Assembly: GCF_000332195.1 (NCBI RefSeq)
Contig: NZ_KB235919.1
Location: 87,038-151,037 of the forward strand
DNA from: Pleurocapsa sp. PCC 7319
GTDB taxonomy: Bacteria > Cyanobacteriota > Cyanobacteriia > Cyanobacteriales > Xenococcaceae
DNA length: 64,000 nt
Reading direction: 5' to 3'
Both the position numbers and the translations under genes were made by a program. Shown here one piece after another: positions 1-64,000 of the stretch. The notes beneath the pieces are model-generated. The model was given only the letters and a program-made list of their open reading frames with translations. It made no database searches and was not told where the DNA came from. Each line of letters starts with the position of its first letter. Position 1 is the first letter of the stretch.

Positions 1-106
1 CTTCTTCGCCGTCGCTGGCGACATCGACTAGATATTGTTCGTCACTCAATACTTCGCTGAGTAATTCACTTATTTCGCGATCGTCTTCGACTAACAACAG
101 TTTCAT
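1..106 (-). CDS. Response regulator, N-terminus only (cut by window edge)
   Basis: The minus strand from the ATG at 104-106 reads MKLLLVEDDREISELLSEVL and runs off the left edge after 35 codons. The LLLVEDD start is the first beta strand and acidic pocket of a receiver domain, in the form usual for OmpR/PhoB-family regulators. The output domain lies outside the window, so its target is unknown. The start codon overlaps the stop of a small upstream frame by ATGA, which suggests translational coupling. No sensor kinase adjoins it inside the window; the nearest is 32 kb away. Confidence 0.85.
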   Translation of the reverse strand, partial: MKLLLVEDDREISELLSEVLSDEQYLVDVASDGEE

Positions 107-240
107 GATTTATCTCTTTTTTTCTTAACTACACTACGAGGGACAAACTGATCTTCAATTGGTGTTATGTCTGCTACTTGCTTCTCAAATAGTCGCTTGT
201 TTACTTTACGGTAATCTTCGGCTGCTTCCGAGCAGCTCAC
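103..240 (-). CDS. Possible 45-aa ORF coupled to the response regulator
   Basis: On the minus strand an open frame from a GTG (238-240) ends in TGA overlapping the regulator's ATG. It is lysine-rich at the C-terminus (VVKKKRDKS). Upstream the same frame reads THCQNCLHQ after a TAG, so it may be the tail of a broken Cys/His-containing gene. I do not recognise it and there is no clear ribosome binding site. The four-base overlap is the main support. Confidence 0.3.
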   Translation of the reverse strand: MSCSEAAEDYRKVNKRLFEKQVADITPIEDQFVPRSVVKKKRDKS

Positions 241-721
241 TTGATGAAGACAATTTTGGCAGTGGGTCTAATTCCACCTACTAATTTCTAAGTCAGAAAG
301 CTGCAATCTCATTGTTCGCCTTCACAAAACGACTAAATTAAATCCACGAGACAACTCTTACTTTACACTACTTTATATTAAAATTGAATCATTCGGCTAT
401 TATCCTTATCCACGATGGACAAAGTCTCGTCAAGCCAAGTACGAGGGCAGTTTTAGATTATGATTTAATTGTAAAAAACGAGATAAGTATAAATAACTAA
501 CTAAATCTCTACACAACACATACTTTGAAATTGATATCTGAACTTTTAAAAACTTGAAACTTCGACGTATAGCAACTGTTTTTAGCTAAAAATACTAAGA
601 TTTTTACTAGTTTGTTACTTTTTTGTTCCGAGTTCGTTACTTTGATCGGTTTATTCTAAAGGCGGAAATTAATTTCCACTGCATCTATCCCTATTGCTAT
701 CTAGTCTAGAGGAACAATTTT
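241..721. other. Intergenic region upstream of 722
   Basis: About 480 AT-rich bases with no convincing gene. It holds the promoters of the divergent response regulator and of the gene at 722. The right end contains the motif shared with two other genes in this window (624-680). A TTATCCACG string near 405-416 resembles a DnaA box, but it stands alone. Confidence 0.5.
624..680 (+). promoter_or_regulatory. Shared upstream element, copy A
   Basis: TGTTCCGAGTTCGTTACTTT is followed by a TATTCT -10-like hexamer (652-657) and GGAAATTAATTT. The same arrangement occurs at 6864 and 11061. Copies A and C also share the GAAATTAATTT tail. It lies about 40-100 bases before the gene at 722. It is probably a promoter with an operator, or one read by a particular sigma factor; the binding protein cannot be told from sequence. 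Confidence 0.55.
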
Positions 722-1036
722 TTGGTTATGACTTCTTCTTTATCTCAACTCACTAACTCCCAAAACCATTCTCACTCTATTCCCCATTACCGCCATCGCT
801 CAATCATGACTCAGATTGCTAACGGTCGTCATGTTGTTGCTGGTGCCATTATTAACTCTCAAGTCACCGCTAACTGTTTACCCTCTGTTAATTCTGTTCA
901 GCGCCGTAGACGCTCTAAGTCTGCTCGCCAAAAGCTTTTTAATGGCAATTATCTCTCTGTCGTTACCACTACCTCTTCCACTACTACTCAAAATAATAAA
1001 AATCATATTGTGGCCGATAGTTATCTCGCTGCCTGA
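722..1036 (+). CDS. Small basic Ser/Thr-rich protein, unknown
   Basis: A 104-aa frame starting at TTG 722; an in-frame ATG at 728 would give 102 aa. An AGAGGA at 708-713 is 8 bases before the TTG but 14 before the ATG, so the TTG start is plausible. The protein has a basic patch (RRRRSKSARQK, about residues 61-71), is rich in Ser/Thr/Asn, and has no membrane segment or recognisable domain. It precedes pxcA by 72 bases on the same strand and lies under the shared promoter motif, so the two may be co-transcribed. Function unknown. Confidence 0.5.
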   Translation: MVMTSSLSQLTNSQNHSHSIPHYRHRSIMTQIANGRHVVAGAIINSQVTANCLPSVNSVQRRRRSKSARQKLFNGNYLSVVTTTSSTTTQNNKNHIVADSYLAA

Positions 1037-1108
1037 AACATAATCAGCTTGTTTTTAATAGCGATTTTTTCCCTTTAATTGTAATTTAATCTAACTTTTA
1101 CCAACATA

Positions 1109-2383
1109 ATGTCATCTGGCTTTTTCCAACGTAAATCTCCTTTGAGCCAACTCAAAGACCAATTTTTTGGTAACCCTGAGCAATCTCTCAAGACTGCTTA
1201 TGAGGCTGCTTCTAAAATTAAGACGATTGAAAACCACTATTTCAGTGGCTATCGTGTTCCCATTGAATCTCTACAAAACGACCGCTTACAAGCTGAAGTT
1301 CTGGAAAATTTGGAGATTTTGCAAGCTGGAGTGGACCAATTTAACTCTAGCAGTTCCGCCTCAGGCAAACTCGGTTCCAATCATCTCGAGAAATTGATTT
1401 TTGCCGAAGGGATTTTAGCTAACTATAATCAATCTGGCTCCCCTGCTGCCTTGGTTCCCCTCTCTGAGCCTCCAGCATCTGGCTCCTCCTTATCTACTAA
1501 TCAGGTAGTCGATGTCCCCTCCAGCACTGCTCCCATCTCTCCACCCCGAGCCCGCACTCAGCAGCCTCGTAATGTTTCTAACCCGGTTAATAACTTTTTA
1601 AACACTGGCTCGGTTGGTAAAACTTTTGACAAGATTAAAAATGACTTCAATCCCAAGTCTGAGCAAGAGGTAGTCAATGAGTTTCGCCGTTCTCGTGCCA
1701 TAACTAAAGTTGCAGTGCGGCTATTAGCCTTACTGATTGTGATCCCGATTTTGACTCAGCAAGTCTCCAAGCATTTTGTGATTGCACCTATCGTCCAGGA
1801 GTATCGTGGTGATACTCCGGTTTCTCTCGATGAGTTAAATTCTGAATGGCGCGAAGAAGCACTCATGGAGCTTAATGCCTATGAAGAAGAGCTGAAGATG
1901 GAGCATATGTTCAAAGGTGTTCCTCCTATCGCTCCTGAAGTTCTCGAAGAGAAAGTTCAAGAGGAAGCTAATGAAATTGCTACTACTTACCATCGTAAAA
2001 ATATCAATTCCATTAGTAATGTCTTCGCTGATTTTGTCGGTCTATTTGCCTTTGCCCTGGTGCTCTTAATTCGGCGCCGAGATATTGAGACTCTCAAGTC
2101 CTTTGTGGACAATATTATCTACGGTTTGAGTGATAGTGCCAAAGCCTTTGCCATTATTCTGTTTACCGATATGTTTGTCGGTTTCCACTCTCCTCATGGT
2201 TGGGAAGTTCTCTTGGAGAGTATGGCTAATCACTTAGGTGTTGCCGCTAATCATAGTGCTATTTCCCTGTTTATTGCGACGGTGCCGGTGGTGATGGATA
2301 CCATTGTCAAGTACTGGATCTTTAGATATCTCAGTCAAATGTCTGCTTCCACTGTTGCTACTCTCAAGGAAATGGATGATTAA
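1109..2383 (+). CDS. pxcA: PxcA/CemA-family proton-extrusion protein
   Basis: A 424-aa protein, close to the usual PxcA length. The N-terminal half is soluble, with a Ser/Pro-rich linker at about 110-160. The C-terminal half is the CemA domain, with a first membrane segment near 200-220 (VRLLALLIVIPILTQQ), an acidic loop ending EIATTYHRKNI, and further hydrophobic segments from about 310 to 410. In cyanobacteria PxcA (CotA) is needed for light-dependent, Na+-linked proton extrusion and helps inorganic-carbon uptake at the cytoplasmic membrane. That job fits the NDH-1, Mrp and BicA genes nearby. It lies 72 bases after the small gene at 722. Codon use is relatively C-rich in third positions, as in ndhD, and unlike most of the window. 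Confidence 0.9.
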   Translation: MSSGFFQRKSPLSQLKDQFFGNPEQSLKTAYEAASKIKTIENHYFSGYRVPIESLQNDRLQAEVLENLEILQAGVDQFNSSSSASGKLGSNHLEKLIFAEGILANYNQSGSPAALVPLSEPPASGSSLSTNQVVDVPSSTAPISPPRARTQQPRNVSNPVNNFLNTGSVGKTFDKIKNDFNPKSEQEVVNEFRRSRAITKVAVRLLALLIVIPILTQQVSKHFVIAPIVQEYRGDTPVSLDELNSEWREEALMELNAYEEELKMEHMFKGVPPIAPEVLEEKVQEEANEIATTYHRKNINSISNVFADFVGLFAFALVLLIRRRDIETLKSFVDNIIYGLSDSAKAFAIILFTDMFVGFHSPHGWEVLLESMANHLGVAANHSAISLFIATVPVVMDTIVKYWIFRYLSQMSASTVATLKEMDD

Positions 2384-2728
2384 TTTTGTTCCCTTTTCCT
2401 TCAATTGCTTTCTCTCAAGTTGATTTATGAACTTATCTTTTATAGTGATCGACAATTTTTTAAAGCGTAAAGCTAAAAACTAACTATCTTAAGTTCATAC
2501 TTCAAACAAGCAATGCCTATTTTCTTCTTGTTTTAGACACTCTACACTTTGAGTTGACTGTACGGAAGTTGAAGTAATTATTACCTCATTAATCTTCATT
2601 CTTGATATTGTCTTAGTTTATGTAGATTTAATTGACTGCTAAATCTATCTGTGGAAGAAATTTGGCTTCGGTTAATTATTGTATTAGTTCAATAATCTCT
2701 ACCTCAGACGTCTCAATTAGCAGTATCA
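2384..2728. other. Intergenic region after pxcA
   Basis: About 345 AT-rich bases. I see no gene, no clear terminator hairpin and no repeat. Confidence 0.4.
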
Positions 2729-2944
2729 ATGCAGGTTAAATGGAAAAAATTAATCGTAAAAACAACTGTTTGGTTATTCATAGAGGTTTTATTTAGCTTC
2801 CTGGGTCTAGATAACCTAGCTGATTATAGCGAGTTTGTGTTCGAGAAGTATCTTGCCGATTCCGACTCTAGAAAATCAAGCTTAATTGTTGATAATCTAG
2901 CCATGACTACACCAGGAGGTAACAGCCCAGACTCTCATCAATAG
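2729..2944 (+). CDS. Small protein with N-terminal hydrophobic helix, unknown
   Basis: A 71-aa frame from an ATG. Residues 7-27 form a hydrophobic stretch after a Lys-rich start, followed by NLADYSEFVFEKYL and a polar tail. The pattern resembles short cyanobacterial hypothetical membrane proteins, but I cannot name a family. There is no strong ribosome binding site. It stands alone between pxcA and a 28-codon ORF. Confidence 0.5.
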   Translation: MQVKWKKLIVKTTVWLFIEVLFSFLGLDNLADYSEFVFEKYLADSDSRKSSLIVDNLAMTTPGGNSPDSHQ

Positions 2945-3204
2945 AGATTCTTATTTATATTTGATGAGAATTAGAGTAGAGTTAGCAAAGCTTCTTGGTG
3001 TAAGGACTCGACAATATATCCCAAAATTCATCTGTAACATTAGGTTGAGTAAAAGCAATTTTGAAGACCTCGCGCAACACATTTTTGATTTCTCAAAAAC
3101 TATTGGTCTTCTAAAGTTGCCTTAAAAAATTCCATAATTTTGACCGCTGTTAATTCAGAAGCATATCGTTCAATTTTTAGTCCATTTAGTTTAAGGAAAA
3201 CATT

Positions 3205-3291
3205 ATGTTACTCTTATTTGCCATTGTTGTATTTGCTCTTCCCCCAGTTTCGATCGCCCTAATTGTTTTTGCTCCTGATGCCTATGACTAA
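3205..3291 (+). CDS. Candidate 28-aa single-span membrane peptide
   Basis: ATG at 3205 to TAA at 3289-3291. AAGGA at 3193-3197 sits 7 bases before the ATG, an ideal ribosome binding site. The peptide is one hydrophobic helix (MLLLFAIVVFALPP...) ending in the polar DAYD. Size and design match small subunits of thylakoid complexes such as NDH-1, cytochrome b6f or photosystems, but the sequence is not one I can assign. The strong ribosome binding site and clean stop argue against chance. Confidence 0.5.
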   Translation: MLLLFAIVVFALPPVSIALIVFAPDAYD

Positions 3292-3352
3292 AAAACTAAT
3301 AACCAGTCAAACATAACTACTTGTTTGATTTTTTGATACTAACCGCTAAGAA

Positions 3353-4270
3353 ATGATGATGTATTTTTCTCGATTGATAAGTCCCACGCTATTAGGTTTA
3401 TTTCTTACTACCTGTCTTACTAGCCCAGTTCAACCTGCTGAAACAGTCTCAAAATCCAATGGCAAGATTGTCTTCTATTCATTTTTTGAGTATGTTTCTT
3501 CTGATGGTATCTATGCCGTCAACCCTGATGGTTCTGAACTGCAACAGCTAATTAACTTTGGTATAGAACCAACTTGGTCTCATGACGGTAGTCAAGTTGC
3601 GTTCGCCTGGGATGGTTCAATCTGGACAATGAACGCCGATGGAAGTAGTCCATCAAGAATTACTGATCCCAAAGCGGGAGCATTTAGCCCTAACTGGTCT
3701 CCTGATGATAGCAAAATTGTCTTTTCTGGATCTGAAGACTCTAAATATATCTATGACCTCTATATAGTGAACTCTGACGGTTCTCAAGAGCATCAACTCA
3801 CCGATCATAAGCTCACTAGTAATAATGCTCAATCTCCCGTCTGGTCGCCTGATGGTAATAAAATTGCCTTTGTTCTTTTCCCACAGAAATGTTGTGGTAA
3901 TGAAGATGCTGAAATTTATACTATCGATGCCGATGGTTCTGACTTACAGCAGCTAACCAACAATAGCGAGTATGATTTAGCACCTAGTTGGTCTCCCGAC
4001 GGCAGCAAGATTGTTTTTAGTAGCGGGCTTCAGAGCTTTGATATTTATATAATGAATACCCAAGGAGACCAATTTAAACAGCTTACCAATACTAAAGATC
4101 AAGAGAAAAATCCTAGCTGGTCTCCTGACGGTAGCAAAATTGTATATGATCGCGGTAATGTTTTGTTCACCATGAATACTGACGGTACAAAGCAAACTCA
4201 GTTAGTAAAACCGCAAATAGCAGGATTAGACATCAACCCTGACTGGCAATCTTTAGCTTCGACAATATAG
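3353..4270 (+). CDS. TolB-like beta-propeller protein, exported
   Basis: A 305-aa protein with an N-terminal signal sequence (hydrophobic residues about 8-22, then PVQPAE). Five or six PD40/WD40-like repeats follow, each with a WSPDGSKI(V/A)F core near residues 75, 120, 165, 215 and 260. Such propellers occur in TolB and in periplasmic proteins that hold partners or substrates. TolB's own N-terminal domain and Pal-box context are missing, so this is a TolB-like propeller and not TolB. The LTTC sequence near the cleavage site is a poor lipobox. Three ATGs in a row make the exact start uncertain by two codons. It is single-cistron. Confidence 0.8.
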   Translation: MMMYFSRLISPTLLGLFLTTCLTSPVQPAETVSKSNGKIVFYSFFEYVSSDGIYAVNPDGSELQQLINFGIEPTWSHDGSQVAFAWDGSIWTMNADGSSPSRITDPKAGAFSPNWSPDDSKIVFSGSEDSKYIYDLYIVNSDGSQEHQLTDHKLTSNNAQSPVWSPDGNKIAFVLFPQKCCGNEDAEIYTIDADGSDLQQLTNNSEYDLAPSWSPDGSKIVFSSGLQSFDIYIMNTQGDQFKQLTNTKDQEKNPSWSPDGSKIVYDRGNVLFTMNTDGTKQTQLVKPQIAGLDINPDWQSLASTI

Positions 4271-4440
4271 GTTAAATTAACTAATCAAAACCATTACTTC
4301 ATTACTTTAAATCTTTTTAGCAGAAATTTAGATGTTATTTATCCTGGCGATCCCAAGGCTAGCGTAGCTAATCGTCAAGACCTCTATTAACTAATAACAA
4401 ATTTATCAAGCAAATTACAGCGAAAATTTAACTTAAAATC

Positions 4441-6477
4441 ATGGAACTTCTTTATCAATATGCATGGCTAATTCCATTGCTACCGCTCTTAGGAGCAGCA
4501 ATGGTTGGAGCTGGTCTGATATCGCTCAATAAATTTACCAATAATCTTAGAAAAATCAACGCTGTCTTCCTGATCTCTCTGATAGGGAGTGCGATGGTAC
4601 TCTCATTTAATTTACTCTGGAGTCAAATTCAGGGACATGAAGCTTATTCCCGGACAATTGAATGGGCAGCAGCAAGTGATTTTCATATCACGATGGGCTA
4701 TACCATCGATCCTCTCAGTTCTCTGATGTTGGTCATTGTGACTACTGTAGCTTTTTTGGTGATGATCTACACCGATGGTTATATGGCTCACGATCCAGGT
4801 TATGTAAGGTTCTATGCCTACTTGAGCATTTTTAGTTCCTCAATGTTAGGTTTAGTTGTTAGTTCTAACCTGGTACAGATATATGTGTTCTGGGAATTAG
4901 TCGGTATGTGTTCTTATCTGCTGATTGGTTTCTGGTTTGAGCGGCAAGGTGCTGCTGATGCCTGTCAAAAAGCTTTTGTAACTAACCGAGTGGGTGACTT
5001 TGGCCTCTTACTGGGAATACTTGGTTTGTATTGGGCTACAGGCAGTTTTGATTTTGGATTCATGGGAGAACGTCTACAAGACTTAGTTTCCTCTGGTGCT
5101 TTGCCAGGAGGACTGGCAGCTCTGTTTGCAGTGCTAGTTTTTCTAGGACCAGTAGCAAAATCAGCACAATTTCCTCTCCATGTTTGGCTACCAGATGCCA
5201 TGGAAGGTCCTACGCCTATTTCTGCTTTAATTCACGCTGCCACTATGGTTGCTGCCGGAGTTTTTCTCATTGCTCGGATGTATCCTGTATTTGAGAATAT
5301 TCCAGTAGTGATGAATACCATCGCTTGGACAGGAGCTTTCACTGCTATGTTGGGAGCTACGATCGCTCTGACCCAAAATGACATTAAAAAGGGTCTAGCA
5401 TATTCCACTATGTCCCAACTTGGCTATATGGTAATGGCTATGGGGATCGGTGCCTATTCAGCTGGTTTATTTCACCTCATGACCCATGCTTATTTCAAAG
5501 CAATGCTTTTCCTTTGTTCTGGTTCAGTAATTCACGGCATGGAAGAAGTAGTCGGACACGACCCAGTCTTAGCGCAAGATATGCGTCTGATGGGTGGTTT
5601 ACGTAAACATATGCCAATCACAGCTGTGACTTTTTTAATTGGTACTCTAGCAATCTGCGGTATTCCTCCTTTTGCTGGCTTCTGGTCTAAAGATGAAATT
5701 TTAGGACTGGCTTTTGGTGCTAATCCTGCTCTCTGGTTTATTGGCTGGGCAACTGCTGGTCTGACTGCTTTTTATATGTTCCGCATCTATTTCATGACCT
5801 TTGAAGGTTCATTCCGCGGTAATGAAATGTCGATTAGACAAGAACTTCTAGTAGAGGCGAATCGTCCCGCTTTTGGTCCTGGTGCGATGAATGTTCAAGA
5901 ATTAGCATCTGAAAACCACGAACATGGTCATAGTGAATCTCCTCATGAATCATCTCTCACCATGACCTTACCTTTAATGGTGTTGGCTATTCCTTCTTTC
6001 TTGATCGGTTGGCTTGGTAGACCTTGGGATAATGTCTTTGAAAAATTTATTCATGCCCCAGGAGAAATTGTTACTGAGGCCAGCCACTTTGATTGGACAG
6101 AATTTCTGATTATGGCAGGTAACTCTGTAGGTATAGCTTTGATTGGTATTACAGTGGCTTCCCTGATGTATCTTCAGCATAAAATTGAGCCAGCAGCGAT
6201 CGCCAATAAGTTTCCTGCTCTTTATCGATTATCTCTCAACAAATGGTACATCGATGATATCTATGACAAGATCTTTGTTCAAAGTACTCGTCGTATAGCA
6301 AGACAGATTATGGAGGTCGATTCTAAAGTAGTTGATGGTGCAGTTAACTTGACTGGTTTAGTTACTCTCGTTGGTGGTGAAGGTTTAAAATACCTGGAAA
6401 CTGGTCGTGTTCAATTCTATGCTCTAATTATTTTTGGTGCTGTATTAAGCTTCATGGTGCTATTCACCCTGACTTAG
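4441..6477 (+). CDS. ndhF: NAD(P)H-quinone oxidoreductase subunit 5, NdhF1 type
   Basis: A 678-aa membrane protein. The start (MELLYQYAWLIPLLPLLG) and the proton-antiporter domain (about 70-440) match NdhF1 of the respiratory and cyclic NDH-1 complex. Conserved stretches include FWELVGMCSYLLIGFW and FPLHVWLPDAMEGPTP. After the antiporter fold comes a His-rich hydrophilic loop (EHGHSESPHESS, near 486-500) and the long lateral helix region. NdhF1 pumps protons in NDH-1L with NdhD1/D2; NdhF3 and NdhF4 serve the CO2-uptake forms. It is single-cistron, followed by a HIP1-based terminator. No other NDH-1 core subunit except ndhD is in the window. Confidence 0.95.
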   Translation: MELLYQYAWLIPLLPLLGAAMVGAGLISLNKFTNNLRKINAVFLISLIGSAMVLSFNLLWSQIQGHEAYSRTIEWAAASDFHITMGYTIDPLSSLMLVIVTTVAFLVMIYTDGYMAHDPGYVRFYAYLSIFSSSMLGLVVSSNLVQIYVFWELVGMCSYLLIGFWFERQGAADACQKAFVTNRVGDFGLLLGILGLYWATGSFDFGFMGERLQDLVSSGALPGGLAALFAVLVFLGPVAKSAQFPLHVWLPDAMEGPTPISALIHAATMVAAGVFLIARMYPVFENIPVVMNTIAWTGAFTAMLGATIALTQNDIKKGLAYSTMSQLGYMVMAMGIGAYSAGLFHLMTHAYFKAMLFLCSGSVIHGMEEVVGHDPVLAQDMRLMGGLRKHMPITAVTFLIGTLAICGIPPFAGFWSKDEILGLAFGANPALWFIGWATAGLTAFYMFRIYFMTFEGSFRGNEMSIRQELLVEANRPAFGPGAMNVQELASENHEHGHSESPHESSLTMTLPLMVLAIPSFLIGWLGRPWDNVFEKFIHAPGEIVTEASHFDWTEFLIMAGNSVGIALIGITVASLMYLQHKIEPAAIANKFPALYRLSLNKWYIDDIYDKIFVQSTRRIARQIMEVDSKVVDGAVNLTGLVTLVGGEGLKYLETGRVQFYALIIFGAVLSFMVLFTLT

Positions 6478-6570
6478 ATAAAAGAGTTAATACAGAGTTA
6501 ATGGACTTTGGTAGTTAGCAAGATAGGCTACTCAATGTTCAATAGCAACCAATAAGAAACACCCAACAAC

Positions 6571-6607
6571 AAAGCGATCGCTTTACCTACAGCGATCGCT
6601 TTTTCTT
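6571..6607 (+). terminator. HIP1-derived terminator after ndhF
   Basis: AAAGCGATCGCT (6571-6582) pairs with AGCGATCGCTTT (6591-6602), giving a 12-bp stem around an 8-base loop, followed by a T-rich run. Two copies of the palindromic HIP1 octamer form the stem. It lies 94 bases after the ndhF stop. Confidence 0.75.
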
Positions 6608-6630
6608 ATGTTTAACCACAACTTTTGGTT

Positions 6631-6720
6631 ATAGCACTACGAGAAAATATTAGGACATCTTCTATTCCCTGTTCCCTTTGAACCAATATCTCATGTCCTA
6701 AGCTTAAAGCGTAATGCTAT
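6631..6720. repeat. Palindromic MITE-like element (about 90 bp)
   Basis: The arms 6631-6658 and 6693-6720 are inverted copies matching at 21 of 28 positions, with the outer TAGCA.TACG and inner TTAGGACAT blocks exact apart from one base. The loop carries TTCCCTGTTCCCT (6665-6677). This form is typical of small dispersed cyanobacterial repeats. No transposase gene is present. Confidence 0.6.
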
Positions 6721-6863
6721 GGCTGATAGCTAATAATTGATAACCAAACAACTCTGAGAGCCTAAAACAGTTAATCAAAATAATCAGTAACTAATTCTTG
6801 TAACCTATATATGCTAAAGAGATCGCATCCTTTTAAGCACTTTTTTTGGATCTATTTCATTTC

Positions 6864-6917
6864 TGTTCCAGCTTTGTCACTTTTGTAGGACTACTATAAG
6901 TACAAGAAAAATTTGCA
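6864..6917 (+). promoter_or_regulatory. Shared upstream element, copy B (ndhD)
   Basis: TGTTCCAGCTTTGTCACTTT is followed 10 bases later by TATAAG (6895-6900). TTGTCA (6874-6879) as -35 and TATAAG as -10 would be 15 bases apart. It matches copies at 624 and 11061. It lies about 90 bases upstream of ndhD, leaving room for a 5' leader that includes a (TTAAC)3-like run at 6957-6972. Confidence 0.55.
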
Positions 6918-6988
6918 GATGGTAAATAAATCTCCACGGTTTTTTTGCACCCATCTTAACTTAACTTAACTTTTACTTATCAAGTCCA

Positions 6989-8635
6989 ATGATTAATACT
7001 CATATTCCCTGGCTGACGATAGTCACCGTATTCCCGTTATTAGCTGCCTTGTTCATTCCCTTCATTCCCGATAAAGACGGCAAAACTGTCCGTTGGTATG
7101 CCTTCGGTGTTGGTCTGATTGATCTGGCTTTAATCGCTTTCGTTTCCTGGCAACATTACGATTTTCATAATCCCGCATTTCAGTTAGTCGAGACCTATTC
7201 CTGGCTCCCCCAACTCGGTCTGAGTTGGTCTCTGGGTGCTGATGACCTCTCTTGGCCCTTAGTCATGCTCACTGGAGTCGTCACTACTCTGTCGATCTTT
7301 GCCGCTTGGAAAGTTCAAACTAAGCCCCGCTTGTTTTACTTCCTCTTGTTGGCCATGTATAGCGCCCAGATTGGGGTCTTCCTCGCCAAAGATTTACTCT
7401 TATTCTTCCTCATGTGGGAATTAGAGTTGGTTCCTGTCTATCTACTGATTTCCATTTGGGGTGGTCCCAAACGTCGTTATGCTGCTACTAAGTTCATTCT
7501 CTACACCGCTCTCGGTTCGGTCTTTATCTTAGCTGCTGGTCTAGCTCTAGCTTTCTACGGTGGTACTACTACTTTTGATATCGAAGCTTTAAGTCTCAAA
7601 CAATATCCTCTGGCATTAGAAATTCTCGCTTACACTGGTTTCTTAATCTCCTTTGGTGTCAAACTGCCCATCTTTCCTTTCCATACCTGGTTGCCCGATG
7701 CCCACGGTGAAGCTTCTGCTCCCATCTCCATGGTTTTAGCCGGTGTCTTGCTCAAAATGGGTGGTTATGCTCTGATTCGCATGAACATTGAAATGTTAGC
7801 TGATGCTCATGTTTATTTTGCTCCGGTCTTAATCGTCTTAGGAATTGTCAATATCGTCTACGGTGCCTTCGCTGCTTTTGCACAGACCAATATCAAACGC
7901 CGTATGGCCTACTCTTCAATTTCCCACATGGGTTTTGTCTTAATTGGTATTGCTTGCTTCAACGATTTGGGTTTGAGCGGTGCCATGTTACAAATGCTCT
8001 CTCACGGTTTGATTGCTGCTAGCCTCTTCTTCCTCTGTGGAGTTGCTTACGAACGCACCCATACTTTGTGGCTGGATGAAATGAGTGGCTTGGCTCAGAA
8101 AATGCCCAAAACCTTCGCTCTGTTCACTGCCGGTTGTTTTGCCTCTTTAGCTCTTCCTGGTATGAGTGGTTTTGTCGGCGAGATTACTATCTTCCTCGGT
8201 TTAACTACCAGCGATGCTTACACTCCTACTTTCAAAGCTGTGGTAATCATCTTGGCGGCAGTTGGATTGATTATGACTCCCATCTACTTGCTCTCGATGC
8301 TCAGAGTCCTCTTCTATGGTGCGGAAAATCCGGTCTTAAGTGTCAAAGACCTAGTTTGGTCCGATGCTAAACCTCGTGAAATCTTCATCACTGCTTGTCT
8401 TTTAATTCCCATCATTGGAATTGGTTTCTATCCTAAGTTAGTCACTCAAACTTACGATGCTAAAACTACCGAAGTAGCAGCACATGAACACCACATTTTA
8501 GCTCACACTTCACAGATGCCTGAACTCTATGCCTCAACCAAGAATCATCTTGTGCCTGAGCTGCCACACACTGAAACTCTCGGTTTACTTAGTGTCAACG
8601 AGTTCGAGCGATTCACTCTCTCCAACATCAGCTAG
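6989..8635 (+). CDS. ndhD: NAD(P)H-quinone oxidoreductase subunit 4, NdhD1/D2 type
   Basis: A 548-aa protein with the NdhD signature: [13 protein letters not shown] at residues 28-40, [15 protein letters not shown] near 140, [14 protein letters not shown] near 235 and the antiporter core to about 430. Its length and a hydrophilic tail of some 45 residues favour the NdhD2 branch over NdhD1; this is judged from memory of the families. NdhD2-containing NDH-1 is usually a stress-induced alternative form (high light, low CO2 or salt). It has its own promoter carrying the shared motif and its own terminator. Third positions are unusually rich in C, like pxcA and unlike ndhF, which suggests high expression or a separate origin. 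Confidence 0.93.
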
Positions 8636-8687
8636 TTGCTTCTTACCTGAATGTACTAAATAGAACTCAATTGAATAATCGAGAACA

Positions 8688-8749
8688 GAAGGTAGGTGAA
8701 ACAAAGCTAAACTTTTGGCTCATCTCCAAAACCTACCTTCACTGTTTTC
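8688..8749 (+). terminator. Terminator after ndhD
   Basis: GAAGGTAGGT (8688-8697) pairs with ACCTACCTTC (8731-8740) across a 33-base loop that can itself fold. ACTGTTTTCT follows. The long loop makes it less typical, but its place 52 bases after the stop fits. Confidence 0.5.
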
Positions 8750-8804
8750 TCACTATTTGATTTCTTCCAGTTAATACAGTTATCAGCTCAAACATAGCTT
8801 TTCT

Positions 8805-10175
8805 ATGAATTCATCACTTTTCTCTCTTTCTCTTTCATCTCGTTATAGTAGCTTTTTACCTCGATTTTCCAAGCTCGCAAGTGTCAATATTTTCTCCAAC
8901 ATGATGATCCCCTTAGCAGGAATCTGCGACACTGCTTTTCTGGGTCATCTCGCAGATATCCGATACTTAGCAGGAGTAGTTTTAGGAGGTATATTATTTG
9001 ATTATATCTATCGCATATTAAAATTTTTTCGTAGCGGCACTAATGCCATTACTGCTGAAGCAGTAGGTGAAGATAATCATCAAAAAATTCTTTTAGCAGG
9101 TTTAAGAGGTGCTGTAGTTGCCCTGGCGATCGCATCAGTCATTTTAATCTTACAATACCCAATTCATAAACTTGGTTTTGCTATCTTATCGGGTTCTCCA
9201 GACATTGAAGCTTTCGGGCTTGATTACTTTAATGCTCGGATTTGGGGAGCACCAGCAGTTCTGCTTAACTTCGTTCTTATCGGTTGGTTTTTAGGACAAG
9301 AAAAAAGTGCTGTGGTACTAGCAATTTCCATAATCGCTAATGGCTCTAACGCTATTTTAGATTATCTAATGATTAATCAATGGGGCTGGGGAAGTATGGG
9401 AGCTGGATTTGCTACAGCATTAAGTCAATATCTAGCACTAATTGTTGGTTTGATCGGTGTCGCTATTAGTATCAAGTGGAAAACGTTACCCTCAGCTTTG
9501 AATGAGGTCTTCGATTGGCAAGCCCTAAAATCTATTGTTATGCTCAACGGCAATATTTTTATTCGCTGCCTAGCAGTAATTACTGCTTACTCATTATTCA
9601 CCAACCTAAGCGCAGGTATGGGAACTGAGATAATTGCCATCAACGGATTATTGCTACAGATTGTACTTCTCAGTCAATATACAATTAATGGTATTGGTCT
9701 TACTACCCAAACGCTAATTGGAAACTTTAAAGGGAAGGGTGAAACTGAACAAATGATACCTTTATTAACCGTCTCTATTTTTTCCGGCGTAGCAATTTCA
9801 TCTATATTTTCCATAATAACGATTCTGCATCCTCAAGCAATTTTGGGTTTACTCACCAGTCATACCGAAGTCAGTCAATCGGCGATCGCCTACTTAACCT
9901 GGTTACTGCCGCTTTCGACCTGTTGTGCAACTGGTTACATTCTGGAAGGATATGTTGTTGGCTTAAAAGAAGGGACTATACTAAGAAATTCTGCTTTAAC
10001 CGCTTTAAGTTTAGGATTTACTCCTATGGCTGCGATTTCTTGGCATCTTCAAAGCAATCATCTACTTTGGTTATCATTGACTCTTTATATGGCAACACTA
10101 GCAATTGCTTTAGTCGTGAATATTTTTTCACTTCAGAGTAACCAAAATTTGGCATTACAGAGCGAGTTGAAATAA
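8805..10175 (+). CDS. MATE-family efflux transporter (DinF-like)
   Basis: A 456-aa integral membrane protein with about 12 predicted segments in two halves, as in the MATE family. It belongs to the DinF-like branch: an early PLAGICDTAFLGHL motif (about residues 36-49) and FNARIWGAPAVLLNFVLIGW near 145-164. MATE proteins export drugs, metabolites or cations using H+ or Na+. The Na+-handling genes nearby make Na+ coupling attractive, but nothing in the sequence proves it. It follows the ndhD terminator by about 60 bases and probably has its own promoter. Confidence 0.85.
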   Translation: MNSSLFSLSLSSRYSSFLPRFSKLASVNIFSNMMIPLAGICDTAFLGHLADIRYLAGVVLGGILFDYIYRILKFFRSGTNAITAEAVGEDNHQKILLAGLRGAVVALAIASVILILQYPIHKLGFAILSGSPDIEAFGLDYFNARIWGAPAVLLNFVLIGWFLGQEKSAVVLAISIIANGSNAILDYLMINQWGWGSMGAGFATALSQYLALIVGLIGVAISIKWKTLPSALNEVFDWQALKSIVMLNGNIFIRCLAVITAYSLFTNLSAGMGTEIIAINGLLLQIVLLSQYTINGIGLTTQTLIGNFKGKGETEQMIPLLTVSIFSGVAISSIFSIITILHPQAILGLLTSHTEVSQSAIAYLTWLLPLSTCCATGYILEGYVVGLKEGTILRNSALTALSLGFTPMAAISWHLQSNHLLWLSLTLYMATLAIALVVNIFSLQSNQNLALQSELK

Positions 10176-10551
10176 TCAGATTAGTTCCCAATTCAAATTT
10201 GAAATTTTTTTCAGTCATCAAAGTATTAATCAACTCTTTTAACAAAAATTACTTTCTCAATGAAACGTAAAACTCAAAGTCTCCCACCTCTCTGTATCTA
10301 ACAAAAATAAAGGGCAGAATAATACATTCTCTTTCTTCACAGATGAAGAGTCGGGAGAAACTGAGAGTTTAGCTTAAATAACAGTAGAAAAAAATCTACA
10401 TAAGTAGGTAGACAGAATAATTTATGAAACCATACTATTGAGCTGTTTCTCTGTTCCCTGTTCCCTATTTTCTTGCCGTAGGCATTTTATATTTAATTAC
10501 ACCCACCTACTTATATATTTTAATCTAATTGATTAACCTACTTGATATTAA

Positions 10552-10690
10552 ATATCTTTAGGGAGCATCCCACTTTTGCACACTCCTAATTTCTGTTTTT
10601 TGTCAAGTGTATAAAAACCTTGGAAAAAAGGTCATTTTAGCAATGAGTATAATTACTTAATCGAAAAAGTGGGATGCTCCCATATCTTTA
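10552..10690. mobile_element. 121-bp MITE with 9-bp target duplication
   Basis: The element spans 10561-10681. Its ends are GGGAGCATCCCACTTTT (10561-10577) and the exact reverse complement (10665-10681). ATATCTTTA flanks it on both sides (10552-10560 and 10682-10690), a perfect 9-bp target-site duplication. The 120-odd bases hold no gene, so it must be moved in trans. A 9-bp duplication would suit an IS4-type parent, but the family is not proven. Confidence 0.85.
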
Positions 10691-10730
10691 ATCGTGTAAC
10701 TAATTTTTTTATTACTTTTAGTAACTACTA

Positions 10731-10792
10731 AATAAACCAAGCTTTTTATATCTTGTTTGTCAAGTAAAAAGTTTGGTTTATTTTTTAGACTA
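10731..10792 (+). terminator. Strong terminator-like hairpin with no gene before it
   Basis: AATAAACCAAGCTTTTT (10731-10747) pairs with AAAAAGTTTGGTTTATT (from 10767, one mismatch), followed by TTTTT. No coding gene ends nearby on the plus strand; psiE and others are further right. It may end a small RNA from the 10.4-10.7 kb spacer. Confidence 0.45.
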
Positions 10793-11060
10793 CCTACTTA
10801 TGTAGTTTGGATTATTTATCTATAAAGATACCAACTAGTAAATCAAAGAGTAAAGCTATCAGCTACCAACCAATTAAATAGGGTTTTAAACCTGATAGCT
10901 AACTACGGGTGAGCAAGATTATTTTAAGATAAAACTCACTTTACTCGAACAAGCTCTGAATTTTTAATCAGCTATTTAGTTACTATACAAGTAACTAATT
11001 CAACACTTTGAGCCATTAGGTATTAGTTTTCAATTAAAATTGGGAGTTTTTTATTTTTCT

Positions 11061-11117
11061 TGTTCCGATTTTGTCACTTTTTTTGATTAATGTATATGGT
11101 GTAGAAATTAATTTATA
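11061..11117 (+). promoter_or_regulatory. Shared upstream element, copy C
   Basis: TGTTCCGATTTTGTCACTTT is followed by TATATG (11093-11098) and GTAGAAATTAATTT. TTGTCA (11071-11076) and TATATG are 16 bases apart. It is nearest to copy A, including the GAAATTAATTT tail, and lies within 40-75 bases of the start at 11136. Confidence 0.55.
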
Positions 11118-11135
11118 GCTCTTAATTCCCAAGCC

Positions 11136-12101
11136 ATGAAATTCGATTTAAATTTATTAAAAGTTCTTCCATTAGCAACATTATCAATTGCACTTTTAGC
11201 ACCAGGAAAAATTGCTGAAGCTGCTGGCGGTTACGGTGCTGAGACTGGTTACGGTGCTGAGACTAGTTACGGTGCTGATGCTGGTCATGGTCCTGCTACT
11301 GGCGGATATGGTGCTGAAACTGGTTACGGTGCTGATGCTGGTCATGGTCCTGCTACTGGCGGATATGGTGCTGAAACTGGTCACGGTGCTGATGCTGGTC
11401 ATGGTCCTGCTACTGGCGGATATGGTGCTGAAACTGGTTACGGTGCTGATGCTGGTCATGGTCCCGCTACTGGCGGATATGGTACTGATGCTGGTCACGG
11501 TGCTGATGCTGGTCATGGTTCCGCTACTGGCGGATATGGTGCCGATGCTGGTCACGGTGCTGATGCTGGTCATGGTCCTGCTACTGGCGGATATGGTGCC
11601 GATGCTGGTCACGGTGCCGATGCTGGTCACGGTGCTGATGCTGGTCACGGTGCCGATGCTGGTCACGGTGCTGATGCTGGTCACGGTGCCGATGCTGGTC
11701 ACGGTGCCGATGCTGGTCACGGTGCTGATGCTGGTCACGGTGCCGATGCTGGTCACGGTGCCGATGCTGCTGGTGGTCCTCTAGGAATTCCTGAGTTCCT
11801 TGTCTCTAAAAAAGCACAGCGAATTGAATTTTTCAGTTTCTTAACTGCAATTGGTTTAGGAATAATTATTCCTGAGTTTGTTTATAAACCTAGAAAGAAT
11901 AGTCAATCGCAAAATTCTAGCGCAAATCAGCAAGAACAAACAGCAGAAATCAAACAAGATACTCCATCTTTAAAAGTTGTTTCTGAAAATACAAAAACAC
12001 TAAGTGTAGCTGCTGACAATACAGAAAAATCTAACAATCAAGACACGATTGAATTTAAAAATCAAAGCGAGCAAGATCAAGAAGATCAGAAAGCTGCCTA
12101 A
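11136..12101 (+). CDS. Exported Gly/His-rich tandem-repeat protein with C-terminal membrane helix
   Basis: A 321-aa protein of unknown function. Residues 1-30 form a signal sequence (LLKVLPLATLSIALLAPG...AEAA). Residues 31-210 are low-complexity repeats. First come about seven 19-residue units of the GGYGAETGYGADAGHGPAT type (57-bp DNA period), then about ten GADAGH hexamers (18-bp period). A hydrophobic segment follows near 231-246 (FFSFLTAIGLGIIIPEF), then a polar Gln/Lys/Glu tail. The 25 or so regularly spaced His residues suggest metal binding or pH buffering, but this is inference. The repeats are near-identical at DNA level and must vary in number between strains. They also leave long open shadow frames on both strands. 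psiE follows after 54 bases. Confidence 0.8.
   Translation: MKFDLNLLKVLPLATLSIALLAPGKIAEAAGGYGAETGYGAETSYGADAGHGPATGGYGAETGYGADAGHGPATGGYGAETGHGADAGHGPATGGYGAETGYGADAGHGPATGGYGTDAGHGADAGHGSATGGYGADAGHGADAGHGPATGGYGADAGHGADAGHGADAGHGADAGHGADAGHGADAGHGADAGHGADAGHGADAGHGADAAGGPLGIPEFLVSKKAQRIEFFSFLTAIGLGIIIPEFVYKPRKNSQSQNSSANQQEQTAEIKQDTPSLKVVSENTKTLSVAADNTEKSNNQDTIEFKNQSEQDQEDQKAA
11226..11770. repeat. Nested 57-bp and 18-bp coding tandem repeats
   Basis: The left part repeats every 57 bases. The right part (about 11590-11765) repeats every 18 bases with only C/T changes at third positions of Gly-Ala-Asp-Ala-Gly-His codons. Synonymous variation alone implies selection on the peptide or very recent expansion. 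Confidence 0.9.
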
Positions 12102-12155
12102 ATAGATAATTTTAACAAGTAACAAAATCGCAAAACTGTAGTAAAAAATAGAATC

Positions 12156-12605
12156 ATGAATAATACAATGGGTGTTCAAAGCAATAATCGTTCTTTCGAG
12201 TCTAGATTCAGTCTTAAGCGGATGTTTAAAAGTCTCGATAACTTCCAAGACGTACTTGTCTTCGGCTGCGGGATTGCTTTGGTATTTAAAATGTGTCTGG
12301 TCTTAGTAGATACTTTTATGGGATTAAGCGCAGGAGCAGATATTAAGCAAGTTACTGGTCAAAGTCTCTTTTTATTAATCTTAGTAGAATTATTCCGCCT
12401 AGTGGCAGTTTATTTAAAACATCATCGCATCTATGTGGGCGTAGCGGTAGAACTTGCTGTTGTATCTGCCTTAAGAGAAGTAATTGTTGAAGGTATAATT
12501 CACCTGAGTGCAATGCACATCTTCGCTATCTGTGCTTTCTTAGCCTCTATGGGAGCTCTGATGTTTATTAGCTATAAAGTCGAAGATTTACCAAAAGAAC
12601 ACTAA
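12156..12605 (+). CDS. psiE: PsiE-family membrane protein
   Basis: A 149-aa protein with a polar start and about four membrane segments from residue 30 on. The VELFRLVAVYLKHHRIYVG and VSALREVIVEG stretches are characteristic of the PsiE (phosphate-starvation-inducible) family. The biochemical role of PsiE is unknown, and phosphate regulation cannot be assumed here: no Pho box was seen. It follows the Gly/His repeat gene by 54 bases and ends at a clear terminator, so the two are likely one operon. Confidence 0.8.
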   Translation: MNNTMGVQSNNRSFESRFSLKRMFKSLDNFQDVLVFGCGIALVFKMCLVLVDTFMGLSAGADIKQVTGQSLFLLILVELFRLVAVYLKHHRIYVGVAVELAVVSALREVIVEGIIHLSAMHIFAICAFLASMGALMFISYKVEDLPKEH

Positions 12606-12639
12606 TCTACATTAATTAAATAATGTTGAGTTTATAATA

Positions 12640-12675
12640 AACATTCCAATTCTTACCTAATTGGAATGTTTTTAT
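12640..12675 (+). terminator. Rho-independent terminator after psiE
   Basis: AACATTCCAATT (12640-12651) and AATTGGAATGTT (12659-12670) form a perfect 12-bp stem with a 7-base loop, followed by TTTTA. It is 34 bases after the psiE stop. Confidence 0.88.
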
Positions 12676-13053
12676 ATTTAGAATTCGTAGTTAATAGTGA
12701 ACAAGTTTAAATAAAGATATATACAGGTTGCCAATAAAATCTGTAATAGCTGTTCCAAGTAATTAGGGTTTACTTAGATCAAATAAAGGAAGTTATTAGT
12801 AGTTAGTACATGAGGCGAACCAAATCGCCTTTGTTAGTAGTTAGTCATTCAAATATAGTCTTGAACTATACCTAAACGGAGACACTATAAAGACAGTGGA
12901 GTCTTATACTCAATTTGTTTTTAGTACTTAATTTAAACTAAAAACTAAAGACTAATGACTAAAAACTTTGATAAAAAAATACCTCCTATCTCATTGAATA
13001 TTTTGTTAATCAATGTAAGTAGATTTAGCATAACTACTACTTAGTTTATTTTT
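12676..13053. other. Intergenic region between psiE and a convergent stress gene
   Basis: About 380 AT-rich bases. I see short TTAGTAGTTAGT-like direct repeats around 12795-12845 and a weak AGGCGA/TCGCCT hairpin (12813-12830), but no gene. Confidence 0.4.
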
Positions 13054-13587
13054 CTACTGGTTATTAGAAGCTAATTTTTCTTCAGAAGTAATATCATTTG
13101 AATCTGATTCTCCCGCAATCGCCAAACGCACAATTAAAACTGAACAAGGCGCATGATGAGTAACATAGTTACTAACACTACCAAGAAACATTTCTTTAAT
13201 GCCTTTAAGACCACGACTGCCAACCAAAATTAAATCAGCTTCCCAAGTATCTGCTAATTCACAAATCGTCCGTCCTGGATTGCCAGTTAATTGAGTGTAT
13301 TCAGTGGCTACTCCTTCTTCTGTTGCTTGCTGAGTTAGTTGCTGTAAAAAATCAATGCCCCACTGTTTATACTCTTCTAACTTTTCGTGATACATTTCGT
13401 AATTACGATCATCTACTATTGGATAATAAGCATAAGTTGGCAACATAGGATAACCTGCTTCTTCATCCGATAAAACGTGCAAGAGCATCAAAGTTGAACC
13501 AGTCGTTTTGGCAAGTGCTACTGCTGAATTAAAGACAGACTTGTTTCTTTCGGAACGGTCTACTGCTACCAGGATTCTATTGATCAT
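13054..13587 (-). CDS. Universal stress protein (UspA family)
   Basis: A 177-aa single-domain protein. The start MINRILVAVDRSE and the ATP-binding motif G-x2-G-x9-GS (GSRGLKGIKEMFLGSVSNYV, about residues 123-142) are those of ATP-binding UspA proteins. It ends HHAPCSVLIVRL plus an acidic tail. Such proteins act in the cytosol as dimers and are induced by starvation or other stress. It is monocistronic and differs in its middle region (PMLPTYAYYPIVDD) from the twin Usp genes at 38.9-40.2 kb. Confidence 0.9.
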   Translation of the reverse strand: MINRILVAVDRSERNKSVFNSAVALAKTTGSTLMLLHVLSDEEAGYPMLPTYAYYPIVDDRNYEMYHEKLEEYKQWGIDFLQQLTQQATEEGVATEYTQLTGNPGRTICELADTWEADLILVGSRGLKGIKEMFLGSVSNYVTHHAPCSVLIVRLAIAGESDSNDITSEEKLASNNQ

Positions 13588-14052
13588 CTTAATTTACCTC
13601 TAATCCACCTCTTTAAGCGTTAAATAAATAATACTTTGAGACTGATAATTCTTTTGTATACAACCAAGTTGAGGAACTTGTGAAGATTTTTGATCGTGTC
13701 ACAAAAAAAGATTGTATTGAGAGAAATTGAAACTTGATTTAATTTTCCTCTAGGGAGCTTTTTAATCAGTGTCGTGGTATTCTCTCGACTATAATACCTA
13801 TAACTATTTTGATAATAAATCTAGTAGAAGATAGATTACTCTCATTTGCTTATTAATTTTTAACGTATAATCATAATTAATTAAGCTATTTTAAATAAAA
13901 GAAACTTTACTCAAATCATTCTCTCCTTAACTAGATATCTAAAAGCAGAGAGCGGTGCGATCTATAAGAAAATCTGGCGATCCAACTTACAGTCAGTGCA
14001 GATACTCCACTAACCAAGTTGCGTTTTTTTATATCAACTATTAAAGATAAAA
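13588..14052. other. Divergent intergenic region
   Basis: About 465 AT-rich bases between the stress protein and the receiver gene. They must hold both promoters. I see no clear operator, hairpin or gene. Confidence 0.4.
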
Positions 14053-14526
14053 ATGAACGTAAAATCCTGTCGTCAAAGAATTAAAGCTAATAATTCTAAC
14101 GTACCTATTATCTTAGTTGTAGAAGATGATGAAGATAACCTACTGTTTATTTCCCAAACGCTAATTTTATTAAACCATAATTTTGTTACAGCAGATACAG
14201 GCAAAGATGCTCTAAATTTAGCAACTAAATATGAGATAGATCTAGTTATTCTTGATTTAGTACTGCCAGATATAAATGGATTTGAGGTAATTAGTCTTCT
14301 TAAACAACATAAATTAGCTAAAAATATGCCCATTATCGCTATTTCTGCTCTAGCTAGAAAGCAAGAAATAGATAGAGCTTTTGAGGCTGGTTGCGATGAT
14401 TATCTAAGTAAACCCTATTTTATTGAAGACCTAAAACAGAAAATTCGCCACTATTTAGCTTCTTTTTTTCAAAAAAACATATTTGAAAACTCATTTTGCT
14501 CATACAAGCTATCTGCTATCTGCTAG
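14053..14526 (+). CDS. Single-domain response regulator (receiver only)
   Basis: A 157-aa protein with a receiver domain at about residues 18-135 and no output domain. The acidic pocket is EDDEDN, the phosphoacceptor Asp is in VILDLVLPD (about residue 71), and the conserved Lys is in LSKPY (near 119). Receivers of this type (CheY/DivK-like) signal by protein contact or as phosphorelay links. No kinase adjoins it; the sensor kinase at 32.5 kb is one candidate partner. The Ser/Cys/Tyr-rich tail of some 20 residues is unusual. It sits just before the replication module. Confidence 0.88.
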   Translation: MNVKSCRQRIKANNSNVPIILVVEDDEDNLLFISQTLILLNHNFVTADTGKDALNLATKYEIDLVILDLVLPDINGFEVISLLKQHKLAKNMPIIAISALARKQEIDRAFEAGCDDYLSKPYFIEDLKQKIRHYLASFFQKNIFENSFCSYKLSAIC

Positions 14527-14688
14527 CAGCTTCTGCGTAAACTAGCTTAACAATATACTAAAATTTCCTCTACCCTTGAAAAACTACACAGAAACAATTG
14601 AATATCATTTTTTACTGGTTCTTCGCAGTTTCAGTACCTCATGGTTACTATTGATTCTGTCTTGGTCAACTTTTTATGAAAAAATTAA

Positions 14689-15783
14689 TTAATCAATATT
14701 TATACATTTAATCTTTTGAGGATTGATCTGAAACTGAATTTTAGTGCGATTGCGTTTTCCTGCCAACTCTTGTGCTTCGTGAATATAATCATCTTGGTTA
14801 AGTTGTTCGATAGTACGCCATAAAATTTTGTTGTTACGAGACTTATTACTACCTAAAAGATCGAGATTTTTAAGTAAACAATTCTTAGATATTAATAGAT
14901 ACTGACCATCCCTTAATCGATCCCACTTCATTCTGCTGGCTAAATAAATCAGTAGCTTAGATTTATAGTCGCGTTTAGCATTGCCTCCTGACCTTTCTTT
15001 AATATCAATAGTGCTCGAAAAAAGCACATCATGATCTGGTCTTGACGAACCTTCAAAAAACTCAAGCGCAACAGTGTAGGCATCAGCTAGTTCGTAGGTA
15101 TAGTCTGCCGCCTTAGCTAAATCAAAATTACGGGGAACCTTGTCAATTTCGTAATCTCGAATGCGAAGAATACTTTTGACAGTAACTTTAGCACCCACTT
15201 GCTCTCCCTTTTGCAAGGAACGAGCAAAGACTAATTCTGTACGATGCAAAGCTACCAAATCTTGGTTTAGTTGCGATCGCACACGGGCAGTAAATCCACC
15301 ATCTTTGGTTTTAGAGTATCCTAAACTCTCTAGCAAATCATTAGAACGAAAGGATATCAAAGGACCATTACCCTGACCAGCTGCTTCTCGATATAAATAG
15401 AGAATGATACTTACTTGTCTCGGATTCAAGAAAGTCAGCAGAGCTAAAAACAAACGCTGAATTCGACAGTCACTGATTTTTTCTAAAGCTTTATTGATCC
15501 CTATATCGTTACAAACACTTAAGTCTAAATCATTATATTGAGCCTCTAATTCGCTCCATTCAGCTTGAGAAAGCTCATTTAGGGCAACACGTCGAGTAAC
15601 TGCTAACTCTCGGTCATCTTCAGGATCGGCATCAACCTGCATCTCCAGATAATAACTGCTTTTATCTTTCCTGAGAATTGGCAATCGTACATCAGGATTT
15701 CTGAGGGATGCTGAGGCTCTAGGTAATACCATCAATAGCTGCCCATCCACCGAAAAAAATTCGTTAGCTTCTCTTTCACTCAC
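14689..15783 (-). CDS. Probable plasmid replication initiator (iteron-side Rep)
   Basis: A 364-aa soluble protein. I do not recognise a named family with certainty. The support is context: its start is about 105 bases from an array of eight iterons, in the divergent layout usual for theta-replicating plasmids. Its helical, basic C-terminal half (SKLLIYLASRMKWDRL near 281-296, then a Leu-rich helix) looks like the winged-helix fold of Rep initiators, and there is an LNPRQVSIILYLYREA helix near 118-133. No nuclease or ATPase motif is visible, as expected for an iteron-binding protein. It could instead be a copy-number regulator for the large protein at 16.6 kb. Confidence 0.55.
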   Translation of the reverse strand: MSEREANEFFSVDGQLLMVLPRASASLRNPDVRLPILRKDKSSYYLEMQVDADPEDDRELAVTRRVALNELSQAEWSELEAQYNDLDLSVCNDIGINKALEKISDCRIQRLFLALLTFLNPRQVSIILYLYREAAGQGNGPLISFRSNDLLESLGYSKTKDGGFTARVRSQLNQDLVALHRTELVFARSLQKGEQVGAKVTVKSILRIRDYEIDKVPRNFDLAKAADYTYELADAYTVALEFFEGSSRPDHDVLFSSTIDIKERSGGNAKRDYKSKLLIYLASRMKWDRLRDGQYLLISKNCLLKNLDLLGSNKSRNNKILWRTIEQLNQDDYIHEAQELAGKRNRTKIQFQINPQKIKCINID

Positions 15784-16570
15784 TACTTTAATGTCATATC
15801 TATAAATATCTTCTATAAAAATATTAACCTTAAATTCTCTTGATTCAGAAACAGTAGCAGTCTCTAAAGTTTACATAACTTAAACTTTACCTGTGAAGCT
15901 CGCGTACGATTTTACCTGTGAAGCTCGCGTATTTTTTTTTCTTCTACCTGTGAAGCTCGCGTACAGTTTTACCTGTGAAGCTCGCGTATTTTTTTTGGCT
16001 TTTCAAAATTAAAAAACCAATCATAACAGTACCTTGTGAGATTTCACCTGTGAAGCTCGCGTATAGTTTTACCTGTGAAGCTCGCGTATTTTTTTTTCTT
16101 CTACCTGTGAAGCTCGCGTACAGTTTTACCTGTGAAGCTCGCGTATTAGTAACTTTATACTATTGAATTAGTATTTTTACCAATGTTAAGCTGCGAGAGA
16201 ACTAAAGAAAAACAGAGGGAGATTGAGTAGAGACCAAAAAAGTTTAGTAATCCAGTAAAGCCACTGTAAAAAAATAATTCAGTAACTTATCAGCTCCATT
16301 TTAAATTTGCACATAAAAATAGAGCCTAGATTCCATGCGATGAATATAAACACAAATCTAAGCCCCACCTACAAACCATTGTCATTTCCCTGGCAGGGGA
16401 AACGGCAAAAAATGATAATTATCCAAACATAGTTATTATTCTACCGTTAATCTTTTGAGATTGAAAGCAAAATGCCAAAATTTTTAATTAAATTTAGCAT
16501 TTGTGGGCTTTGTAGTGCTTATTCAACATGGGATTAAGGCTTCAAACAAAATTTGAAAGTCTTTAATCTA
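15784..16570. other. Putative replication origin region
   Basis: A 790-bp gene-free region between two divergent replication genes. It holds the iterons (15889-16145), poly-T tracts between them, a TTTCCC/GGGAAA hairpin (16385-16402), a near-match to a DnaA box TTATCCAAA (16419-16427) and AT-rich DNA. A short frame across the iterons (CEARVFF-type repeats) is an artefact of the repeats. Confidence 0.65.
15889..16145 (+). repeat. Eight perfect 18-bp iterons in two identical quartets
   Basis: ACCTGTGAAGCTCGCGTA occurs at 15889, 15914, 15946, 15971, 16046, 16071, 16103 and 16128. Within each group of four the steps are 25, 32 and 25 bases, and the second group is displaced exactly 157 bases from the first. 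The 75-base gap between groups carries a decayed ACCTTGTGAG. Iterons of this size and spacing bind replication initiators. The arrangement points to duplication of a four-iteron block. Confidence 0.93.
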
Positions 16571-19500
16571 ATGACCCAGCAACCAACTTTATCTCCTAAC
16601 CAATCTCAAATACGAAGCAATTATAATTCAGCAAAACTAAATGATAATACTCTACTACCCAATCAATTAACTTCTGCTCAATATCAAGAACTTAATCTAG
16701 GCAGTGGTATTCATCCGGATCTAATCAAGCTCAACTTTTTTCATTTAGCAGGAAATACAGCATTAGATCGTTTGTTTATATCTGATCGCCTGAGCAGAAT
16801 TAATACAGGTGCAGTTAGCTATAGTGTACTCAAGCGTTATCGACATGTTGAGCAAGGAGGTTGGTGGGTCTCGGGAGTTAATGTTCTCAACAATTATCAA
16901 GACGATCTCTGGGGGCAGTTTAAACCACTTCAGCCTCGACTATCGGCAGATAAGGGCAAGATTATTAAATATGAAGCTCCGCCAAAACACCCGACGGGAA
17001 TAATTGCGCTCAAAGTTTCTCAATATATATGGCTCAAAATCGCCGAACAAAATAATGTAAAACTATTTTTCTCTGCTCTAGCTTTTAAACTGCGGGACAG
17101 AAATGAACCAATATCTTTTTGGGAATGGGTAGTAAACCATCCTGAAATTCCCCTAGTTATTACCGAAGGAGCCAAAAAAGCTGCTGCTTTGTTGAGTCAA
17201 GGCTATGCTGCGATCGCTCTTCCTGGTGTCTTCAATGGTTATCGTCAACCAAAAGATGAATTTGGACGCAAAACTGGTTTGGCTAAACTCATACCGCAAC
17301 TTGAAGTCTTTGCTCAACCTGGACGGACAATTTATTTTGCTTTTGATCGGGATACCAAAGCTAATACTATTGCTAATGTCAATAAAGCGATCGCCAAAAC
17401 AGGAAAACTCTTAGTCAGAGCTGAAGCTCAGGTAAAAGTGATTAGTTGGTTAGAACCAGCCAAGGGAGTTGATGACCTAATTGTTACTCATGGTTCAGAA
17501 GCATTCCATCACGCTTACAATAACGCACTAACTTTAGAAACCTGGTTAGTTCAAACTCAAGTGCAACTTACCTATCCAATTAACATAAATCTCAATCAAC
17601 GCTACTTAGGTTCTCTAGCTAATTCAAAAAAAGAAAGATCTGTTCCCCGTTCCTTATTCCCTGTTCCCTCTCAGACCAAGTGCACTCAACTAGAAGATAA
17701 TCAAAAAGACACTGACCAGAATCAAGTATCTATCCCAACAGATAATGTTTTATCAGCAGCCTCTGAATCAACCTTAAAAATTCCCGATGATGCCCAACTT
17801 ATATGCCTAAAATCCCCCAAAGGTACAGGGAAAACTCATTTACTCGAACAAATTGTCAATCAAGCCACTAGAGAGGGAAAATGGGTTTTGCTATTAACTC
17901 ACCGCATTCAACTTGGTGAAGCACTATGTCAAAGAGTAGGATTGCCCTACCTGACCGAAATAAAGACAGTTGAATACGGTACTGTACTGGGTTATGGACT
18001 GTGCATTGACTCCTTACATCCTAATTCTGGTGCTAGATTTGATGCCAATAACTGGGAAGATGGAATAGTAATTATTGATGAAGCGGAACAAGTTATTTGG
18101 CATTTACTCAATTCAGCAACCTGTACTCAAGAGCGAGTTGAGATTTTATCCCAGTTTAAAACCCTAATTCAAAATAATCTTTCTGGAGAGGGAAAAGTCT
18201 ATTTAGCTGATGCAGATTTATCAAATGTCGCGATTGACTACATTGTTTCCCTTGCTGGTTTTCATGTCGAACCCTTTGTGGTTGTAAACGATTGGCAGCC
18301 TCCAGAAGAGCAACGCTGGACAATTTATAACTACGAAGAGAAAAATCCCGCTCATTTAGTTCGTGATTTGGTTAGTCATATTCAAGCTGGTGGCAAACCA
18401 TTTATTAGTTGTTCAGCTCAAAAACTACAATCGAAATGGGGTACTCAAAATTTAGAATCTTATTTGCAGCTAGAATTTCCCCATAAGAAAATTTTGCGTA
18501 TCGATTCCGAGACAGTAGCCGATCCTCATCATAGTGCTTATGGTTGCATTGCTCATCTCAATGAAATATTACCGCTTTACGATATTGCGATCGCCTCTCC
18601 ATCAATTGAAACCGGAGTCAGTATTGAATGTAAACGACAGATTACTCCCTATACTCAAATTCCCCTAGCATTTAAGCTTTTATTACAAGGCATTATCACA
18701 TCTCTAGGAAAAGTAACTACTATACCCCACTTTACTTCCGTCTGGGCGATCGCCCAAGGAGTACAGACAGCCGATTCGATTCGTCAAGTACTAGCCCGTA
18801 ACCGTTCCCCTGTTCCTCGTTATCTTTGGGCTGCTAAAAGAGGTTTTCATAAATGTATGGTTGGTAATGGAAGTGCAGTCAAAAAAGCTTTGATTGCTAG
18901 CACTAAGAACAAAGCGAGTACTAATATTCGCTTCTTACAGGCTGCTGATGCTTCCTTATGCGATCTCGATCTCAATTCTAATTTCCAACCAGAATCGCTA
19001 AATACTTGGGCAAGAAGAGGGTGCTATATCAATCTCACCATGCAAAACTATCGTAGATCTATTATTGAAGGATTAATTAGAGAAGGACATCTAGTCACTA
19101 CTCCCCCCGATCCTCAAGCAGACATACTAAATTCTGCATCAGATATAGAAGCACAACTAAAACAGGTAGCCAACACCAAATATCAAGTTGAATGTGGTCA
19201 GATAGCAAATTCGCCCAATCCCACAGATGCAGAATATCAAAAATTAAAAGATAAACGCGCCAAAACTAAACCAGAAAGATGGACTGAACGTAAAGGCAAC
19301 TTAGTTAGAAGATATGGCGAAGACATTCCCATTACCACAGAATTGGTCACTCAAGACGATCAAGGTTGGTATTCCAAAATACTTTTTCATTATTATCTTA
19401 CCGTCGGTAGACCTTATCTAATCCAACGGGATTCACGACAACTTCGAGCGATCGCTGCCAACACTAAGAATCGTCTCTGGCTACCAGATTTCAATCGCAG

Positions 19501-20122
19501 TTTACTATCGACTCCCTTAAGACTATTAGAAACTTTAATTACTGGTTTACTTAAACCTGGAGTTAAACATCGAGGTAGCGATCCCAATTTACAATTAATA
19601 GCTGAATTAGCATTATCGAATCAGAGAGAATTAAAGACATTTCTCGGTTTGACAATAGTTAAATCAGACACACCAATTAAAATTGCTCAGAAACTACTCA
19701 GTCTTTTAGGTCTTAAACTTACTTACATCGGTCGTCTTGGTTCCAGAAAAACAAGAGAACGAGTATATGTCTTTAAACCGCCTGATGATAGTAGGGAAAG
19801 AATTTTTGCATCCTGGCTTCAGCGAGATCAAACTCTAATGCCAGCCAAACTAACAAATAATTCTTCAACTACCTCCAGTAATTCCAATTTACTTTCGGTG
19901 TCCACTATCGGGAAAGATAATTCTTTATCCCCTGATACTGACTCTAGTAAAGCAAAAAAACAATTAGCTTCCCCCTATTCAATTCAACCGGGAACGATAG
20001 TTAAATGGCTGAGGAATAAAGAACAATGGATCGTCAAAGCAACTACTGGAATAGTCGCTAAGATTATCAATAAACAAGGAGAGGAAACTATAGTCAACTG
20101 CCAAGAACTACAATTCTGCTGA
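16571..20122 (+). CDS. Large plasmid replication protein (DUF3854 Toprim-like plus helicase, CyRepA-like)
   Basis: About 1183 aa from ATG 16571; an upstream in-frame TTG at 16553 would add 6, and residue numbers here count from it. The DUF3854 domain at about 170-320 has Toprim-like acidic motifs ITEGAKKAA (E205) and FAFDRDTK (D265, D267). An ATPase follows, with Walker A SPKGTGKTH (421-429) and Walker B IIDEAEQ (507-513). This domain order is that of the primase-helicase Rep proteins of cyanobacterial plasmids (CyRepA type, as in Synechocystis pSYSA). It would prime and unwind at the origin just upstream. The linker at about 359-375 includes a TTCCCTGTTCCCT tract read in frame, as if a repeat had invaded it. 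Confidence 0.82.
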   Translation: MTQQPTLSPNQSQIRSNYNSAKLNDNTLLPNQLTSAQYQELNLGSGIHPDLIKLNFFHLAGNTALDRLFISDRLSRINTGAVSYSVLKRYRHVEQGGWWVSGVNVLNNYQDDLWGQFKPLQPRLSADKGKIIKYEAPPKHPTGIIALKVSQYIWLKIAEQNNVKLFFSALAFKLRDRNEPISFWEWVVNHPEIPLVITEGAKKAAALLSQGYAAIALPGVFNGYRQPKDEFGRKTGLAKLIPQLEVFAQPGRTIYFAFDRDTKANTIANVNKAIAKTGKLLVRAEAQVKVISWLEPAKGVDDLIVTHGSEAFHHAYNNALTLETWLVQTQVQLTYPININLNQRYLGSLANSKKERSVPRSLFPVPSQTKCTQLEDNQKDTDQNQVSIPTDNVLSAASESTLKIPDDAQLICLKSPKGTGKTHLLEQIVNQATREGKWVLLLTHRIQLGEALCQRVGLPYLTEIKTVEYGTVLGYGLCIDSLHPNSGARFDANNWEDGIVIIDEAEQVIWHLLNSATCTQERVEILSQFKTLIQNNLSGEGKVYLADADLSNVAIDYIVSLAGFHVEPFVVVNDWQPPEEQRWTIYNYEEKNPAHLVRDLVSHIQAGGKPFISCSAQKLQSKWGTQNLESYLQLEFPHKKILRIDSETVADPHHSAYGCIAHLNEILPLYDIAIASPSIETGVSIECKRQITPYTQIPLAFKLLLQGIITSLGKVTTIPHFTSVWAIAQGVQTADSIRQVLARNRSPVPRYLWAAKRGFHKCMVGNGSAVKKALIASTKNKASTNIRFLQAADASLCDLDLNSNFQPESLNTWARRGCYINLTMQNYRRSIIEGLIREGHLVTTPPDPQADILNSASDIEAQLKQVANTKYQVECGQIANSPNPTDAEYQKLKDKRAKTKPERWTERKGNLVRRYGEDIPITTELVTQDDQGWYSKILFHYYLTVGRPYLIQRDSRQLRAIAANTKNRLWLPDFNRSLLSTPLRLLETLITGLLKPGVKHRGSDPNLQLIAELALSNQRELKTFLGLTIVKSDTPIKIAQKLLSLLGLKLTYIGRLGSRKTRERVYVFKPPDDSRERIFASWLQRDQTLMPAKLTNNSSTTSSNSNLLSVSTIGKDNSLSPDTDSSKAKKQLASPYSIQPGTIVKWLRNKEQWIVKATTGIVAKIINKQGEETIVNCQELQFC

Positions 20123-20327
20123 CCAAGCCAATTTAGAAGAGAAGGAGAAACAAGAACTTGTCGCCATAGAGCTAAACTGAATCAGCTAAGAGGGAGAAAT
20201 TTGGCTAGTTTCTAAATAAATAGCTGAGAATATTAACAAATAAGCTGGTTTGTATTCACAACTGGCGAATAGCAAGTAATATTGAGCATAAATTTATTTT
20301 GAGTCTTAAACACTAAATCCTAGGAAT

Positions 20328-21914
20328 ATGAGTAGTAATTTAATCCTAAAATTATGTCAGTTTTTAACCTCTCAACGTTATTCCACTTTTGGTTTTAGTT
20401 TGATTTCTATTTATCTAGCTTTAGCAACAGCCAGCTGGGGACAAAAAATACCTATAGCTGCCATATCAGAGCAACAAGCAAAACTTGCTCAAGTATTTAA
20501 TCAAAATCTAAATAGCGACGACCCTGATACTATACCCCTCGGTAATGAACAAACTATTGACGAAATTCAAGTTAACTTTGTCGATCGCAACAATCAACCA
20601 GTAACTGGAAAAACTAAACCAAATATTATTATCCAAGAGTTTGAACTCAAACCAGGAGACGTTTACGATCCTGAGTTGGCACAGAAAGGTTTAGATAGAG
20701 TCAACGATTTGTTCATTATTAAGCGTGGTACTCTTGACCTCAAACCATCAACGACAAACAATAATGTAGTCATGGTAGTGACAGTAGAAGAAAGTAATCC
20801 TTTCTTCTTGAGATTTGGTTTGACTTTACCTCCGCCAACAGCCTTACAAGGGGCTGCCAGAACAGTAACAGTTATTCCTCAGTCCCATCGAGCTAATGGA
20901 ATATCTGGTGGAGTCCGTTTGGGTTTACTTAATTTAGGTGGTACAAACAAAACAATATCTTTGGGTGTTGAAGGGGGCGCAGACACTTTAGGTTTAGACT
21001 TAGAATATCGAGATTTTTGGCGCCACGATCGCGGTTATGCAGTGAATATATTTAATCGCCAAACTGTAGAACCAGAATTTGAAAACGGAGATACTGAATT
21101 AAATTTACCAGATGGTGAGGGCGATCCTTGGATTGAGAGATTTGGTGGAGGTGTAGAATATTTTTTCCCTTTCAGTGAAGATTTTGAAGGTGCATTAGGG
21201 GTATCTTATCAAAAAGTTTCTGCTCGAGATGGTATATTTTCTGATTCATTAGAGCCAGTAGATGAAAATGGCAATCAACTAACTTTTAGTGATAATGGTC
21301 GAGATGATTTATTAACTATTAACTTTGCCAGTGTTTTAGATCGACGTAATAGTACCTCTAATCCTACACTGGGATATCGGTTACTGTTTGGTATGGATCA
21401 GTCAATTCCGATCGGTGATGCCAGTATTTTATACAACCGTCTGACTGCTAACTATACTCAGTTTTTACCTTTAAACTTATTTGGTTTTACTGAAGGAGAT
21501 CGGACTTTAGTTTTAAATTTTCAAGGAGGAACAGTGATTGGGGATTTGCCTCCCTACGAAGGATTTAGCTTGGGCGGTTCTAGTTCGGTGCGGGGCTTTA
21601 CTGGTGGTGAAGTGGGTACTGGAAGAAGTTTTGTGCAAGCTACAGCAGAATACCGCTTTCCGATGTTTAAGTTTGATGCTTTTAGTAACAAATTTGATGT
21701 AGGAGGCACTTTATTTGTAGACTATGGAACAGATCTCGATTCAGCAGATAGTGTTAAAGGCAGACCAGCCGAAGTCAGAGATAAACCAGGTAGTGCTTTC
21801 GGTTATGGTTTGGGTTTAAGGGTTTTGACTCGTTATGGCACTGTAAGACTAGAATTTGCTCTCAATGATGATGGAGGAAGTGCCTTTCACTTTAATATTG
21901 GTGAGCGTTTTTGA
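20328..21914 (+). CDS. Short Omp85/BamA-family outer-membrane protein
   Basis: A 528-aa protein: an N-terminal export signal (hydrophobic about 20-37), a single POTRA-like domain (about 70-155, QEFELKPGDVYDPELAQKGLDRVNDL) and a 16-stranded barrel from about 165. SSSVRGFTGGEVG near 427-439 is the loop-6 VRG(F/Y) motif, and the chain ends in a terminal aromatic strand (FHFNIGERF). Omp85 proteins insert or translocate proteins at the outer membrane. Cyanobacterial BamA homologues usually have three POTRA domains and 700 or more residues, so this is a reduced paralog. It overlaps the next gene or lies next to it. Confidence 0.87.
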   Translation: MSSNLILKLCQFLTSQRYSTFGFSLISIYLALATASWGQKIPIAAISEQQAKLAQVFNQNLNSDDPDTIPLGNEQTIDEIQVNFVDRNNQPVTGKTKPNIIIQEFELKPGDVYDPELAQKGLDRVNDLFIIKRGTLDLKPSTTNNNVVMVVTVEESNPFFLRFGLTLPPPTALQGAARTVTVIPQSHRANGISGGVRLGLLNLGGTNKTISLGVEGGADTLGLDLEYRDFWRHDRGYAVNIFNRQTVEPEFENGDTELNLPDGEGDPWIERFGGGVEYFFPFSEDFEGALGVSYQKVSARDGIFSDSLEPVDENGNQLTFSDNGRDDLLTINFASVLDRRNSTSNPTLGYRLLFGMDQSIPIGDASILYNRLTANYTQFLPLNLFGFTEGDRTLVLNFQGGTVIGDLPPYEGFSLGGSSSVRGFTGGEVGTGRSFVQATAEYRFPMFKFDAFSNKFDVGGTLFVDYGTDLDSADSVKGRPAEVRDKPGSAFGYGLGLRVLTRYGTVRLEFALNDDGGSAFHFNIGERF

Positions 21915-21925
21915 TCAATTTCGTT

Positions 21926-22687
21926 ATGATACTTGAGACAGTGCTATTTTTAAGGTGGCGAAAATTCAACTACAGATTATTAGTACTCGTGTTACTGGGT
22001 AAGTTATGCTTTTCTGTACTTTCAATCTCATCTGCTATTGCTCAAGAGGCAACACCAGATAAAACTGAGCAGAATAATATTCTATTTAACGAAATTGATA
22101 TTCCTCAAAAAGTGATTGAAGACAGCCCTGTATTACAAAAGTGGCTTCAAGAAGTACCTAATATAAGGGAAGAAATTCGTTATGATCCTGCTTTTCTGAC
22201 TCGTTTGCGTTTAGGTTTTAATTGGTTTCCTTCTACTGATGATGCAACTGGTTTTAATATCGGAGTGGAAGATATTTTTATCAAACGTACTGGTTTAACT
22301 TTTAGTGCAGATTATCAAATAGGAATTAATGGCGATCGCAATGCTGCTGGGGCAGATTTACACTATTTCTTATTGCCTTTAGGGAACTATGTTAATTTTG
22401 CTCCTTTGATAGGATATCGATACGTACAAAGCAATAATTTTTCTACCGATGGAGTACACTTAGGACTACGCTTGATGCTATCTTTTTCCCGTACTGGAGG
22501 AGGAGATATTTCATTCTCTCAAAGTTTTATTTCTCCAGGAGCAAATGAAGAAGTAGGCATAACTTCTGTTTCCGTTGGTTATGCAGTTTCTTCTCACTTA
22601 CGTTTGGCTAGCGATTTCGAATTACAGAATTCTGAGGAAGATAATGATAATCGCTTTGGAATTAATTTAGAATGGTTACTCTACTGA
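21926..22687 (+). CDS. Predicted outer-membrane beta-barrel protein, unknown
   Basis: About 253 aa from ATG 21926; a TTG at 21911 overlaps the stop of the Omp85 gene. A signal sequence ends near SSAIAQEA (about residue 40). The rest has alternating strands (LRLGFNWFP, LTFSADYQIGING, FAPLIGYRYV, GVHLGLRLMLSFSR, TSVSVGYAVSS, RFGINLEWLLY) ending in an aromatic-rich strand, which suggests an 8- to 10-stranded barrel. I cannot assign a family. It is coupled to the Omp85 protein, so it may be that protein's substrate or partner. Confidence 0.7.
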   Translation: MILETVLFLRWRKFNYRLLVLVLLGKLCFSVLSISSAIAQEATPDKTEQNNILFNEIDIPQKVIEDSPVLQKWLQEVPNIREEIRYDPAFLTRLRLGFNWFPSTDDATGFNIGVEDIFIKRTGLTFSADYQIGINGDRNAAGADLHYFLLPLGNYVNFAPLIGYRYVQSNNFSTDGVHLGLRLMLSFSRTGGGDISFSQSFISPGANEEVGITSVSVGYAVSSHLRLASDFELQNSEEDNDNRFGINLEWLLY

Positions 22688-22755
22688 ATTACTTTTTGTT
22701 TCGTTCAAATTATTTCGTTCAAAAAATCATATCTTCCAACTCGGAACTTATGTTG

Positions 22756-23418
22756 TCATAATAGCCCTCGATAACGAATAAACAGCAAAATAACTGTCCA
22801 CGAACCTAATGCGACTTTTATCGCTACTAGAATATTCAGTAAAGGAATTACCCCTCCACTAACCAGCGCACCTAATTCTCCTGGAGGTAATTCCCATCCC
22901 ATTAAAGTTAATGCGGCCAGAAGAATAAATACTAGAACTGAAATTTTTTCCCAAGTAGCTGCTTGCCACTTATGATATACAGCTTCCATCCATTGAGATG
23001 AGGAAGTAATGGCAATCAAACCAATCGCTGTTCCTCCAGCCACCCCTGCCGCAAAGCCGCCACCAGGACTGAGATGACCTCTAATTGCTAATTCAATACT
23101 GACGATCGCGGCAATGGTTGCCCCCAGGCAGGCTAATACAATCGAGGGGCGATCGCTAAATTGATATACTTTTTCAGTTGGTTTTTCATTTGCCAGCAGA
23201 AAACCTACACCCAAAATCGCGATCGTAAATACTACCACTTCAAAAATCGTGTCATAGAGCCGATTCCGAAAAATTATCCCAGAAACTGCATTAGATACAC
23301 CACTATCTTTTACTACTGATTCCACAATGGAAATTTCTGACCATTCTGCTACAGGATTAGGCATAGCTAGCATTTTGAAAAATAATGCTATCCCTGCTGC
23401 AATATAAACCCACTTCAT
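22756..23418 (-). CDS. mnhB: Mrp-type Na+/H+ antiporter subunit B (MnhB domain)
   Basis: A 220-aa membrane protein. The second half is the MnhB domain with GHLSPGGGFAAGVAGG (about residues 112-127), its hallmark. The first half carries a further membrane pair joined by a DRLYDTIFEVVVF-like stretch of the MbhE type. MnhB is part of the multi-subunit Mrp antiporter, which expels Na+ in exchange for H+. Its start abuts the end of the DUF4040 gene by one base, so translation is coupled. It is the last gene of the minus-strand Mrp operon. Confidence 0.9.
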   Translation of the reverse strand: MKWVYIAAGIALFFKMLAMPNPVAEWSEISIVESVVKDSGVSNAVSGIIFRNRLYDTIFEVVVFTIAILGVGFLLANEKPTEKVYQFSDRPSIVLACLGATIAAIVSIELAIRGHLSPGGGFAAGVAGGTAIGLIAITSSSQWMEAVYHKWQAATWEKISVLVFILLAALTLMGWELPPGELGALVSGGVIPLLNILVAIKVALGSWTVILLFIRYRGLL

Positions 23419-23978
23419 TAATGTTTATCCTCCACGTTAGATACAGTTACATAGGTCAAGGTTGTCTCTGGAAAAGTTAGCTCAGTTTGCAGAATCTCAA
23501 AAAGACGACGAACTCTAATGGCAGTATCGTAAATTTGCTCGTCATCTGGTTTTACCTGTTGTCGTTTATTACAGGTAGCGTGAACTTCCTTGGTCATTAA
23601 TGCCTTTTCCAAGGCTTGTGAATTAGGATATTCAACTAATTCAAGTCTTAAATGATACTTATTAACAACTTTCCTGAGATTAGTTATTATTTCTGCAAAA
23701 TAACTTTCTTTTTCTATAGTCAAATCTTTAAGTATTCCCAGACGCATCACCAGAGAAGAGCGAACTGCTATCACATAAAGAGTCACTACTAACATCGTCC
23801 CTACCAAAGCTTCGGTTAAAGCTACATCTGAAGCACCTAAAACTGCATAAACTAATGCTGCTACTGCTCCTAAAATTGCTCTAATAACTAGCGCATGATA
23901 GGGATTAACTTGAAACAACAACATCAATGCAGCTAGAGGTAGTAGAGCGACAATGACGTAAACATAGTTATCAATCAT
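23418..23978 (-). CDS. DUF4040/MbhD-type subunit (MrpA C-terminal equivalent)
   Basis: A 186-aa protein. Residues 1-85 have three membrane segments with AVLGASDVALTEALVGTML, the DUF4040 (MbhD) signature normally found at the C-terminus of MrpA. Residues 90-186 are a soluble extension not usual in MrpA. As a free-standing subunit it replaces that part of MrpA, which is missing as a full-length gene here. It sits between mnhG and mnhB. Confidence 0.85.
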   Translation of the reverse strand: MIDNYVYVIVALLPLAALMLLFQVNPYHALVIRAILGAVAALVYAVLGASDVALTEALVGTMLVVTLYVIAVRSSLVMRLGILKDLTIEKESYFAEIITNLRKVVNKYHLRLELVEYPNSQALEKALMTKEVHATCNKRQQVKPDDEQIYDTAIRVRRLFEILQTELTFPETTLTYVTVSNVEDKH

Positions 23979-24031
23979 ATCTACAAATTTTCAATTTAAA
24001 GTTAGATATTAAAAAAAAATGTTAGTCTGAT

Positions 24032-24301
24032 TTATCCCTTATCACTAGAACAGTATGCTAAGACATAACCTAAGACTGTATTCCAAATTGCTAAGGTAAT
24101 AATTGCTAACAGTAACAATGGCCATTCACGAGGTATCTTAAGTAGTAAACCCACCACTATAGTCATTGAGCCCAGGGTATCGGCTACTGAAAGACTATGG
24201 AGTTTAAATAAAACCGATCTGTTTCCTATCAGAGGGAATGTGCCCCAAAACCAGAAAATAATGCCGATAACTATTAGGCTGTAACTTAAGATATCAATCA
24301 T
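24032..24301 (-). CDS. mnhG: Mrp antiporter subunit G
   Basis: An 89-aa protein with three membrane segments. LFKLHSLSVADTLGSMTIVVGLLL (about residues 31-54) is the MnhG/PhaG core. It overlaps mnhF by four bases (ATGA), the usual F-G coupling in Mrp operons. Confidence 0.88.
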   Translation of the reverse strand: MIDILSYSLIVIGIIFWFWGTFPLIGNRSVLFKLHSLSVADTLGSMTIVVGLLLKIPREWPLLLLAIITLAIWNTVLGYVLAYCSSDKG

Positions 24302-24549
24302 GCTTCGTTCAATTGCTTAATTAAATGTGCTAGTAACATCAATCCCGCTTCACCTACACTGAGAATAATGACTGCAACTACTCCAATCGACCAATCATCT
24401 CTTAAAACTGAGACAAACAGCATCATAATTGAGGTTTTAGTCGCAATACTGGCAAATGCAAGCATTTTTTGCCAGATATCATTGTCTTGCCAAGCTTCGT
24501 AAATTGGTATCAGTAAAGCCAAAATCATGGCTATTAAAATTGAGTCCAT
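24298..24549 (-). CDS. mnhF: Mrp antiporter subunit F
   Basis: An 83-aa, three-span protein in the MnhF position between E and G. Length and hydrophobic profile fit MrpF/PhaF. The family's typical RV.GP.....D motif is weak, so assignment leans on context. The stop overlaps mnhG. Confidence 0.75.
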   Translation of the reverse strand: MDSILIAMILALLIPIYEAWQDNDIWQKMLAFASIATKTSIMMLFVSVLRDDWSIGVVAVIILSVGEAGLMLLAHLIKQLNEA

Positions 24550-24552
24550 TTT

Positions 24553-24963
24553 TTATAATTTTTGCTTAATTTTCTTTTTCTTACGTCTCACCAAATGTAC
24601 TTCGTACCAACCTTGTTCATCGTATTTAGTAACAATAGTTTTAGGTGTAAAGGTAATCAAAAATATATCCAGAAATATTAGTCCTGGCGTACGTCTTGGT
24701 TTAACTTTTTCTCTGACAATCTCTTCTTCATTGTGGGGACGTAGTATGATTTGAATCGCTTCAAAATAGGCTTGAGGAATCGCTACCATAATTTCCCACA
24801 ACACCCGTAGCCAATCTTTTAACTTCCCTGGGGATATCGAACCATGAGGTAACAAGAAGGCGATCGCTACACCAATGATAATATTGGCTAAACCGAAATC
24901 GGCAGTGAGTAAAAACCAAATTGTTAGTCGGAGTATTATATTGAGTATTGTGATCGTGCCCAT
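24553..24963 (-). CDS. mnhE: Mrp antiporter subunit E
   Basis: A 136-aa protein with two N-terminal hydrophobic segments and a basic soluble tail. It has the MnhE features ILRPHNEEEIVREKV and GLIFLDIFLITFTPKTIV. It overlaps the end of the adjacent mnhD by 28 bases. MrpE is thought to assist assembly of the complex. Confidence 0.85.
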   Translation of the reverse strand: MGTITILNIILRLTIWFLLTADFGLANIIIGVAIAFLLPHGSISPGKLKDWLRVLWEIMVAIPQAYFEAIQIILRPHNEEEIVREKVKPRRTPGLIFLDIFLITFTPKTIVTKYDEQGWYEVHLVRRKKKKIKQKL

Positions 24964-26456
24964 ATTATCCAGAAGAGTAAAATTAAAATTAAGCTCATAA
25001 TTCCTATGAGATGATCGAATTTTTCACTTGCTCGGGGTAATTTAATTACCAATTTCTTAAAAATTAGGAGATATGTTAGCCATCCAATAGCAATAGTTAC
25101 CAGTGGCTTGACAATATTTTCCAAAGTGTAGGCTTCGTAGTAAAAAATATTGGCTCCAATTAATCCACCAAGTAGGATTACCATTGCCCACCAAAAACCA
25201 GACTGAATTTTTTTTTGACCGTCAATTTCTCCAGCTGTATTACTATCAGCCTTAAACTGGTTATCATGGCGTAATACCAATTTCTTGTGAGGTAAGAAAA
25301 TAAATTTAGCAAAGGAAATTGCTGTTCCCAATGCAGCAATATTCATAGCAATAGCTTGCCAGGGTAAGAGATTTTTGGTAGTTAAGACTTTGGCTCCAAA
25401 ACCGGATAGTAGAGGAAAACCAGAGATCGAAAAACTAGCAATAACTAAAGCAATCCAGATTGGAGTATCAATAGGCTTATACTGTAATTCTTTAAAGTTT
25501 CGGCTGGGTAAAATACCAGCAATCAAAAATAGAGCAGACTTAACTAAGCCGTGAGTGAGGGCATAAAATCCAGCTACTATTGGCGCAGCTAGGACAAAAC
25601 CCAACTGAGAAATTGTGTGAAATGCTAACATTCGCTTCGTGTCTTTTTCAAAGACGGCATAGCCCACACCTAAAAGGGCTGTACTAACACCAAAAAACCT
25701 TACAATTGGATCGATTTCTTCTAACATCAGCGCACAGCGCACCAAAGGGAAGACACCCGCTTTGACCACCACCCCCGAAAGCATCGCCGATACTGGAGTT
25801 TCTGATTCTGAATGGGTTAAGGGCAACCACAAGCCCGATACAAAAATTCCTCCCTTAGCCAATAACCCCAAAAAAATTAGGGCGATCGCCTCTGGAGGAG
25901 AATCGAGTAAACCTGTAAATTGAAAGGAATTATTGGCTTGATATACCAGTACTGCCCCCACCAGATAAAACAACATTGCTGTATTACTGACAAAGAGATA
26001 ACGCAATCCTACCCAAATCGATCTGTCTGAACGAGGATAAGCAATCAGCAGAAATGAGGCAATACTGATAACTTCTAATGCTACGTACAAACTAATAAAA
26101 TCGGCACAGATAAAAGTAGCATTAACGCTACCATGCAGAATAACGATCTGCATATAAAAAAAAGCTTTTTTATTAGTTTGCCAACAGTAAAGAATAACTG
26201 CGATTGTTACTAGAGCATTAGTTAAAATAAAGAAGCCACTCAATTGATCGACAATTAAAGTAACGCCGAAATTATCTAATAGCTGAATTAACTGTACATC
26301 TAAAGGCGAAGCCATTAAAAATATCTGCACAGAGTAGCCAGCCGAAAGCAATGCTAATCCCAGTGATAGAGTTCGAGAGAGTTTAGGTAATAAATAAATA
26401 ACAAACCCAATAAAAAATGACGATGCGATCCAAGTAATTGTAAGATTATTGGTCAT
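24936..26456 (-). CDS. mnhD: Mrp proton-conducting subunit, MnhD paralog 1 (NdhD5/D6-like)
   Basis: A 506-aa antiporter-like protein of the NuoM/N fold with about 14 membrane segments. The core has LYVALEVISIASFLLIAYPRSD and WLPLTHSESETPVSAMLSGVVVKAGVFPL. Such subunits conduct protons in Mrp; in Synechocystis the equivalents are annotated NdhD5 and NdhD6. It is a tandem copy of the gene at 26593, almost identical over residues 55-220 and diverging in the C-terminal third. Confidence 0.9.
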   Translation of the reverse strand: MTNNLTITWIASSFFIGFVIYLLPKLSRTLSLGLALLSAGYSVQIFLMASPLDVQLIQLLDNFGVTLIVDQLSGFFILTNALVTIAVILYCWQTNKKAFFYMQIVILHGSVNATFICADFISLYVALEVISIASFLLIAYPRSDRSIWVGLRYLFVSNTAMLFYLVGAVLVYQANNSFQFTGLLDSPPEAIALIFLGLLAKGGIFVSGLWLPLTHSESETPVSAMLSGVVVKAGVFPLVRCALMLEEIDPIVRFFGVSTALLGVGYAVFEKDTKRMLAFHTISQLGFVLAAPIVAGFYALTHGLVKSALFLIAGILPSRNFKELQYKPIDTPIWIALVIASFSISGFPLLSGFGAKVLTTKNLLPWQAIAMNIAALGTAISFAKFIFLPHKKLVLRHDNQFKADSNTAGEIDGQKKIQSGFWWAMVILLGGLIGANIFYYEAYTLENIVKPLVTIAIGWLTYLLIFKKLVIKLPRASEKFDHLIGIMSLILILLFWIIWARSQYSI

Positions 26457-26592
26457 ACCATATTGTTTTCTACGTTCGCGTTGTATCTTAAGGGAAAAAT
26501 TAGCCTAGTTTTTCGCCTTAAGTTATCTTTATCCTTGGGCAATAACATTCTTAATTTATACTTAATTTTTAAAAGTAAATTAAAATATCCAA

Positions 26593-28116
26593 TCATATAC
26601 GCACCATCCAGAAGACTAAAATTAACATTAAGCTCATAACCCCAATTAAATGCTCAAATTTTTCGACTGCGCGAGGTAATTTGAGCATTAGCTTTTGGAA
26701 AATTAACAGATGTGCCAACCAGCCGATAGCGATAATTACTAACGATTTGGTAATATTAGCAACGGTATAAGCTTCGTAATAAATACCATTGGCTACAATT
26801 AATCCACCGAGTAGAATAACTATTGCTCGCCAAAGCCCAGAAGGAATTTTCTTCCCTCCGCTTCCCAGTTTCTTAGTTTCCTCACCAGTTTTAACCCTGT
26901 CATCATGAGATAATACAGGTTTTGAGCGGGGTAAAAAGACGAATTTAGCAAAAGTTATTGCTGTACCTACGGCGGCAACGTTCATCGCCATAACTTGCCA
27001 AGGTAAAAGGTTTTTGGTGGTTAATACCTTTGACCCAAAGCCAGACAGTAAAGGAAAACCAGAAATCGAAAAACTAGCAATAATTAAAGGGAGCCAAATT
27101 TTAGGATCAATTCCCTGTTCTTTTAATTCTTGAAAATTGCGACTTGGTAGGAAACCTGCAATTAAAAACAGTACGGATTTGACTAAGCCATGGGTGAGGG
27201 CATAAAAACCAGCTGCCACTGGCGCGGCAAGGACAAAACCTAATTGAGAAACGGTGCTAAATGCCAGAGTACGCTTAGTGTCCGCTGCAAATATAGCATA
27301 GCCTACTCCTAAGAGTGCTGTGCCAACACCAAAGATTTTCACAACCGGCTCAATTTCTTCCATCATCAACGCACAACGTACTAGAGGAAATACTCCAGCT
27401 TTAACCACCACTCCTGAAAGCATTGCTGATACCGGAGTTTCTGATTCTGAATGGGTTAAGGGCAACCATAGACCCGATACAAAAGTTCCTCCCTTAGCCA
27501 ATAATCCTAAAAAAATTAGGGCGATCGCTTCTGGGGGAGAATTGATCAAACCGTCAAATTGAAAGGAATTATTGGCTTTATATACTAGTATTGCCCCCAC
27601 CAGATAAAATAACATCGCTGTATTGCTGACAAAGAGATAGCGCAATCCTACCCAAATCGATTTGTCTGTGCGCGGATAAGCAATCAGCAAAAAAGCAGCA
27701 ATACTGATAACCTCTAATGCTACGTACAAACTAATAAAATCGGCACAGATAAAAGCAGCATTGACACTACCGTGCAGAATAACGATCTGCATATAAAAAA
27801 AAGCTTTTTTATTAGTTTGCCAACAGTAAAGAATAACTGCGATTGTTACCAGGGCGTTAGTTAAAATAAAGAAGCCACTCAATTGATCGACAATTAAAGT
27901 AACGCCGAAATTATCTAATAGCTGAATTAACTGTCCATCTGGCGAACCCGTTAAAAATATCTGTAAGGCATAGCTAGCCGAAAGTAATGCTATTACTACT
28001 GCTAGCCAACGAGCAAATTTGGGCAGTAGATAAATCACGAACCCAATAAAAAATGGTAGAGCAATCCAGATAATTGATAAAACCGGCGTGCTCTGGGCAA
28101 TTAGAGTATTGGTCAT
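26593..28116 (-). CDS. mnhD: Mrp proton-conducting subunit, MnhD paralog 2
   Basis: A 507-aa paralog of the previous gene, with the same conserved Glu/Lys-bearing helices (LYVALEVIS, TPVSAMLSGVVVKAG) and a distinct C-terminal loop (KTGEETKKLGSGGKK). With no full-length MrpA here, the two MnhD copies may fill the A and D positions. Its start overlaps mnhC by four bases. Blocks of the two genes are identical at DNA level for more than 60 bases, for example around 26157 and 27777. Confidence 0.9.
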   Translation of the reverse strand: MTNTLIAQSTPVLSIIWIALPFFIGFVIYLLPKFARWLAVVIALLSASYALQIFLTGSPDGQLIQLLDNFGVTLIVDQLSGFFILTNALVTIAVILYCWQTNKKAFFYMQIVILHGSVNAAFICADFISLYVALEVISIAAFLLIAYPRTDKSIWVGLRYLFVSNTAMLFYLVGAILVYKANNSFQFDGLINSPPEAIALIFLGLLAKGGTFVSGLWLPLTHSESETPVSAMLSGVVVKAGVFPLVRCALMMEEIEPVVKIFGVGTALLGVGYAIFAADTKRTLAFSTVSQLGFVLAAPVAAGFYALTHGLVKSVLFLIAGFLPSRNFQELKEQGIDPKIWLPLIIASFSISGFPLLSGFGSKVLTTKNLLPWQVMAMNVAAVGTAITFAKFVFLPRSKPVLSHDDRVKTGEETKKLGSGGKKIPSGLWRAIVILLGGLIVANGIYYEAYTVANITKSLVIIAIGWLAHLLIFQKLMLKLPRAVEKFEHLIGVMSLMLILVFWMVRI

Positions 28117-28448
28117 GGCGTATTATTGTCTTCGATCACGCTAGTTTCTAAAGTGGGATTATCTCTTGCTAACTTCATGACACACACCAGCATCAAAGCC
28201 TGAATGGAAAAGCCAATTACAATCGCTGTTAAGATAACGGCTTGGGGAACAGGATCGGCATAGGCTACATCCTTGGTGTCGGCAATAATTGGTGTGAATA
28301 AACCATCCCGTGATGCCACTAGTACGTAATAAGCAATCACCCCAGTGCTCATGATGTCCATCGAGATTATTTTCATCACTAGATTTTTCTTCAAGATAAT
28401 TCCTAAAAACCCGCACAACATGGTGATTAAAACAAAAGCTTCTAACAT
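28113..28448 (-). CDS. mnhC: Mrp antiporter subunit C (NuoK-like)
   Basis: A 111-aa protein with three membrane segments. DPVPQAVILTAIVIGFSIQALML (about residues 67-89) is the MnhC/NuoK signature. It is first of the contiguous mnh genes and is coupled to mnhD by an ATGA overlap. Confidence 0.9.
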   Translation of the reverse strand: MLEAFVLITMLCGFLGIILKKNLVMKIISMDIMSTGVIAYYVLVASRDGLFTPIIADTKDVAYADPVPQAVILTAIVIGFSIQALMLVCVMKLARDNPTLETSVIEDNNTP

Positions 28449-28545
28449 TGAAATTAGTCTGGTGGTTAATGTTTAGCTATCAAGATCAATAATCGCTAAC
28501 TATTAATTGCCAAAAATTAATCACTTTAACGATTATTGATGACTA

Positions 28546-28764
28546 TTAAATATTGTTGTTGATTAAAATTAGGAGGGGTAAAATCAAAGCAATACGTAAC
28601 ATAAGTTGGCTCACGAATTGCAATTCTGGTTCATTGGGAGTATCCACAGATAAAGCTTTAACATTGGAATTGTTCACATTGGGAATTATCAACAGGGCAG
28701 TTAATGTATAAGCAGTGAAAAAAAACCAAACTAAAGTATTTTTATCTGACGATAAATAATGCAT
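28546..28764 (-). CDS. Small two-span membrane protein, unknown
   Basis: A 72-aa frame with two hydrophobic helices (about residues 10-28 and 52-69) and a polar middle. It lies between the CPA2 antiporter and mnhC on the same strand, 36 bases after the former. It may be an accessory subunit. The ribosome binding site is weak and the family is not recognised. Confidence 0.5.
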   Translation of the reverse strand: MHYLSSDKNTLVWFFFTAYTLTALLIIPNVNNSNVKALSVDTPNEPELQFVSQLMLRIALILPLLILINNNI

Positions 28765-28800
28765 TGTATTCTAATTACTGATTACTGATTACTGGTTGTT

Positions 28801-30198
28801 CTACTCACTGGTTACTGGTTGTTCTACTAATTGTTCTTCCGCTTTAAAAGCAAAACGTAACAGAGGAGGAGCGATAAAAGTAGTTAGAATTACCATGATA
28901 ATAATTGCTGCTTGTAGAGGTTTATCCAAAACACCACTAGCTGCACCAATACCAGCGAAGACTAAACCGACTTCACCCCGAGGAATCATACCAATGCCAA
29001 TGGCTAAACGATTGATTTTCTCTTGACCAAAAATTGCCCAACCAGTAATAATTTTGCCGATAATAGCTACCACAATTAAGAAAGCTGCGATCACTAATCC
29101 TTGACGATTATCAGCACTAGTTGGATTCAAAACGCTGAGATCGACTCTCGCACCTACAGAGACAAAGAAGATAGGAACTAAAATGTCAGCAATAGGAATA
29201 ACCTGTTGGTCTAATTCTTTACGTTTGTCAGTTTCATCCAAGACTAAACCAGCAGCAAAAGCACCTAAAATTGCTTCAAGATGAATCGCATTAGCTAAAA
29301 ATGCCATTGAGAAAGCAAAGATCAAAGCAGGAATTACTAGTTTGCCTCTAGTTTGCAATTTTTCGGCGATCGCCACAAAGCTTTTATTAAAGAATTTACC
29401 TAAAAAGACCGAACCCAATAAGAAAGCTGTAGCACTAATAATTAAGTAAACTAAGTTGAGAACATCCACATCTCCAGTTTTGGCTAAACTAGCAACTACA
29501 GCTAACACAATAATTCCGAGAATGTCGTCAATAACTGCTGCGCCAACAATAATTTGACCTTCTGTAGATTTTAGCTGTCCCAACTCAGATAATACCTTAG
29601 ATGTAATTCCAATACTGGTAGCAGTTAATGCTGCCCCGGCAAATATCGCCGGAATAGTTGGCATATTAAAGATTAATACCAGTCCTACTGTACCAGCGAC
29701 AAAAGGAGCAACTACACCGACAACGGCAACGATCGCGGCTCGGACACCAACTTTTTGTAATTCTCTTAAATCCGATTCTAAACCGATTTCAAATAAGAGG
29801 ATAATTACTCCCAGTTCGGCTAAGACCGAGATTACCTCGCTTTGAGAAGTAAACACTTCCGAAATGCTTTCAGGATTTAAACCAGCAATCTGTTGCAAAA
29901 TAGTCATAACGACTGAATCGCTAGCAACTGCACCTGTTTCGGGAAACACCAATAAGTGTAATGCCGAAACCCCGACTACTACACCGGCAACTAATTCACC
30001 CAAGACAGGAGGTAAATCGACTAATTTAGAAAGTTCTCCCCCTAGTTTGCTTGCTAAATAGATAAAGACGAGACTTAATAAAACTCCTGCTAATACCATC
30101 GGCGCAGTTTCGGAACTGGGCTCAGTTGCTAACAACAAGTCGGAAAATACAAGATCGGGAGCTAATCCACTATTTAATAGTGATGCTAAATGGATCAT
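28801..30198 (-). CDS. CPA2-family Na+(K+)/H+ antiporter (NhaS/KefB type)
   Basis: A 465-aa protein with about 13 membrane segments and no RCK domain. Motifs of the CPA2 exchange core are present: GELVAGVVVGVSALHLL (about 66-82), LLFEIGLESDL, the GAAVIDDILGIIVLAV ion-binding Asp pair (near 219-234) and IGMIPRGEVGLVFAGIG. It exchanges Na+ or K+ for H+ at the cytoplasmic or thylakoid membrane. It lies between bicA and the Mrp genes in one direction, so it probably serves the same Na+ cycle. Its last codons fall in a short tandem repeat (ACTGGTTGTTCTACT twice). Confidence 0.9.
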   Translation of the reverse strand: MIHLASLLNSGLAPDLVFSDLLLATEPSSETAPMVLAGVLLSLVFIYLASKLGGELSKLVDLPPVLGELVAGVVVGVSALHLLVFPETGAVASDSVVMTILQQIAGLNPESISEVFTSQSEVISVLAELGVIILLFEIGLESDLRELQKVGVRAAIVAVVGVVAPFVAGTVGLVLIFNMPTIPAIFAGAALTATSIGITSKVLSELGQLKSTEGQIIVGAAVIDDILGIIVLAVVASLAKTGDVDVLNLVYLIISATAFLLGSVFLGKFFNKSFVAIAEKLQTRGKLVIPALIFAFSMAFLANAIHLEAILGAFAAGLVLDETDKRKELDQQVIPIADILVPIFFVSVGARVDLSVLNPTSADNRQGLVIAAFLIVVAIIGKIITGWAIFGQEKINRLAIGIGMIPRGEVGLVFAGIGAASGVLDKPLQAAIIIMVILTTFIAPPLLRFAFKAEEQLVEQPVTSE

Positions 30199-30334
30199 GG
30201 TTATTATTTACTCGGTTAAAGGATTATTCAAAAAAGGATTATTCAAATTAGAATCAAACTGAAATCAAAATGGGGCTTCGATTAATCAGAAGAACTGTCT
30301 TAATTAATCGAATTAATCGAAGCTGGCAGGCAAG

Positions 30335-32029
30335 TTAGCCAATAGCCTGGGGAGGAATTGTCCCGGGCTCGAAATCGCCAACGTTTTCGTCAACGTAATT
30401 GACTGCCTGTCTAAGAGCGGTAGTACGATCGCTGAGCAGATTTTGGTTAGGGACTATATCCATGACCCCCAACTTTCTTAACCGTTTTTCAGCTTGTCCG
30501 CTAACACCTACTAGAAATACTTGGCGGCCTTTTTCTACTGCCTCTTCAATGGCATTTTCTAGAGCCAAGGAGGATGTAACACCTAGAATAGGCACTTCAG
30601 ATAAGTCTAAAACTAACGCCTGATAATCATTGATTAAATTGTGTTCGCGAGAGATAGCTTTAGCTACACCAAAAATCATCGGGCCACTGAGATAGAATAA
30701 GAGTACGCGACCATTGGCTCTTTCTAATAAACCTTTCTCTTCACTATTCAGCTCAATCTCTTCATCATCATAAGTAACAGCTTTGACTTTATCCGCACGA
30801 TGGTTAGAAAGACGTTCGATAGTCAGAATATTGGCAACAAATACTCCAACGCCTACAGCCACAATCAAATCTACAAAAACTGTCAGGGCAATTACCCCAT
30901 ACATAATGACTGCTGCTTTGGGAGAAATTTTATGAGCGCGCTTGAGGAAACCCCAATCAACAATATCTAGACCCACCTTAAACGCAATACCAGCCAAAAC
31001 TGCACTGGGAATTACCGATAAATACTGGCTTAAACCCAAAACTACTACTAATAGAACTAAAGCACGGCTTAGACCAGATACAGCAGTTCGACCCCCAGAC
31101 TGGATATTAACCACTGTTCCCATAGTTGCCCCAGCACCAGCAATACCACCAAATAAACCAGAAACTAAATTACCGAGACCTTGTCCGATTAATTCTTTGT
31201 TGGAATTATGTTCTGTACGAGTTAAACTATCAGCTACTAGTGAAGTAAGTAAAGCATCAATACAACCCAACATAGCTAAAACTAATGCGTCAACCAACAT
31301 TGTTTGCAGTTGGGTAGCACTAAAAGTAGGTAACTGTATACTCGGTAAACCAACAGTTATCTCACCAATACGGCGGATATCGGCATCACCAAATATAAAT
31401 ATGGCAATAAAAGTTCCGACAATTAATGCCAGTAGCTGAGGAGGCAAAAATTTCTTTAATTTAGAAGGATAAAACAGCAGAATCGCAACAGTTAAAGCAG
31501 CTAATATAGTTTCAAGAGGATTAATATTTGCTATCAGTGTTGGCAAATTTTGTACTGTACCGATTACGCCACCTTTGGGACTAGCTTGCCCCAAAAATGG
31601 CGCGGTCTGTAAGATAATTAGAATTACCCCTATCCCTGACATAAAGCCAGAAATAACCGTATAGGGCATCAAGGTAACATATTTACCTAGTTTCAGGACT
31701 CCAAAAATTATTTGGAAAACTCCTGCTAGCATAACTACGGTAAATGCCATTGCTAAACCATTTTCTGGATTAGCAGCTGTAAGAGAGGCAATGACTGCGG
31801 TCATAACAACAGTCATGGGACCTGTGGGTTCGGAAATTAGAGTAGGAGTCCCTCCAAACAGGGCGGCAAAAAAGCCGACTAAAATCGCGCCCCATAACCC
31901 CGCAGAAGCTCCTGCACCAGAAGCAACCCCGAAGGTTAAAGCCATTGGTAAGGCGATAACTGCAGCAGTGATCCCGCCGAAGATATCGCCTTTTACGTTC
32001 CTGAAGTGAATCCTGTTAGTAATTGACAT
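30335..32029 (-). CDS. bicA: BicA-type Na+-dependent bicarbonate transporter (SulP family)
   Basis: A 564-aa protein: a SulP transport domain (about 1-400) and a cytosolic STAS domain (about 435-545). It follows the known BicA sequence closely from the start (GDIFGGITAAVIALPMAL), through GGTPTLISEPTGPMTVVMTA and DSLTRTEHNSNKELIGQG, to SGPMIFGVAKAI in the STAS domain. BicA is the high-flux, low-affinity Na+/HCO3- symporter of the cyanobacterial carbon-concentrating mechanism. It heads a minus-strand series bicA, CPA2 antiporter, mnhC-B, so Na+ entering with bicarbonate could be expelled by its neighbours. A 136-base gap to the antiporter leaves room for a second promoter. Confidence 0.95.
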   Translation of the reverse strand: MSITNRIHFRNVKGDIFGGITAAVIALPMALTFGVASGAGASAGLWGAILVGFFAALFGGTPTLISEPTGPMTVVMTAVIASLTAANPENGLAMAFTVVMLAGVFQIIFGVLKLGKYVTLMPYTVISGFMSGIGVILIILQTAPFLGQASPKGGVIGTVQNLPTLIANINPLETILAALTVAILLFYPSKLKKFLPPQLLALIVGTFIAIFIFGDADIRRIGEITVGLPSIQLPTFSATQLQTMLVDALVLAMLGCIDALLTSLVADSLTRTEHNSNKELIGQGLGNLVSGLFGGIAGAGATMGTVVNIQSGGRTAVSGLSRALVLLVVVLGLSQYLSVIPSAVLAGIAFKVGLDIVDWGFLKRAHKISPKAAVIMYGVIALTVFVDLIVAVGVGVFVANILTIERLSNHRADKVKAVTYDDEEIELNSEEKGLLERANGRVLLFYLSGPMIFGVAKAISREHNLINDYQALVLDLSEVPILGVTSSLALENAIEEAVEKGRQVFLVGVSGQAEKRLRKLGVMDIVPNQNLLSDRTTALRQAVNYVDENVGDFEPGTIPPQAIG

Positions 32030-32140
32030 GAAAAAAGTTGGGAATGTTATCTTAGTGAATTTTACTATGTTTTAAGCTTTTAATATTGACAAAAGAGCAA
32101 AATCTATGGTACATACAAAAATCTATGATAGGCACGAAAA

Positions 32141-32356
32141 TCATAGTGATGACTCAACTGTAGAAATATAAATTTGGTAAACACCCAAAATTAAGATTCC
32201 AATCAGCCATCGAAATAAGGAAGGGCTAGAAAAGTAGCTCCAAGCCAAAATAATCAGACCAGCAGCAGCTATAGCTAATCGATATACTTCTTCTGTCGTT
32301 TTAAGACAGACCCTGAATATTGCTAGTCCTAAGAGAAACAGAATGCAGTATGTCAT
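32141..32356 (-). CDS. Small two- or three-span membrane protein, unknown
   Basis: A 71-aa hydrophobic protein with helices at about 3-17, 27-41 and 47-63. It lies just upstream of bicA on the same strand (111-base gap) and downstream of the sensor kinase. No family recognised. The location suggests a link to bicA or to the kinase. Confidence 0.5.
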   Translation of the reverse strand: MTYCILFLLGLAIFRVCLKTTEEVYRLAIAAAGLIILAWSYFSSPSLFRWLIGILILGVYQIYISTVESSL

Positions 32357-32538
32357 TAGATTAAACAGTTTCTTGAGTTTGCTGATTATTTGATAGATTT
32401 AAATCTATTGTAATTTTTTTATTATTGATTTAAGTCTATATATAAATCCTACAACAATAATTGAAAAAAGCAATACCCAGAGCTTAAAGTTTTTTTTATC
32501 TAATCAATAAAAATATCTTGTGGGAATGGAGTAATTAG

Positions 32539-34035
32539 TTATGATTCAGTATTTTCGTCAACTGCTAATACTGTTTTTAAAGGCACAGTCAAGGTAAAAC
32601 TAGAACCCATTCCCAACTGACTATATAATTCAATCTTTCCTCTATGAGATTGAGCGATCGCCTGAACAATAGATAAGCCCAATCCTGCGCCATTGGAACT
32701 CCTACGACTATTGGCAGCACGGGCAAAACGCTGAAAAATCCGCTTTTGATCGGCCAGGGCAATCCCTGTACCCGTATCACTTACCCAAAAGTGAGCGTGA
32801 TCCTGAGATGAAGATGAACCGAGGGTAATGGTGTCGGTTTCGGATGTATGCTGAGTGGCATTGACTGCTAAATTCATTATTGCTTGGGTAATTTTCTGGC
32901 GATCGGCGATCAGGGTACCGCTGCCTTTTGTTTCCAATTGCCAATGGCGATCGGCAAGAGCTTGGGCTTTGCTATAGAGTTCGTCGGTAAACTTCTCAAC
33001 ATCAATAGTTTCTAGCTGCAGGAACTCTTGTTTTTCTACTTTAGTTAACAGAATCAAATCTTCCACAAACCGTGTCATGCGATCGAGTTCGTCCAAAACT
33101 AAGGCGATCGTTTCTGCTCTTTCCTGAGGATCATCTTCAAGTAATTCTAAGTGACCGCGAATAATTGTAATCGGCGTTCGTAATTCATGACCTGCATTAT
33201 TAATAAACTCTCGTTGAGTGATAAATGATGCCTCCAGACGATCCATCATGCGATTAAAAGTTGCGGCTAATTCTCCCATCTCGCCGTGACCTTGTATTTG
33301 AATTCTCTGACTGAGATCGTTGTCACTAATTAAACGAGCAGTATTCATCAAATTACGTATGGGCTTTAAAACTCTTCCTACAGCTACCCAAGCCAAAATT
33401 ACTCCTAAAATAAAAGCTACAACTAATACTTGGATCACAATCTTGACCGCAGCCAGGACTTCTTCCCGTTCTCCATCAGTTATTTGAACCACAATTAAAA
33501 CGCCAGCAACTTGACCATTAATAACTATTGGTTCAGATTTATAAAACAAATCGCCAAATTGCTTATCTTTAACTATATTTTCTTGTCTATTAGGTTTTTC
33601 AGTCTGAGCCAACCTGTGAAGCAATTGAGAATCGCGATTAATAACTTGAGGTAGTCCTATGGGACTGGAACGATAAAATTGACCATTAATTGTGCCTATG
33701 AGAAAAGTCTTATCAGCAGGTACTTTGTAGCGTAAAAATTGATTAAAAATATCGGCAGCTTTTTCTTGGGGAGTTATTTCTGTTGAAGAATTTGCTGAGT
33801 CCACAAATTTTTGAAACGATTCTAATTCTTCTCCGAGATCCTCTCTGACCCTTTCGTCTACCTGTATAAATACTAATCTCGTAAAAATGGGAATTGATAA
33901 TCCTACGAGTAGGGACGTCAACAAGATATACCAGAAAAAGATTCTAGTTCTAGCTTCCCAGAAAAAGCCTTGGGAAAAACCAGAAGTAGTTTTGATAGAT
34001 TTACCGACTTTAGTTTGTGGTAGTTGCACAAGCAA
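32539..34035 (-). CDS. Membrane sensor histidine kinase
   Basis: About 498 aa. TM1 at about 33-55, an extracytoplasmic sensor (about 56-190), TM2 at about 196-220, HAMP (about 220-272), HisKA with phosphoacceptor H283 in NAGHELRTP, then an ATPase with NLAVNATQH, DTGTGIAL and GAGLGLSIV boxes. It is a class I kinase of the EnvZ/PhoR type. No regulator adjoins it; the lone receiver (14 kb) or the edge regulator (1-106) could be partners. The start is TTG 34035 or GTG 34029. It is divergent from lon with a 175-base spacer. The sensed signal is unknown. Confidence 0.9.
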   Translation of the reverse strand: MLVQLPQTKVGKSIKTTSGFSQGFFWEARTRIFFWYILLTSLLVGLSIPIFTRLVFIQVDERVREDLGEELESFQKFVDSANSSTEITPQEKAADIFNQFLRYKVPADKTFLIGTINGQFYRSSPIGLPQVINRDSQLLHRLAQTEKPNRQENIVKDKQFGDLFYKSEPIVINGQVAGVLIVVQITDGEREEVLAAVKIVIQVLVVAFILGVILAWVAVGRVLKPIRNLMNTARLISDNDLSQRIQIQGHGEMGELAATFNRMMDRLEASFITQREFINNAGHELRTPITIIRGHLELLEDDPQERAETIALVLDELDRMTRFVEDLILLTKVEKQEFLQLETIDVEKFTDELYSKAQALADRHWQLETKGSGTLIADRQKITQAIMNLAVNATQHTSETDTITLGSSSSQDHAHFWVSDTGTGIALADQKRIFQRFARAANSRRSSNGAGLGLSIVQAIAQSHRGKIELYSQLGMGSSFTLTVPLKTVLAVDENTES

Positions 34036-34210
34036 AAAATGAAGTAATAATTTTCAACTTAGCATTCGATCATACAGATAGAGATTAATCTAAAATTTAA
34101 TACTTCTCACAACATCCTCAAGTTTTCTGTCTATTTTGGAGTTAAGAAAGCAGATTGTGCAAATTTGACAAATTGTCATTAAGTGTTGATCTTCAGTTGC
34201 AGGAGGTTAT

Positions 34211-36790
34211 ATGCTCTATCCTGCTCCTCTATTTTTTAACCGACCAAACAAACTAGAAACTAGTATTTTGCTGCCTTTGCGTAATGTAGTTCTGTTACCT
34301 GGAATTACTTTACCAGTAGTAGCCGGCAAACCGCGTTCTGTTGCTGCGGTGGAATCTGCTATGCTTACGGAAACTAAACGACTGGTTGTAACTGCGATTC
34401 GTCCTGAAGCTCGACGAAGAATAGAAGAATTAGAAACTAGTCGCCAAACATCAGAGATTGATGAGACTCCTCAATCTACTCAATCTAAATTCGTAGAAGT
34501 TGAAAGCCTTGAAGAAATTTATCCTGTAGCAACTCTAGCAGTTATTCATAAGATGAGTCGTTTGCCTATAGGTCCAATTCAACTCATTATTGAAGGTATA
34601 GAACGAGTTGAGATCGTTGAATTAGTTGAGACTAGCCCTACATATAAAGTCAACTACAAACGATTGCCAGCAGTCAATCAACAAGATGCGATCTCTAAAG
34701 GTACAGATGAACAAACTTTAGAGGCTTTAACCCAAGCAATCAAGTCTCTCTGGACGGAAGCAGCAACTATAAATCCACGATTTCCTGAAGAACTTTTAGG
34801 AGTTTTAATCAAAAGTACCGAACCAGCTCAGTTAGCTTATCAAACCTCTGTATTGCTAGAACAAGACGTTATTACTAGCCAAGAATTGTTAGAGGAGGAA
34901 AATCTCGAAAAATTGCTGCGTCCAATCCTCACAGATTTACAAAAAGCAATTGAAGTTCAAAAGCTACAAGGACAAATTTTAGGCGAAACTAAAAAAGAGA
35001 TCGACCAGCAGCAGAAAGAATTCTTTTTACGCCAGCAACTCAAAAAAATTCAGGAAGAATTAGGGGATACAGATTCAGATACCCAAGAAATTGCCGAGTT
35101 GCGATCGCGTCTGGCAGCAGCAGATTTACCAAAAATAGTCGAAAAGCAAGTTAAACGGGAATTAGACCGCTTAGAAAGAGTTACTAGTGCTTCTGCTGAA
35201 GGAGGAGTAATTCGTACCTATCTAGACTGGTTATTAGAAATGCCTTGGCGGCAGCAAGTAGAAGATAATCTCGATTTAGATAATGCTCGAATTATTTTAG
35301 ATGAAGATCATTATGGCTTGGAGAAAATCAAAGAACGAATTATCGAACATTTAGCTACTTTTAAACTGAAAAAACTAACTCAACAGCAGTTAGTGTCACC
35401 ATCAGCTAATAAAACTCCCCAGTCATACACCGTAGGTACGGTAATTTGTTTTGCCGGACCTCCAGGTGTGGGTAAAACTAGTTTAGGTCAGTCGATCGCC
35501 CGGACATTAGGCAGACCATTCGAGCGTATTAGTTTAGGTGGATTGAGGGATGAAGCTGAACTACGGGGTCATCGTCGTACCTATATTGGGGCGATGCCTG
35601 GTCGTATTGTCCAAGCCCTTCATCGAGCCGAAGTTAGAAATCCCGTGATTATGTTGGATGAATTAGATAAAGTCGGGATGGATTATCGTGGCGATCCGGC
35701 TTCGGTATTATTAGAAATTCTCGACCCTCAGCAAAATCATAGTTTCCGAGATCTCTACTTAGATTTAAATTTTGATCTTTCTCAAGTGCTGTTTATTGGC
35801 ACGGCTAACGATCTGTCTCATATTCCCGCACCTCTACTAGATCGTCTAGAAATTATTGAATTGTCTGGTTATTCTCCAGAGGAAAAACTGAAAATTGCGG
35901 ACCAATATCTTCTACCTCGACAAATTACTAAAGCAGGACTACCAGAGGATGCGGTGAAGCTTCCCTCATCGACATTGAAATTGATTGTCGAATACTATAC
36001 TCACGAAGCAGGAGTAAGAAAACTAGAACAGCAACTAGGTAATCTGTGTCGTAAAGTTGCCGTCTGCCATGCTCAAGGCAAAACTCATTCCCAGCTAATT
36101 CATCCCGAACAATTAGAAGAATTTCTAGGTGCCAGACAATTTCTTCAATCAAAAATACGTTCAGCAAGTAAATTGGGTGTCGCTACTGGTCTAGCCTGGA
36201 CATTACAGGGAGGGGAAATTTTATTTATCGAAGCCGTACTCTTACCCCAAGGAAAAGACTTAATCTTAACCGGTCAATTGGGAGAAGTTATGCAGGAATC
36301 GGCTGAAATTGCCCGTTCCTATGTATGGTCACGATCGCGATCATTGGGTATTGATCTAAATGTCTTTAAAGCCAATGGCTTGCACATTCACGTTCCTTCA
36401 GGCGCGATTCCCAAAGATGGTCCTTCAGCTGGCATAACTATGGTAACAGCGATCGCCTCTTTATTAATGGATAATCCGGTTCGCAACGATACCGCTATGA
36501 CAGGAGAAATTAATCTTAGTGGCGAAGTCTTACCCATTGGTGGCGTACGGGAAAAAGTTTTAGCTGCTCATCGCGCAGGGATTAAGCGAGTTTTGCTACC
36601 TCGACACAACGAAAAAGATTTAGTTGATGTTCCAGTAGATGTACGTCAGCAAATAGAATTTGTTTTTTGCGATCGCATAGAACAAGTGTTAACTAAGGTC
36701 CTAGTAAATCCACAGGGGGTTGAGTCTAATGGCAAAAATGGCAATGATGGGGGAACCCAAGTTATGGAAGCTAGATATGATGGAAATTGA
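34211..36790 (+). CDS. lon: ATP-dependent Lon protease (LonA)
   Basis: An 859-aa protein with full LonA architecture: LON substrate domain (about 19-240), coiled coil (about 240-320), AAA+ module with Walker A GPPGVGKT (416-423) and MLDELDKVG as Walker B, and a protease domain with the Ser-Lys dyad S739 (DGPSAGIT) and K782 (GGVREKV). AGGAGG at 34201-34206 is 4 bases before the ATG, the strongest ribosome binding site in the window. Lon degrades misfolded and regulatory proteins. From general knowledge most studied cyanobacteria lack LonA, so this may be an acquired gene. The pentapeptide gene overlaps its end. Confidence 0.96.
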
Positions 36791-37241
36791 GCAACTAATA
36801 GCAGAATATAAATCAGGTAGAAGAAATTTTCCTCGATTAAACTTACTTAAGGCCGATCTACACAAAGCTCACTTGGCAGATATTAATCTCAGCCAGGCTT
36901 ATCTCTATCGAGCTATTTTGAAGAAAGCTCACCTGCAAAGGGCTTTTTTGAATCATGCCATCCTTAATCATGCCAATTTACACCAAGCGCAGCTATTTCG
37001 AGCCAGTTTGATCGCTGCCGATTTAGAAAATGCTGACTTAACCAGAGCAATTCTCAATCATGCCAATTTAAATGGAACTAATTTGCGGGGTGCCAATCTC
37101 AACCATGCTCATTTGGTATGGGCAAATTTACGCCATGCGAACCTAACCGATGCCAATCTCAACCATGCTGATTTAAGCGGTGCCAAATTCTGTCAGACAA
37201 TTATGCCGGACGGCACAGTGAGAAACGATCATTGCCATTAA
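36777..37241 (+). CDS. Pentapeptide-repeat protein
   Basis: 154 aa from ATG 36777 (or the next ATG 36780), with GGAAG 6 bases upstream; it overlaps the lon stop by 14 bases. After [18 protein letters not shown] come some 24 consecutive A(D/N/H)LXX-type pentapeptides (LHKAH LADIN LSQAY...), giving a right-handed quadrilateral helix. It ends FCQTIMPDGTVRNDHC, the cyanobacterial pentapeptide tail. Many such proteins are cytosolic or lumenal and their role is unknown. His is unusually frequent (HANL units). It is translationally coupled to lon. Confidence 0.88.
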   Translation: MMEIEQLIAEYKSGRRNFPRLNLLKADLHKAHLADINLSQAYLYRAILKKAHLQRAFLNHAILNHANLHQAQLFRASLIAADLENADLTRAILNHANLNGTNLRGANLNHAHLVWANLRHANLTDANLNHADLSGAKFCQTIMPDGTVRNDHCH

Positions 37242-37295
37242 GGAGAAGAAATTGCCAAATCTTTAACTAATCTAGTATTAGCAGGAGAAGAGAAA

Positions 37296-38849
37296 ATGAG
37301 TCGTTATGATTATGTAATTTTGGGTGCTGGGTTGGGTGGACTTTCTGCCGCTGCTTGTTTGACTCGCCAAGGATATCGAGTCGCTGTACTAGAACAGCAT
37401 TATTTACCAGGGGGATGTTGTCATACTTTTGATTATGGTGACTATAGCTTTTGTGCTGATGTCCACTATATCTATCAATGTGGTGCAGGACGAGCGGTAA
37501 ATCAATTTTTGAACTATCTTGATCGGGATGTTCCCTTTAATTCTCTAGATCCAGAATGTATTGACAGGATTATTACTCCAGAACTTGATTTTCGTATTCC
37601 TTTAGACTGGGAGAAATTTCGCGATCGCCTGCTGGCTACTTTTCCTGAAGAAACCCAGGCAATCAACCTCTATTGCGACGAAATTAAACAGTTACATCAA
37701 GAAATACGTCAGTTTACTAGCGAAGTACGCTGGTTCGATCTCAATTGGTCAGATTGGCTATCTTTGCCGAAATACTGGCACTTATTTACCAGACGTAACT
37801 GGACGTTACAAGATCTCTACGCCCATGCAGGACTGTCGCCCAAACTACAGGCATTATTGGCTGGACAAAGTGGAGATTATGGATTGCCTCCCTCAGAAAT
37901 TGCTCTAATTACCCATACGTCCTTGGTTTGGGATTATTCTGAAGGAGCTTATTATCCTCAGCATCATTTTAAACACTTAGTTGACACTATTGTTTCTGTG
38001 ATTACTGAAGGCGGAGGCGTAGTTAAATACTCTACTCCTGTTCAGCATATTGAAGTCGAGAATCATCGAGTTCAAAGTATTACTGCAGGAGAAAAATCTT
38101 ATCAAGCTGATCGTGCCTATATTAGCGATCTTGACCCTAAACTGACCGTAAAATTAATGCATGATTCATCGGCTTTAAGCAGACAAGAATATCGTCGTCT
38201 TACGGACTATGAATATTCGGCTAGTGCTTTTAACATTTATCTTGGTTTAGATTCACGGTTTGAACCTCAATCCTACGGTATTGGGAATTGGAATATCTGG
38301 TACTATCCCAATAGCGATCTCAACCAAGCTTATCAACAGCAGTTGGAAGGTAATTTAGAACATCCTTGGATATTTTTATCCTGTCCCACCTTAAAATCTA
38401 CTGAGCCTGGTATGGCACCAACAGGTCATCATGTTTTAGAAATTACCACAGTATGTCCTTACGAGCCTTTTAGAAAACTCCATCTATCGGATACTAAAGC
38501 CTACAAAATACAAAAACGTGCTGTATATCAGCGGATAATGGCTAGCGTTCACGATTTAATTCCTGATATCAATAAATATATTCGGATGAAAATCTTTGGT
38601 ACGCCCACCACTAGCGAATATTATCTCGGACAGCCGGAAGGAAATATGTATGGTGCGAAACTAATTCCTCGACAAATTGGCTTGAATCGTTTGGGTTATA
38701 AAACCGAATTATCCAATCTATTTCTAGTCGGTGCAACTGCTGGCTATCCTAGCGTTCCGGGAGTAATTAGTAACGGTATGGACGTGGTGGAAATGTTAAC
38801 AGGGGAATCAATTCGGCAGCAGAAGCCTGAGTTAGTAATGAGCCGTTAA
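37296..38849 (+). CDS. FAD-dependent oxidoreductase of the phytoene desaturase/carotenoid isomerase superfamily
   Basis: A 517-aa protein with an N-terminal dinucleotide-binding fold (GAGLGGLSAA, residues 10-19, acidic E33) and the C-terminal FAD motif LFLVGATAGYPSVPGVISNGMDVVEML. The family covers CrtI, CrtH, CrtO and retinol saturase-like enzymes, acting on polyenes or fatty chains at membranes. GGCCHTFDYGDYSFCADVHYIYQCG is closer to the CrtH/retinol-saturase branch than to CrtI. No other carotenoid gene is near, so the substrate is open. It lies 54 bases after the pentapeptide gene and probably belongs to the same transcript. Confidence 0.82.
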   Translation: MSRYDYVILGAGLGGLSAAACLTRQGYRVAVLEQHYLPGGCCHTFDYGDYSFCADVHYIYQCGAGRAVNQFLNYLDRDVPFNSLDPECIDRIITPELDFRIPLDWEKFRDRLLATFPEETQAINLYCDEIKQLHQEIRQFTSEVRWFDLNWSDWLSLPKYWHLFTRRNWTLQDLYAHAGLSPKLQALLAGQSGDYGLPPSEIALITHTSLVWDYSEGAYYPQHHFKHLVDTIVSVITEGGGVVKYSTPVQHIEVENHRVQSITAGEKSYQADRAYISDLDPKLTVKLMHDSSALSRQEYRRLTDYEYSASAFNIYLGLDSRFEPQSYGIGNWNIWYYPNSDLNQAYQQQLEGNLEHPWIFLSCPTLKSTEPGMAPTGHHVLEITTVCPYEPFRKLHLSDTKAYKIQKRAVYQRIMASVHDLIPDINKYIRMKIFGTPTTSEYYLGQPEGNMYGAKLIPRQIGLNRLGYKTELSNLFLVGATAGYPSVPGVISNGMDVVEMLTGESIRQQKPELVMSR

Positions 38850-38935
38850 TAGTTGAACGTCTTAATTATTCTCAACCCTAACTTCTGAATAATTTCCAAG
38901 GTAAATTTCAATACTGGCTGATAGGAGACTAAGGT

Positions 38936-39460
38936 ATGTTTGACAAAATTTTAGTAGCGTTAAGTGATTCTTCGGATGGGTCGACCGTTTTTGATTATGC
39001 TTTGTCTATTGCCAAACCAAAAATAAGTCAGATGTTACTACTACATTTTATTGACTGGCAAGTTGTCAAATCATTCCCTTTAGCCGATCTAGAATTTTTT
39101 TACGGCATGGATTTACCAGACGATTGTGGTAACTGGAGTCATAAATATCTAGAACAAAAAGTCGCAGAAAATGGAACATGGTTAAAATCGTACGCTGAAA
39201 AAGCCCATCAACATGACATTTCCTGCCAGTATGAATGCCAGATAGGGAGTTGTAATTCAGGAATAGGCGATCGCGCCAAAGAATGGGAAGCAGATTTAAT
39301 TGTTATTGGTCGTCGAGGTCATGAAAATATATCAGAGATCCTTTTGGGTAGTGTTAGTAATTATGTGGTTCATCATGCACCCTGCTCAGTTTTGGTCGTT
39401 CAGGGGTCGAAAACTACAGAAGTAGATGAATTGGATGGTGCAGTTTTAATTAATAGTTAG
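38936..39460 (+). CDS. Universal stress protein, twin copy 1
   Basis: A 174-aa UspA-family protein. The ATP motif is GRRGHENISEILLGSVSNYV (about residues 121-140). Its middle (LLLHFIDWQVVKS) matches the next gene. It follows the oxidoreductase by 86 bases and is separated from its twin by a palindromic repeat element. Confidence 0.92.
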   Translation: MFDKILVALSDSSDGSTVFDYALSIAKPKISQMLLLHFIDWQVVKSFPLADLEFFYGMDLPDDCGNWSHKYLEQKVAENGTWLKSYAEKAHQHDISCQYECQIGSCNSGIGDRAKEWEADLIVIGRRGHENISEILLGSVSNYVVHHAPCSVLVVQGSKTTEVDELDGAVLINS

Positions 39461-39467
39461 TTGCTTG

Positions 39468-39578
39468 TATAGCGTTTCTCAAATAAGTGAGGTACAAATA
39501 TAAACTTAGTCCAAAACCTTAAAACCCCTATTCCCTGACTCCACCAAGGTGTATCTCATTAATACGAGAAACGCTATA
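39468..39578. mobile_element. 111-bp MITE-like inverted repeat between the twin stress genes
   Basis: TATAGCGTTTCTC (39468-39480) is perfectly inverted at 39566-39578. Matching continues imperfectly inward (AAGTGAGGTAC against GTATCTCATT). The ends start and finish with TA, as expected for elements moved by IS630/Tc1-type transposases such as the Nezha MITE of Anabaena. The loop holds a TTCCCTG tract. No coding potential. Confidence 0.65.
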
Positions 39579-39639
39579 GTGTCTTTTCAATTATCACTTC
39601 ATAAATCCTGACTCCTGACTTCATAAAGAGGAAATTAAG

Positions 39640-40158
39640 ATGTATAAAAAGATTTTAGTAGCTTTAGATCGCTCACCAGAAGCAGCACTGATTTTCGATT
39701 TTGCTTTATCCTTAGCACAAGCCAAAACTAGTGAATTATTACTATTACATTTTATTGACTGGCAGATGCAGGATGCATCTCCTTGGATTGGGGTGGCGAC
39801 TTTATATGATGTTGATGTTTCAGGCAAACACCATGATTGGAGTCGCCGACACTTACAGAAAGAAATTGAGCATTCTCAAAGTTGGCTAGAATCTCTGGCA
39901 ATAAAAGCCAATCAACATGACATTCCCTGTAATTATGAATGTCGGGTGGCTAATTGCAATTTGGGCATAGGCGATCGCGCTAAAGAATGGGGAGCAGATT
40001 TAATTGTTATTGGTCGTCGAGGTCACAAAAATATATCGGAGATACTTTTAGGTAGTGTTAGTAATTATGTAATTCATCATGCACCCTGCTCCGTTTTAGT
40101 TATTCAAGGTAATAAAACTGCGGAAACTGATGAGTTGGCGAATGCGCTCGAAGTTTAA
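39640..40158 (+). CDS. Universal stress protein, twin copy 2
   Basis: A 172-aa paralog of the gene at 38936, well over half identical, with the strongest match in LLLHFIDWQ and the C-terminal ATP motif GRRGHKNISEILLGSVSNYV. A GAGGAAA at 39627-39633 precedes the ATG. The pair arose by tandem duplication, and a MITE now separates the copies. They may form heterodimers. Confidence 0.92.
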   Translation: MYKKILVALDRSPEAALIFDFALSLAQAKTSELLLLHFIDWQMQDASPWIGVATLYDVDVSGKHHDWSRRHLQKEIEHSQSWLESLAIKANQHDIPCNYECRVANCNLGIGDRAKEWGADLIVIGRRGHKNISEILLGSVSNYVIHHAPCSVLVIQGNKTAETDELANALEV

Positions 40159-40216
40159 GTGACTAACTTCAGCAACAGAAGTTAAGTGAAATAACTATAG
40201 TGATGGAGATTTGAGA

Positions 40217-40681
40217 ATGACCAACATAAATTCCCTAAACTATCGGGAGCAGATTATTACTCTGTGGATGGTGTTTCTCTTCGGAACAATATTTCATACC
40301 CAATTAGCTTTGATGCCTTTATTTCACGATATAGATGTGGCAATTATGGGACACCATCACCAAGAAGCAGCAACTATGGTGGAAATTGCACCAATTTTGT
40401 GGGGAATGTTGCTATTTTTTGTTTTACCTATGTTAGCTATTGTGGCTACCGCTTTCTGCGAGTTTAAACGCTTTCGAGTATTCCATTTTGGTTTAACCCT
40501 AGTTTACACAGTTTTAAATTTCGCTCATGCGATCGCCGATTTGTTAGTCGATCCGATAGCTTGGTATCAAATTGTTTTAATGGTGTTACTATTTTTGGTT
40601 GGCATCTTACTAAATATTGTTGCCTATCAATGGATGCAAATAGGTTCTCGTCGAGGAAAGACAATAGCATTAGTGAAATAA
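40217..40681 (+). CDS. Four-span membrane protein, unknown
   Basis: 154 aa from ATG 40217; GGAG at 40205-40208 is 8 bases away, better placed than for the TTG at 40211. Four hydrophobic segments (about residues 12-30, 55-75, 85-105, 112-135 from the ATG). A short MGHHHQEAATM stretch between TM1 and TM2 could bind metal or haem. Family not recognised. It follows the twin stress genes in the same direction, with a 58-base gap. Confidence 0.7.
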   Translation: MTNINSLNYREQIITLWMVFLFGTIFHTQLALMPLFHDIDVAIMGHHHQEAATMVEIAPILWGMLLFFVLPMLAIVATAFCEFKRFRVFHFGLTLVYTVLNFAHAIADLLVDPIAWYQIVLMVLLFLVGILLNIVAYQWMQIGSRRGKTIALVK

Positions 40682-40727
40682 TGACGGAGTTATTTTCTGT
40701 GTTTAAAGGCTGAGACTAAACTCATAT

Positions 40728-41834
40728 TTATAGATTTGAATCTACTGAGCCAAGATTAGGGCAACTAGAATTGTTCAAAGAATTCATATCTTGATATTCA
40801 ATAGAAGAAGTTTCAATATAACTAAAAAATCTTTGATTTTTTCGCTGGTCAATTAAATCATTATTCACAATAGTTAAATTATCTAGTGGATATAATTTGA
40901 CTATGGGAAGACTATCTAATTGTTCGGTACACATAGCTAATTTATTGTTGCGAACAGTTATAGTTTCATAGCGTAAAGGATATTTTTTATTCCAGTTAAT
41001 AAATAATAACGGTATCCACTCAGGTCCCGGAGGTTTATTATCTGTAAAATACAACTCGTTATCTTCAAAAACTGATTTCATTGAAGAACCGGGTGGTTTC
41101 ATTTGCGAAAATCCAACAGCAGCCATTCTTGTATCCCAAACCTTATTTTTGACAACTACTGCTGTACTTCTGATGCTGATGCCTTGACCATCAAAAACAT
41201 TATATACAGTGTTATTGGCAATATAAGCATCTTGTGCTTTGACATACATTCCATGCATTGGGGCGGCTTCTACTGGGGTTGGTGTTTTTCCCGTATCATG
41301 AATCAGATTATCGGTTATTTTCAAGCCTGGAACTGGCATATCATGAGTAGTTTCAGTTGTAGCACAGCTAGAACAACCATCCGAGACAATACCATTTCCA
41401 TACACATCATAAATATGATTGTTATCAATGGTAATGTTAGCTGTATTTGCTCCCTCTATTTTAATTCCTGCTGTAAAGTTAGGGCTATAAATTCCAGAAA
41501 TAGTAGAATTTTTAATTGTAATATTCGTACTATTATCAATATCAATACCATCTAGATTATAGTCAGCATGAGCCTGGTAAATTCCCTCAATTGTCACATT
41601 CTCAAGATGAACGTTATGAGAATTTTCAATAACGATGCCATCACTACCTTTAATATTTTTGAAAGTACTGTTTTTAATTACAACATTTTTCATTCCCTGA
41701 ATATATAGTGCTTTGTCTCGATCTAAACCATCATAAACAGTGTATTTAACTTGGTTATTTTGATATGCCAAACAGAAAGATATTACTGCTAATAGTAATA
41801 GAATTAGCCACTTCAGTTTTTTGTTTAGTTTCAC
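40728..41834 (-). CDS. Exported right-handed beta-helix protein
   Basis: A 368-aa protein with an N-terminal hydrophobic anchor or signal (WLILLLLAVISFCLAY, about 9-24). Repeated coils follow of the type VIKNSTFKNIKGSDGIVIEN and ITIKNSTISGIYS, forming a parallel beta-helix (about 40-330) as in pectate lyases and C5-epimerases. Paired Cys occur in SDGCSSCATTE (about 153-157). No AlgG-type DPHD catalytic motif is visible, so the enzyme type is open. It lies downstream of an AlgD-like gene, so uronate polymer modification is a reasonable guess. Confidence 0.75.
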   Translation of the reverse strand: MKLNKKLKWLILLLLAVISFCLAYQNNQVKYTVYDGLDRDKALYIQGMKNVVIKNSTFKNIKGSDGIVIENSHNVHLENVTIEGIYQAHADYNLDGIDIDNSTNITIKNSTISGIYSPNFTAGIKIEGANTANITIDNNHIYDVYGNGIVSDGCSSCATTETTHDMPVPGLKITDNLIHDTGKTPTPVEAAPMHGMYVKAQDAYIANNTVYNVFDGQGISIRSTAVVVKNKVWDTRMAAVGFSQMKPPGSSMKSVFEDNELYFTDNKPPGPEWIPLLFINWNKKYPLRYETITVRNNKLAMCTEQLDSLPIVKLYPLDNLTIVNNDLIDQRKNQRFFSYIETSSIEYQDMNSLNNSSCPNLGSVDSNL

Positions 41835-41939
41835 ATTATCTAATGATATCTTTTTAGATCTAAATATTTTTATTTGTTTCTTGAACTAGAGTTTTAAAAA
41901 CAAAAATTGATTAAATCTTATATAAATTTTGATATTGTT

Positions 41940-43241
41940 TTACCAAGCTAAACCTTCATACTCCCTATTTTTTGGAGGATCGCTAAAAACTCCCACTAAA
42001 TCTAAAATTTTAATCTTAGGAGATGCTTGCTCAAGTGCTTGAAAAACTTTGGGAGTGTTGTGAGTAGCAACAGCTAACTCTGTATCTGTAAAAGCTTCTT
42101 CAAAACTACCAACCAATAAGTTTTGGAAATGAGGTATATTTTGTTGAATATAGTTTAAATTAGTACCTATTAAATTAGCCTTGTAAACTGCGGGATCATA
42201 AATTTTGATCTGACATCCCTCTCCCAATAAACGTTTAATCAAGTAAACTGAGGGGCTTTCTCTCAGATCATCAGTATTGGGCTTAAAGGCTAAACCTAAA
42301 ATGGCAATATTTCTAACTTTGGTCTTTAAAATTTTCTCTACAGCCAGATTTATTTGTAGATTATTGGTAGCTGGAACTGCATTTATTAGCGGAGCAAAAA
42401 CATTCTTACTGCGAGCATAATAAAGTAATGCGCCTAAATCTTTGGGTAAACAAGATCCTCCGTAAGCAAACCCTGGGCGCATATAGACAGATGAAATATT
42501 TAACTTGTCATCTTGCACGATTACATTCATTACTTCTCGTCCATCGATACCAAAAGCTTTGGAAACCCTACCTATTTCATTAGCAAAGCTTACTTTAGTT
42601 GCGTGCCAAGTATTAGCAACATATTTAATCATTTCGGCTACGGCGGGCTCAACCACTACAATTGGTGCTTTAACTTTTTGATATAGCTGGCGTAAGGCTT
42701 GTTCTGCAACTTTAGATTCAGTTCCAATAATAGTGTAGGGAGGATAATCAAAATCCTTGATTGCCGTACCTTCTCTTAAAAACTCTGGATTAAAAGCTGT
42801 ACTAATCAAATCCTTTTTGGTCACTTCTTGCATTAGACTGTGACAATGTTCGAGAGTTCCTGGCGGTACAGTACTTCGTAACATAACCACATGAGATGTT
42901 CCTTTTTTCTCTACTGCGATCGCAATTTCTTTACAAACATCCAATACATAACTCAAATCTGGTTGCCCCTGTTCTATAGGCGGAGTTCCAACGCTGATCA
43001 GGGATATTTCTGTCTCCATTACGGCAACTTCAGAGTCAACAGATGCTTTAATCTGACCAGATTGAACACCTTTTTTGAGTAAATCTTCTAAACCTGGTTC
43101 GATAATTGGCGATTCACCTTGGTTGATTAGGTCAACTTTATTTTTATTGACATCTACTCCGATTACATGATGACCATCTTTGGCAAAGCAAGCTGCTGTT
43201 ACCATCCCTACATAGCCAAGACCAAAAATACTGATTTTCAT
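41940..43241 (-). CDS. Nucleotide-sugar dehydrogenase, GDP-mannose 6-dehydrogenase (AlgD) like
   Basis: A 433-aa NAD-dependent enzyme: GLGYVG at residues 7-12, VAEMIKYVANTWHA (K206, N210) and catalytic C264 in YMRPGFAYGGSCLPKD. The order of motifs, VIVQDDKLN before YMRPGFA, and the ending EYEGLAW are closest to AlgD, which oxidises GDP-mannose to GDP-mannuronate; UDP-glucose dehydrogenases differ there. That would feed a uronic-acid exopolysaccharide. It lies between GT4 and the beta-helix gene on the same strand. Substrate is inferred, not shown. Confidence 0.82.
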   Translation of the reverse strand: MKISIFGLGYVGMVTAACFAKDGHHVIGVDVNKNKVDLINQGESPIIEPGLEDLLKKGVQSGQIKASVDSEVAVMETEISLISVGTPPIEQGQPDLSYVLDVCKEIAIAVEKKGTSHVVMLRSTVPPGTLEHCHSLMQEVTKKDLISTAFNPEFLREGTAIKDFDYPPYTIIGTESKVAEQALRQLYQKVKAPIVVVEPAVAEMIKYVANTWHATKVSFANEIGRVSKAFGIDGREVMNVIVQDDKLNISSVYMRPGFAYGGSCLPKDLGALLYYARSKNVFAPLINAVPATNNLQINLAVEKILKTKVRNIAILGLAFKPNTDDLRESPSVYLIKRLLGEGCQIKIYDPAVYKANLIGTNLNYIQQNIPHFQNLLVGSFEEAFTDTELAVATHNTPKVFQALEQASPKIKILDLVGVFSDPPKNREYEGLAW

Positions 43242-43310
43242 CGCAATTTTTTCCGGTAAATTAGTTTGTGAACTGCCAACGCCAAATATGATTTAAATTT
43301 TGAACAATAT

Positions 43311-43356
43311 AATATATAGCTTCAAAAATATGTTTGTATCTATGAAGCTATATATT
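43311..43356 (-). terminator. Hairpin between GT4 and the AlgD-like gene
   Basis: A perfect 14-bp inverted repeat, AATATATAGCTTCA (43311-43324) and TGAAGCTATATATT (43343-43356), begins at the GT4 stop codon. No clean U-run follows on the minus strand (ATATTGTTC), so it may be an attenuator or mRNA-stabilising hairpin and not a full stop. Confidence 0.5.
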
Positions 43357-44594
43357 TAAATAATGATCTTGATCTGATCGTTAGAATTTTTACTAGCTAT
43401 TTTGGACTGGTCTTCATTTCCATAGGCCTTCAAGAGAATAGGAATTTGATAACGCCACTCTAATTTCTCTTTCATTCGCTGAATTCCGATGGCTCCCATC
43501 TTTTCTCTTTGTTCGGGGTCTGCTAAAAGTTCTAAAATTTTGCTCGCAAAATCAATAGAATCATTACCTTTGGCATAGACTGAAGCCCCCTCTGCTGAAT
43601 GTCTTCCTTCTACAAGGTCAAATTGAACGATGGGTTTTCCCATCGCCATATACTCCATAATCTTGTTCATAGTAGATTTGTCGTTATAGGGCATTTTTTT
43701 GTCAGGATTGACACAAACATCGCAACTTGAAAGTCGCGCTAATAGTTCTTCATCAGAAATACGTCCTGTAAATTCTACAAATTCTTTAATTTCAAGCTGT
43801 TCAGCCAAACTTTGTAATTCCTCAAACATCGGCCCACTACCAATCAACATGAAGTGAATGTCTTGGCGATTTTGGTCGTAGATGATGTAGCGTATCGATT
43901 CGAGAAGATAGTCTATGCCTTCTGGTTCGCCCATAACACCTAAATAAGCTACTAGATATTCCTTTTTACGCTTATAAGATTGATCTATTTGTACGGGTTT
44001 AAAACGAGATAAGTCTGGTCCACTGCGAACTACATAGACATCCTCTGGTTTTTTACGACCACGGGTTAGGGCTATATTCCGATAAGATTCGTTGGTAGAA
44101 ATAACTGTGTCGGCAAGGGCAAAAGTTAAACGTTCGACTAAACGCAGCCCATAATAGAATATATCTCTGCGATCATATTTTGCCTCATACATCTCAGGAT
44201 TAATATCATGGTGATCGAAAATAACTTTGACACCTTTGATTAATTTGAACCATCCTGCAGTTATGAATAGTAGATCGGGAGGATTACAAATATGAATAAT
44301 ATCAAAACCACGTTTCCACCATACGCGATGAGCTAGATAAAATTCCCAAAATATAGCTACTGCGTATTCTGTTAGATATCCAACTACCGAACTAATATCT
44401 GGCGGCATGGGATGACGAAATATATGAATATCATCAATTACTTCATACCTTTTTTCATAACCTTTTCCTTTGGGGCAAATAATTGAAACTTCGTATCCCG
44501 CTGCTATCAAAGTTGTTGCTTCCATCCAGACACGGCGATCAAAAGGAGAAGGAAGATTTTCTACTATGATAAGGACTTTAGTTGGATTACCCAT
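43356..44594 (-). CDS. Glycosyltransferase family 4
   Basis: 412 aa from ATG 44594 (TTG 44600 possible). GT-B fold: N-terminal acceptor domain with SPFDRRVWMEA and a C-terminal GT4 domain (about 195-390, numbered from the TTG) with MLIGSGP, VCVNPDKKMPYNDKSTMNKIMEYMAMGKPIV and VEGRHSAEG, in place of the usual E-x7-E block. It resembles WbuB/fucosaminyl-type transferases. It would add a sugar to the lipid-linked repeat unit at the cytoplasmic membrane. Confidence 0.88.
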   Translation of the reverse strand: MGNPTKVLIIVENLPSPFDRRVWMEATTLIAAGYEVSIICPKGKGYEKRYEVIDDIHIFRHPMPPDISSVVGYLTEYAVAIFWEFYLAHRVWWKRGFDIIHICNPPDLLFITAGWFKLIKGVKVIFDHHDINPEMYEAKYDRRDIFYYGLRLVERLTFALADTVISTNESYRNIALTRGRKKPEDVYVVRSGPDLSRFKPVQIDQSYKRKKEYLVAYLGVMGEPEGIDYLLESIRYIIYDQNRQDIHFMLIGSGPMFEELQSLAEQLEIKEFVEFTGRISDEELLARLSSCDVCVNPDKKMPYNDKSTMNKIMEYMAMGKPIVQFDLVEGRHSAEGASVYAKGNDSIDFASKILELLADPEQREKMGAIGIQRMKEKLEWRYQIPILLKAYGNEDQSKIASKNSNDQIKIII

Positions 44595-44687
44595 GATCAA
44601 ACTTACTCATGAATTTCAGATGTATCTCTCCAATTTTGATGTATCTTGAAAATCGAAAATCAAGTTAATTTACTGTTTACCTAAAGC

Positions 44688-46688
44688 TCAATTCAATATA
44701 GTCGCTGAATCTGCTACTTCAGTTTCAGTCTCTTGGTAAAAATTTGGTTCTAATAAGCCGATAGAGTTATTAAAAGTGATACTTCCTGTAGTATTGGTAA
44801 TTCCGACTAAAGTAGTTGTTGGTTGCTTGAGATTGAAACCTGAAGAATACCATCCTCCTAATTGTTCACCGGTAAGTAAGCTCCAGTCTATTTGCCGATC
44901 TAAGGAAATAATTATTGAACCTGAATCCCATTTAACTAGACAATTTCTTTTTTTTAGAGAGACTGAGCAAAGAGGAGAAAAATGTAATCTCCACTCAATA
45001 TTATGGGAACCATTGCCTTGAAGATTATCTACAATTTCTAATCTTTCTTGACTTAGAGTTAATTGACGGCGATGAACAATTTTTTCTTGGAGGCGAGTAT
45101 AGCCATCATGTTCTGCTACTAACATGATTTCATCGTCTGTTTGCTGCCAATCCAAAACATTAGTTTGAGCTTTGCTAGTCCACAAGAATGTACCTCCTGG
45201 ATTTGATTGATCGAGGTTATCAACAACGATAGTATTATGAGCCCTGGTACTGCGAAAATAGTTACGCCAGTAATTATCCGCATGATATGTATAAGTACCA
45301 GGATCGACAATGATTGGTACACCACCAATATTTAAAGTAAATGAAAGAGCATCCGCATGACCATGAGCAGCAATAGAGAGAAATCCTAGATTACCTGCGT
45401 CTGCTAGACATAAAACTTCCTGGGGTTTGCCCCGATTTTGAGCGAGGACATAAAGTCCAGCATCTGGGAAAGCAATTGAATTTTCGACGGATATAGTTTC
45501 TTCTACGGTATCTGGCTTAGGAAAATTGACTAAACTGGCAGCCAAGTTACCAGAATCGCTATTTGGTAAAGGTACTCTGGCACCGATCCACTGTCTTCCT
45601 AAACGCAATAGCCAATCTACTCGAGATGATTGATGAGGGCGGATTTGAAGTGCCATTCCTTCATCGCCATCTCCATAATTTGGTAAATTACCTTTGAGAT
45701 CAACTAGGAGAGGAATAACTTCTAGCATCCTCCGCATTAAATCTTGATACTGATCGGAAACAGTAATTTGATGTCTTGCAGCTTCTAAACCTGCCAAGAG
45801 GAAAAATTCTGTAGTGAAAATATGGTATTCAAAAGCTTGTTCACGATTTAAACCACTAGAGAAGGTCTGTTTGGATATTTCTTGTTCTAAGATCTTCCAG
45901 CTAAAAGATTGCCAATGTTTTGATGAGGGGAATACTGACCAATGACAGCTACTAATAAATAGTCCTGCCATTTCACCAATCAAGTGGTTATTTGCTGAGG
46001 AACCATGAGAATAGTATTTGGAGATTAACCATTGATGCCAATAAATCGCAGACCATAATAGCCCTGATTCTCCAAAAAGCTGACTGTGAACTGTACTACC
46101 TCTTAATAAACGATCAATCCAAACCCAGGATATGAGACGAACTCCTAATTCCAGAGAACTGGTCCAGTTAACTCCTAGAGGAAATGGGTTTTTGTTTAGC
46201 CAATCTTGAAGTTGTTCCGCTACTGCGATCGCATATTTTTCATCCCTAGTCAATGCATAGGCAGCAGAGATTACTGTAAGGTGGTGATGACGGCTTTTCT
46301 CCCAGATGTTTTTGACGTTTCCTACTAGCTCATAATCCCTATAATTTAGCTCCAATCCAAATTTTAGAGGAGCTACTTTACCTGTTTGAGGATCGAAATG
46401 CCAATTTGGAAGAGATTCTTGGTAGGGAACATTTAACCAAATGTAGCTTCCTTGAAGATAGTTATGTGCTTCAACAAGAAGGGCTTCGTATTCTCGACTT
46501 TCATTTAAAGTTAAGCTAGGAAATTCCCAATAATCTTGGTGTTCTTTTGATAATTTAGGGGTAGGGGGAATCCAAGAGTTGCGCCTCTTAACATATTGTT
46601 TTACAAGCAAGCAATTAATTCTCTGCAATATCTCAAATAGAGTCATTGCTTTCAAACGCCAAACATACCACTTTAGATTTCCTAACAT
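44688..46688 (-). CDS. Heparinase II/III family polysaccharide-lyase-like protein
   Basis: A 666-aa protein. The N-terminal (alpha/alpha) toroid (about 60-380) has YYSHGSSANNHLIGEMAGL, and the C-terminal heparinase II/III beta domain (about 400-640) has AAHGHADALSFTLNIGG and VDPGTYTYHADNYWRNYFRSTRAHNT. Such proteins cleave uronic-acid polysaccharides and are common in EPS clusters, where they trim or release product. Together with an AlgD-like enzyme this supports a uronate-containing polymer. No Sec signal is obvious. It is the first gene of the minus-strand arm. Confidence 0.87.
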   Translation of the reverse strand: MLGNLKWYVWRLKAMTLFEILQRINCLLVKQYVKRRNSWIPPTPKLSKEHQDYWEFPSLTLNESREYEALLVEAHNYLQGSYIWLNVPYQESLPNWHFDPQTGKVAPLKFGLELNYRDYELVGNVKNIWEKSRHHHLTVISAAYALTRDEKYAIAVAEQLQDWLNKNPFPLGVNWTSSLELGVRLISWVWIDRLLRGSTVHSQLFGESGLLWSAIYWHQWLISKYYSHGSSANNHLIGEMAGLFISSCHWSVFPSSKHWQSFSWKILEQEISKQTFSSGLNREQAFEYHIFTTEFFLLAGLEAARHQITVSDQYQDLMRRMLEVIPLLVDLKGNLPNYGDGDEGMALQIRPHQSSRVDWLLRLGRQWIGARVPLPNSDSGNLAASLVNFPKPDTVEETISVENSIAFPDAGLYVLAQNRGKPQEVLCLADAGNLGFLSIAAHGHADALSFTLNIGGVPIIVDPGTYTYHADNYWRNYFRSTRAHNTIVVDNLDQSNPGGTFLWTSKAQTNVLDWQQTDDEIMLVAEHDGYTRLQEKIVHRRQLTLSQERLEIVDNLQGNGSHNIEWRLHFSPLCSVSLKKRNCLVKWDSGSIIISLDRQIDWSLLTGEQLGGWYSSGFNLKQPTTTLVGITNTTGSITFNNSIGLLEPNFYQETETEVADSATILN

Positions 46689-47703
46689 AAAAGAATTTGT
46701 ATATTTTGCGATTTTTTTCTAAGTTTTGCAGCGTTTTTCCAATAGCAATCTGACTGGAAAAACCTAGTTTCAACAAACTGTCACTGTGACTATTAGCAAA
46801 TCATTAAAAAATCTGTCAAAATCACTGAGTATGAAATACTTGGGAATCTGCAATCAACGATCTTGTCACAATAAAACATACATAAATAAAGTAAAATCTG
46901 AGCAAGTCAAAAACACACGTATATTTACTTACGTAATTATACAGCTTAAATTGAGCTTACATGATAGTATAGAGTATATAAAATGTAAAGTACTGCGTAA
47001 AAAATTGGAGTAAACATAATCACCTGTTAGTTAGTTAGTTCTACTTAAGTAGCTGGTTGAAATTAAATCTAATAAAATAGAAAGTTTTTTCTCTCCCTGC
47101 TGCTAAGGCTTTTCACGTTTTGACTTAATGATGTCTACTTAACCTACACATAACCAAAAAAGTCTATTAAAAAAATTTTCAGGTTAGGGAAATCTAATTA
47201 ATACAGAATTATACAAATGAGTTATGTTGTATTAATGAACTCATACTAGCTCCAAGATGAAATCATGTCCGTAATATATATTGCATTTCAAATAGATCCA
47301 TGATACTTTTTCAAAAAACACATATTATCTCTAAAATTATATTATTTAGCTTGGAGACTAAAGTCGTTAATCAGTTGTCAGTACACAGATATACTGCTTC
47401 TTAATGATTTAGATACAGTATTAAGCTATTCATATTGGAAATCTTTTACTAAAAAACTGCTGTTTAGTTAAATTAAGAAGAATTGTAAAAATATCACTAG
47501 AGTAATAAATATCATGAATACTGTAAATATCAATTTTCTAGACAATTAAATTGAAATAATACTAGCAACTAATGCTAATAAGTAGATATTTTCTAATTAT
47601 CAGATCTCAAACAAATTTGTATTCTAATTAACAATAGTTTAATTTATATAACCCCAAAGAAATATCTCTAATACCTTTAGAAAAACAATAATTTACTAGA
47701 TTT
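46689..47703. other. 1-kb divergent non-coding region of the EPS locus
   Basis: Very AT-rich, between the divergent heparinase-like and wzc genes. It must hold promoters for both arms. A 75-codon frame at 46786-47013 has a GTG start, no ribosome binding site and no family resemblance. Runs such as TTAGTTAGTT (47026) are seen, but no convincing operator or terminator. A length of 1 kb suggests long leaders or a lost gene. Confidence 0.5.
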
Positions 47704-49974
47704 ATGACATATGTTACGAGTCAGGATATAGATTTAGAAATAAGGAAACTATGGATGCTCTTAAAACGTCGCTGGCAACTTGGTTTGGCGATTATAGTTG
47801 TGAGTATCATTTTGTCAGTAGTAGCTTCCATTCAAAAAAAACCACAATATACTGCCAACGGTAAATTGCTATTTAAAAATAGTGATACTTCTAATTTGAC
47901 GGGAATAGAAACAAATCTGGATAGTTTTGAAGCTTTAGAACAAAATGCAAATCCTGTTGTTACTGAAATAGAGGTGATTAAGTCTATTCCCATAGCTCAA
48001 AAAGTAATCAACGAACTGAAGCTAACGGATACAGAAGGTAAAGTTCTTAAACCATCAAAATTTATTGCTAAATTAGATGTCAAGCCATTATCGGGAACAG
48101 ATGTGGTAATGATTTCTTATAGTCATTCCGATCCGGATTTAGTCTTAAATGTAATTAATTTATTGATGGAAAAATATATTCAAAGTAGCCATTATGTTAA
48201 CCGTGAAAATGTAATTGTCGCTGACCAAATTATTAATAATCAGTTGCCAAAAGCTCAAGCAAAAGTTCGAGAGCAAGAAGAAGCATTACAAAAGTTTCAA
48301 GAAAAATATAATGTTTCTTTTGTCGATGAAAAGTCTAAGGCTGATATTGAAAACTTGAGGAGTTTGGAGCAAGAAATTCAGGCAACGGAAGCCGAACTTC
48401 AAGAAGCTGAAGCAAACTCTACTGAACTTCAACAACAAATTTCCCTGTCTCCTCAACAAGCTATTGCGTGGAATAAACTTAGTCAGTCCCCAATTGTTCA
48501 GAAGCAAATTAAAGATTTGCAAGAGGCTCAAAGCAAATTACTGGAAGAAAAAGAACGCTTTAATGATGGTCATCCCAGGATTACAGCACTTGAAGAGCAA
48601 ATTTTGGCTATAGAAACTTCACTTGGGGAACAAATTTCCCAGCAATCTTCAACGGGAACTCCACAATTATCTATAAAGGATTTACAGGTAGCAAATAGAG
48701 AAAATCTACCGCAAAAACTAACCTCATCATTAGCAGAAACAGAAGTTAGAAGGATAGGTTTGAGTAAAAAGTTAAATAAGTTAAAAAGTATTCAAAACAA
48801 CTATCAAAACGCTCTCGCTGAGATGCCCCAGTTGCAAAATAAATATGGAAATTTAAAGTTGAAGTTGGAATCAGCCCAATCTAGATATAAATTTCTCTTA
48901 GAGAAAGCTCAAGAATTAAATTTAGCAAAACAGCAAAATTTTGATAAAGTTCGTATTATTGAGCCAGCTCAGATAGATGATTCAAATATATATGCTCCAT
49001 CAATAATGCTAGTTGGTTTGGGAATTTCTTTTGGTATTGTCGTAGCTATAATAACAATGACTAGCTTAGATGTCGTTGATAAATTCATCAAGACGCCTGA
49101 AGAAATTAGGAGTATCTTTAAATATAAGTTAATTGGTGTAATACCTAGCTTTGATAAGTCATTAGAGTCTCTTGGCTCTACGAATAAATCAGATTTTGCT
49201 GAATATAACTCTTTACCAGAAGCAAAAGATCAATCTGGATTTCTGATTCATCAGCCAACATCTACAAGGGATTCAAATCACCAATTAGCTATACTTCCAG
49301 TAAAAGATATTCCCCATTCCCCTGTTAGTAAAGCCTTCTGGATGATGCAAGCTAAATTTAAACATTACAATAAGGCTAATTCAGAGCAAAAGATGATAGT
49401 GGTATCGAGTTCTTTGCGAGGAGAAGGAAAGTCTCTGGTTAGTGCTAATCTAGCATTGACTCTGTCTCAGCTTGGACATAAAGTCTTGATAATAGACGGA
49501 GATTTATATAAATCTTCACAGTCAATGTTATGGAACATTAGCAATTCTGTAGGTCTAAGTAATGTAATTGAAGATGAAGGAATATTAGATTCAGCAATTA
49601 CGAGTGTTAGCGATAATTTGGATGTGCTTTCCTCGGGATCTCTAGAATTAGGATTCAATCCTTTAACTATAATCGATTCCACAAAAATGAAGTTTTTGTT
49701 GTGGAAACTAGTTGAAAAGTACAATTTTGTCATAATTGATTCTCCTCCTCTATTAGAAGTTCCAGATGCTATTAGCTTGGGTAAGTTGGCTGACGGAATG
49801 ATTTTGGTTTCTAGGTTGGGAGTATTAGATTATGCTTCTGCTCAGGAATGTCAAGAACTTTTAGAAAGTACTGGACAAAATGTTTTGGGTTTAGTAATTA
49901 ATGGAGTCACTAAGAACAATACTGACGCATATGGATATGGCTATGGAATCGGTAATAAAGATGCAGTTGCTTAG
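47704..49974 (+). CDS. Wzc-type polysaccharide co-polymerase with tyrosine autokinase
   Basis: A 756-aa protein. A Wzz domain is bounded by TM1 (about 28-48) and TM2 (about 435-455) with a long coiled coil between (about 180-400). The cytosolic BY-kinase has Walker A SSLRGEGKS (K576), Walker A' VLIIDGDLYKSS and Walker B FVIIDSPP. The tail has three Tyr in DAYGYGYGIG for autophosphorylation, fewer than in E. coli Wzc. It controls chain length and export of EPS at the cytoplasmic membrane. It is first of the plus-strand arm. Confidence 0.93.
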   Translation: MTYVTSQDIDLEIRKLWMLLKRRWQLGLAIIVVSIILSVVASIQKKPQYTANGKLLFKNSDTSNLTGIETNLDSFEALEQNANPVVTEIEVIKSIPIAQKVINELKLTDTEGKVLKPSKFIAKLDVKPLSGTDVVMISYSHSDPDLVLNVINLLMEKYIQSSHYVNRENVIVADQIINNQLPKAQAKVREQEEALQKFQEKYNVSFVDEKSKADIENLRSLEQEIQATEAELQEAEANSTELQQQISLSPQQAIAWNKLSQSPIVQKQIKDLQEAQSKLLEEKERFNDGHPRITALEEQILAIETSLGEQISQQSSTGTPQLSIKDLQVANRENLPQKLTSSLAETEVRRIGLSKKLNKLKSIQNNYQNALAEMPQLQNKYGNLKLKLESAQSRYKFLLEKAQELNLAKQQNFDKVRIIEPAQIDDSNIYAPSIMLVGLGISFGIVVAIITMTSLDVVDKFIKTPEEIRSIFKYKLIGVIPSFDKSLESLGSTNKSDFAEYNSLPEAKDQSGFLIHQPTSTRDSNHQLAILPVKDIPHSPVSKAFWMMQAKFKHYNKANSEQKMIVVSSSLRGEGKSLVSANLALTLSQLGHKVLIIDGDLYKSSQSMLWNISNSVGLSNVIEDEGILDSAITSVSDNLDVLSSGSLELGFNPLTIIDSTKMKFLLWKLVEKYNFVIIDSPPLLEVPDAISLGKLADGMILVSRLGVLDYASAQECQELLESTGQNVLGLVINGVTKNNTDAYGYGYGIGNKDAVA

Positions 49975-50015
49975 TTATTACTAGCTTTTTTCCAAAATAT
50001 AGATGAATTTACGCA

Positions 50016-51275
50016 GTGAAAAAAATATTAGAGTTAATTGAATCAGGATTTGTCATTGTATCTTTAATGTTTTATTCAGGAGGTGTCTTAGCGGTAGTGT
50101 TGTCAGGAGGTATCAGTCAGGGCGATCTTCAGCAAGATTTTGATACTGGATTAATTCGCTTAGTTTTTAGTTTAATTTACGTCATTACTTTTTTTTTACT
50201 GGTACTGATGTGGAAAAAAATTGTATATTTTGCCTCCAGAAATATACTTTTTTGGGTATTAATTGGGTTGACTTTTGCTTCTATTTTTTGGTCTTATGTA
50301 CCAGATGTTACCTTGCGTCGTTTGGTAGCCTTGATTGGAACAACGATGTTCGGAATTTACTTGTCTTCTAAATACAGCATAGAACAGCAATTAAAAATGC
50401 TAGTTTGGACGTATGGTATTGCTGTCTTTCTTAGCTTTTTATTTGTGATCGCTTTACCACAATACGGATTGGAGAGTGGAACTCATGAGGGACTATGGCG
50501 GGGAATATATAGCCATAAAAATACCTTAGGTGTAAATATGGCAACTAGTAGTATTATCTTTTGGATAATGGCTATTAACTCCCAAGAAAATCGTCATCTT
50601 TTATGGATTGGCTTTTATTCTTCGATAATTTTAGTAATACTATCAGGTGCTTCATCTGCATTAGCAAATGTATTTATCATTATAGTTATCTATTTCTTTT
50701 GCCAAATTTTTCGCTTACGTTTGACAATTCAAATACCTTTATTAATTTGCCTATTAATTACTGGTGTATGGATGAATATATTAGTTACTAGTAATTTAGA
50801 TTTCTTACTAGGTTTATTGGGAAAAGATATAACATTGACAGGTCGTACTGAACTATGGCAACTAACATGGCAATCTATCCAAAAAGAATATTGGTTGGGT
50901 TACGGATATCGTGCGTTTTGGACAGAGGGGAATAGTGAAGCTAGCATTATAAACACTACTTTGAGTTGGATAGTTCCCCATGCTCATAATGGCTTGTTAC
51001 AGCTCTGGACTAATTTAGGTTTATTAGGTGTACTAATCTATCTAGCTGGATTTTTGACTATTTTTATGACTGCGTTTATGCAATTTCAACAAAACAAACA
51101 GTGGGAATTTTGTTGGATAATACTATTTTTGTCATTCGTTATATTAACCAATACAACTGAGCAAAATTTGCTGAGAGAAAATAACATTGTCTGGGTCTTA
51201 TATGTGGCAACTTATTTTTCAATGGGATTACTTAAAAAGACAAGCAAATTGCCAAGAATAAGTAATGATATTTAA
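50016..51275 (+). CDS. O-antigen ligase/Wzy-like polymerase
   Basis: A 419-aa membrane protein (about 11 segments) starting at GTG 50016. The large extracytoplasmic loop has the Wzy_C motif GRTELWQLTWQSIQKEYWLG...HAHNGLLQLW. Such proteins polymerise lipid-linked repeat units or ligate them to an acceptor. Between wzc and wzx, polymerase is the better guess. It overlaps wzx by 11 bases. Confidence 0.88.
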   Translation: MKKILELIESGFVIVSLMFYSGGVLAVVLSGGISQGDLQQDFDTGLIRLVFSLIYVITFFLLVLMWKKIVYFASRNILFWVLIGLTFASIFWSYVPDVTLRRLVALIGTTMFGIYLSSKYSIEQQLKMLVWTYGIAVFLSFLFVIALPQYGLESGTHEGLWRGIYSHKNTLGVNMATSSIIFWIMAINSQENRHLLWIGFYSSIILVILSGASSALANVFIIIVIYFFCQIFRLRLTIQIPLLICLLITGVWMNILVTSNLDFLLGLLGKDITLTGRTELWQLTWQSIQKEYWLGYGYRAFWTEGNSEASIINTTLSWIVPHAHNGLLQLWTNLGLLGVLIYLAGFLTIFMTAFMQFQQNKQWEFCWIILFLSFVILTNTTEQNLLRENNIVWVLYVATYFSMGLLKKTSKLPRISNDI

Positions 51276-52539
51276 ATATCTTCAATCCCGTTCTTCTGAA
51301 CTTTTTAAAAAATCACTAGTAAAAAATACCATTTGGATGTTATTTTCCAATTTGGTAAGTCTCAGCATCAGTGCCGCATATTTTATAACTGTAGCTAGAG
51401 CTTTGGGAGCAGAAAGATATGGTGCATTTGTAGGTGCAATTGCATTGATAGCAATTGTTGCTCCTTTTTCTAGTTGTGGAAGTGGAGATTTAATTGTTAA
51501 GAATGTTTCTCGAAATAAAACTTTATTCAATCAGTACTGGGGAAATGCTTTATTAATTACCAACGTTAGTGGTCTATTATTAATTATTTTGGTTGTATTG
51601 GCAGCAAAAGTAATCTTGCCTGCAACAATTTCTCTACCAATAGTCTTCTTGTTTGCTCTTTCAGATTTACTATTTGCCAAAATTGTTAGTATTAGTAGTC
51701 AAGCTTTCATGGCAGTTGGTTTACTTAATCGAACAGCTCAACTAAATATACTTCTTCGATTAAATAGACTAATTGCAGCGCTATGTTTAGTAAACTTTTT
51801 CTCTATTCCAAAATTAAATATTTGGGCTAGCTTATATTTGGGAAGTAGTGTTATATCTGCTTTGGTCAGTTTTTTACTTGTACAACAAACTTTAGGTTCT
51901 CCCAAGTTAAAATCTTGGAAAATTAAATCTGAAATAACTGAAGGATTCTTTTATTCTGTTAGCTTATGTTCCCAAAATATTTATAACGACGTAGACAAAA
52001 CTATGTTAGCAAGACTGGCAACATTAGAAGCGACTGGAATATATGGTGCAGCTTATCGTTTAATTGATGTTGCGTTTGCCCCGACACGTTCTTTGGTCTA
52101 TGCTTCTTATAGAAAATTTTTCCAAGCTGGAGTTTCAGGGATTAGTGGAAGTTTAAATCTGGCAAAAAAGCTTGTACCCATAGCAGCTATCTTAGGTGTC
52201 TCTGCTGGTCTAGGAGTATATTTCTTGGCTCCAATAGTTCCTCTCATTTTAGGTAGTGAATATGCAAATTCAGTTGAAGTATTGATCTGGCTAGCCCCTT
52301 TACCATTTCTCAAGTCTATGCACTACTTCGGTGCAGATACTCTTACTGGAGCAGGATTTCAAAAGGTACGAAGCTTAATTCAAGTTCTAATAGCTATGTT
52401 TAATGTAGTGGCAAATTTTTGGCTAATACCTATTTTTTCTTGGAAGGGAGCAATTTGGGCTACCCTGGCTGCCGATACATTATTGATGTGTAATTTATGG
52501 ATAATAGTATGGTTCTTAAATAAAAGAAAAAGCAGTTGA
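51265..52539 (+). CDS. Polysaccharide flippase (Wzx-like)
   Basis: A 424-aa protein of the polysaccharide-transport MATE/MOP superfamily with about 12 segments; LGAERYGAFVGAIALI (about 49-64) is the usual flippase start motif. It moves undecaprenyl-linked repeat units across the membrane. It overlaps the wzy-like gene and precedes the GT genes. Confidence 0.88.
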   Translation: MIFKYLQSRSSELFKKSLVKNTIWMLFSNLVSLSISAAYFITVARALGAERYGAFVGAIALIAIVAPFSSCGSGDLIVKNVSRNKTLFNQYWGNALLITNVSGLLLIILVVLAAKVILPATISLPIVFLFALSDLLFAKIVSISSQAFMAVGLLNRTAQLNILLRLNRLIAALCLVNFFSIPKLNIWASLYLGSSVISALVSFLLVQQTLGSPKLKSWKIKSEITEGFFYSVSLCSQNIYNDVDKTMLARLATLEATGIYGAAYRLIDVAFAPTRSLVYASYRKFFQAGVSGISGSLNLAKKLVPIAAILGVSAGLGVYFLAPIVPLILGSEYANSVEVLIWLAPLPFLKSMHYFGADTLTGAGFQKVRSLIQVLIAMFNVVANFWLIPIFSWKGAIWATLAADTLLMCNLWIIVWFLNKRKSS

Positions 52540-52585
52540 ATAAAATAGCATCGAAATATCTATCTAAATATATATATTCTAAATA

Positions 52586-53443
52586 ATGGATACTACTATG
52601 ATCGCAATTCTCATGACCTGTCATAATCGACGTGATACCACATTAGCTTGCCTAAAAGCACTCTACAGGCAAAATTTGCCATTTGAAGTTTATTTGACAG
52701 ATGATGGTAGTACTGATGGTACTTCAGAAGCGGTAAGAGCTAACTATCCAAAAGTAAAAATTCTTCAAGGAGACGGAAATTTGTTTTGGGGGGGAGGTAC
52801 TAGGTTGGCTTTTGCTGAAGCTTTAAAGGCTGACTATAATTATTACGTTTGGCTGAACGACGATAGTATACTAAAATCAAATGCTTTACAAGTGCTTCTA
52901 GAAACTTATCAGGAACTCAAACAAAGAGGTAGCCCAAATTCGATTGTTGTAGGTTCAATGAAGGATTCAACAACTGGAAAAACTAGCTATGGTGGACATA
53001 TTAGAAACTCTTGGCGACCACTTAAGTTTAAAATTTTACAGTCATCAGAAGAAATTCAAGAATGTGAAACGATTAATGGAAACTTAGTTTTGATACCTCG
53101 TTCGGTGGCTGCAATAGTGGGTAATATAGACAAAGCTTTTCGTCATCAGGTAGGAGATTTTGATTATGGATTAAGAGCGAGGAAGCTTGGTTGTCATTTA
53201 TATGTAGCTCCTGGGCATTTGGGTACTTGTTCTCGTAATATTATTCAAGGAACTTGGTTGGATATCAATCTGTCATTTAAACAACGATTGCAAAAATTTA
53301 AATTCAAAGGTTCATCTCTTTTACGTCCAGATTCGTGGTTGTATGCTAGGAGACATGGAGGTTTGCTGTGGCTATTGTATTGGATTACACCATATGTGCA
53401 GTTGATTTATATTAGCTTGTTCAAAAAAAGCTCTTTGTCATGA
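52586..53443 (+). CDS. Glycosyltransferase family 2
   Basis: A 285-aa GT-A enzyme. Early MTCHNRRDTTLACLKAL, LTDDGSTDGT (Asp pair, about 38-47) and VWLNDDS as the DXD-like metal site. The FWGGGTRLAFAEAL segment is typical of rhamnosyltransferase-like GT2s. No membrane anchor except a hydrophobic C-terminal stretch (about 262-278). It adds one sugar to the repeat unit. Confidence 0.88.
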   Translation: MDTTMIAILMTCHNRRDTTLACLKALYRQNLPFEVYLTDDGSTDGTSEAVRANYPKVKILQGDGNLFWGGGTRLAFAEALKADYNYYVWLNDDSILKSNALQVLLETYQELKQRGSPNSIVVGSMKDSTTGKTSYGGHIRNSWRPLKFKILQSSEEIQECETINGNLVLIPRSVAAIVGNIDKAFRHQVGDFDYGLRARKLGCHLYVAPGHLGTCSRNIIQGTWLDINLSFKQRLQKFKFKGSSLLRPDSWLYARRHGGLLWLLYWITPYVQLIYISLFKKSSLS

Positions 53444-53484
53444 CGCCTTAGTGAACAGCATTTGATCAAAAACATTTATAAATT

Positions 53485-54621
53485 ATGAAAAAAGTATTGA
53501 TCGCCCATCAATCAACTATTCCTCATTATCGTGTTCCTTTTTATAATGCTTTAGAACAACATAAATCTGATGATTGGTGTTTTGATGTGGTTTTCGATCC
53601 CAGTGAACTGGACAAGAAAACATTTTTCAAAGAAGAACTTAATTTAAATTCGTTTAAATTTTCCATTCTAGAAGTAAGTACAATTAGTCTGAAAATAGCC
53701 GGAACTAAAATTTGCTACCAAACATTTTGGCAAAAAGCAGCAGCATACGATCTAATTGTCATTGAACAGGCTCTCAATAATCTGGCGTATCCTCTTTGTC
53801 ATTTTCACCAGTTACAGGGAATAAAATTAATGTATTGGGGACATGGAAAACACAGAAAAATCCAGAAACCATCTTTTTTCAGAAGTTTGTCGGAGCAAGC
53901 AAAACTGTTTTTGACTAAGCAAGCTAATGGTTTTTTTGCTTACACACCTGGAGTTAAGTCTTTTTTAATTGAACAAGGTTTTCCAGCCAATCAAATTTTC
54001 GTTCTTAATAATACTGTCGATATCAATAAACAACGTCAAGCATTTGAAAAGTTTAAGGAACAAAAAGAGAAAATTAAGCGATCGCTAGGAATCGCAAATA
54101 AGAAAGTATTATTATTTGTAGGTAGATTTGGTAATACTAAGCGTGTTGATTTTTTGCTAGAAGCTTTCTCAATTTTGCAAAAAAACGATAACAGTTTTCA
54201 TTTATTAATGCTAGGAACTGGTGGACAAGAATATCTGCAAGATAAACCAGAAAATATAACTTATTTTGGCTCTATTCTAGACTTAGATAAAGTAGCACCG
54301 ATTTATGTTGCTGCTGATGTGTTTAGTTTTCCCGGTTCGGTCGGCTTAGGTCCACTTCAAGCACTTTGTTATAATTTACCAGTTGTCACTATTGATTCTC
54401 ACATTCAATCACCTGAAATTGAATATTTGTCGCCACAAAATTCTTTAATCTTACCTTCTAATACGACTCCGAAAGAGTATGCTAAATCAATAGTTGAACT
54501 TTTTGCTAAGCCTCAGAGATTAGCTGACTTACAAAATAATGCTTGGTCAACTATTAGACATTTGACTATTGAACAAATGGCACAGAATTTTGCCCAGGGA
54601 ATTGATAGTATTTTAAATTAG
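53485..54621 (+). CDS. Glycosyltransferase family 4
   Basis: A 378-aa GT-B enzyme with KVLIAHQSTIPHYRVPFYNAL at the start. The GT4 donor domain (about 200-375) has LLFVGRFGNTKRVDFLLEAF and SFPGSVGLGPLQALCYNLPVV, where the usual Glu positions are changed to a GLGPLQA loop. It is the fifth gene of the plus arm. Confidence 0.87.
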   Translation: MKKVLIAHQSTIPHYRVPFYNALEQHKSDDWCFDVVFDPSELDKKTFFKEELNLNSFKFSILEVSTISLKIAGTKICYQTFWQKAAAYDLIVIEQALNNLAYPLCHFHQLQGIKLMYWGHGKHRKIQKPSFFRSLSEQAKLFLTKQANGFFAYTPGVKSFLIEQGFPANQIFVLNNTVDINKQRQAFEKFKEQKEKIKRSLGIANKKVLLFVGRFGNTKRVDFLLEAFSILQKNDNSFHLLMLGTGGQEYLQDKPENITYFGSILDLDKVAPIYVAADVFSFPGSVGLGPLQALCYNLPVVTIDSHIQSPEIEYLSPQNSLILPSNTTPKEYAKSIVELFAKPQRLADLQNNAWSTIRHLTIEQMAQNFAQGIDSILN

Positions 54622-54652
54622 TTGCTAATTAATTTCCTAGTAAGTATTGAAT

Positions 54653-55540
54653 ATGACTTATAATTCATTGACAAATCTAAATGGACTTAATTTCCAAGCA
54701 CCCAAGTATAAGCAGTTAATTGCTAATACTATGCTGGAAGATATTAGGAAAGTAGAATATTATGCTCAATCACAATATAGAGATCTTGATATTGTTGAAA
54801 CGCTTAAATTTTATACTAATCGATATGTAAAGCAACTGTTTGATTTTGCATCTATCAATAGTAATACTGTAATTTTAGACGTTGGAGCTGGTTTTGGTTG
54901 GCTTTCAATGGCTTTTGCATATTCAACAGAGGCAAAAATAATTGCCATTGATCTGAATGAAACTCGATTAAATGCCGGAAAAAAAATTGCCAATATTCTG
55001 GGAATAGAAGATAAAATTGATTGGAGAATAGGTGCCTTGGGAGATCTTCCTATCAAAGACCAAGAAGCTGATATAGTCTATTGTATTGAAGTAATCGAAC
55101 ATGTATACAAATCTAAAGCCGCTATTTATGACTTATCTAGAGTTACTAAAGATCTAGTAATTGTAACTACACCTAATTTGTGGTTTCCAATTATTGCCCA
55201 CGATACTCAATTGCCATTTTGTCATTGGTTACCAATCTCTTGGCGTAAGAGATATGCTAAATTATTCGACAGACATAAAAGAGAAATTGACAACTTATTT
55301 TGGTCTCCCTATTCATTGCAGAAAGAGCTAAAAGAATTTAAACCAATTTCTCAATGGTTGCATTACACATCCTATCAAAAATTTAAAGATACTTTTCCTT
55401 TTTATCTTCCCTATGGTACTGGTAAATATTTAAATAAATTGAGTTTAAGTAAAAAGCTATATTATGATATTATCTCGAAGTTAGGAATTTATTCTCATTG
55501 GTTTTTACCTTCATTAGCATATGTTTTTAAAAGAAAATAA
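54653..55540 (+). CDS. SAM-dependent methyltransferase (class I)
   Basis: About 295 aa from ATG 54653 (TTG 54647 possible). The Rossmann motif I is VILDVGAGFGWLSMAF (about 74-89), acidic motif II is IIAIDLNE, and motif IV is ADIVYCIEVIEHVY. It may methylate a sugar of the EPS repeat unit or a lipid. Third positions are very A/T rich, as in the rest of this arm. Confidence 0.85.
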   Translation: MTYNSLTNLNGLNFQAPKYKQLIANTMLEDIRKVEYYAQSQYRDLDIVETLKFYTNRYVKQLFDFASINSNTVILDVGAGFGWLSMAFAYSTEAKIIAIDLNETRLNAGKKIANILGIEDKIDWRIGALGDLPIKDQEADIVYCIEVIEHVYKSKAAIYDLSRVTKDLVIVTTPNLWFPIIAHDTQLPFCHWLPISWRKRYAKLFDRHKREIDNLFWSPYSLQKELKEFKPISQWLHYTSYQKFKDTFPFYLPYGTGKYLNKLSLSKKLYYDIISKLGIYSHWFLPSLAYVFKRK

Positions 55541-55929
55541 CATTAAAGTGGCTTCTATTTTGAGAGCAAGAATATAAAAAGATAAATACTTTCAATTATT
55601 TTGCAAAAGCTACACAATACTTTGAATCGCTAGAAAATTAAGGCTCAAAGCAATAATAATAGCTTAGCATTTCATTTTTGATGTCAGTCTGTACAACGTG
55701 AGTGGTATCAAAACCAGTATTTTTCGATTTTCTAGGAAATAATCATAGTTTCAGCTTACGAAATAATAAGTTTTTAAGCCCCCGTCAAACTCTTGGGGGA
55801 CAATTTTTCCTCTCCAGACATAACGAATTCTTTTCGTTGGATGCTCACGTTGTACAAATTACTGGTAATTAACTTGTTGATTGTTGCTGTACATAACTCT
55901 CAGACTTGTCCGAGGTATTGAGCTATCAG
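55541..55929. other. Intergenic region with an inverted-repeat remnant
   Basis: About 390 bases between convergent gene sets. A 13-bp perfect inverted repeat bounds 55690-55856. A CCCCC/GGGGG hairpin (55779-55799) followed by ACAATTTTT may end plus-strand transcripts. On the minus strand a short open stretch (RIRYVWRGKIVPQEF) is broken by stops and could be a gene fragment. Confidence 0.5.
55690..55856. repeat. 167-bp segment bounded by a 13-bp inverted repeat
   Basis: TGTACAACGTGAG (55690-55702) and CTCACGTTGTACA (55844-55856) are exact inverted copies. No target duplication is evident. It may be a decayed MITE or IS end pair. Confidence 0.5.
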
Positions 55930-58524
55930 CTAAATATGAACATTTGTCTTTTGTTGAGCTTCATCCAAGCAAGCTCTTAACTTACCTGCTAAAACTCCTA
56001 CATGTGGTTCTTGATCGATCGTGCCGTGGCTACCACCAACAAAATGACAATCAATTCCTTCGGTTGCCAATTCTTCCCAGCTCGCTTGTTGATCTAGTCG
56101 TAAAGTACCACTGGCAAAGATGGTAATCTTACCAGGATAACTACTTGTTGGTAGATATTTAGCTCTTGCTTTAAGATGACTTCTAAAAACCTTTTTAACA
56201 TTTGCCATTAAAGGATCTGGTGCAGCTTGACTAGGTAAAAATTTCGCTTTCAACTTGCGTAATTGCTTACGATATTTGTATTCAAGGATCGTCAACAGTT
56301 GACCATTACGGCAAAAATAAGCAAAGCTTTGCCAATATTCAGCTAAAGTTTTTGTTTTTTGACTACCATTAGTATTTCTCAACTTAGAGTAGATATTAGG
56401 CGGCATTCCACCATCAATCAAAGCTAAGAGACCAACTTTTTGTCCTTGCTGTGATAATTGTCGTGCCATTTCAAAAGCAACAATCCCACCGAAACATCTT
56501 CCACCTAGATAATAAGGTCCAACAGGTTGAATTGCTCTAATTTCCTTGATGTAGTGTGCTGCCATGTCTTCAACCCGTTCATGGGGTTCGGTTTCTCCTT
56601 CCAATCCCAGGGGTTGAGGAACGTAAAATGGCTGGTCTTTACCCAGATGACGTACTAAATTAGCAAATCCTAGTAAACTATTACCTGCTGGAGGAATACA
56701 AAATAAAGTTGGACGAGAACTACCAGGTTGTGGGGGATTTAACCAGGAACTAGAATTAGTGTCTCCATTTTCGCTAATTAGCTTAGCTAACTTTTCGACT
56801 GTTGGCGCTTCTAACAACGCAGATAAGGGTAGCTTTTTGCCGAAAGAGCTTTCAATTTCCCCAATTAGGCGGAAAGCAAGGAGAGAACTACCTCCTATTT
56901 CAAAAAAGTTATCTTGAAGATGGATATCTTGGTTGTCTAAAATTTCTGACCAAAGTTCAGTCAGTCTCAATTCTAAAGCATTTCTAGGTTTAGAATTATT
57001 CGTTGATTTAGATGAAGATCTACCGGGAACTGACAAATTATTAGTGCGTTTAGCGCGTAGTTGTTGGCGATCGCGATTACTTAATACTAATAATTCACTA
57101 ATTGGTTTGGTTGGGTCAGCGACAATTTTCTCGAGTAAGGTTTGCCAATCCTCTGCCATCTTAGCGATCGACTCTGGAGAAAATAAATCGGTATTATATT
57201 TCCAGACTCCAACTAGTTCGTCTTGACACTCTGTTAAAGAAAGCGATAAATCAAAATCAGCTTTGCCATTATCTATGTCTAAGGTTTCCACAGCCAAACC
57301 AGATAGATTGGGCTTATTTTGTTCATTGTTTTGGAGGACAAACATAACTTGGGATAGTGATTTTTGTCCTAAACCAAGGTCTTGAACTAGTTGCTGTAGA
57401 GGAAAATCTTGGTGAGCATAGGAACCAGTAACTGTTTGACGTACTTGATTCAATAATTCTTGAACACTAGGATTGCCAGACAAATCACTTCTAAGAATTA
57501 GCAGGTTAACAAAATAACCCATTAACTGCTTAAGTTCTGGACGATTACGATTAGCAATGGGACTACAGACAAAAAGATCTTCTTGCTCGGTGTAAACATA
57601 AAGCAAAATCTTAAACGCCGTCAGTAAGGTAGCAAAAAGGGTTGCTCCAGATTGATAACTAAGCTGTTTAAGCTCAGCAGTAAGTGGGGCAGATATAGTT
57701 AGTTTATGAGTGGAACTTTTACGGGTGGGTACTGCTGGTGGAGAATAGTCTGTCGGGAGTGTCAAATCTGGAAGATTAGCGCCCAATTTCTCTTGCCAAT
57801 AAGAACGAAGGGCAGCCAGAAAATCACTTTGTAACCATTGGCGTTGCCAAACCGCAAAATCTGCGTACTGAATAGATAATTTTGGTAAAGGGGAGGATTC
57901 TCCCTGAACAAAAGATTCATAAAGTGAAGTTAGTTCTTGCCACAACATTCCCTCTGACCAACCATCAAAAACAATGTGGTGAACACTGATGAGTAGTATA
58001 TTTTCTTCTGGTTCTAGTTCTAGTAGAGAAGCGCGAAAGAGTAGATCACTACTGATGTCAAAAGGTTTTTGAGCTTCCTGTATTGAAAGTCGTAGTGCCT
58101 CTTGCTCCCGTTCTACCTTCGGCAATTCCTGTAAATTCTGAATAGTTAAGCTCCAGTTCTGGTCTTCAGAGGAAATGATTTGAACTGGTTTATTCTCTAC
58201 GGTGCTAAAAGTAGTTCTAAGGGCTTCATGGCGTCTGACAATTTCTTTGAGGCTCTGCTCAAGAGCGGAGATGTTGAGAGAACCGCTTAGTCGCAAAGCT
58301 AAAGGAATATTGTACGCAGTACTGCTTCCTGATTCTAATTGGTCAATAAGCCAGAGTCGCTCCTGGGTAAAAGAGAGGGGAAGATTCTGTTCGCGTGAAG
58401 TAGGAATTAAAGGTGGAGCTTGATTCTGTAAGCTAATAATAGTTCTAATTGCTTGCCAAAGATCTGCTGGAGCCTGAGCTGAGGCAGTCTGTTTTTGGGG
58501 AATTGTTTCTGTTGTATTACTCAT
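55930..58524 (-). CDS. NRPS-like protein with condensation, carrier and thioesterase domains (C-PCP-TE), no adenylation domain
   Basis: 864 aa from ATG 58524; a GTG at 58566 would add 14, and positions here are numbered from it. A condensation domain (about 58-490) has the catalytic HHIVFDG (196-202). The carrier domain has DNFFEIGGSSLL with phosphopantetheine Ser 561. The thioesterase (about 615-870) has nucleophile motif GGRCFGG with Cys691 in place of the usual Ser, and His in GGSHGTIDQEP. No adenylation domain exists, so the donor must come from elsewhere; the stand-alone ACP and ligase upstream are the obvious source. It is the last gene of the chorismate cluster and probably couples hydroxybenzoate to an unknown acceptor. 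Confidence 0.92.
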   Translation of the reverse strand: MSNTTETIPQKQTASAQAPADLWQAIRTIISLQNQAPPLIPTSREQNLPLSFTQERLWLIDQLESGSSTAYNIPLALRLSGSLNISALEQSLKEIVRRHEALRTTFSTVENKPVQIISSEDQNWSLTIQNLQELPKVEREQEALRLSIQEAQKPFDISSDLLFRASLLELEPEENILLISVHHIVFDGWSEGMLWQELTSLYESFVQGESSPLPKLSIQYADFAVWQRQWLQSDFLAALRSYWQEKLGANLPDLTLPTDYSPPAVPTRKSSTHKLTISAPLTAELKQLSYQSGATLFATLLTAFKILLYVYTEQEDLFVCSPIANRNRPELKQLMGYFVNLLILRSDLSGNPSVQELLNQVRQTVTGSYAHQDFPLQQLVQDLGLGQKSLSQVMFVLQNNEQNKPNLSGLAVETLDIDNGKADFDLSLSLTECQDELVGVWKYNTDLFSPESIAKMAEDWQTLLEKIVADPTKPISELLVLSNRDRQQLRAKRTNNLSVPGRSSSKSTNNSKPRNALELRLTELWSEILDNQDIHLQDNFFEIGGSSLLAFRLIGEIESSFGKKLPLSALLEAPTVEKLAKLISENGDTNSSSWLNPPQPGSSRPTLFCIPPAGNSLLGFANLVRHLGKDQPFYVPQPLGLEGETEPHERVEDMAAHYIKEIRAIQPVGPYYLGGRCFGGIVAFEMARQLSQQGQKVGLLALIDGGMPPNIYSKLRNTNGSQKTKTLAEYWQSFAYFCRNGQLLTILEYKYRKQLRKLKAKFLPSQAAPDPLMANVKKVFRSHLKARAKYLPTSSYPGKITIFASGTLRLDQQASWEELATEGIDCHFVGGSHGTIDQEPHVGVLAGKLRACLDEAQQKTNVHI

Positions 58525-58570
58525 AATCTTTTCTGCTATAGGTTTCGCTCTTCCAATCTGTAACACCCGA

Positions 58571-59701
58571 TTAACCTTTAGTGGTTAGTAAATTGCGAAC
58601 AAGTACTCCAGACACTTCCATGCCACAGGTGTACAAAGTAATGTTTCGGTCAGCACTTAATTTTTCATGAGCTGACAAAATAATCTTTTCTGTTTCTTCC
58701 CAGCCAATACACTTATCCGTAACAGAAACACCATATTTTAATTCCTGCAGATTTTTAGGAATTTTTTGATTGCCTTCATACAAGTTAGATTCCAACATCA
58801 TCCCAACTATGGATTGATTGCCATCGGCAATTTGTTGCAAAATATTTTCTAACACCGAAGCTTGTAATTTATGATTTTTGTGAGAGTTTCCGTGACTACA
58901 ATCGATGACAATGGTCTGCGGTAAATTTAAATCTTTGAGTTTTTGTTCTGCTCTGGTAACTGTCGCGGCATCAAAATTAGGCTGGCGATCACCACCTCGT
59001 AAAATAAGATGACTATAAGGATTACCTTTAGTTCTAAAAGTACTTACTTGCCCCTCGCGATCAAGTCCGATAAAGTTATGGGGCATCTTCGATGATTGGA
59101 TTGCATTTAAAGCCACTTGAATATTACCATCTGTACCATTTTTAAAACCCACTGGCATAGACAATCCACTTGCCATTTCCCGATGAGTTTGTGATTCAAT
59201 AGTACGAGCTCCAATAGCTGACCAAGAAATTAATTCCGCTAGATATTGAGGGGTTATCGGATCTAATGCTTCTGTAGCTACTGGTAATCCTATTTCGCCA
59301 ATTTTAATTAGTAGGTTACGAGCAGTAGATAGACCCTTCTGCATATTAAATGAACCATCCAGATCGGGATCGTTGATCAATCCTTTCCAGCCTACAGTTG
59401 TTCTGGGTTTTTCAAAGTAAACCCTCATGACAATTAATAATTTGTCTTTAACCCTCTCAGCTAAATCTTTTAGCTTTTTAGCATAATCTTCTGCAGCTTT
59501 TGGGGAGTGAATGGAGCAAGGGCCGATGATGATAAATTTTCTAGAGTCTTTGCCATCTAAAATATTTTGTAGCTCATTTCTTCCTTGTAAAACTGTTTTG
59601 GCAGCAGCTTCGGTCAAGGGTAATTGACTCTTGAGTTGAATCGGGGTCATTAAAACCTGAGAAGATTCAATATTGACATCTAGTATTTCTTTAATATTCA
59701 T
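58571..59701 (-). CDS. aroF: 3-deoxy-7-phosphoheptulonate (DAHP) synthase, class I
   Basis: A 376-aa AroF/G/H-type enzyme. It shows IIGPCSIHS (about 54-62), MRVYFEKPRTTVGWKGLINDP, GARTIESQTHREMASGLSMPVGFKNGTDG, and the metal/substrate His and Asp region IVIDCSHGNSHKNH. It joins PEP and erythrose-4-phosphate, the first step to chorismate. Placed with a chorismatase and a chorismate lyase it is best read as a pathway-dedicated copy raising precursor supply. It ends just before the NRPS gene. Confidence 0.94.
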   Translation of the reverse strand: MNIKEILDVNIESSQVLMTPIQLKSQLPLTEAAAKTVLQGRNELQNILDGKDSRKFIIIGPCSIHSPKAAEDYAKKLKDLAERVKDKLLIVMRVYFEKPRTTVGWKGLINDPDLDGSFNMQKGLSTARNLLIKIGEIGLPVATEALDPITPQYLAELISWSAIGARTIESQTHREMASGLSMPVGFKNGTDGNIQVALNAIQSSKMPHNFIGLDREGQVSTFRTKGNPYSHLILRGGDRQPNFDAATVTRAEQKLKDLNLPQTIVIDCSHGNSHKNHKLQASVLENILQQIADGNQSIVGMMLESNLYEGNQKIPKNLQELKYGVSVTDKCIGWEETEKIILSAHEKLSADRNITLYTCGMEVSGVLVRNLLTTKG

Positions 59702-59761
59702 CTTGCTTAACGAGGGGAATCAATTTAAAAAATGTGATTTGATTTGAAAAGTGGTTCTGAT

Positions 59762-60337
59762 TCAAAAGTCCGTCAGAAAATAGCTGGCGGGAAATTTTTC
59801 AGTAATCATGATAATGGGTTTACCCTGAGAAAAGACTAGATAAGTACGAGATAGAATTGAATCTTCTGGTTGAATCGGAAAATAAGTAGACAATTTACCT
59901 ACAGTTTCTTCAGCTGTATCAACTATCTCTTTAAAAGTTTCAAACTTATTTTCTAACCAGAGTCTGCCCAGAGGAGTTTTAGAGTGTAATAATTCATCTT
60001 TAAACTTTTCTTCTAATCTTTCAGTAACCAGAATTGACTCAGCATAAATAAAGTTTTTTCTGCTGATTTTTCCTTGAAGTAATATTTTCCTTTCAATTAC
60101 TTCACTACCCTGTTTAACTTCTAACGGTAAAATATCCTGTGTAATTGAAACTATTCCTTCTGATAGCTTGACTACCCGAATTTGTTCAAATAAGTAGGCT
60201 TCTAATATTTCAGTTAGTGTCCCATCAGTTGTTAGTAAGATACGCTGAAATGTACTTAGTTTTGATGGATTGATATGACTACGGATTAAAGATTGATTTA
60301 AATCTTCACGCATCAGATCAATATTATTGTTATTCAC
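59762..60337 (-). CDS. Chorismate pyruvate-lyase family protein (DUF98, UbiC-like)
   Basis: A 191-aa protein. LSTFQRILLTTDGTLTEILEAYL (about residues 27-49), RKILLQGKISRKNFIYAES (R in RK, about 82-100) and LGRLWLENKFETFKEI match the DUF98 family. Members (for example mycobacterial Rv2949c) convert chorismate to 4-hydroxybenzoate and pyruvate. It lies between the ACP and DAHP synthase genes. Both this enzyme and the chorismatase use chorismate, so the cluster may form two hydroxybenzoate isomers. Confidence 0.82.
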   Translation of the reverse strand: MNNNNIDLMREDLNQSLIRSHINPSKLSTFQRILLTTDGTLTEILEAYLFEQIRVVKLSEGIVSITQDILPLEVKQGSEVIERKILLQGKISRKNFIYAESILVTERLEEKFKDELLHSKTPLGRLWLENKFETFKEIVDTAEETVGKLSTYFPIQPEDSILSRTYLVFSQGKPIIMITEKFPASYFLTDF

Positions 60338-60428
60338 TTAAATAATTTTTGTTAGTTTTAGTTAATTGAGTTAGAACAGTTTAAGCTGAAAAGAAAAACT
60401 AGAAGAATTGAAAATTCAAGTATTATGG

Positions 60429-60683
60429 CTATGCTTTGGTTTTCTGATCGATTAATTTTACAATATCGCTGATTGTCCGAAAATTATCGAGACTAATCTC
60501 AGCATCGTTAAAAGTAATACCAAAAGCTTCTTGCAAATTAAAAATTAAGGTCATGGCATTAATCGAGTTTAATCCCAAATAAAAAATGTCCTGATCATCG
60601 TCAATTTGTTGACTATTAATATTTGGAAGTAACTCAGAAACTACATTTTTGGTTTTAAGTTTTAGTTCTTCAGTTGTCATCAT
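60429..60683 (-). CDS. Stand-alone acyl/aryl carrier protein
   Basis: An 84-aa four-helix carrier protein. The phosphopantetheine site is YLGLNSINAM with Ser40; the residue before Ser is Asn where most ACPs have Asp. It sits between the AMP ligase and chorismate lyase genes, so the likely cargo is hydroxybenzoate. XanC plays this part with XanA2 in xanthomonadin synthesis. Confidence 0.88.
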   Translation of the reverse strand: MMTTEELKLKTKNVVSELLPNINSQQIDDDQDIFYLGLNSINAMTLIFNLQEAFGITFNDAEISLDNFRTISDIVKLIDQKTKA

Positions 60684-60853
60684 GGTTGCTAAAAGTCGGT
60701 TAAAAAAGTAATAATTTGATTGGTATAAATTTGATTGAATTAATACTAGTTTTCGTTAAGATTAACATACTAGCAAAATATGATAGTAGGCAGCTAGATA
60801 TTGCAACAAGTTAATTATAATTTGCCTTATCTAGCTGAGTAAAATAGTTAGTT

Positions 60854-62377
60854 TTATACTAGATCTTTGCGCAAAATTTTACCCAAAGAACTGCGAGGTA
60901 TTTCGCTGCGAAATTCAATGATTCTGGGAATTTTAAAATCAGCTAGCTGCTCTTGACAATAGGCAATTAATTCCTCTTCCGGACACTGTTCTCGACAGAC
61001 AACAACTGCTTTAACAATCTCTCCAGTGTAGGGTTGTTTAGTTCCAACTACTACCGCTTCTTCTACATTGGGATGAGTTACTAAAACATCTTCAACTTCG
61101 AAGGGATCGACTTTATGTCCTCCTGTCTCAATAAAGATTCTTTTTCTACCAGTGATTGAAAGATAACCTTGTTCGTCTTTTTTACCTAAATCACCGGTAA
61201 AGTAGTGACCATTTTGAAACACTTCTTTGTTCACTTCAGGAGAATTATGGTATCCCTTGGTCAAAGTTTGACTGGTAATTACTAATTCGCCTTCCAGACC
61301 AGGAGGTAATTCTTGTCCGCGATCGCCAATTACTTTAATCTCAACATTATGCATTGGTAAACCAATAGAATCGTATTTAACATCTTGGCTACTTTGCATA
61401 TTAATGGCTACTGAACCTGCTTCTGTACAACCATAAAGCTGTCGCAGAGGAATGCCAAACCGTTGTAAAAACTTATCAAAAATGTCTTGAGAGAGGAAGT
61501 TCCCCGCCGATATACACAATCGAAGACTTGGTAATTCAGCATATGTATCTGCTGGTGCTGCTGCCAGGATGCTAAAGATATAAGGAACAGCAGGTAGAAT
61601 TGTGATCTTTTCTTGCTCAATTAATTCTAGAACGCGAGCCCGACGGAAAACAAAGGGCATCTCTACTGGGACACCGTCCTGCAAAAACGGTTCTAAAATT
61701 GTTAGGGTGGCTCCTGAACAGATTGCTGCCAGTAAACATTCACCAAATCCATAGGCATGATACAGCGGTACAAGACAAAGAATGTTATCGGAGCTTGTTA
61801 CCTGCAGTGTCTCAACACAATTAATTGCTTGATGATAGAGATTATTCTGGGTACGACAGACTCTTTTGGGTCTTCCTGTAGAACCCGATGAATATTGATA
61901 AAGAACATCTCCTAAATAGGATTCTTCTGGCTGCCAATCTCCAAAATCAGACTGGATCAAGTTGTTAAACGCCAGACCAACAGTGGGTTTCTCTGAGACT
62001 ACAATTAAATCAACAGAGCGTTCCAAGCGGGAAATTGCCTGATGACAAGCTTCAGCTCTAATACTATCAGTAATAATAACTTTGGCATTACTATCCCGGA
62101 GGTAGTGTTCCAGTTCGTTTTCTTTGAATCCTGGATTTAGCAACAGAGCGATCGCATTCAAGGAGGTGACCGCACAAAAACTAACCACAAACTCAGGACA
62201 ATTAGGTAAGATTAAAGCGACACAATCTGATTGTTGAACCCCTAAAACACTTAGACCTTGGCTAAATCCTCGCACTTGTTGCTCAAGTTCTTGATAACTA
62301 GTTCGGGTTTGACCATAGACAAGAGCTGTTTTGTCAGGTTGCTCTGCTACAGTCTTTTGAAGCATTTGATATAGCAT
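60854..62377 (-). CDS. AMP-dependent aryl-acid ligase (hydroxybenzoate-activating type)
   Basis: A 507-aa ANL-family enzyme. Core motifs are YQYSSGSTGRPKRV (about 166-179), YGCTEAGS near 318, YFTGDLG, GRKRIFIETGGHKVDPFEVE and catalytic Lys in SSLGKILRKDL at the C-terminus. Length and one-domain design fit ligases that load benzoate or hydroxybenzoate on a separate carrier (FadD22/XanA2-like) and not modular NRPS A domains. Substrate is inferred from the adjacent chorismatase and lyase. It lies 170 bases before the ACP gene. Confidence 0.88.
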   Translation of the reverse strand: MLYQMLQKTVAEQPDKTALVYGQTRTSYQELEQQVRGFSQGLSVLGVQQSDCVALILPNCPEFVVSFCAVTSLNAIALLLNPGFKENELEHYLRDSNAKVIITDSIRAEACHQAISRLERSVDLIVVSEKPTVGLAFNNLIQSDFGDWQPEESYLGDVLYQYSSGSTGRPKRVCRTQNNLYHQAINCVETLQVTSSDNILCLVPLYHAYGFGECLLAAICSGATLTILEPFLQDGVPVEMPFVFRRARVLELIEQEKITILPAVPYIFSILAAAPADTYAELPSLRLCISAGNFLSQDIFDKFLQRFGIPLRQLYGCTEAGSVAINMQSSQDVKYDSIGLPMHNVEIKVIGDRGQELPPGLEGELVITSQTLTKGYHNSPEVNKEVFQNGHYFTGDLGKKDEQGYLSITGRKRIFIETGGHKVDPFEVEDVLVTHPNVEEAVVVGTKQPYTGEIVKAVVVCREQCPEEELIAYCQEQLADFKIPRIIEFRSEIPRSSLGKILRKDLV

Positions 62378-62427
62378 AATCGATAAAAAAGAATCTGAGA
62401 TATAAAGAAATTAAGTTAAAGAGTTGA

Positions 62428-63423
62428 CTATTTTTCTTGGATAACGGCTTCGATTTCGATATCTAGTTCATAGCGACAGATATCTGAACGCAGGTAAATA
62501 ATATGGTCTTCCTCAGTGGCTAAAATACTTTGAGGAAATAACTCTCGAACTATGGCAGCATCAGATTCGCGGCGAATATAAACTTTGAAAAAGCGATCAT
62601 ACTTCGCCGAATCGGGCATCAGACTGCCGAAACTCATCCGTTCGTGTACTAACCCCATATTCATAAACACTAAACTCATATTGTCGAGGGTAGTATACAT
62701 CTGTTCGGCAACGTCACTAAGAGTTACTGACTTGTGGCTTTTAATGCTAGCCGTACCAGATAAATAACCGACACGTTTACCTCCAAGCTCGATCACCGTT
62801 CCCCTAGCAAAACTAGGAGATCGAGGTCCATATTGTTGAGGATATTTGAATGCTGAAACTTGTTCGGGATTCTCGATGTGGGTAGCTTCGGCTTTTCCTG
62901 CTATAAAATACAGCACTAATTTGCGATCGTTGATACCCACCGCTGATGCTGCTGGTAATTTAACCTCAAAATCAGTGCCATAAAACGCTTCAAAAGCTAG
63001 AGAACGTCCTTTACAAAAAGATTTATAATTTTCTAAAGCAGAAGTTTCATTGTTGATGTAAGGAACATAGTTCCAGACACGAAACAAGTTCCAGTCTTTG
63101 GTTAATTCTAGAAAGTCCATGTAGACTTCATAGGCAGCTTTTTCCAAAGGAAAGTCGACCTCTTTAACTAGAACACCAGCTAAATATTCCTCTGATTCTA
63201 TAAGTTGAAAACCAAGACGACTATGAATACGTCCAGGTTGCGAGGCAATTCGCTCGCGACTATCTTGACCCAAAACAGGAATTTTAACATAGAGATCGAT
63301 ACCATTTTCGGTAGAGACGCAGCGAGTTTCTTCACGACCAAATAGTACCTGTAGGGTCTTATTTGGTAGATTTGTTTTTTCACTGTTGCTTGGGGTTTTA
63401 GATTCTACGGTTGTCATAAACAT
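62428..63423 (-). CDS. Chorismatase (FkbO/Hyg5/XanB2 family)
   Basis: About 331 aa from ATG 63423 (ATG 63417 and TTG 63435 are alternatives; numbering is from the TTG). Family signatures include FRVWNYVPYINN, YKSFCKGRSLAFE, LPAASAVGI, YPQQYGPRSPSFARG, SGTASIKSH and the C-terminal CRYELDIEIEA. These enzymes remove pyruvate from chorismate, giving 3-hydroxybenzoate (Hyg5/XanB2) or dihydroxycyclohexadiene carboxylate (FkbO). The Cys320-x6-Glu327 spacing equals that of the Hyg5 active-site Cys and Glu as I recall them, favouring 3-hydroxybenzoate. It heads the cluster, 50 bases before the ligase gene. Confidence 0.9.
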   Translation of the reverse strand: MFMTTVESKTPSNSEKTNLPNKTLQVLFGREETRCVSTENGIDLYVKIPVLGQDSRERIASQPGRIHSRLGFQLIESEEYLAGVLVKEVDFPLEKAAYEVYMDFLELTKDWNLFRVWNYVPYINNETSALENYKSFCKGRSLAFEAFYGTDFEVKLPAASAVGINDRKLVLYFIAGKAEATHIENPEQVSAFKYPQQYGPRSPSFARGTVIELGGKRVGYLSGTASIKSHKSVTLSDVAEQMYTTLDNMSLVFMNMGLVHERMSFGSLMPDSAKYDRFFKVYIRRESDAAIVRELFPQSILATEEDHIIYLRSDICRYELDIEIEAVIQEK

Positions 63424-63494
63424 CGCAATCACCAATAAATTTTACTATGGTTAAAGTCTAAGTTATATAATTTGAAGTCTTTTTCAGCTTTTGA

Positions 63495-64000
63495 CTAAGC
63501 AATAATCTTGAGGTTTTCACTGCCGAAAGTCGGTAGATTAGATAAGTAGGCAATATCTACTACAGACTCAGAACCATTACCATCTGGATCAAAACTGAGC
63601 AGACCATCATCCGAATTGTAGATAACATAGGGACAAATTCCATATGGGCATGGATTATAATCAATAAATACTCCAGTTTTCCTGGGGTGTGGCCTTAAAT
63701 TCTCGTCAGGAACCAAGCTAGTATCAAATCCCGATGCAGAGATTAAGATATGATCGTCGCCATCAAAATCAGTAATCGTATCTAATTCTGAATCTAAATT
63801 TTCATACACAAAGTTATCTGCACCTTGACCCCCAGCCAGAATATCTGCGCCACCATAACCAAACAAAATATTTGCCTGGTCATTACCTGTCAATTGATCG
63901 CTAAATGCTGTCCCGGTAATATGATCGATTTCCGAAAGCGTTTCTGATTCTACTAAAGCATCATACCAAGCATTTCCAATCTCTTGATATCCTGTGCTAT
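63495..64000 (-). CDS. RTX-type calcium-binding repeat protein, C-terminal part (cut by window edge)
   Basis: The minus-strand frame is open to the right edge, beyond a TTG at 63893, and reads ITGTAFSDQLTGNDQANILF before GYGGADILAGGQGADNFVYE. These are RTX nonapeptides (GGxGxDxLx) that bind Ca2+ outside the cell. The end (DPDGNGSESVVDIAYLSNLP) is the usual RTX tail for type I secretion. An insert PRKTGVFIDYNPCPYGICPYV adds two Cys not typical for RTX. The N-terminal function lies outside the window. It precedes the chorismatase by about 70 bases but is unlikely to share its pathway. Confidence 0.82.
   Translation of the reverse strand, partial: STGYQEIGNAWYDALVESETLSEIDHITGTAFSDQLTGNDQANILFGYGGADILAGGQGADNFVYENLDSELDTITDFDGDDHILISASGFDTSLVPDENLRPHPRKTGVFIDYNPCPYGICPYVIYNSDDGLLSFDPDGNGSESVVDIAYLSNLPTFGSENLKIIA

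Follow-up and report, generated by a model that had tools for sequence, protein, structure and literature searches.

The window analysed here is a stretch of 64,000 nucleotides from Pleurocapsa sp. PCC 7319, in which six genes lie on the minus strand (Table 1). All six open reading frames occupy exactly the coordinates given in the sequence-only reading, and the identities proposed there were borne out by Pfam and NCBIfam profiles. The TTG and GTG start codons were assigned mechanically and may be off by a few codons. The diagnostic motifs are intact: HHIVFDG in the condensation (C) domain, GGSS in the PCP, GGRCFGG with Cys at the nucleophile position of the TE, and LGLNS in the ACP. Values of dN/dS between the window and a relative range from 0.063 to 0.148 across the six genes, the C-PCP-TE protein being compared with that of locus L009 over its C part only. 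The six genes are real, intact and under purifying selection.

Table 1. Genes of the cluster in the window, with the basis of each assignment.
Feature	Position	Strand	Basis
FkbO/Hyg5/XanB2-superfamily chorismatase	62428..63435	-	Pfam/NCBIfam profiles
Aryl-AMP ligase, chorismatase-linked clade (AMP-binding + AMP-binding_C)	60854..62377	-	Pfam profiles, trees
Stand-alone acyl/aryl carrier protein (PP-binding), serine in LGLNS	60429..60683	-	Pfam
Second, dedicated chorismate lyase, DUF98/Rv2949c-like	59762..60337	-	PF01947
Type I DAHP synthase	58571..59701	-	NF009395 and TIGR00034, both over cut-off
C-PCP-TE NRPS protein without A domain	55930..58566	-	Pfam: Condensation 59-503, PP-binding 534-597, Thioesterase 620-854

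The same six-gene order was found in other cyanobacteria. A genome of the same genus (L007/L009) has the same genes and order up to the contig end, which cuts the C-PCP-TE gene inside C, and Symplocastrum (L011) has the order of the window with one inserted monooxygenase gene. Because the order recurs, the gene set is more than chance. The genes are thus co-conserved and not scattered, and no described cyanobacterial cluster with this gene set was found among the matches listed in the open-access literature searched, so that neither a known product nor scattering speaks against the sequence-only reading, which had known of no such pathway.

The cluster belongs to a family present in 25 of the 388 sampled genomes of the host's order. 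The family core consists of the aryl-AMP ligase, a stand-alone ACP (26 of 28 loci, the two lacking it being cut by contig ends) and usually a C-PCP-TE protein without an adenylation (A) domain. The aromatic source differs by locus: it is a chorismatase (nine loci), more commonly a DUF98 chorismate lyase, or both, as in the window, L009 and L011. The genes of the window set and their order stand, but the set is one member of this wider family, in which chorismatase, lyase and DAHP synthase are each optional. A PobA-like gene accompanies seven of the eight halogenase-bearing lyase clusters and points to 4-hydroxybenzoate (4-HBA) chemistry there; the three proteins scanned exceed the NF006091 subfamily cut-off and fall under the TIGR02360 equivalog cut-off. 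This is a recurrent orphan family of cyanobacterial clusters with a mix-and-match front end of chorismatase, lyase and halogenase/hydroxylase variants. The window cluster, with its free-standing aryl-AMP ligase of predicted substrate and its carrier protein, is an uncharacterised variant of the aryl-starter NRPS.

The chorismatase exceeds the PF21168 cut-off (73.6 bits against 27), and its active-site Glu327 aligns with Hyg5 E334, which places it in the FkbO/Hyg5/XanB2 superfamily. It scores below the TIGR04444 cut-off (179 bits against 325) and is therefore a divergent member. Cys320 and the Gly of an SGT motif correspond to Hyg5 C327 and G240, and Ala occupies the position of Hyg5 G173. Enzymes of the Hyg5 type (CH-II), which form 3-hydroxybenzoate (3-HBA) only, are defined by Gly, Gly and Cys at Nat-hyg5 positions 164, 231 and 318, of which the second Gly and the Cys are present in the window enzyme and the first Gly is replaced by Ala. 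The same Ala is found in all seven cyanobacterial chorismatases aligned (of nine found) and in all six proteobacterial homologues aligned, to which the cyanobacterial enzymes are 33-39% identical; XanB2 itself lies outside this alignment. XanB2-type enzymes (CH-III) yield a mixture of 3-HBA and 4-HBA. The window enzyme would make 3-HBA from chorismate but, with Ala replacing one of the three CH-II residues as in the six proteobacterial homologues, may make 4-HBA as well or instead.

In the ligase tree of 28 loci, the nine chorismatase-linked ligases and the 19 others are split at 100/100, and in two loci (L013 and L014) chorismatase and ligase form a single ORF. The window ligase is predicted to load 3-HBA on the ACP. 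A nine-position pocket rule, learned on the 14 ligases of a first tree from which two of the nine chorismatase-linked enzymes were absent, was given up: only positions 187, 213, 269 and 270 hold in the extended set of nine chorismatase-linked and 16 ligases labelled lyase-type, L023 being so labelled though its contig ends before the lyase. Positions 209 and 289, the pair that corresponds to 4CL pocket residues, fail in L088 and L092, and positions 82, 183 and 184 fail in other ligases of that set. The separating positions amount to one change, as each ligase group is one clade.

The cluster lyase scores 68.3 bits against PF01947 (cut-off 22) and 38.8 against NF037993 (cut-off 175), and shares the Arg, YA.S, R.Y and I.E.F positions with the housekeeping lyase encoded elsewhere in the genome, as expected of an Rv2949c-like protein. 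The presence of that separate enzyme (291 bits vs 38 for the cluster lyase) led to the rejection of a housekeeping role for the DUF98 lyase, which would instead be a source of 4-HBA. No obvious ligase is left for this product, because the only ligase of the family in the genome is of the chorismatase type. The lyase has been retained and selection acts on it, which makes it probable that 4-HBA still has a part to play as a second substrate or as an acceptor.

Approximately unbiased (AU) tests, in which the groups were named after the trees had been seen, rejected the grouping of the window C-PCP-TE protein with its four other intact counterparts tested from chorismatase loci (p 6e-48) and of the window and L009 ligases with the lyase-type ligases of the family (p 5e-53). 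A single clade of window, L009 and L011 was likewise rejected for the lyases (p 1e-4) and the DAHP synthases (p 0.004); the ACP was uninformative (p 0.35). These conflicting gene trees mark the window cluster as a mosaic: its chorismatase and ligase are of the chorismatase type, and its lyase, DAHP synthase and C-PCP-TE protein group with the lyase type of its own family. A 4-HBA cluster already present could have taken up a chorismatase-ligase cassette, or the lyase-DAHP synthase-C-PCP-TE part of an L011-like six-gene cluster could have been exchanged with a resident one; both directions are viable because L011 has the gene order of the window.

Phe occupies residue 200, just before the catalytic Asp, in 17 of the 18 family C domains whose locus lacks a halogenase, that of the window included (12 of 13 A-less and all five A-containing; the exception, L021a, has Cys). 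All eight C domains of halogenase-linked loci have Ile or Val here, EntF has Val, and none of 28 other C domains has Phe. Hydroxybenzoyl-ACP is probably the donor, since the Phe200 pattern tracks halogenase linkage, and a candidate donor-site rule would read Phe, or Ile/Val alongside a halogenase; tested against donor class, it rests on three independent pairs (two agree, one shows no difference) and reaches no significance.

Between C (end 503) and PCP (start 534) there is no A domain, so the protein departs from the C-A-PCP-TE order of aryl-starter NRPS, and tblastn over the 64 kb window and the following 18 kb detected no other AMP-binding domain. A CSPxAxR motif is common to A-less C domains and absent from those with A, which hints at a different acceptor and offers a handle for mining. 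The window carries the A-less signature Cys334/Gln391. Residue 334 separates A-less from A-followed C domains in 48 of 48 readable rows, which represents one change on the tree (one independent pair). In that tree the 24 A-followed rows are set apart from all 23 A-less ones at 99/93, and 18 of the latter form a clade (100/99). A recent loss of the A domain in the window was rejected, as a supported branch separates every A-less C domain from those with A.

The same division bears on an alternative that we consider possible though rather doubtful, namely an ordinary amide-forming mono-modular NRPS in which an unlinked A domain loads an amino acid on the PCP in trans, to be acylated by 3-hydroxybenzoyl. 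An A domain directly follows C beside a similar ligase-ACP pair in L013, L021b, L083, L084 and L087 (the A-domain codes of L013 and L021b, read by eye, gave no substrate call), and every readable A-less PCP retains its serine, L009 and L012 being cut before it. The genome holds seven other C-domain matches, so other A domains probably exist in it. However, A-followed and A-less C domains are separated in the tree and at residue 334, if by one change, and a second activating domain was not found in 19 of the 20 loci whose A-less protein was verified (stretches of 7-64 kb, some cut).

Other residues vary among relatives. In the HHxxxDG motif, Gln replaces the second His in L011 and L080, Asn replaces the first in L012, and the Gly is not constant; some relatives' C domains may therefore be inactive or act differently. 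The TE nucleophile position holds Cys in the window, L023, L037 and L039 and Ser in most other A-less proteins, and L011 and L021a read Tyr-Cys or Phe-Cys in this region; given this variation, no conclusion on release chemistry was drawn from the residue. An alignment-free structure prediction of the C-PCP-TE protein gave a mean pLDDT of 33, too low for use.

We favour, with a probability of about 0.68, a compact aryl-starter NRPS pathway in which 3-HBA is made, loaded on the ACP and condensed to a partner. DAHP synthase would feed the shikimate pathway and raise its flux; judged by family and linkage, the chorismatase would convert chorismate to 3-HBA and the ligase would adenylate it for transfer to the ACP. 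The C domain, to judge from residue 200 and linkage, would take 3-hydroxybenzoyl-ACP as donor and join the acyl group to an acceptor that is bound to the neighbouring PCP or passes over it, and the TE would release the conjugate. The make-load-condense logic of the sequence-only reading thus gains from the ligase-chorismatase fusions and the donor-site Phe, but its mechanism is only partly supported.

For the acceptor, a substrate that an unlinked A domain loads in trans and a free alcohol, amine or sugar are comparably plausible, each well short of an even chance; a second hydroxybenzoate, loaded like the first by the one ligase and giving a depside, is slightly less so. More speculatively, the CSPxAxR A-less C-PCP-TE proteins may be a distinct C subtype without an amino-acid partner, one ligase loading both ACP and PCP and C making depsides, mixed 3-HBA/4-HBA ones where both chorismate enzymes are kept. 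Should a second hydroxybenzoate or a free alcohol prove to be the acceptor, these C domains would act on aromatic building blocks alone, with no adenylation partner, and provide a short route to aryl esters in phototrophs. An HPLC listing of 3-HBA/4-HBA for a Leptolyngbya, in the accessible part of PMC5153682, was too weak to serve as evidence.

The surroundings would also fit decoration of a surface glycan, in which a sugar of the exopolysaccharide specified by the neighbouring genes would receive the hydroxybenzoate from the carrier. One flank holds Wzz, Wzy_C, flippase and glycosyltransferase genes; the other encodes a GDSL-RTX hydrolase, a DRL-like oxidoreductase, a dTDP-sugar epimerase, nucleotidyl transferases, a capsular NKWYS protein, a polysaccharide lyase, a hexapeptide transferase and glycosyltransferases. 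L009, L037 and L039 also have a GDSL or DRL-like neighbour, but this linkage was seen only within the same family (DRL-like in 3 and GDSL in 2 of 27 other loci, several too short to show it), other loci among those listed have different neighbours, and nothing ties the C-PCP-TE protein itself to a glycan. Such a role is improbable.

In xanthomonadin synthesis, the ligase and ACP genes are named XanA2 and XanC. The accessible part of PMC3949708 describes the initiation of xanthomonadin (XanB2) and arcuflavin, where chorismatase, ligase and ACP supply 3-HBA, and the window genes fit this logic. They could then initiate a xanthomonadin/aryl-polyene pathway with its chain-building genes elsewhere, which we regard as very improbable: no linked ketosynthase, CLF, KR or DH was found in the flanking proteins scanned (6 left, 15 right), and a condensing NRPS protein is present instead of such polyene-building enzymes. 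The likeness to xanB2-xanA2-xanC noted earlier holds for the initiation step only, and the remark that a ketosynthase is lacking agrees with the flanks scanned. A ketosynthase lies near the chorismatase in L015, L018 and L019, three of the six proteobacterial relatives. In the lyase-type locus L089, a type I PKS gene lies about 2 kb upstream.

Among known systems, the EntE-EntB-EntF and obafluorin type likewise combines a stand-alone aryl-AMP ligase, an aryl carrier protein and a terminal protein that carries C, PCP and TE domains, and the window TE has Cys as nucleophile candidate like ObiF, where Cys is the nucleophile. EntE-EntB-EntF uses isochorismate-derived 2,3-DHB and has an A domain, whereas the window would use a monohydroxybenzoate made by chorismatase and has none between C and PCP; EntF has Gly where the window has Cys334. 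Rv2949c/FadD22 load p-hydroxybenzoate for mycobacterial phenolic glycolipids with a lyase of the same family and an AMP ligase, and a PKS extends the starter where the window has an NRPS C-PCP-TE protein. A dedicated chorismate lyase and a flavin halogenase occur in the cyanobacterial ambigol and bmp/hs_bmp clusters, as in the eight halogenase-bearing sister clusters; the bmp/hs_bmp core described in the accessible part of PMC6520454 (halogenase, lyase and P450), to which the gene-set comparison refers, is without ligase, ACP and C-PCP-TE, unlike the window family. In the Nat-hyg5/unantimycin system, as presented in the accessible part of PMC7170507, an FkbO/Hyg5 chorismatase supplies 3-HBA to a multimodular NRPS-PKS, while the window has a single A-less C-PCP-TE protein and a chorismatase with Ala at one CH-II residue.

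The six ORFs of the cluster (chorismatase, aryl-AMP ligase, ACP, DUF98 chorismate lyase, DAHP synthase and a protein with condensation (C), PCP and thioesterase (TE) domains) all lie on the minus strand at the positions stated (55930-63435 overall), are separated by 4-170 bp and each carry the named domain, as confirmed by ORF check and domain search. The sequence-only reading had described a chorismate-to-hydroxybenzoate cluster ending in an adenylation-free NRPS; its anatomy is sound, and its mechanism is upheld in part. The adenylation (A) domain is absent from the C-PCP-TE protein of the window, the motifs of which are unbroken (HHIVFDG in C, GGSS in PCP, GGRCFGG in TE). No further AMP-binding domain was found in the 64-kb window and the next 18 kb. 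Compared with the same-genus relative G020, corresponding to Pleurocapsa sp. MO_192.B19, dN/dS is 0.063 for the chorismatase, 0.073 for the ligase, 0.072 for the ACP, 0.148 for the lyase and 0.065 for DAHP synthase. The portion of C available in the relative gives 0.092, at a nearly saturated dS of 2.7, and the C-PCP-TE compared with the related locus L023 gives 0.131. On one side the cluster is flanked by Wzz, Wzy_C, flippase, glycosyltransferase and methyltransferase genes. The opposite flank holds a GDSL-RTX hydrolase, a DRL-like oxidoreductase (domain called by scanning the L039 homologue), a dTDP-sugar epimerase and more polysaccharide genes. The hydrolase gene adjoins the clusters of L009 and L039 too.

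Coordinates of the window, its features and related loci (L-numbers, clusters in other genomes)
Feature	Location	Remark
Window	G000:C4:87038-151037	7.39 Mb genome
C-PCP-TE protein	C 59-503, PCP 534-597, TE 620-854	domain search
Cluster lyase	window 59762-60337
GDSL-RTX hydrolase gene	window 63495-63998, continuing in L001:1033-2286	adjoins cluster
A-less C-PCP-TE	L022:4470-7154	adjoins PKS-like genes
Two tandem A-less C-PCP-TE	L024:3315-8901	beside sulfotransferase-like genes
Ligase and ACP	L086:6841-11456	between choline/carnitine O-acyltransferase (PF00755, 514 bits) and sulfotransferase
Lyase-type clusters	L035, L036, L081, L082, L085, L089, L090, L091	WxWxIP flavin-halogenase-like gene

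Two genomes carry the chorismatase in the family sample of 27, and likewise two in the phylum sample of 386; the ligase (E <= 1e-110) was found in 4 of 386 phylum, 6 of 27 family and 25 of 388 order genomes. The window genome is included in each count, and the samples overlap. Species-representative genomes gave 12 chorismatase loci, six cyanobacterial and six proteobacterial. After merging of repeats, the analysis covered 28 distinct ligase loci, the window among them. An ACP is present in 26; in the other two, L040 and L092, the contig breaks off. An A-less C-PCP protein was verified at 20 loci (L012 ends inside the PCP), and at L009 the contig ends inside the C domain. C-A-PCP proteins take its place at L013, L083, L084 and L087; L014/L021 carries both types, L086 neither, and L040 and L092 are cut. 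The chorismatase occurs at nine loci (window, L009-L014, L079 and L080), together with the DUF98 lyase only in the window, L009 and L011. The lyase was seen in 15 of the 19 loci lacking chorismatase; it was not found at L083, L084 (25% match) and L086 at the threshold used, and the L023 contig ends before its position. The gene order of the window recurs in L009, as far as C, and in L011, where an additional LLM monooxygenase gene follows the ligase. Such a gene (MupA/Atu3671-like) stands between ligase and ACP in L011, L013, L014/L021 and L080, and is absent from the window.

In the ligase tree (28 rows), the nine chorismatase-linked ligases split from the other 19 with support of 100/100. 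This split was first met with 14 ligases, and the later chorismatase loci L079 and L080 were placed on the expected side. Chorismatase and ligase form a single ORF in L013 and L014. The enzyme supplying the aromatic acid and the ligase travel together. Nine alignment positions divided the first 14 ligases perfectly; with the later loci only 187, 213, 269 and 270 hold, and these amount to one change because each side is a clade. Tyr209 and Ile289, aligned with Tyr236 and Lys303 of poplar 4CL, which line the acid pocket, fail in L088/L092.

Glu327, Cys320 and the SGT glycine of the chorismatase correspond to E334, C327 and G240 of Hyg5 (numbering counted from the alignment), residues whose roles are given in PMC7170507. 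Ala takes the place of the third CH-II glycine in the seven cyanobacterial chorismatases aligned (of nine found) and in all six proteobacterial homologues, three of which have a confirmed ketosynthase gene nearby. The product is thus likely 3-hydroxybenzoate, and some 4-hydroxybenzoate may be formed as well. According to PMC3949708, the chorismatase reaction is not accurately predictable by alignment alone. The housekeeping cyanobacterial chorismate lyase lies at a separate genome site (291 bits vs 38 for the cluster copy). The cluster lyase retains the residues common to both and is a dedicated enzyme. Against L009 its dS is 0.43, below the 0.8-1.3 of four neighbouring genes and the 2.7 of the C part, which may point to a recent exchange of the lyase gene on its own.

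As judged from the trees, the window cluster is a mosaic: its ligase falls in the chorismatase clade, and its C-PCP-TE groups with L023, L039 and L037, lyase-type clusters from the same family. In AU tests, with p-values formally weakened by naming the groups after the trees had been seen, grouping of the window C-PCP-TE with L010, L079, L011 and L080 was rejected (lnL 484 lower, p 6e-48), as were placement of the ligases from the window and L009 among the lyase-type ones of the family (p 5e-53) and a single clade of window, L009 and L011 for the lyase (p 1e-4) and DAHP synthase (p 0.004); for the ACP the latter test was uninformative (p 0.35). Both cluster types seem to be present in G020 (as L009 and L023), and no second ligase of the same family was found in the window genome in the search of 27 family genomes. 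Two histories fit. A chorismatase-ligase part could have joined a resident lyase-DAHP synthase-C-PCP-TE cluster, or the lyase, DAHP synthase and C-PCP-TE of an L011-like six-gene cluster could have been exchanged with resident ones. The gene order may speak for exchange, since it matches L011 and not the family's lyase-type clusters L037 and L039 (lyase-ligase-DAHP synthase-ACP-C-PCP-TE).

The donor of the window C domain is inferred to be hydroxybenzoyl-ACP, and the residue preceding the catalytic Asp would touch the donor ring. Among loci without a halogenase, 12 of 13 A-less C domains have Phe at this position (L021a has Cys), and so do all five A-containing C domains whose donor would come from an adjacent ligase-ACP pair (L013, L021b and the first C domain each of L083, L084 and L087). 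All eight loci with a flavin-halogenase-like gene have Ile or Val instead. For comparison there are 20 C domains hand-picked from 87 matches, five later domains of L083, L084 and L087, and three A-less ones of other settings: none of the 23 that were aligned has Phe, Ile or Val, and the five unaligned ones have Met, Ile (in an aberrant HHTAIGG) and three times Cys. EntF, the donor of which is 2,3-dihydroxybenzoyl, has Val. No significance can be claimed because the independent contrasts number only three, of which two agree and one shows no difference. The second His of the C motif is replaced by Gln in L011 and L080 and the first by Asn in L012; these domains may be inactive or unusual. In L013/L021b and the halogenase loci, Ala, Phe or Lys stands in place of the motif Gly. 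Such variation argues against a uniform function.

On the acceptor side, the C-domain tree (47 rows) sets apart the 24 C domains preceding an A domain (99/93); among them are the ones that would use the same donor. A clade (100/99) unites eighteen A-less C domains from hydroxybenzoate loci, with A-less L012, L021a, L022 and L024a/b branching outside. Cys334 marks A-less and Gly A-containing domains in 48 of 48 readable rows. Gln391 also separates the A-less rows (others have Glu, Ser or Asp); Asp/Asn437 and Tyr351 were seen in the A-less rows inspected, the latter in L062 too. These differences amount to one change on the tree. Even so, they show the A-less C domains to be an old and coherent lineage rather than a product of recent decay, and suggest an acceptor differing from the usual aminoacyl-PCP. 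The PCP serine is kept in every readable A-less PCP. At 19 of the 20 loci where an A-less protein was verified, the stretch examined showed no second activating domain, so that double loading by the single ligase, or a free acceptor, becomes a candidate. The A-less proteins of L022 and L024, whose neighbours were judged by eye, have Cys334 and lack the donor-site Phe.

The halogenase-like genes of the eight lyase-type clusters all carry WxWxIP, a motif that marks halogenases. Seven clusters also encode a PobA-like 4-hydroxybenzoate 3-monooxygenase, L085 starting at a contig end before its position; the eight clusters perhaps give halogenated or hydroxylated products of 4-hydroxybenzoate. At L083, L084 and L087 a like ligase-ACP pair precedes large NRPS proteins beginning C-A-PCP-C, apparently for hydroxybenzoyl-started multimodular peptides. 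At L086 no condensing protein was found in the stretch examined, and a different acceptor enzyme perhaps serves the same carrier.

No cyanobacterial pathway with the same gene set was present among the matches listed in the open-access literature, and the claim of novelty is bounded by that coverage. Within these bounds, the window cluster varies the logic of aryl-starter NRPS in a new way: its chorismate front end is swappable, and its terminal condensing protein lacks an A domain and belongs to a distinct lineage.
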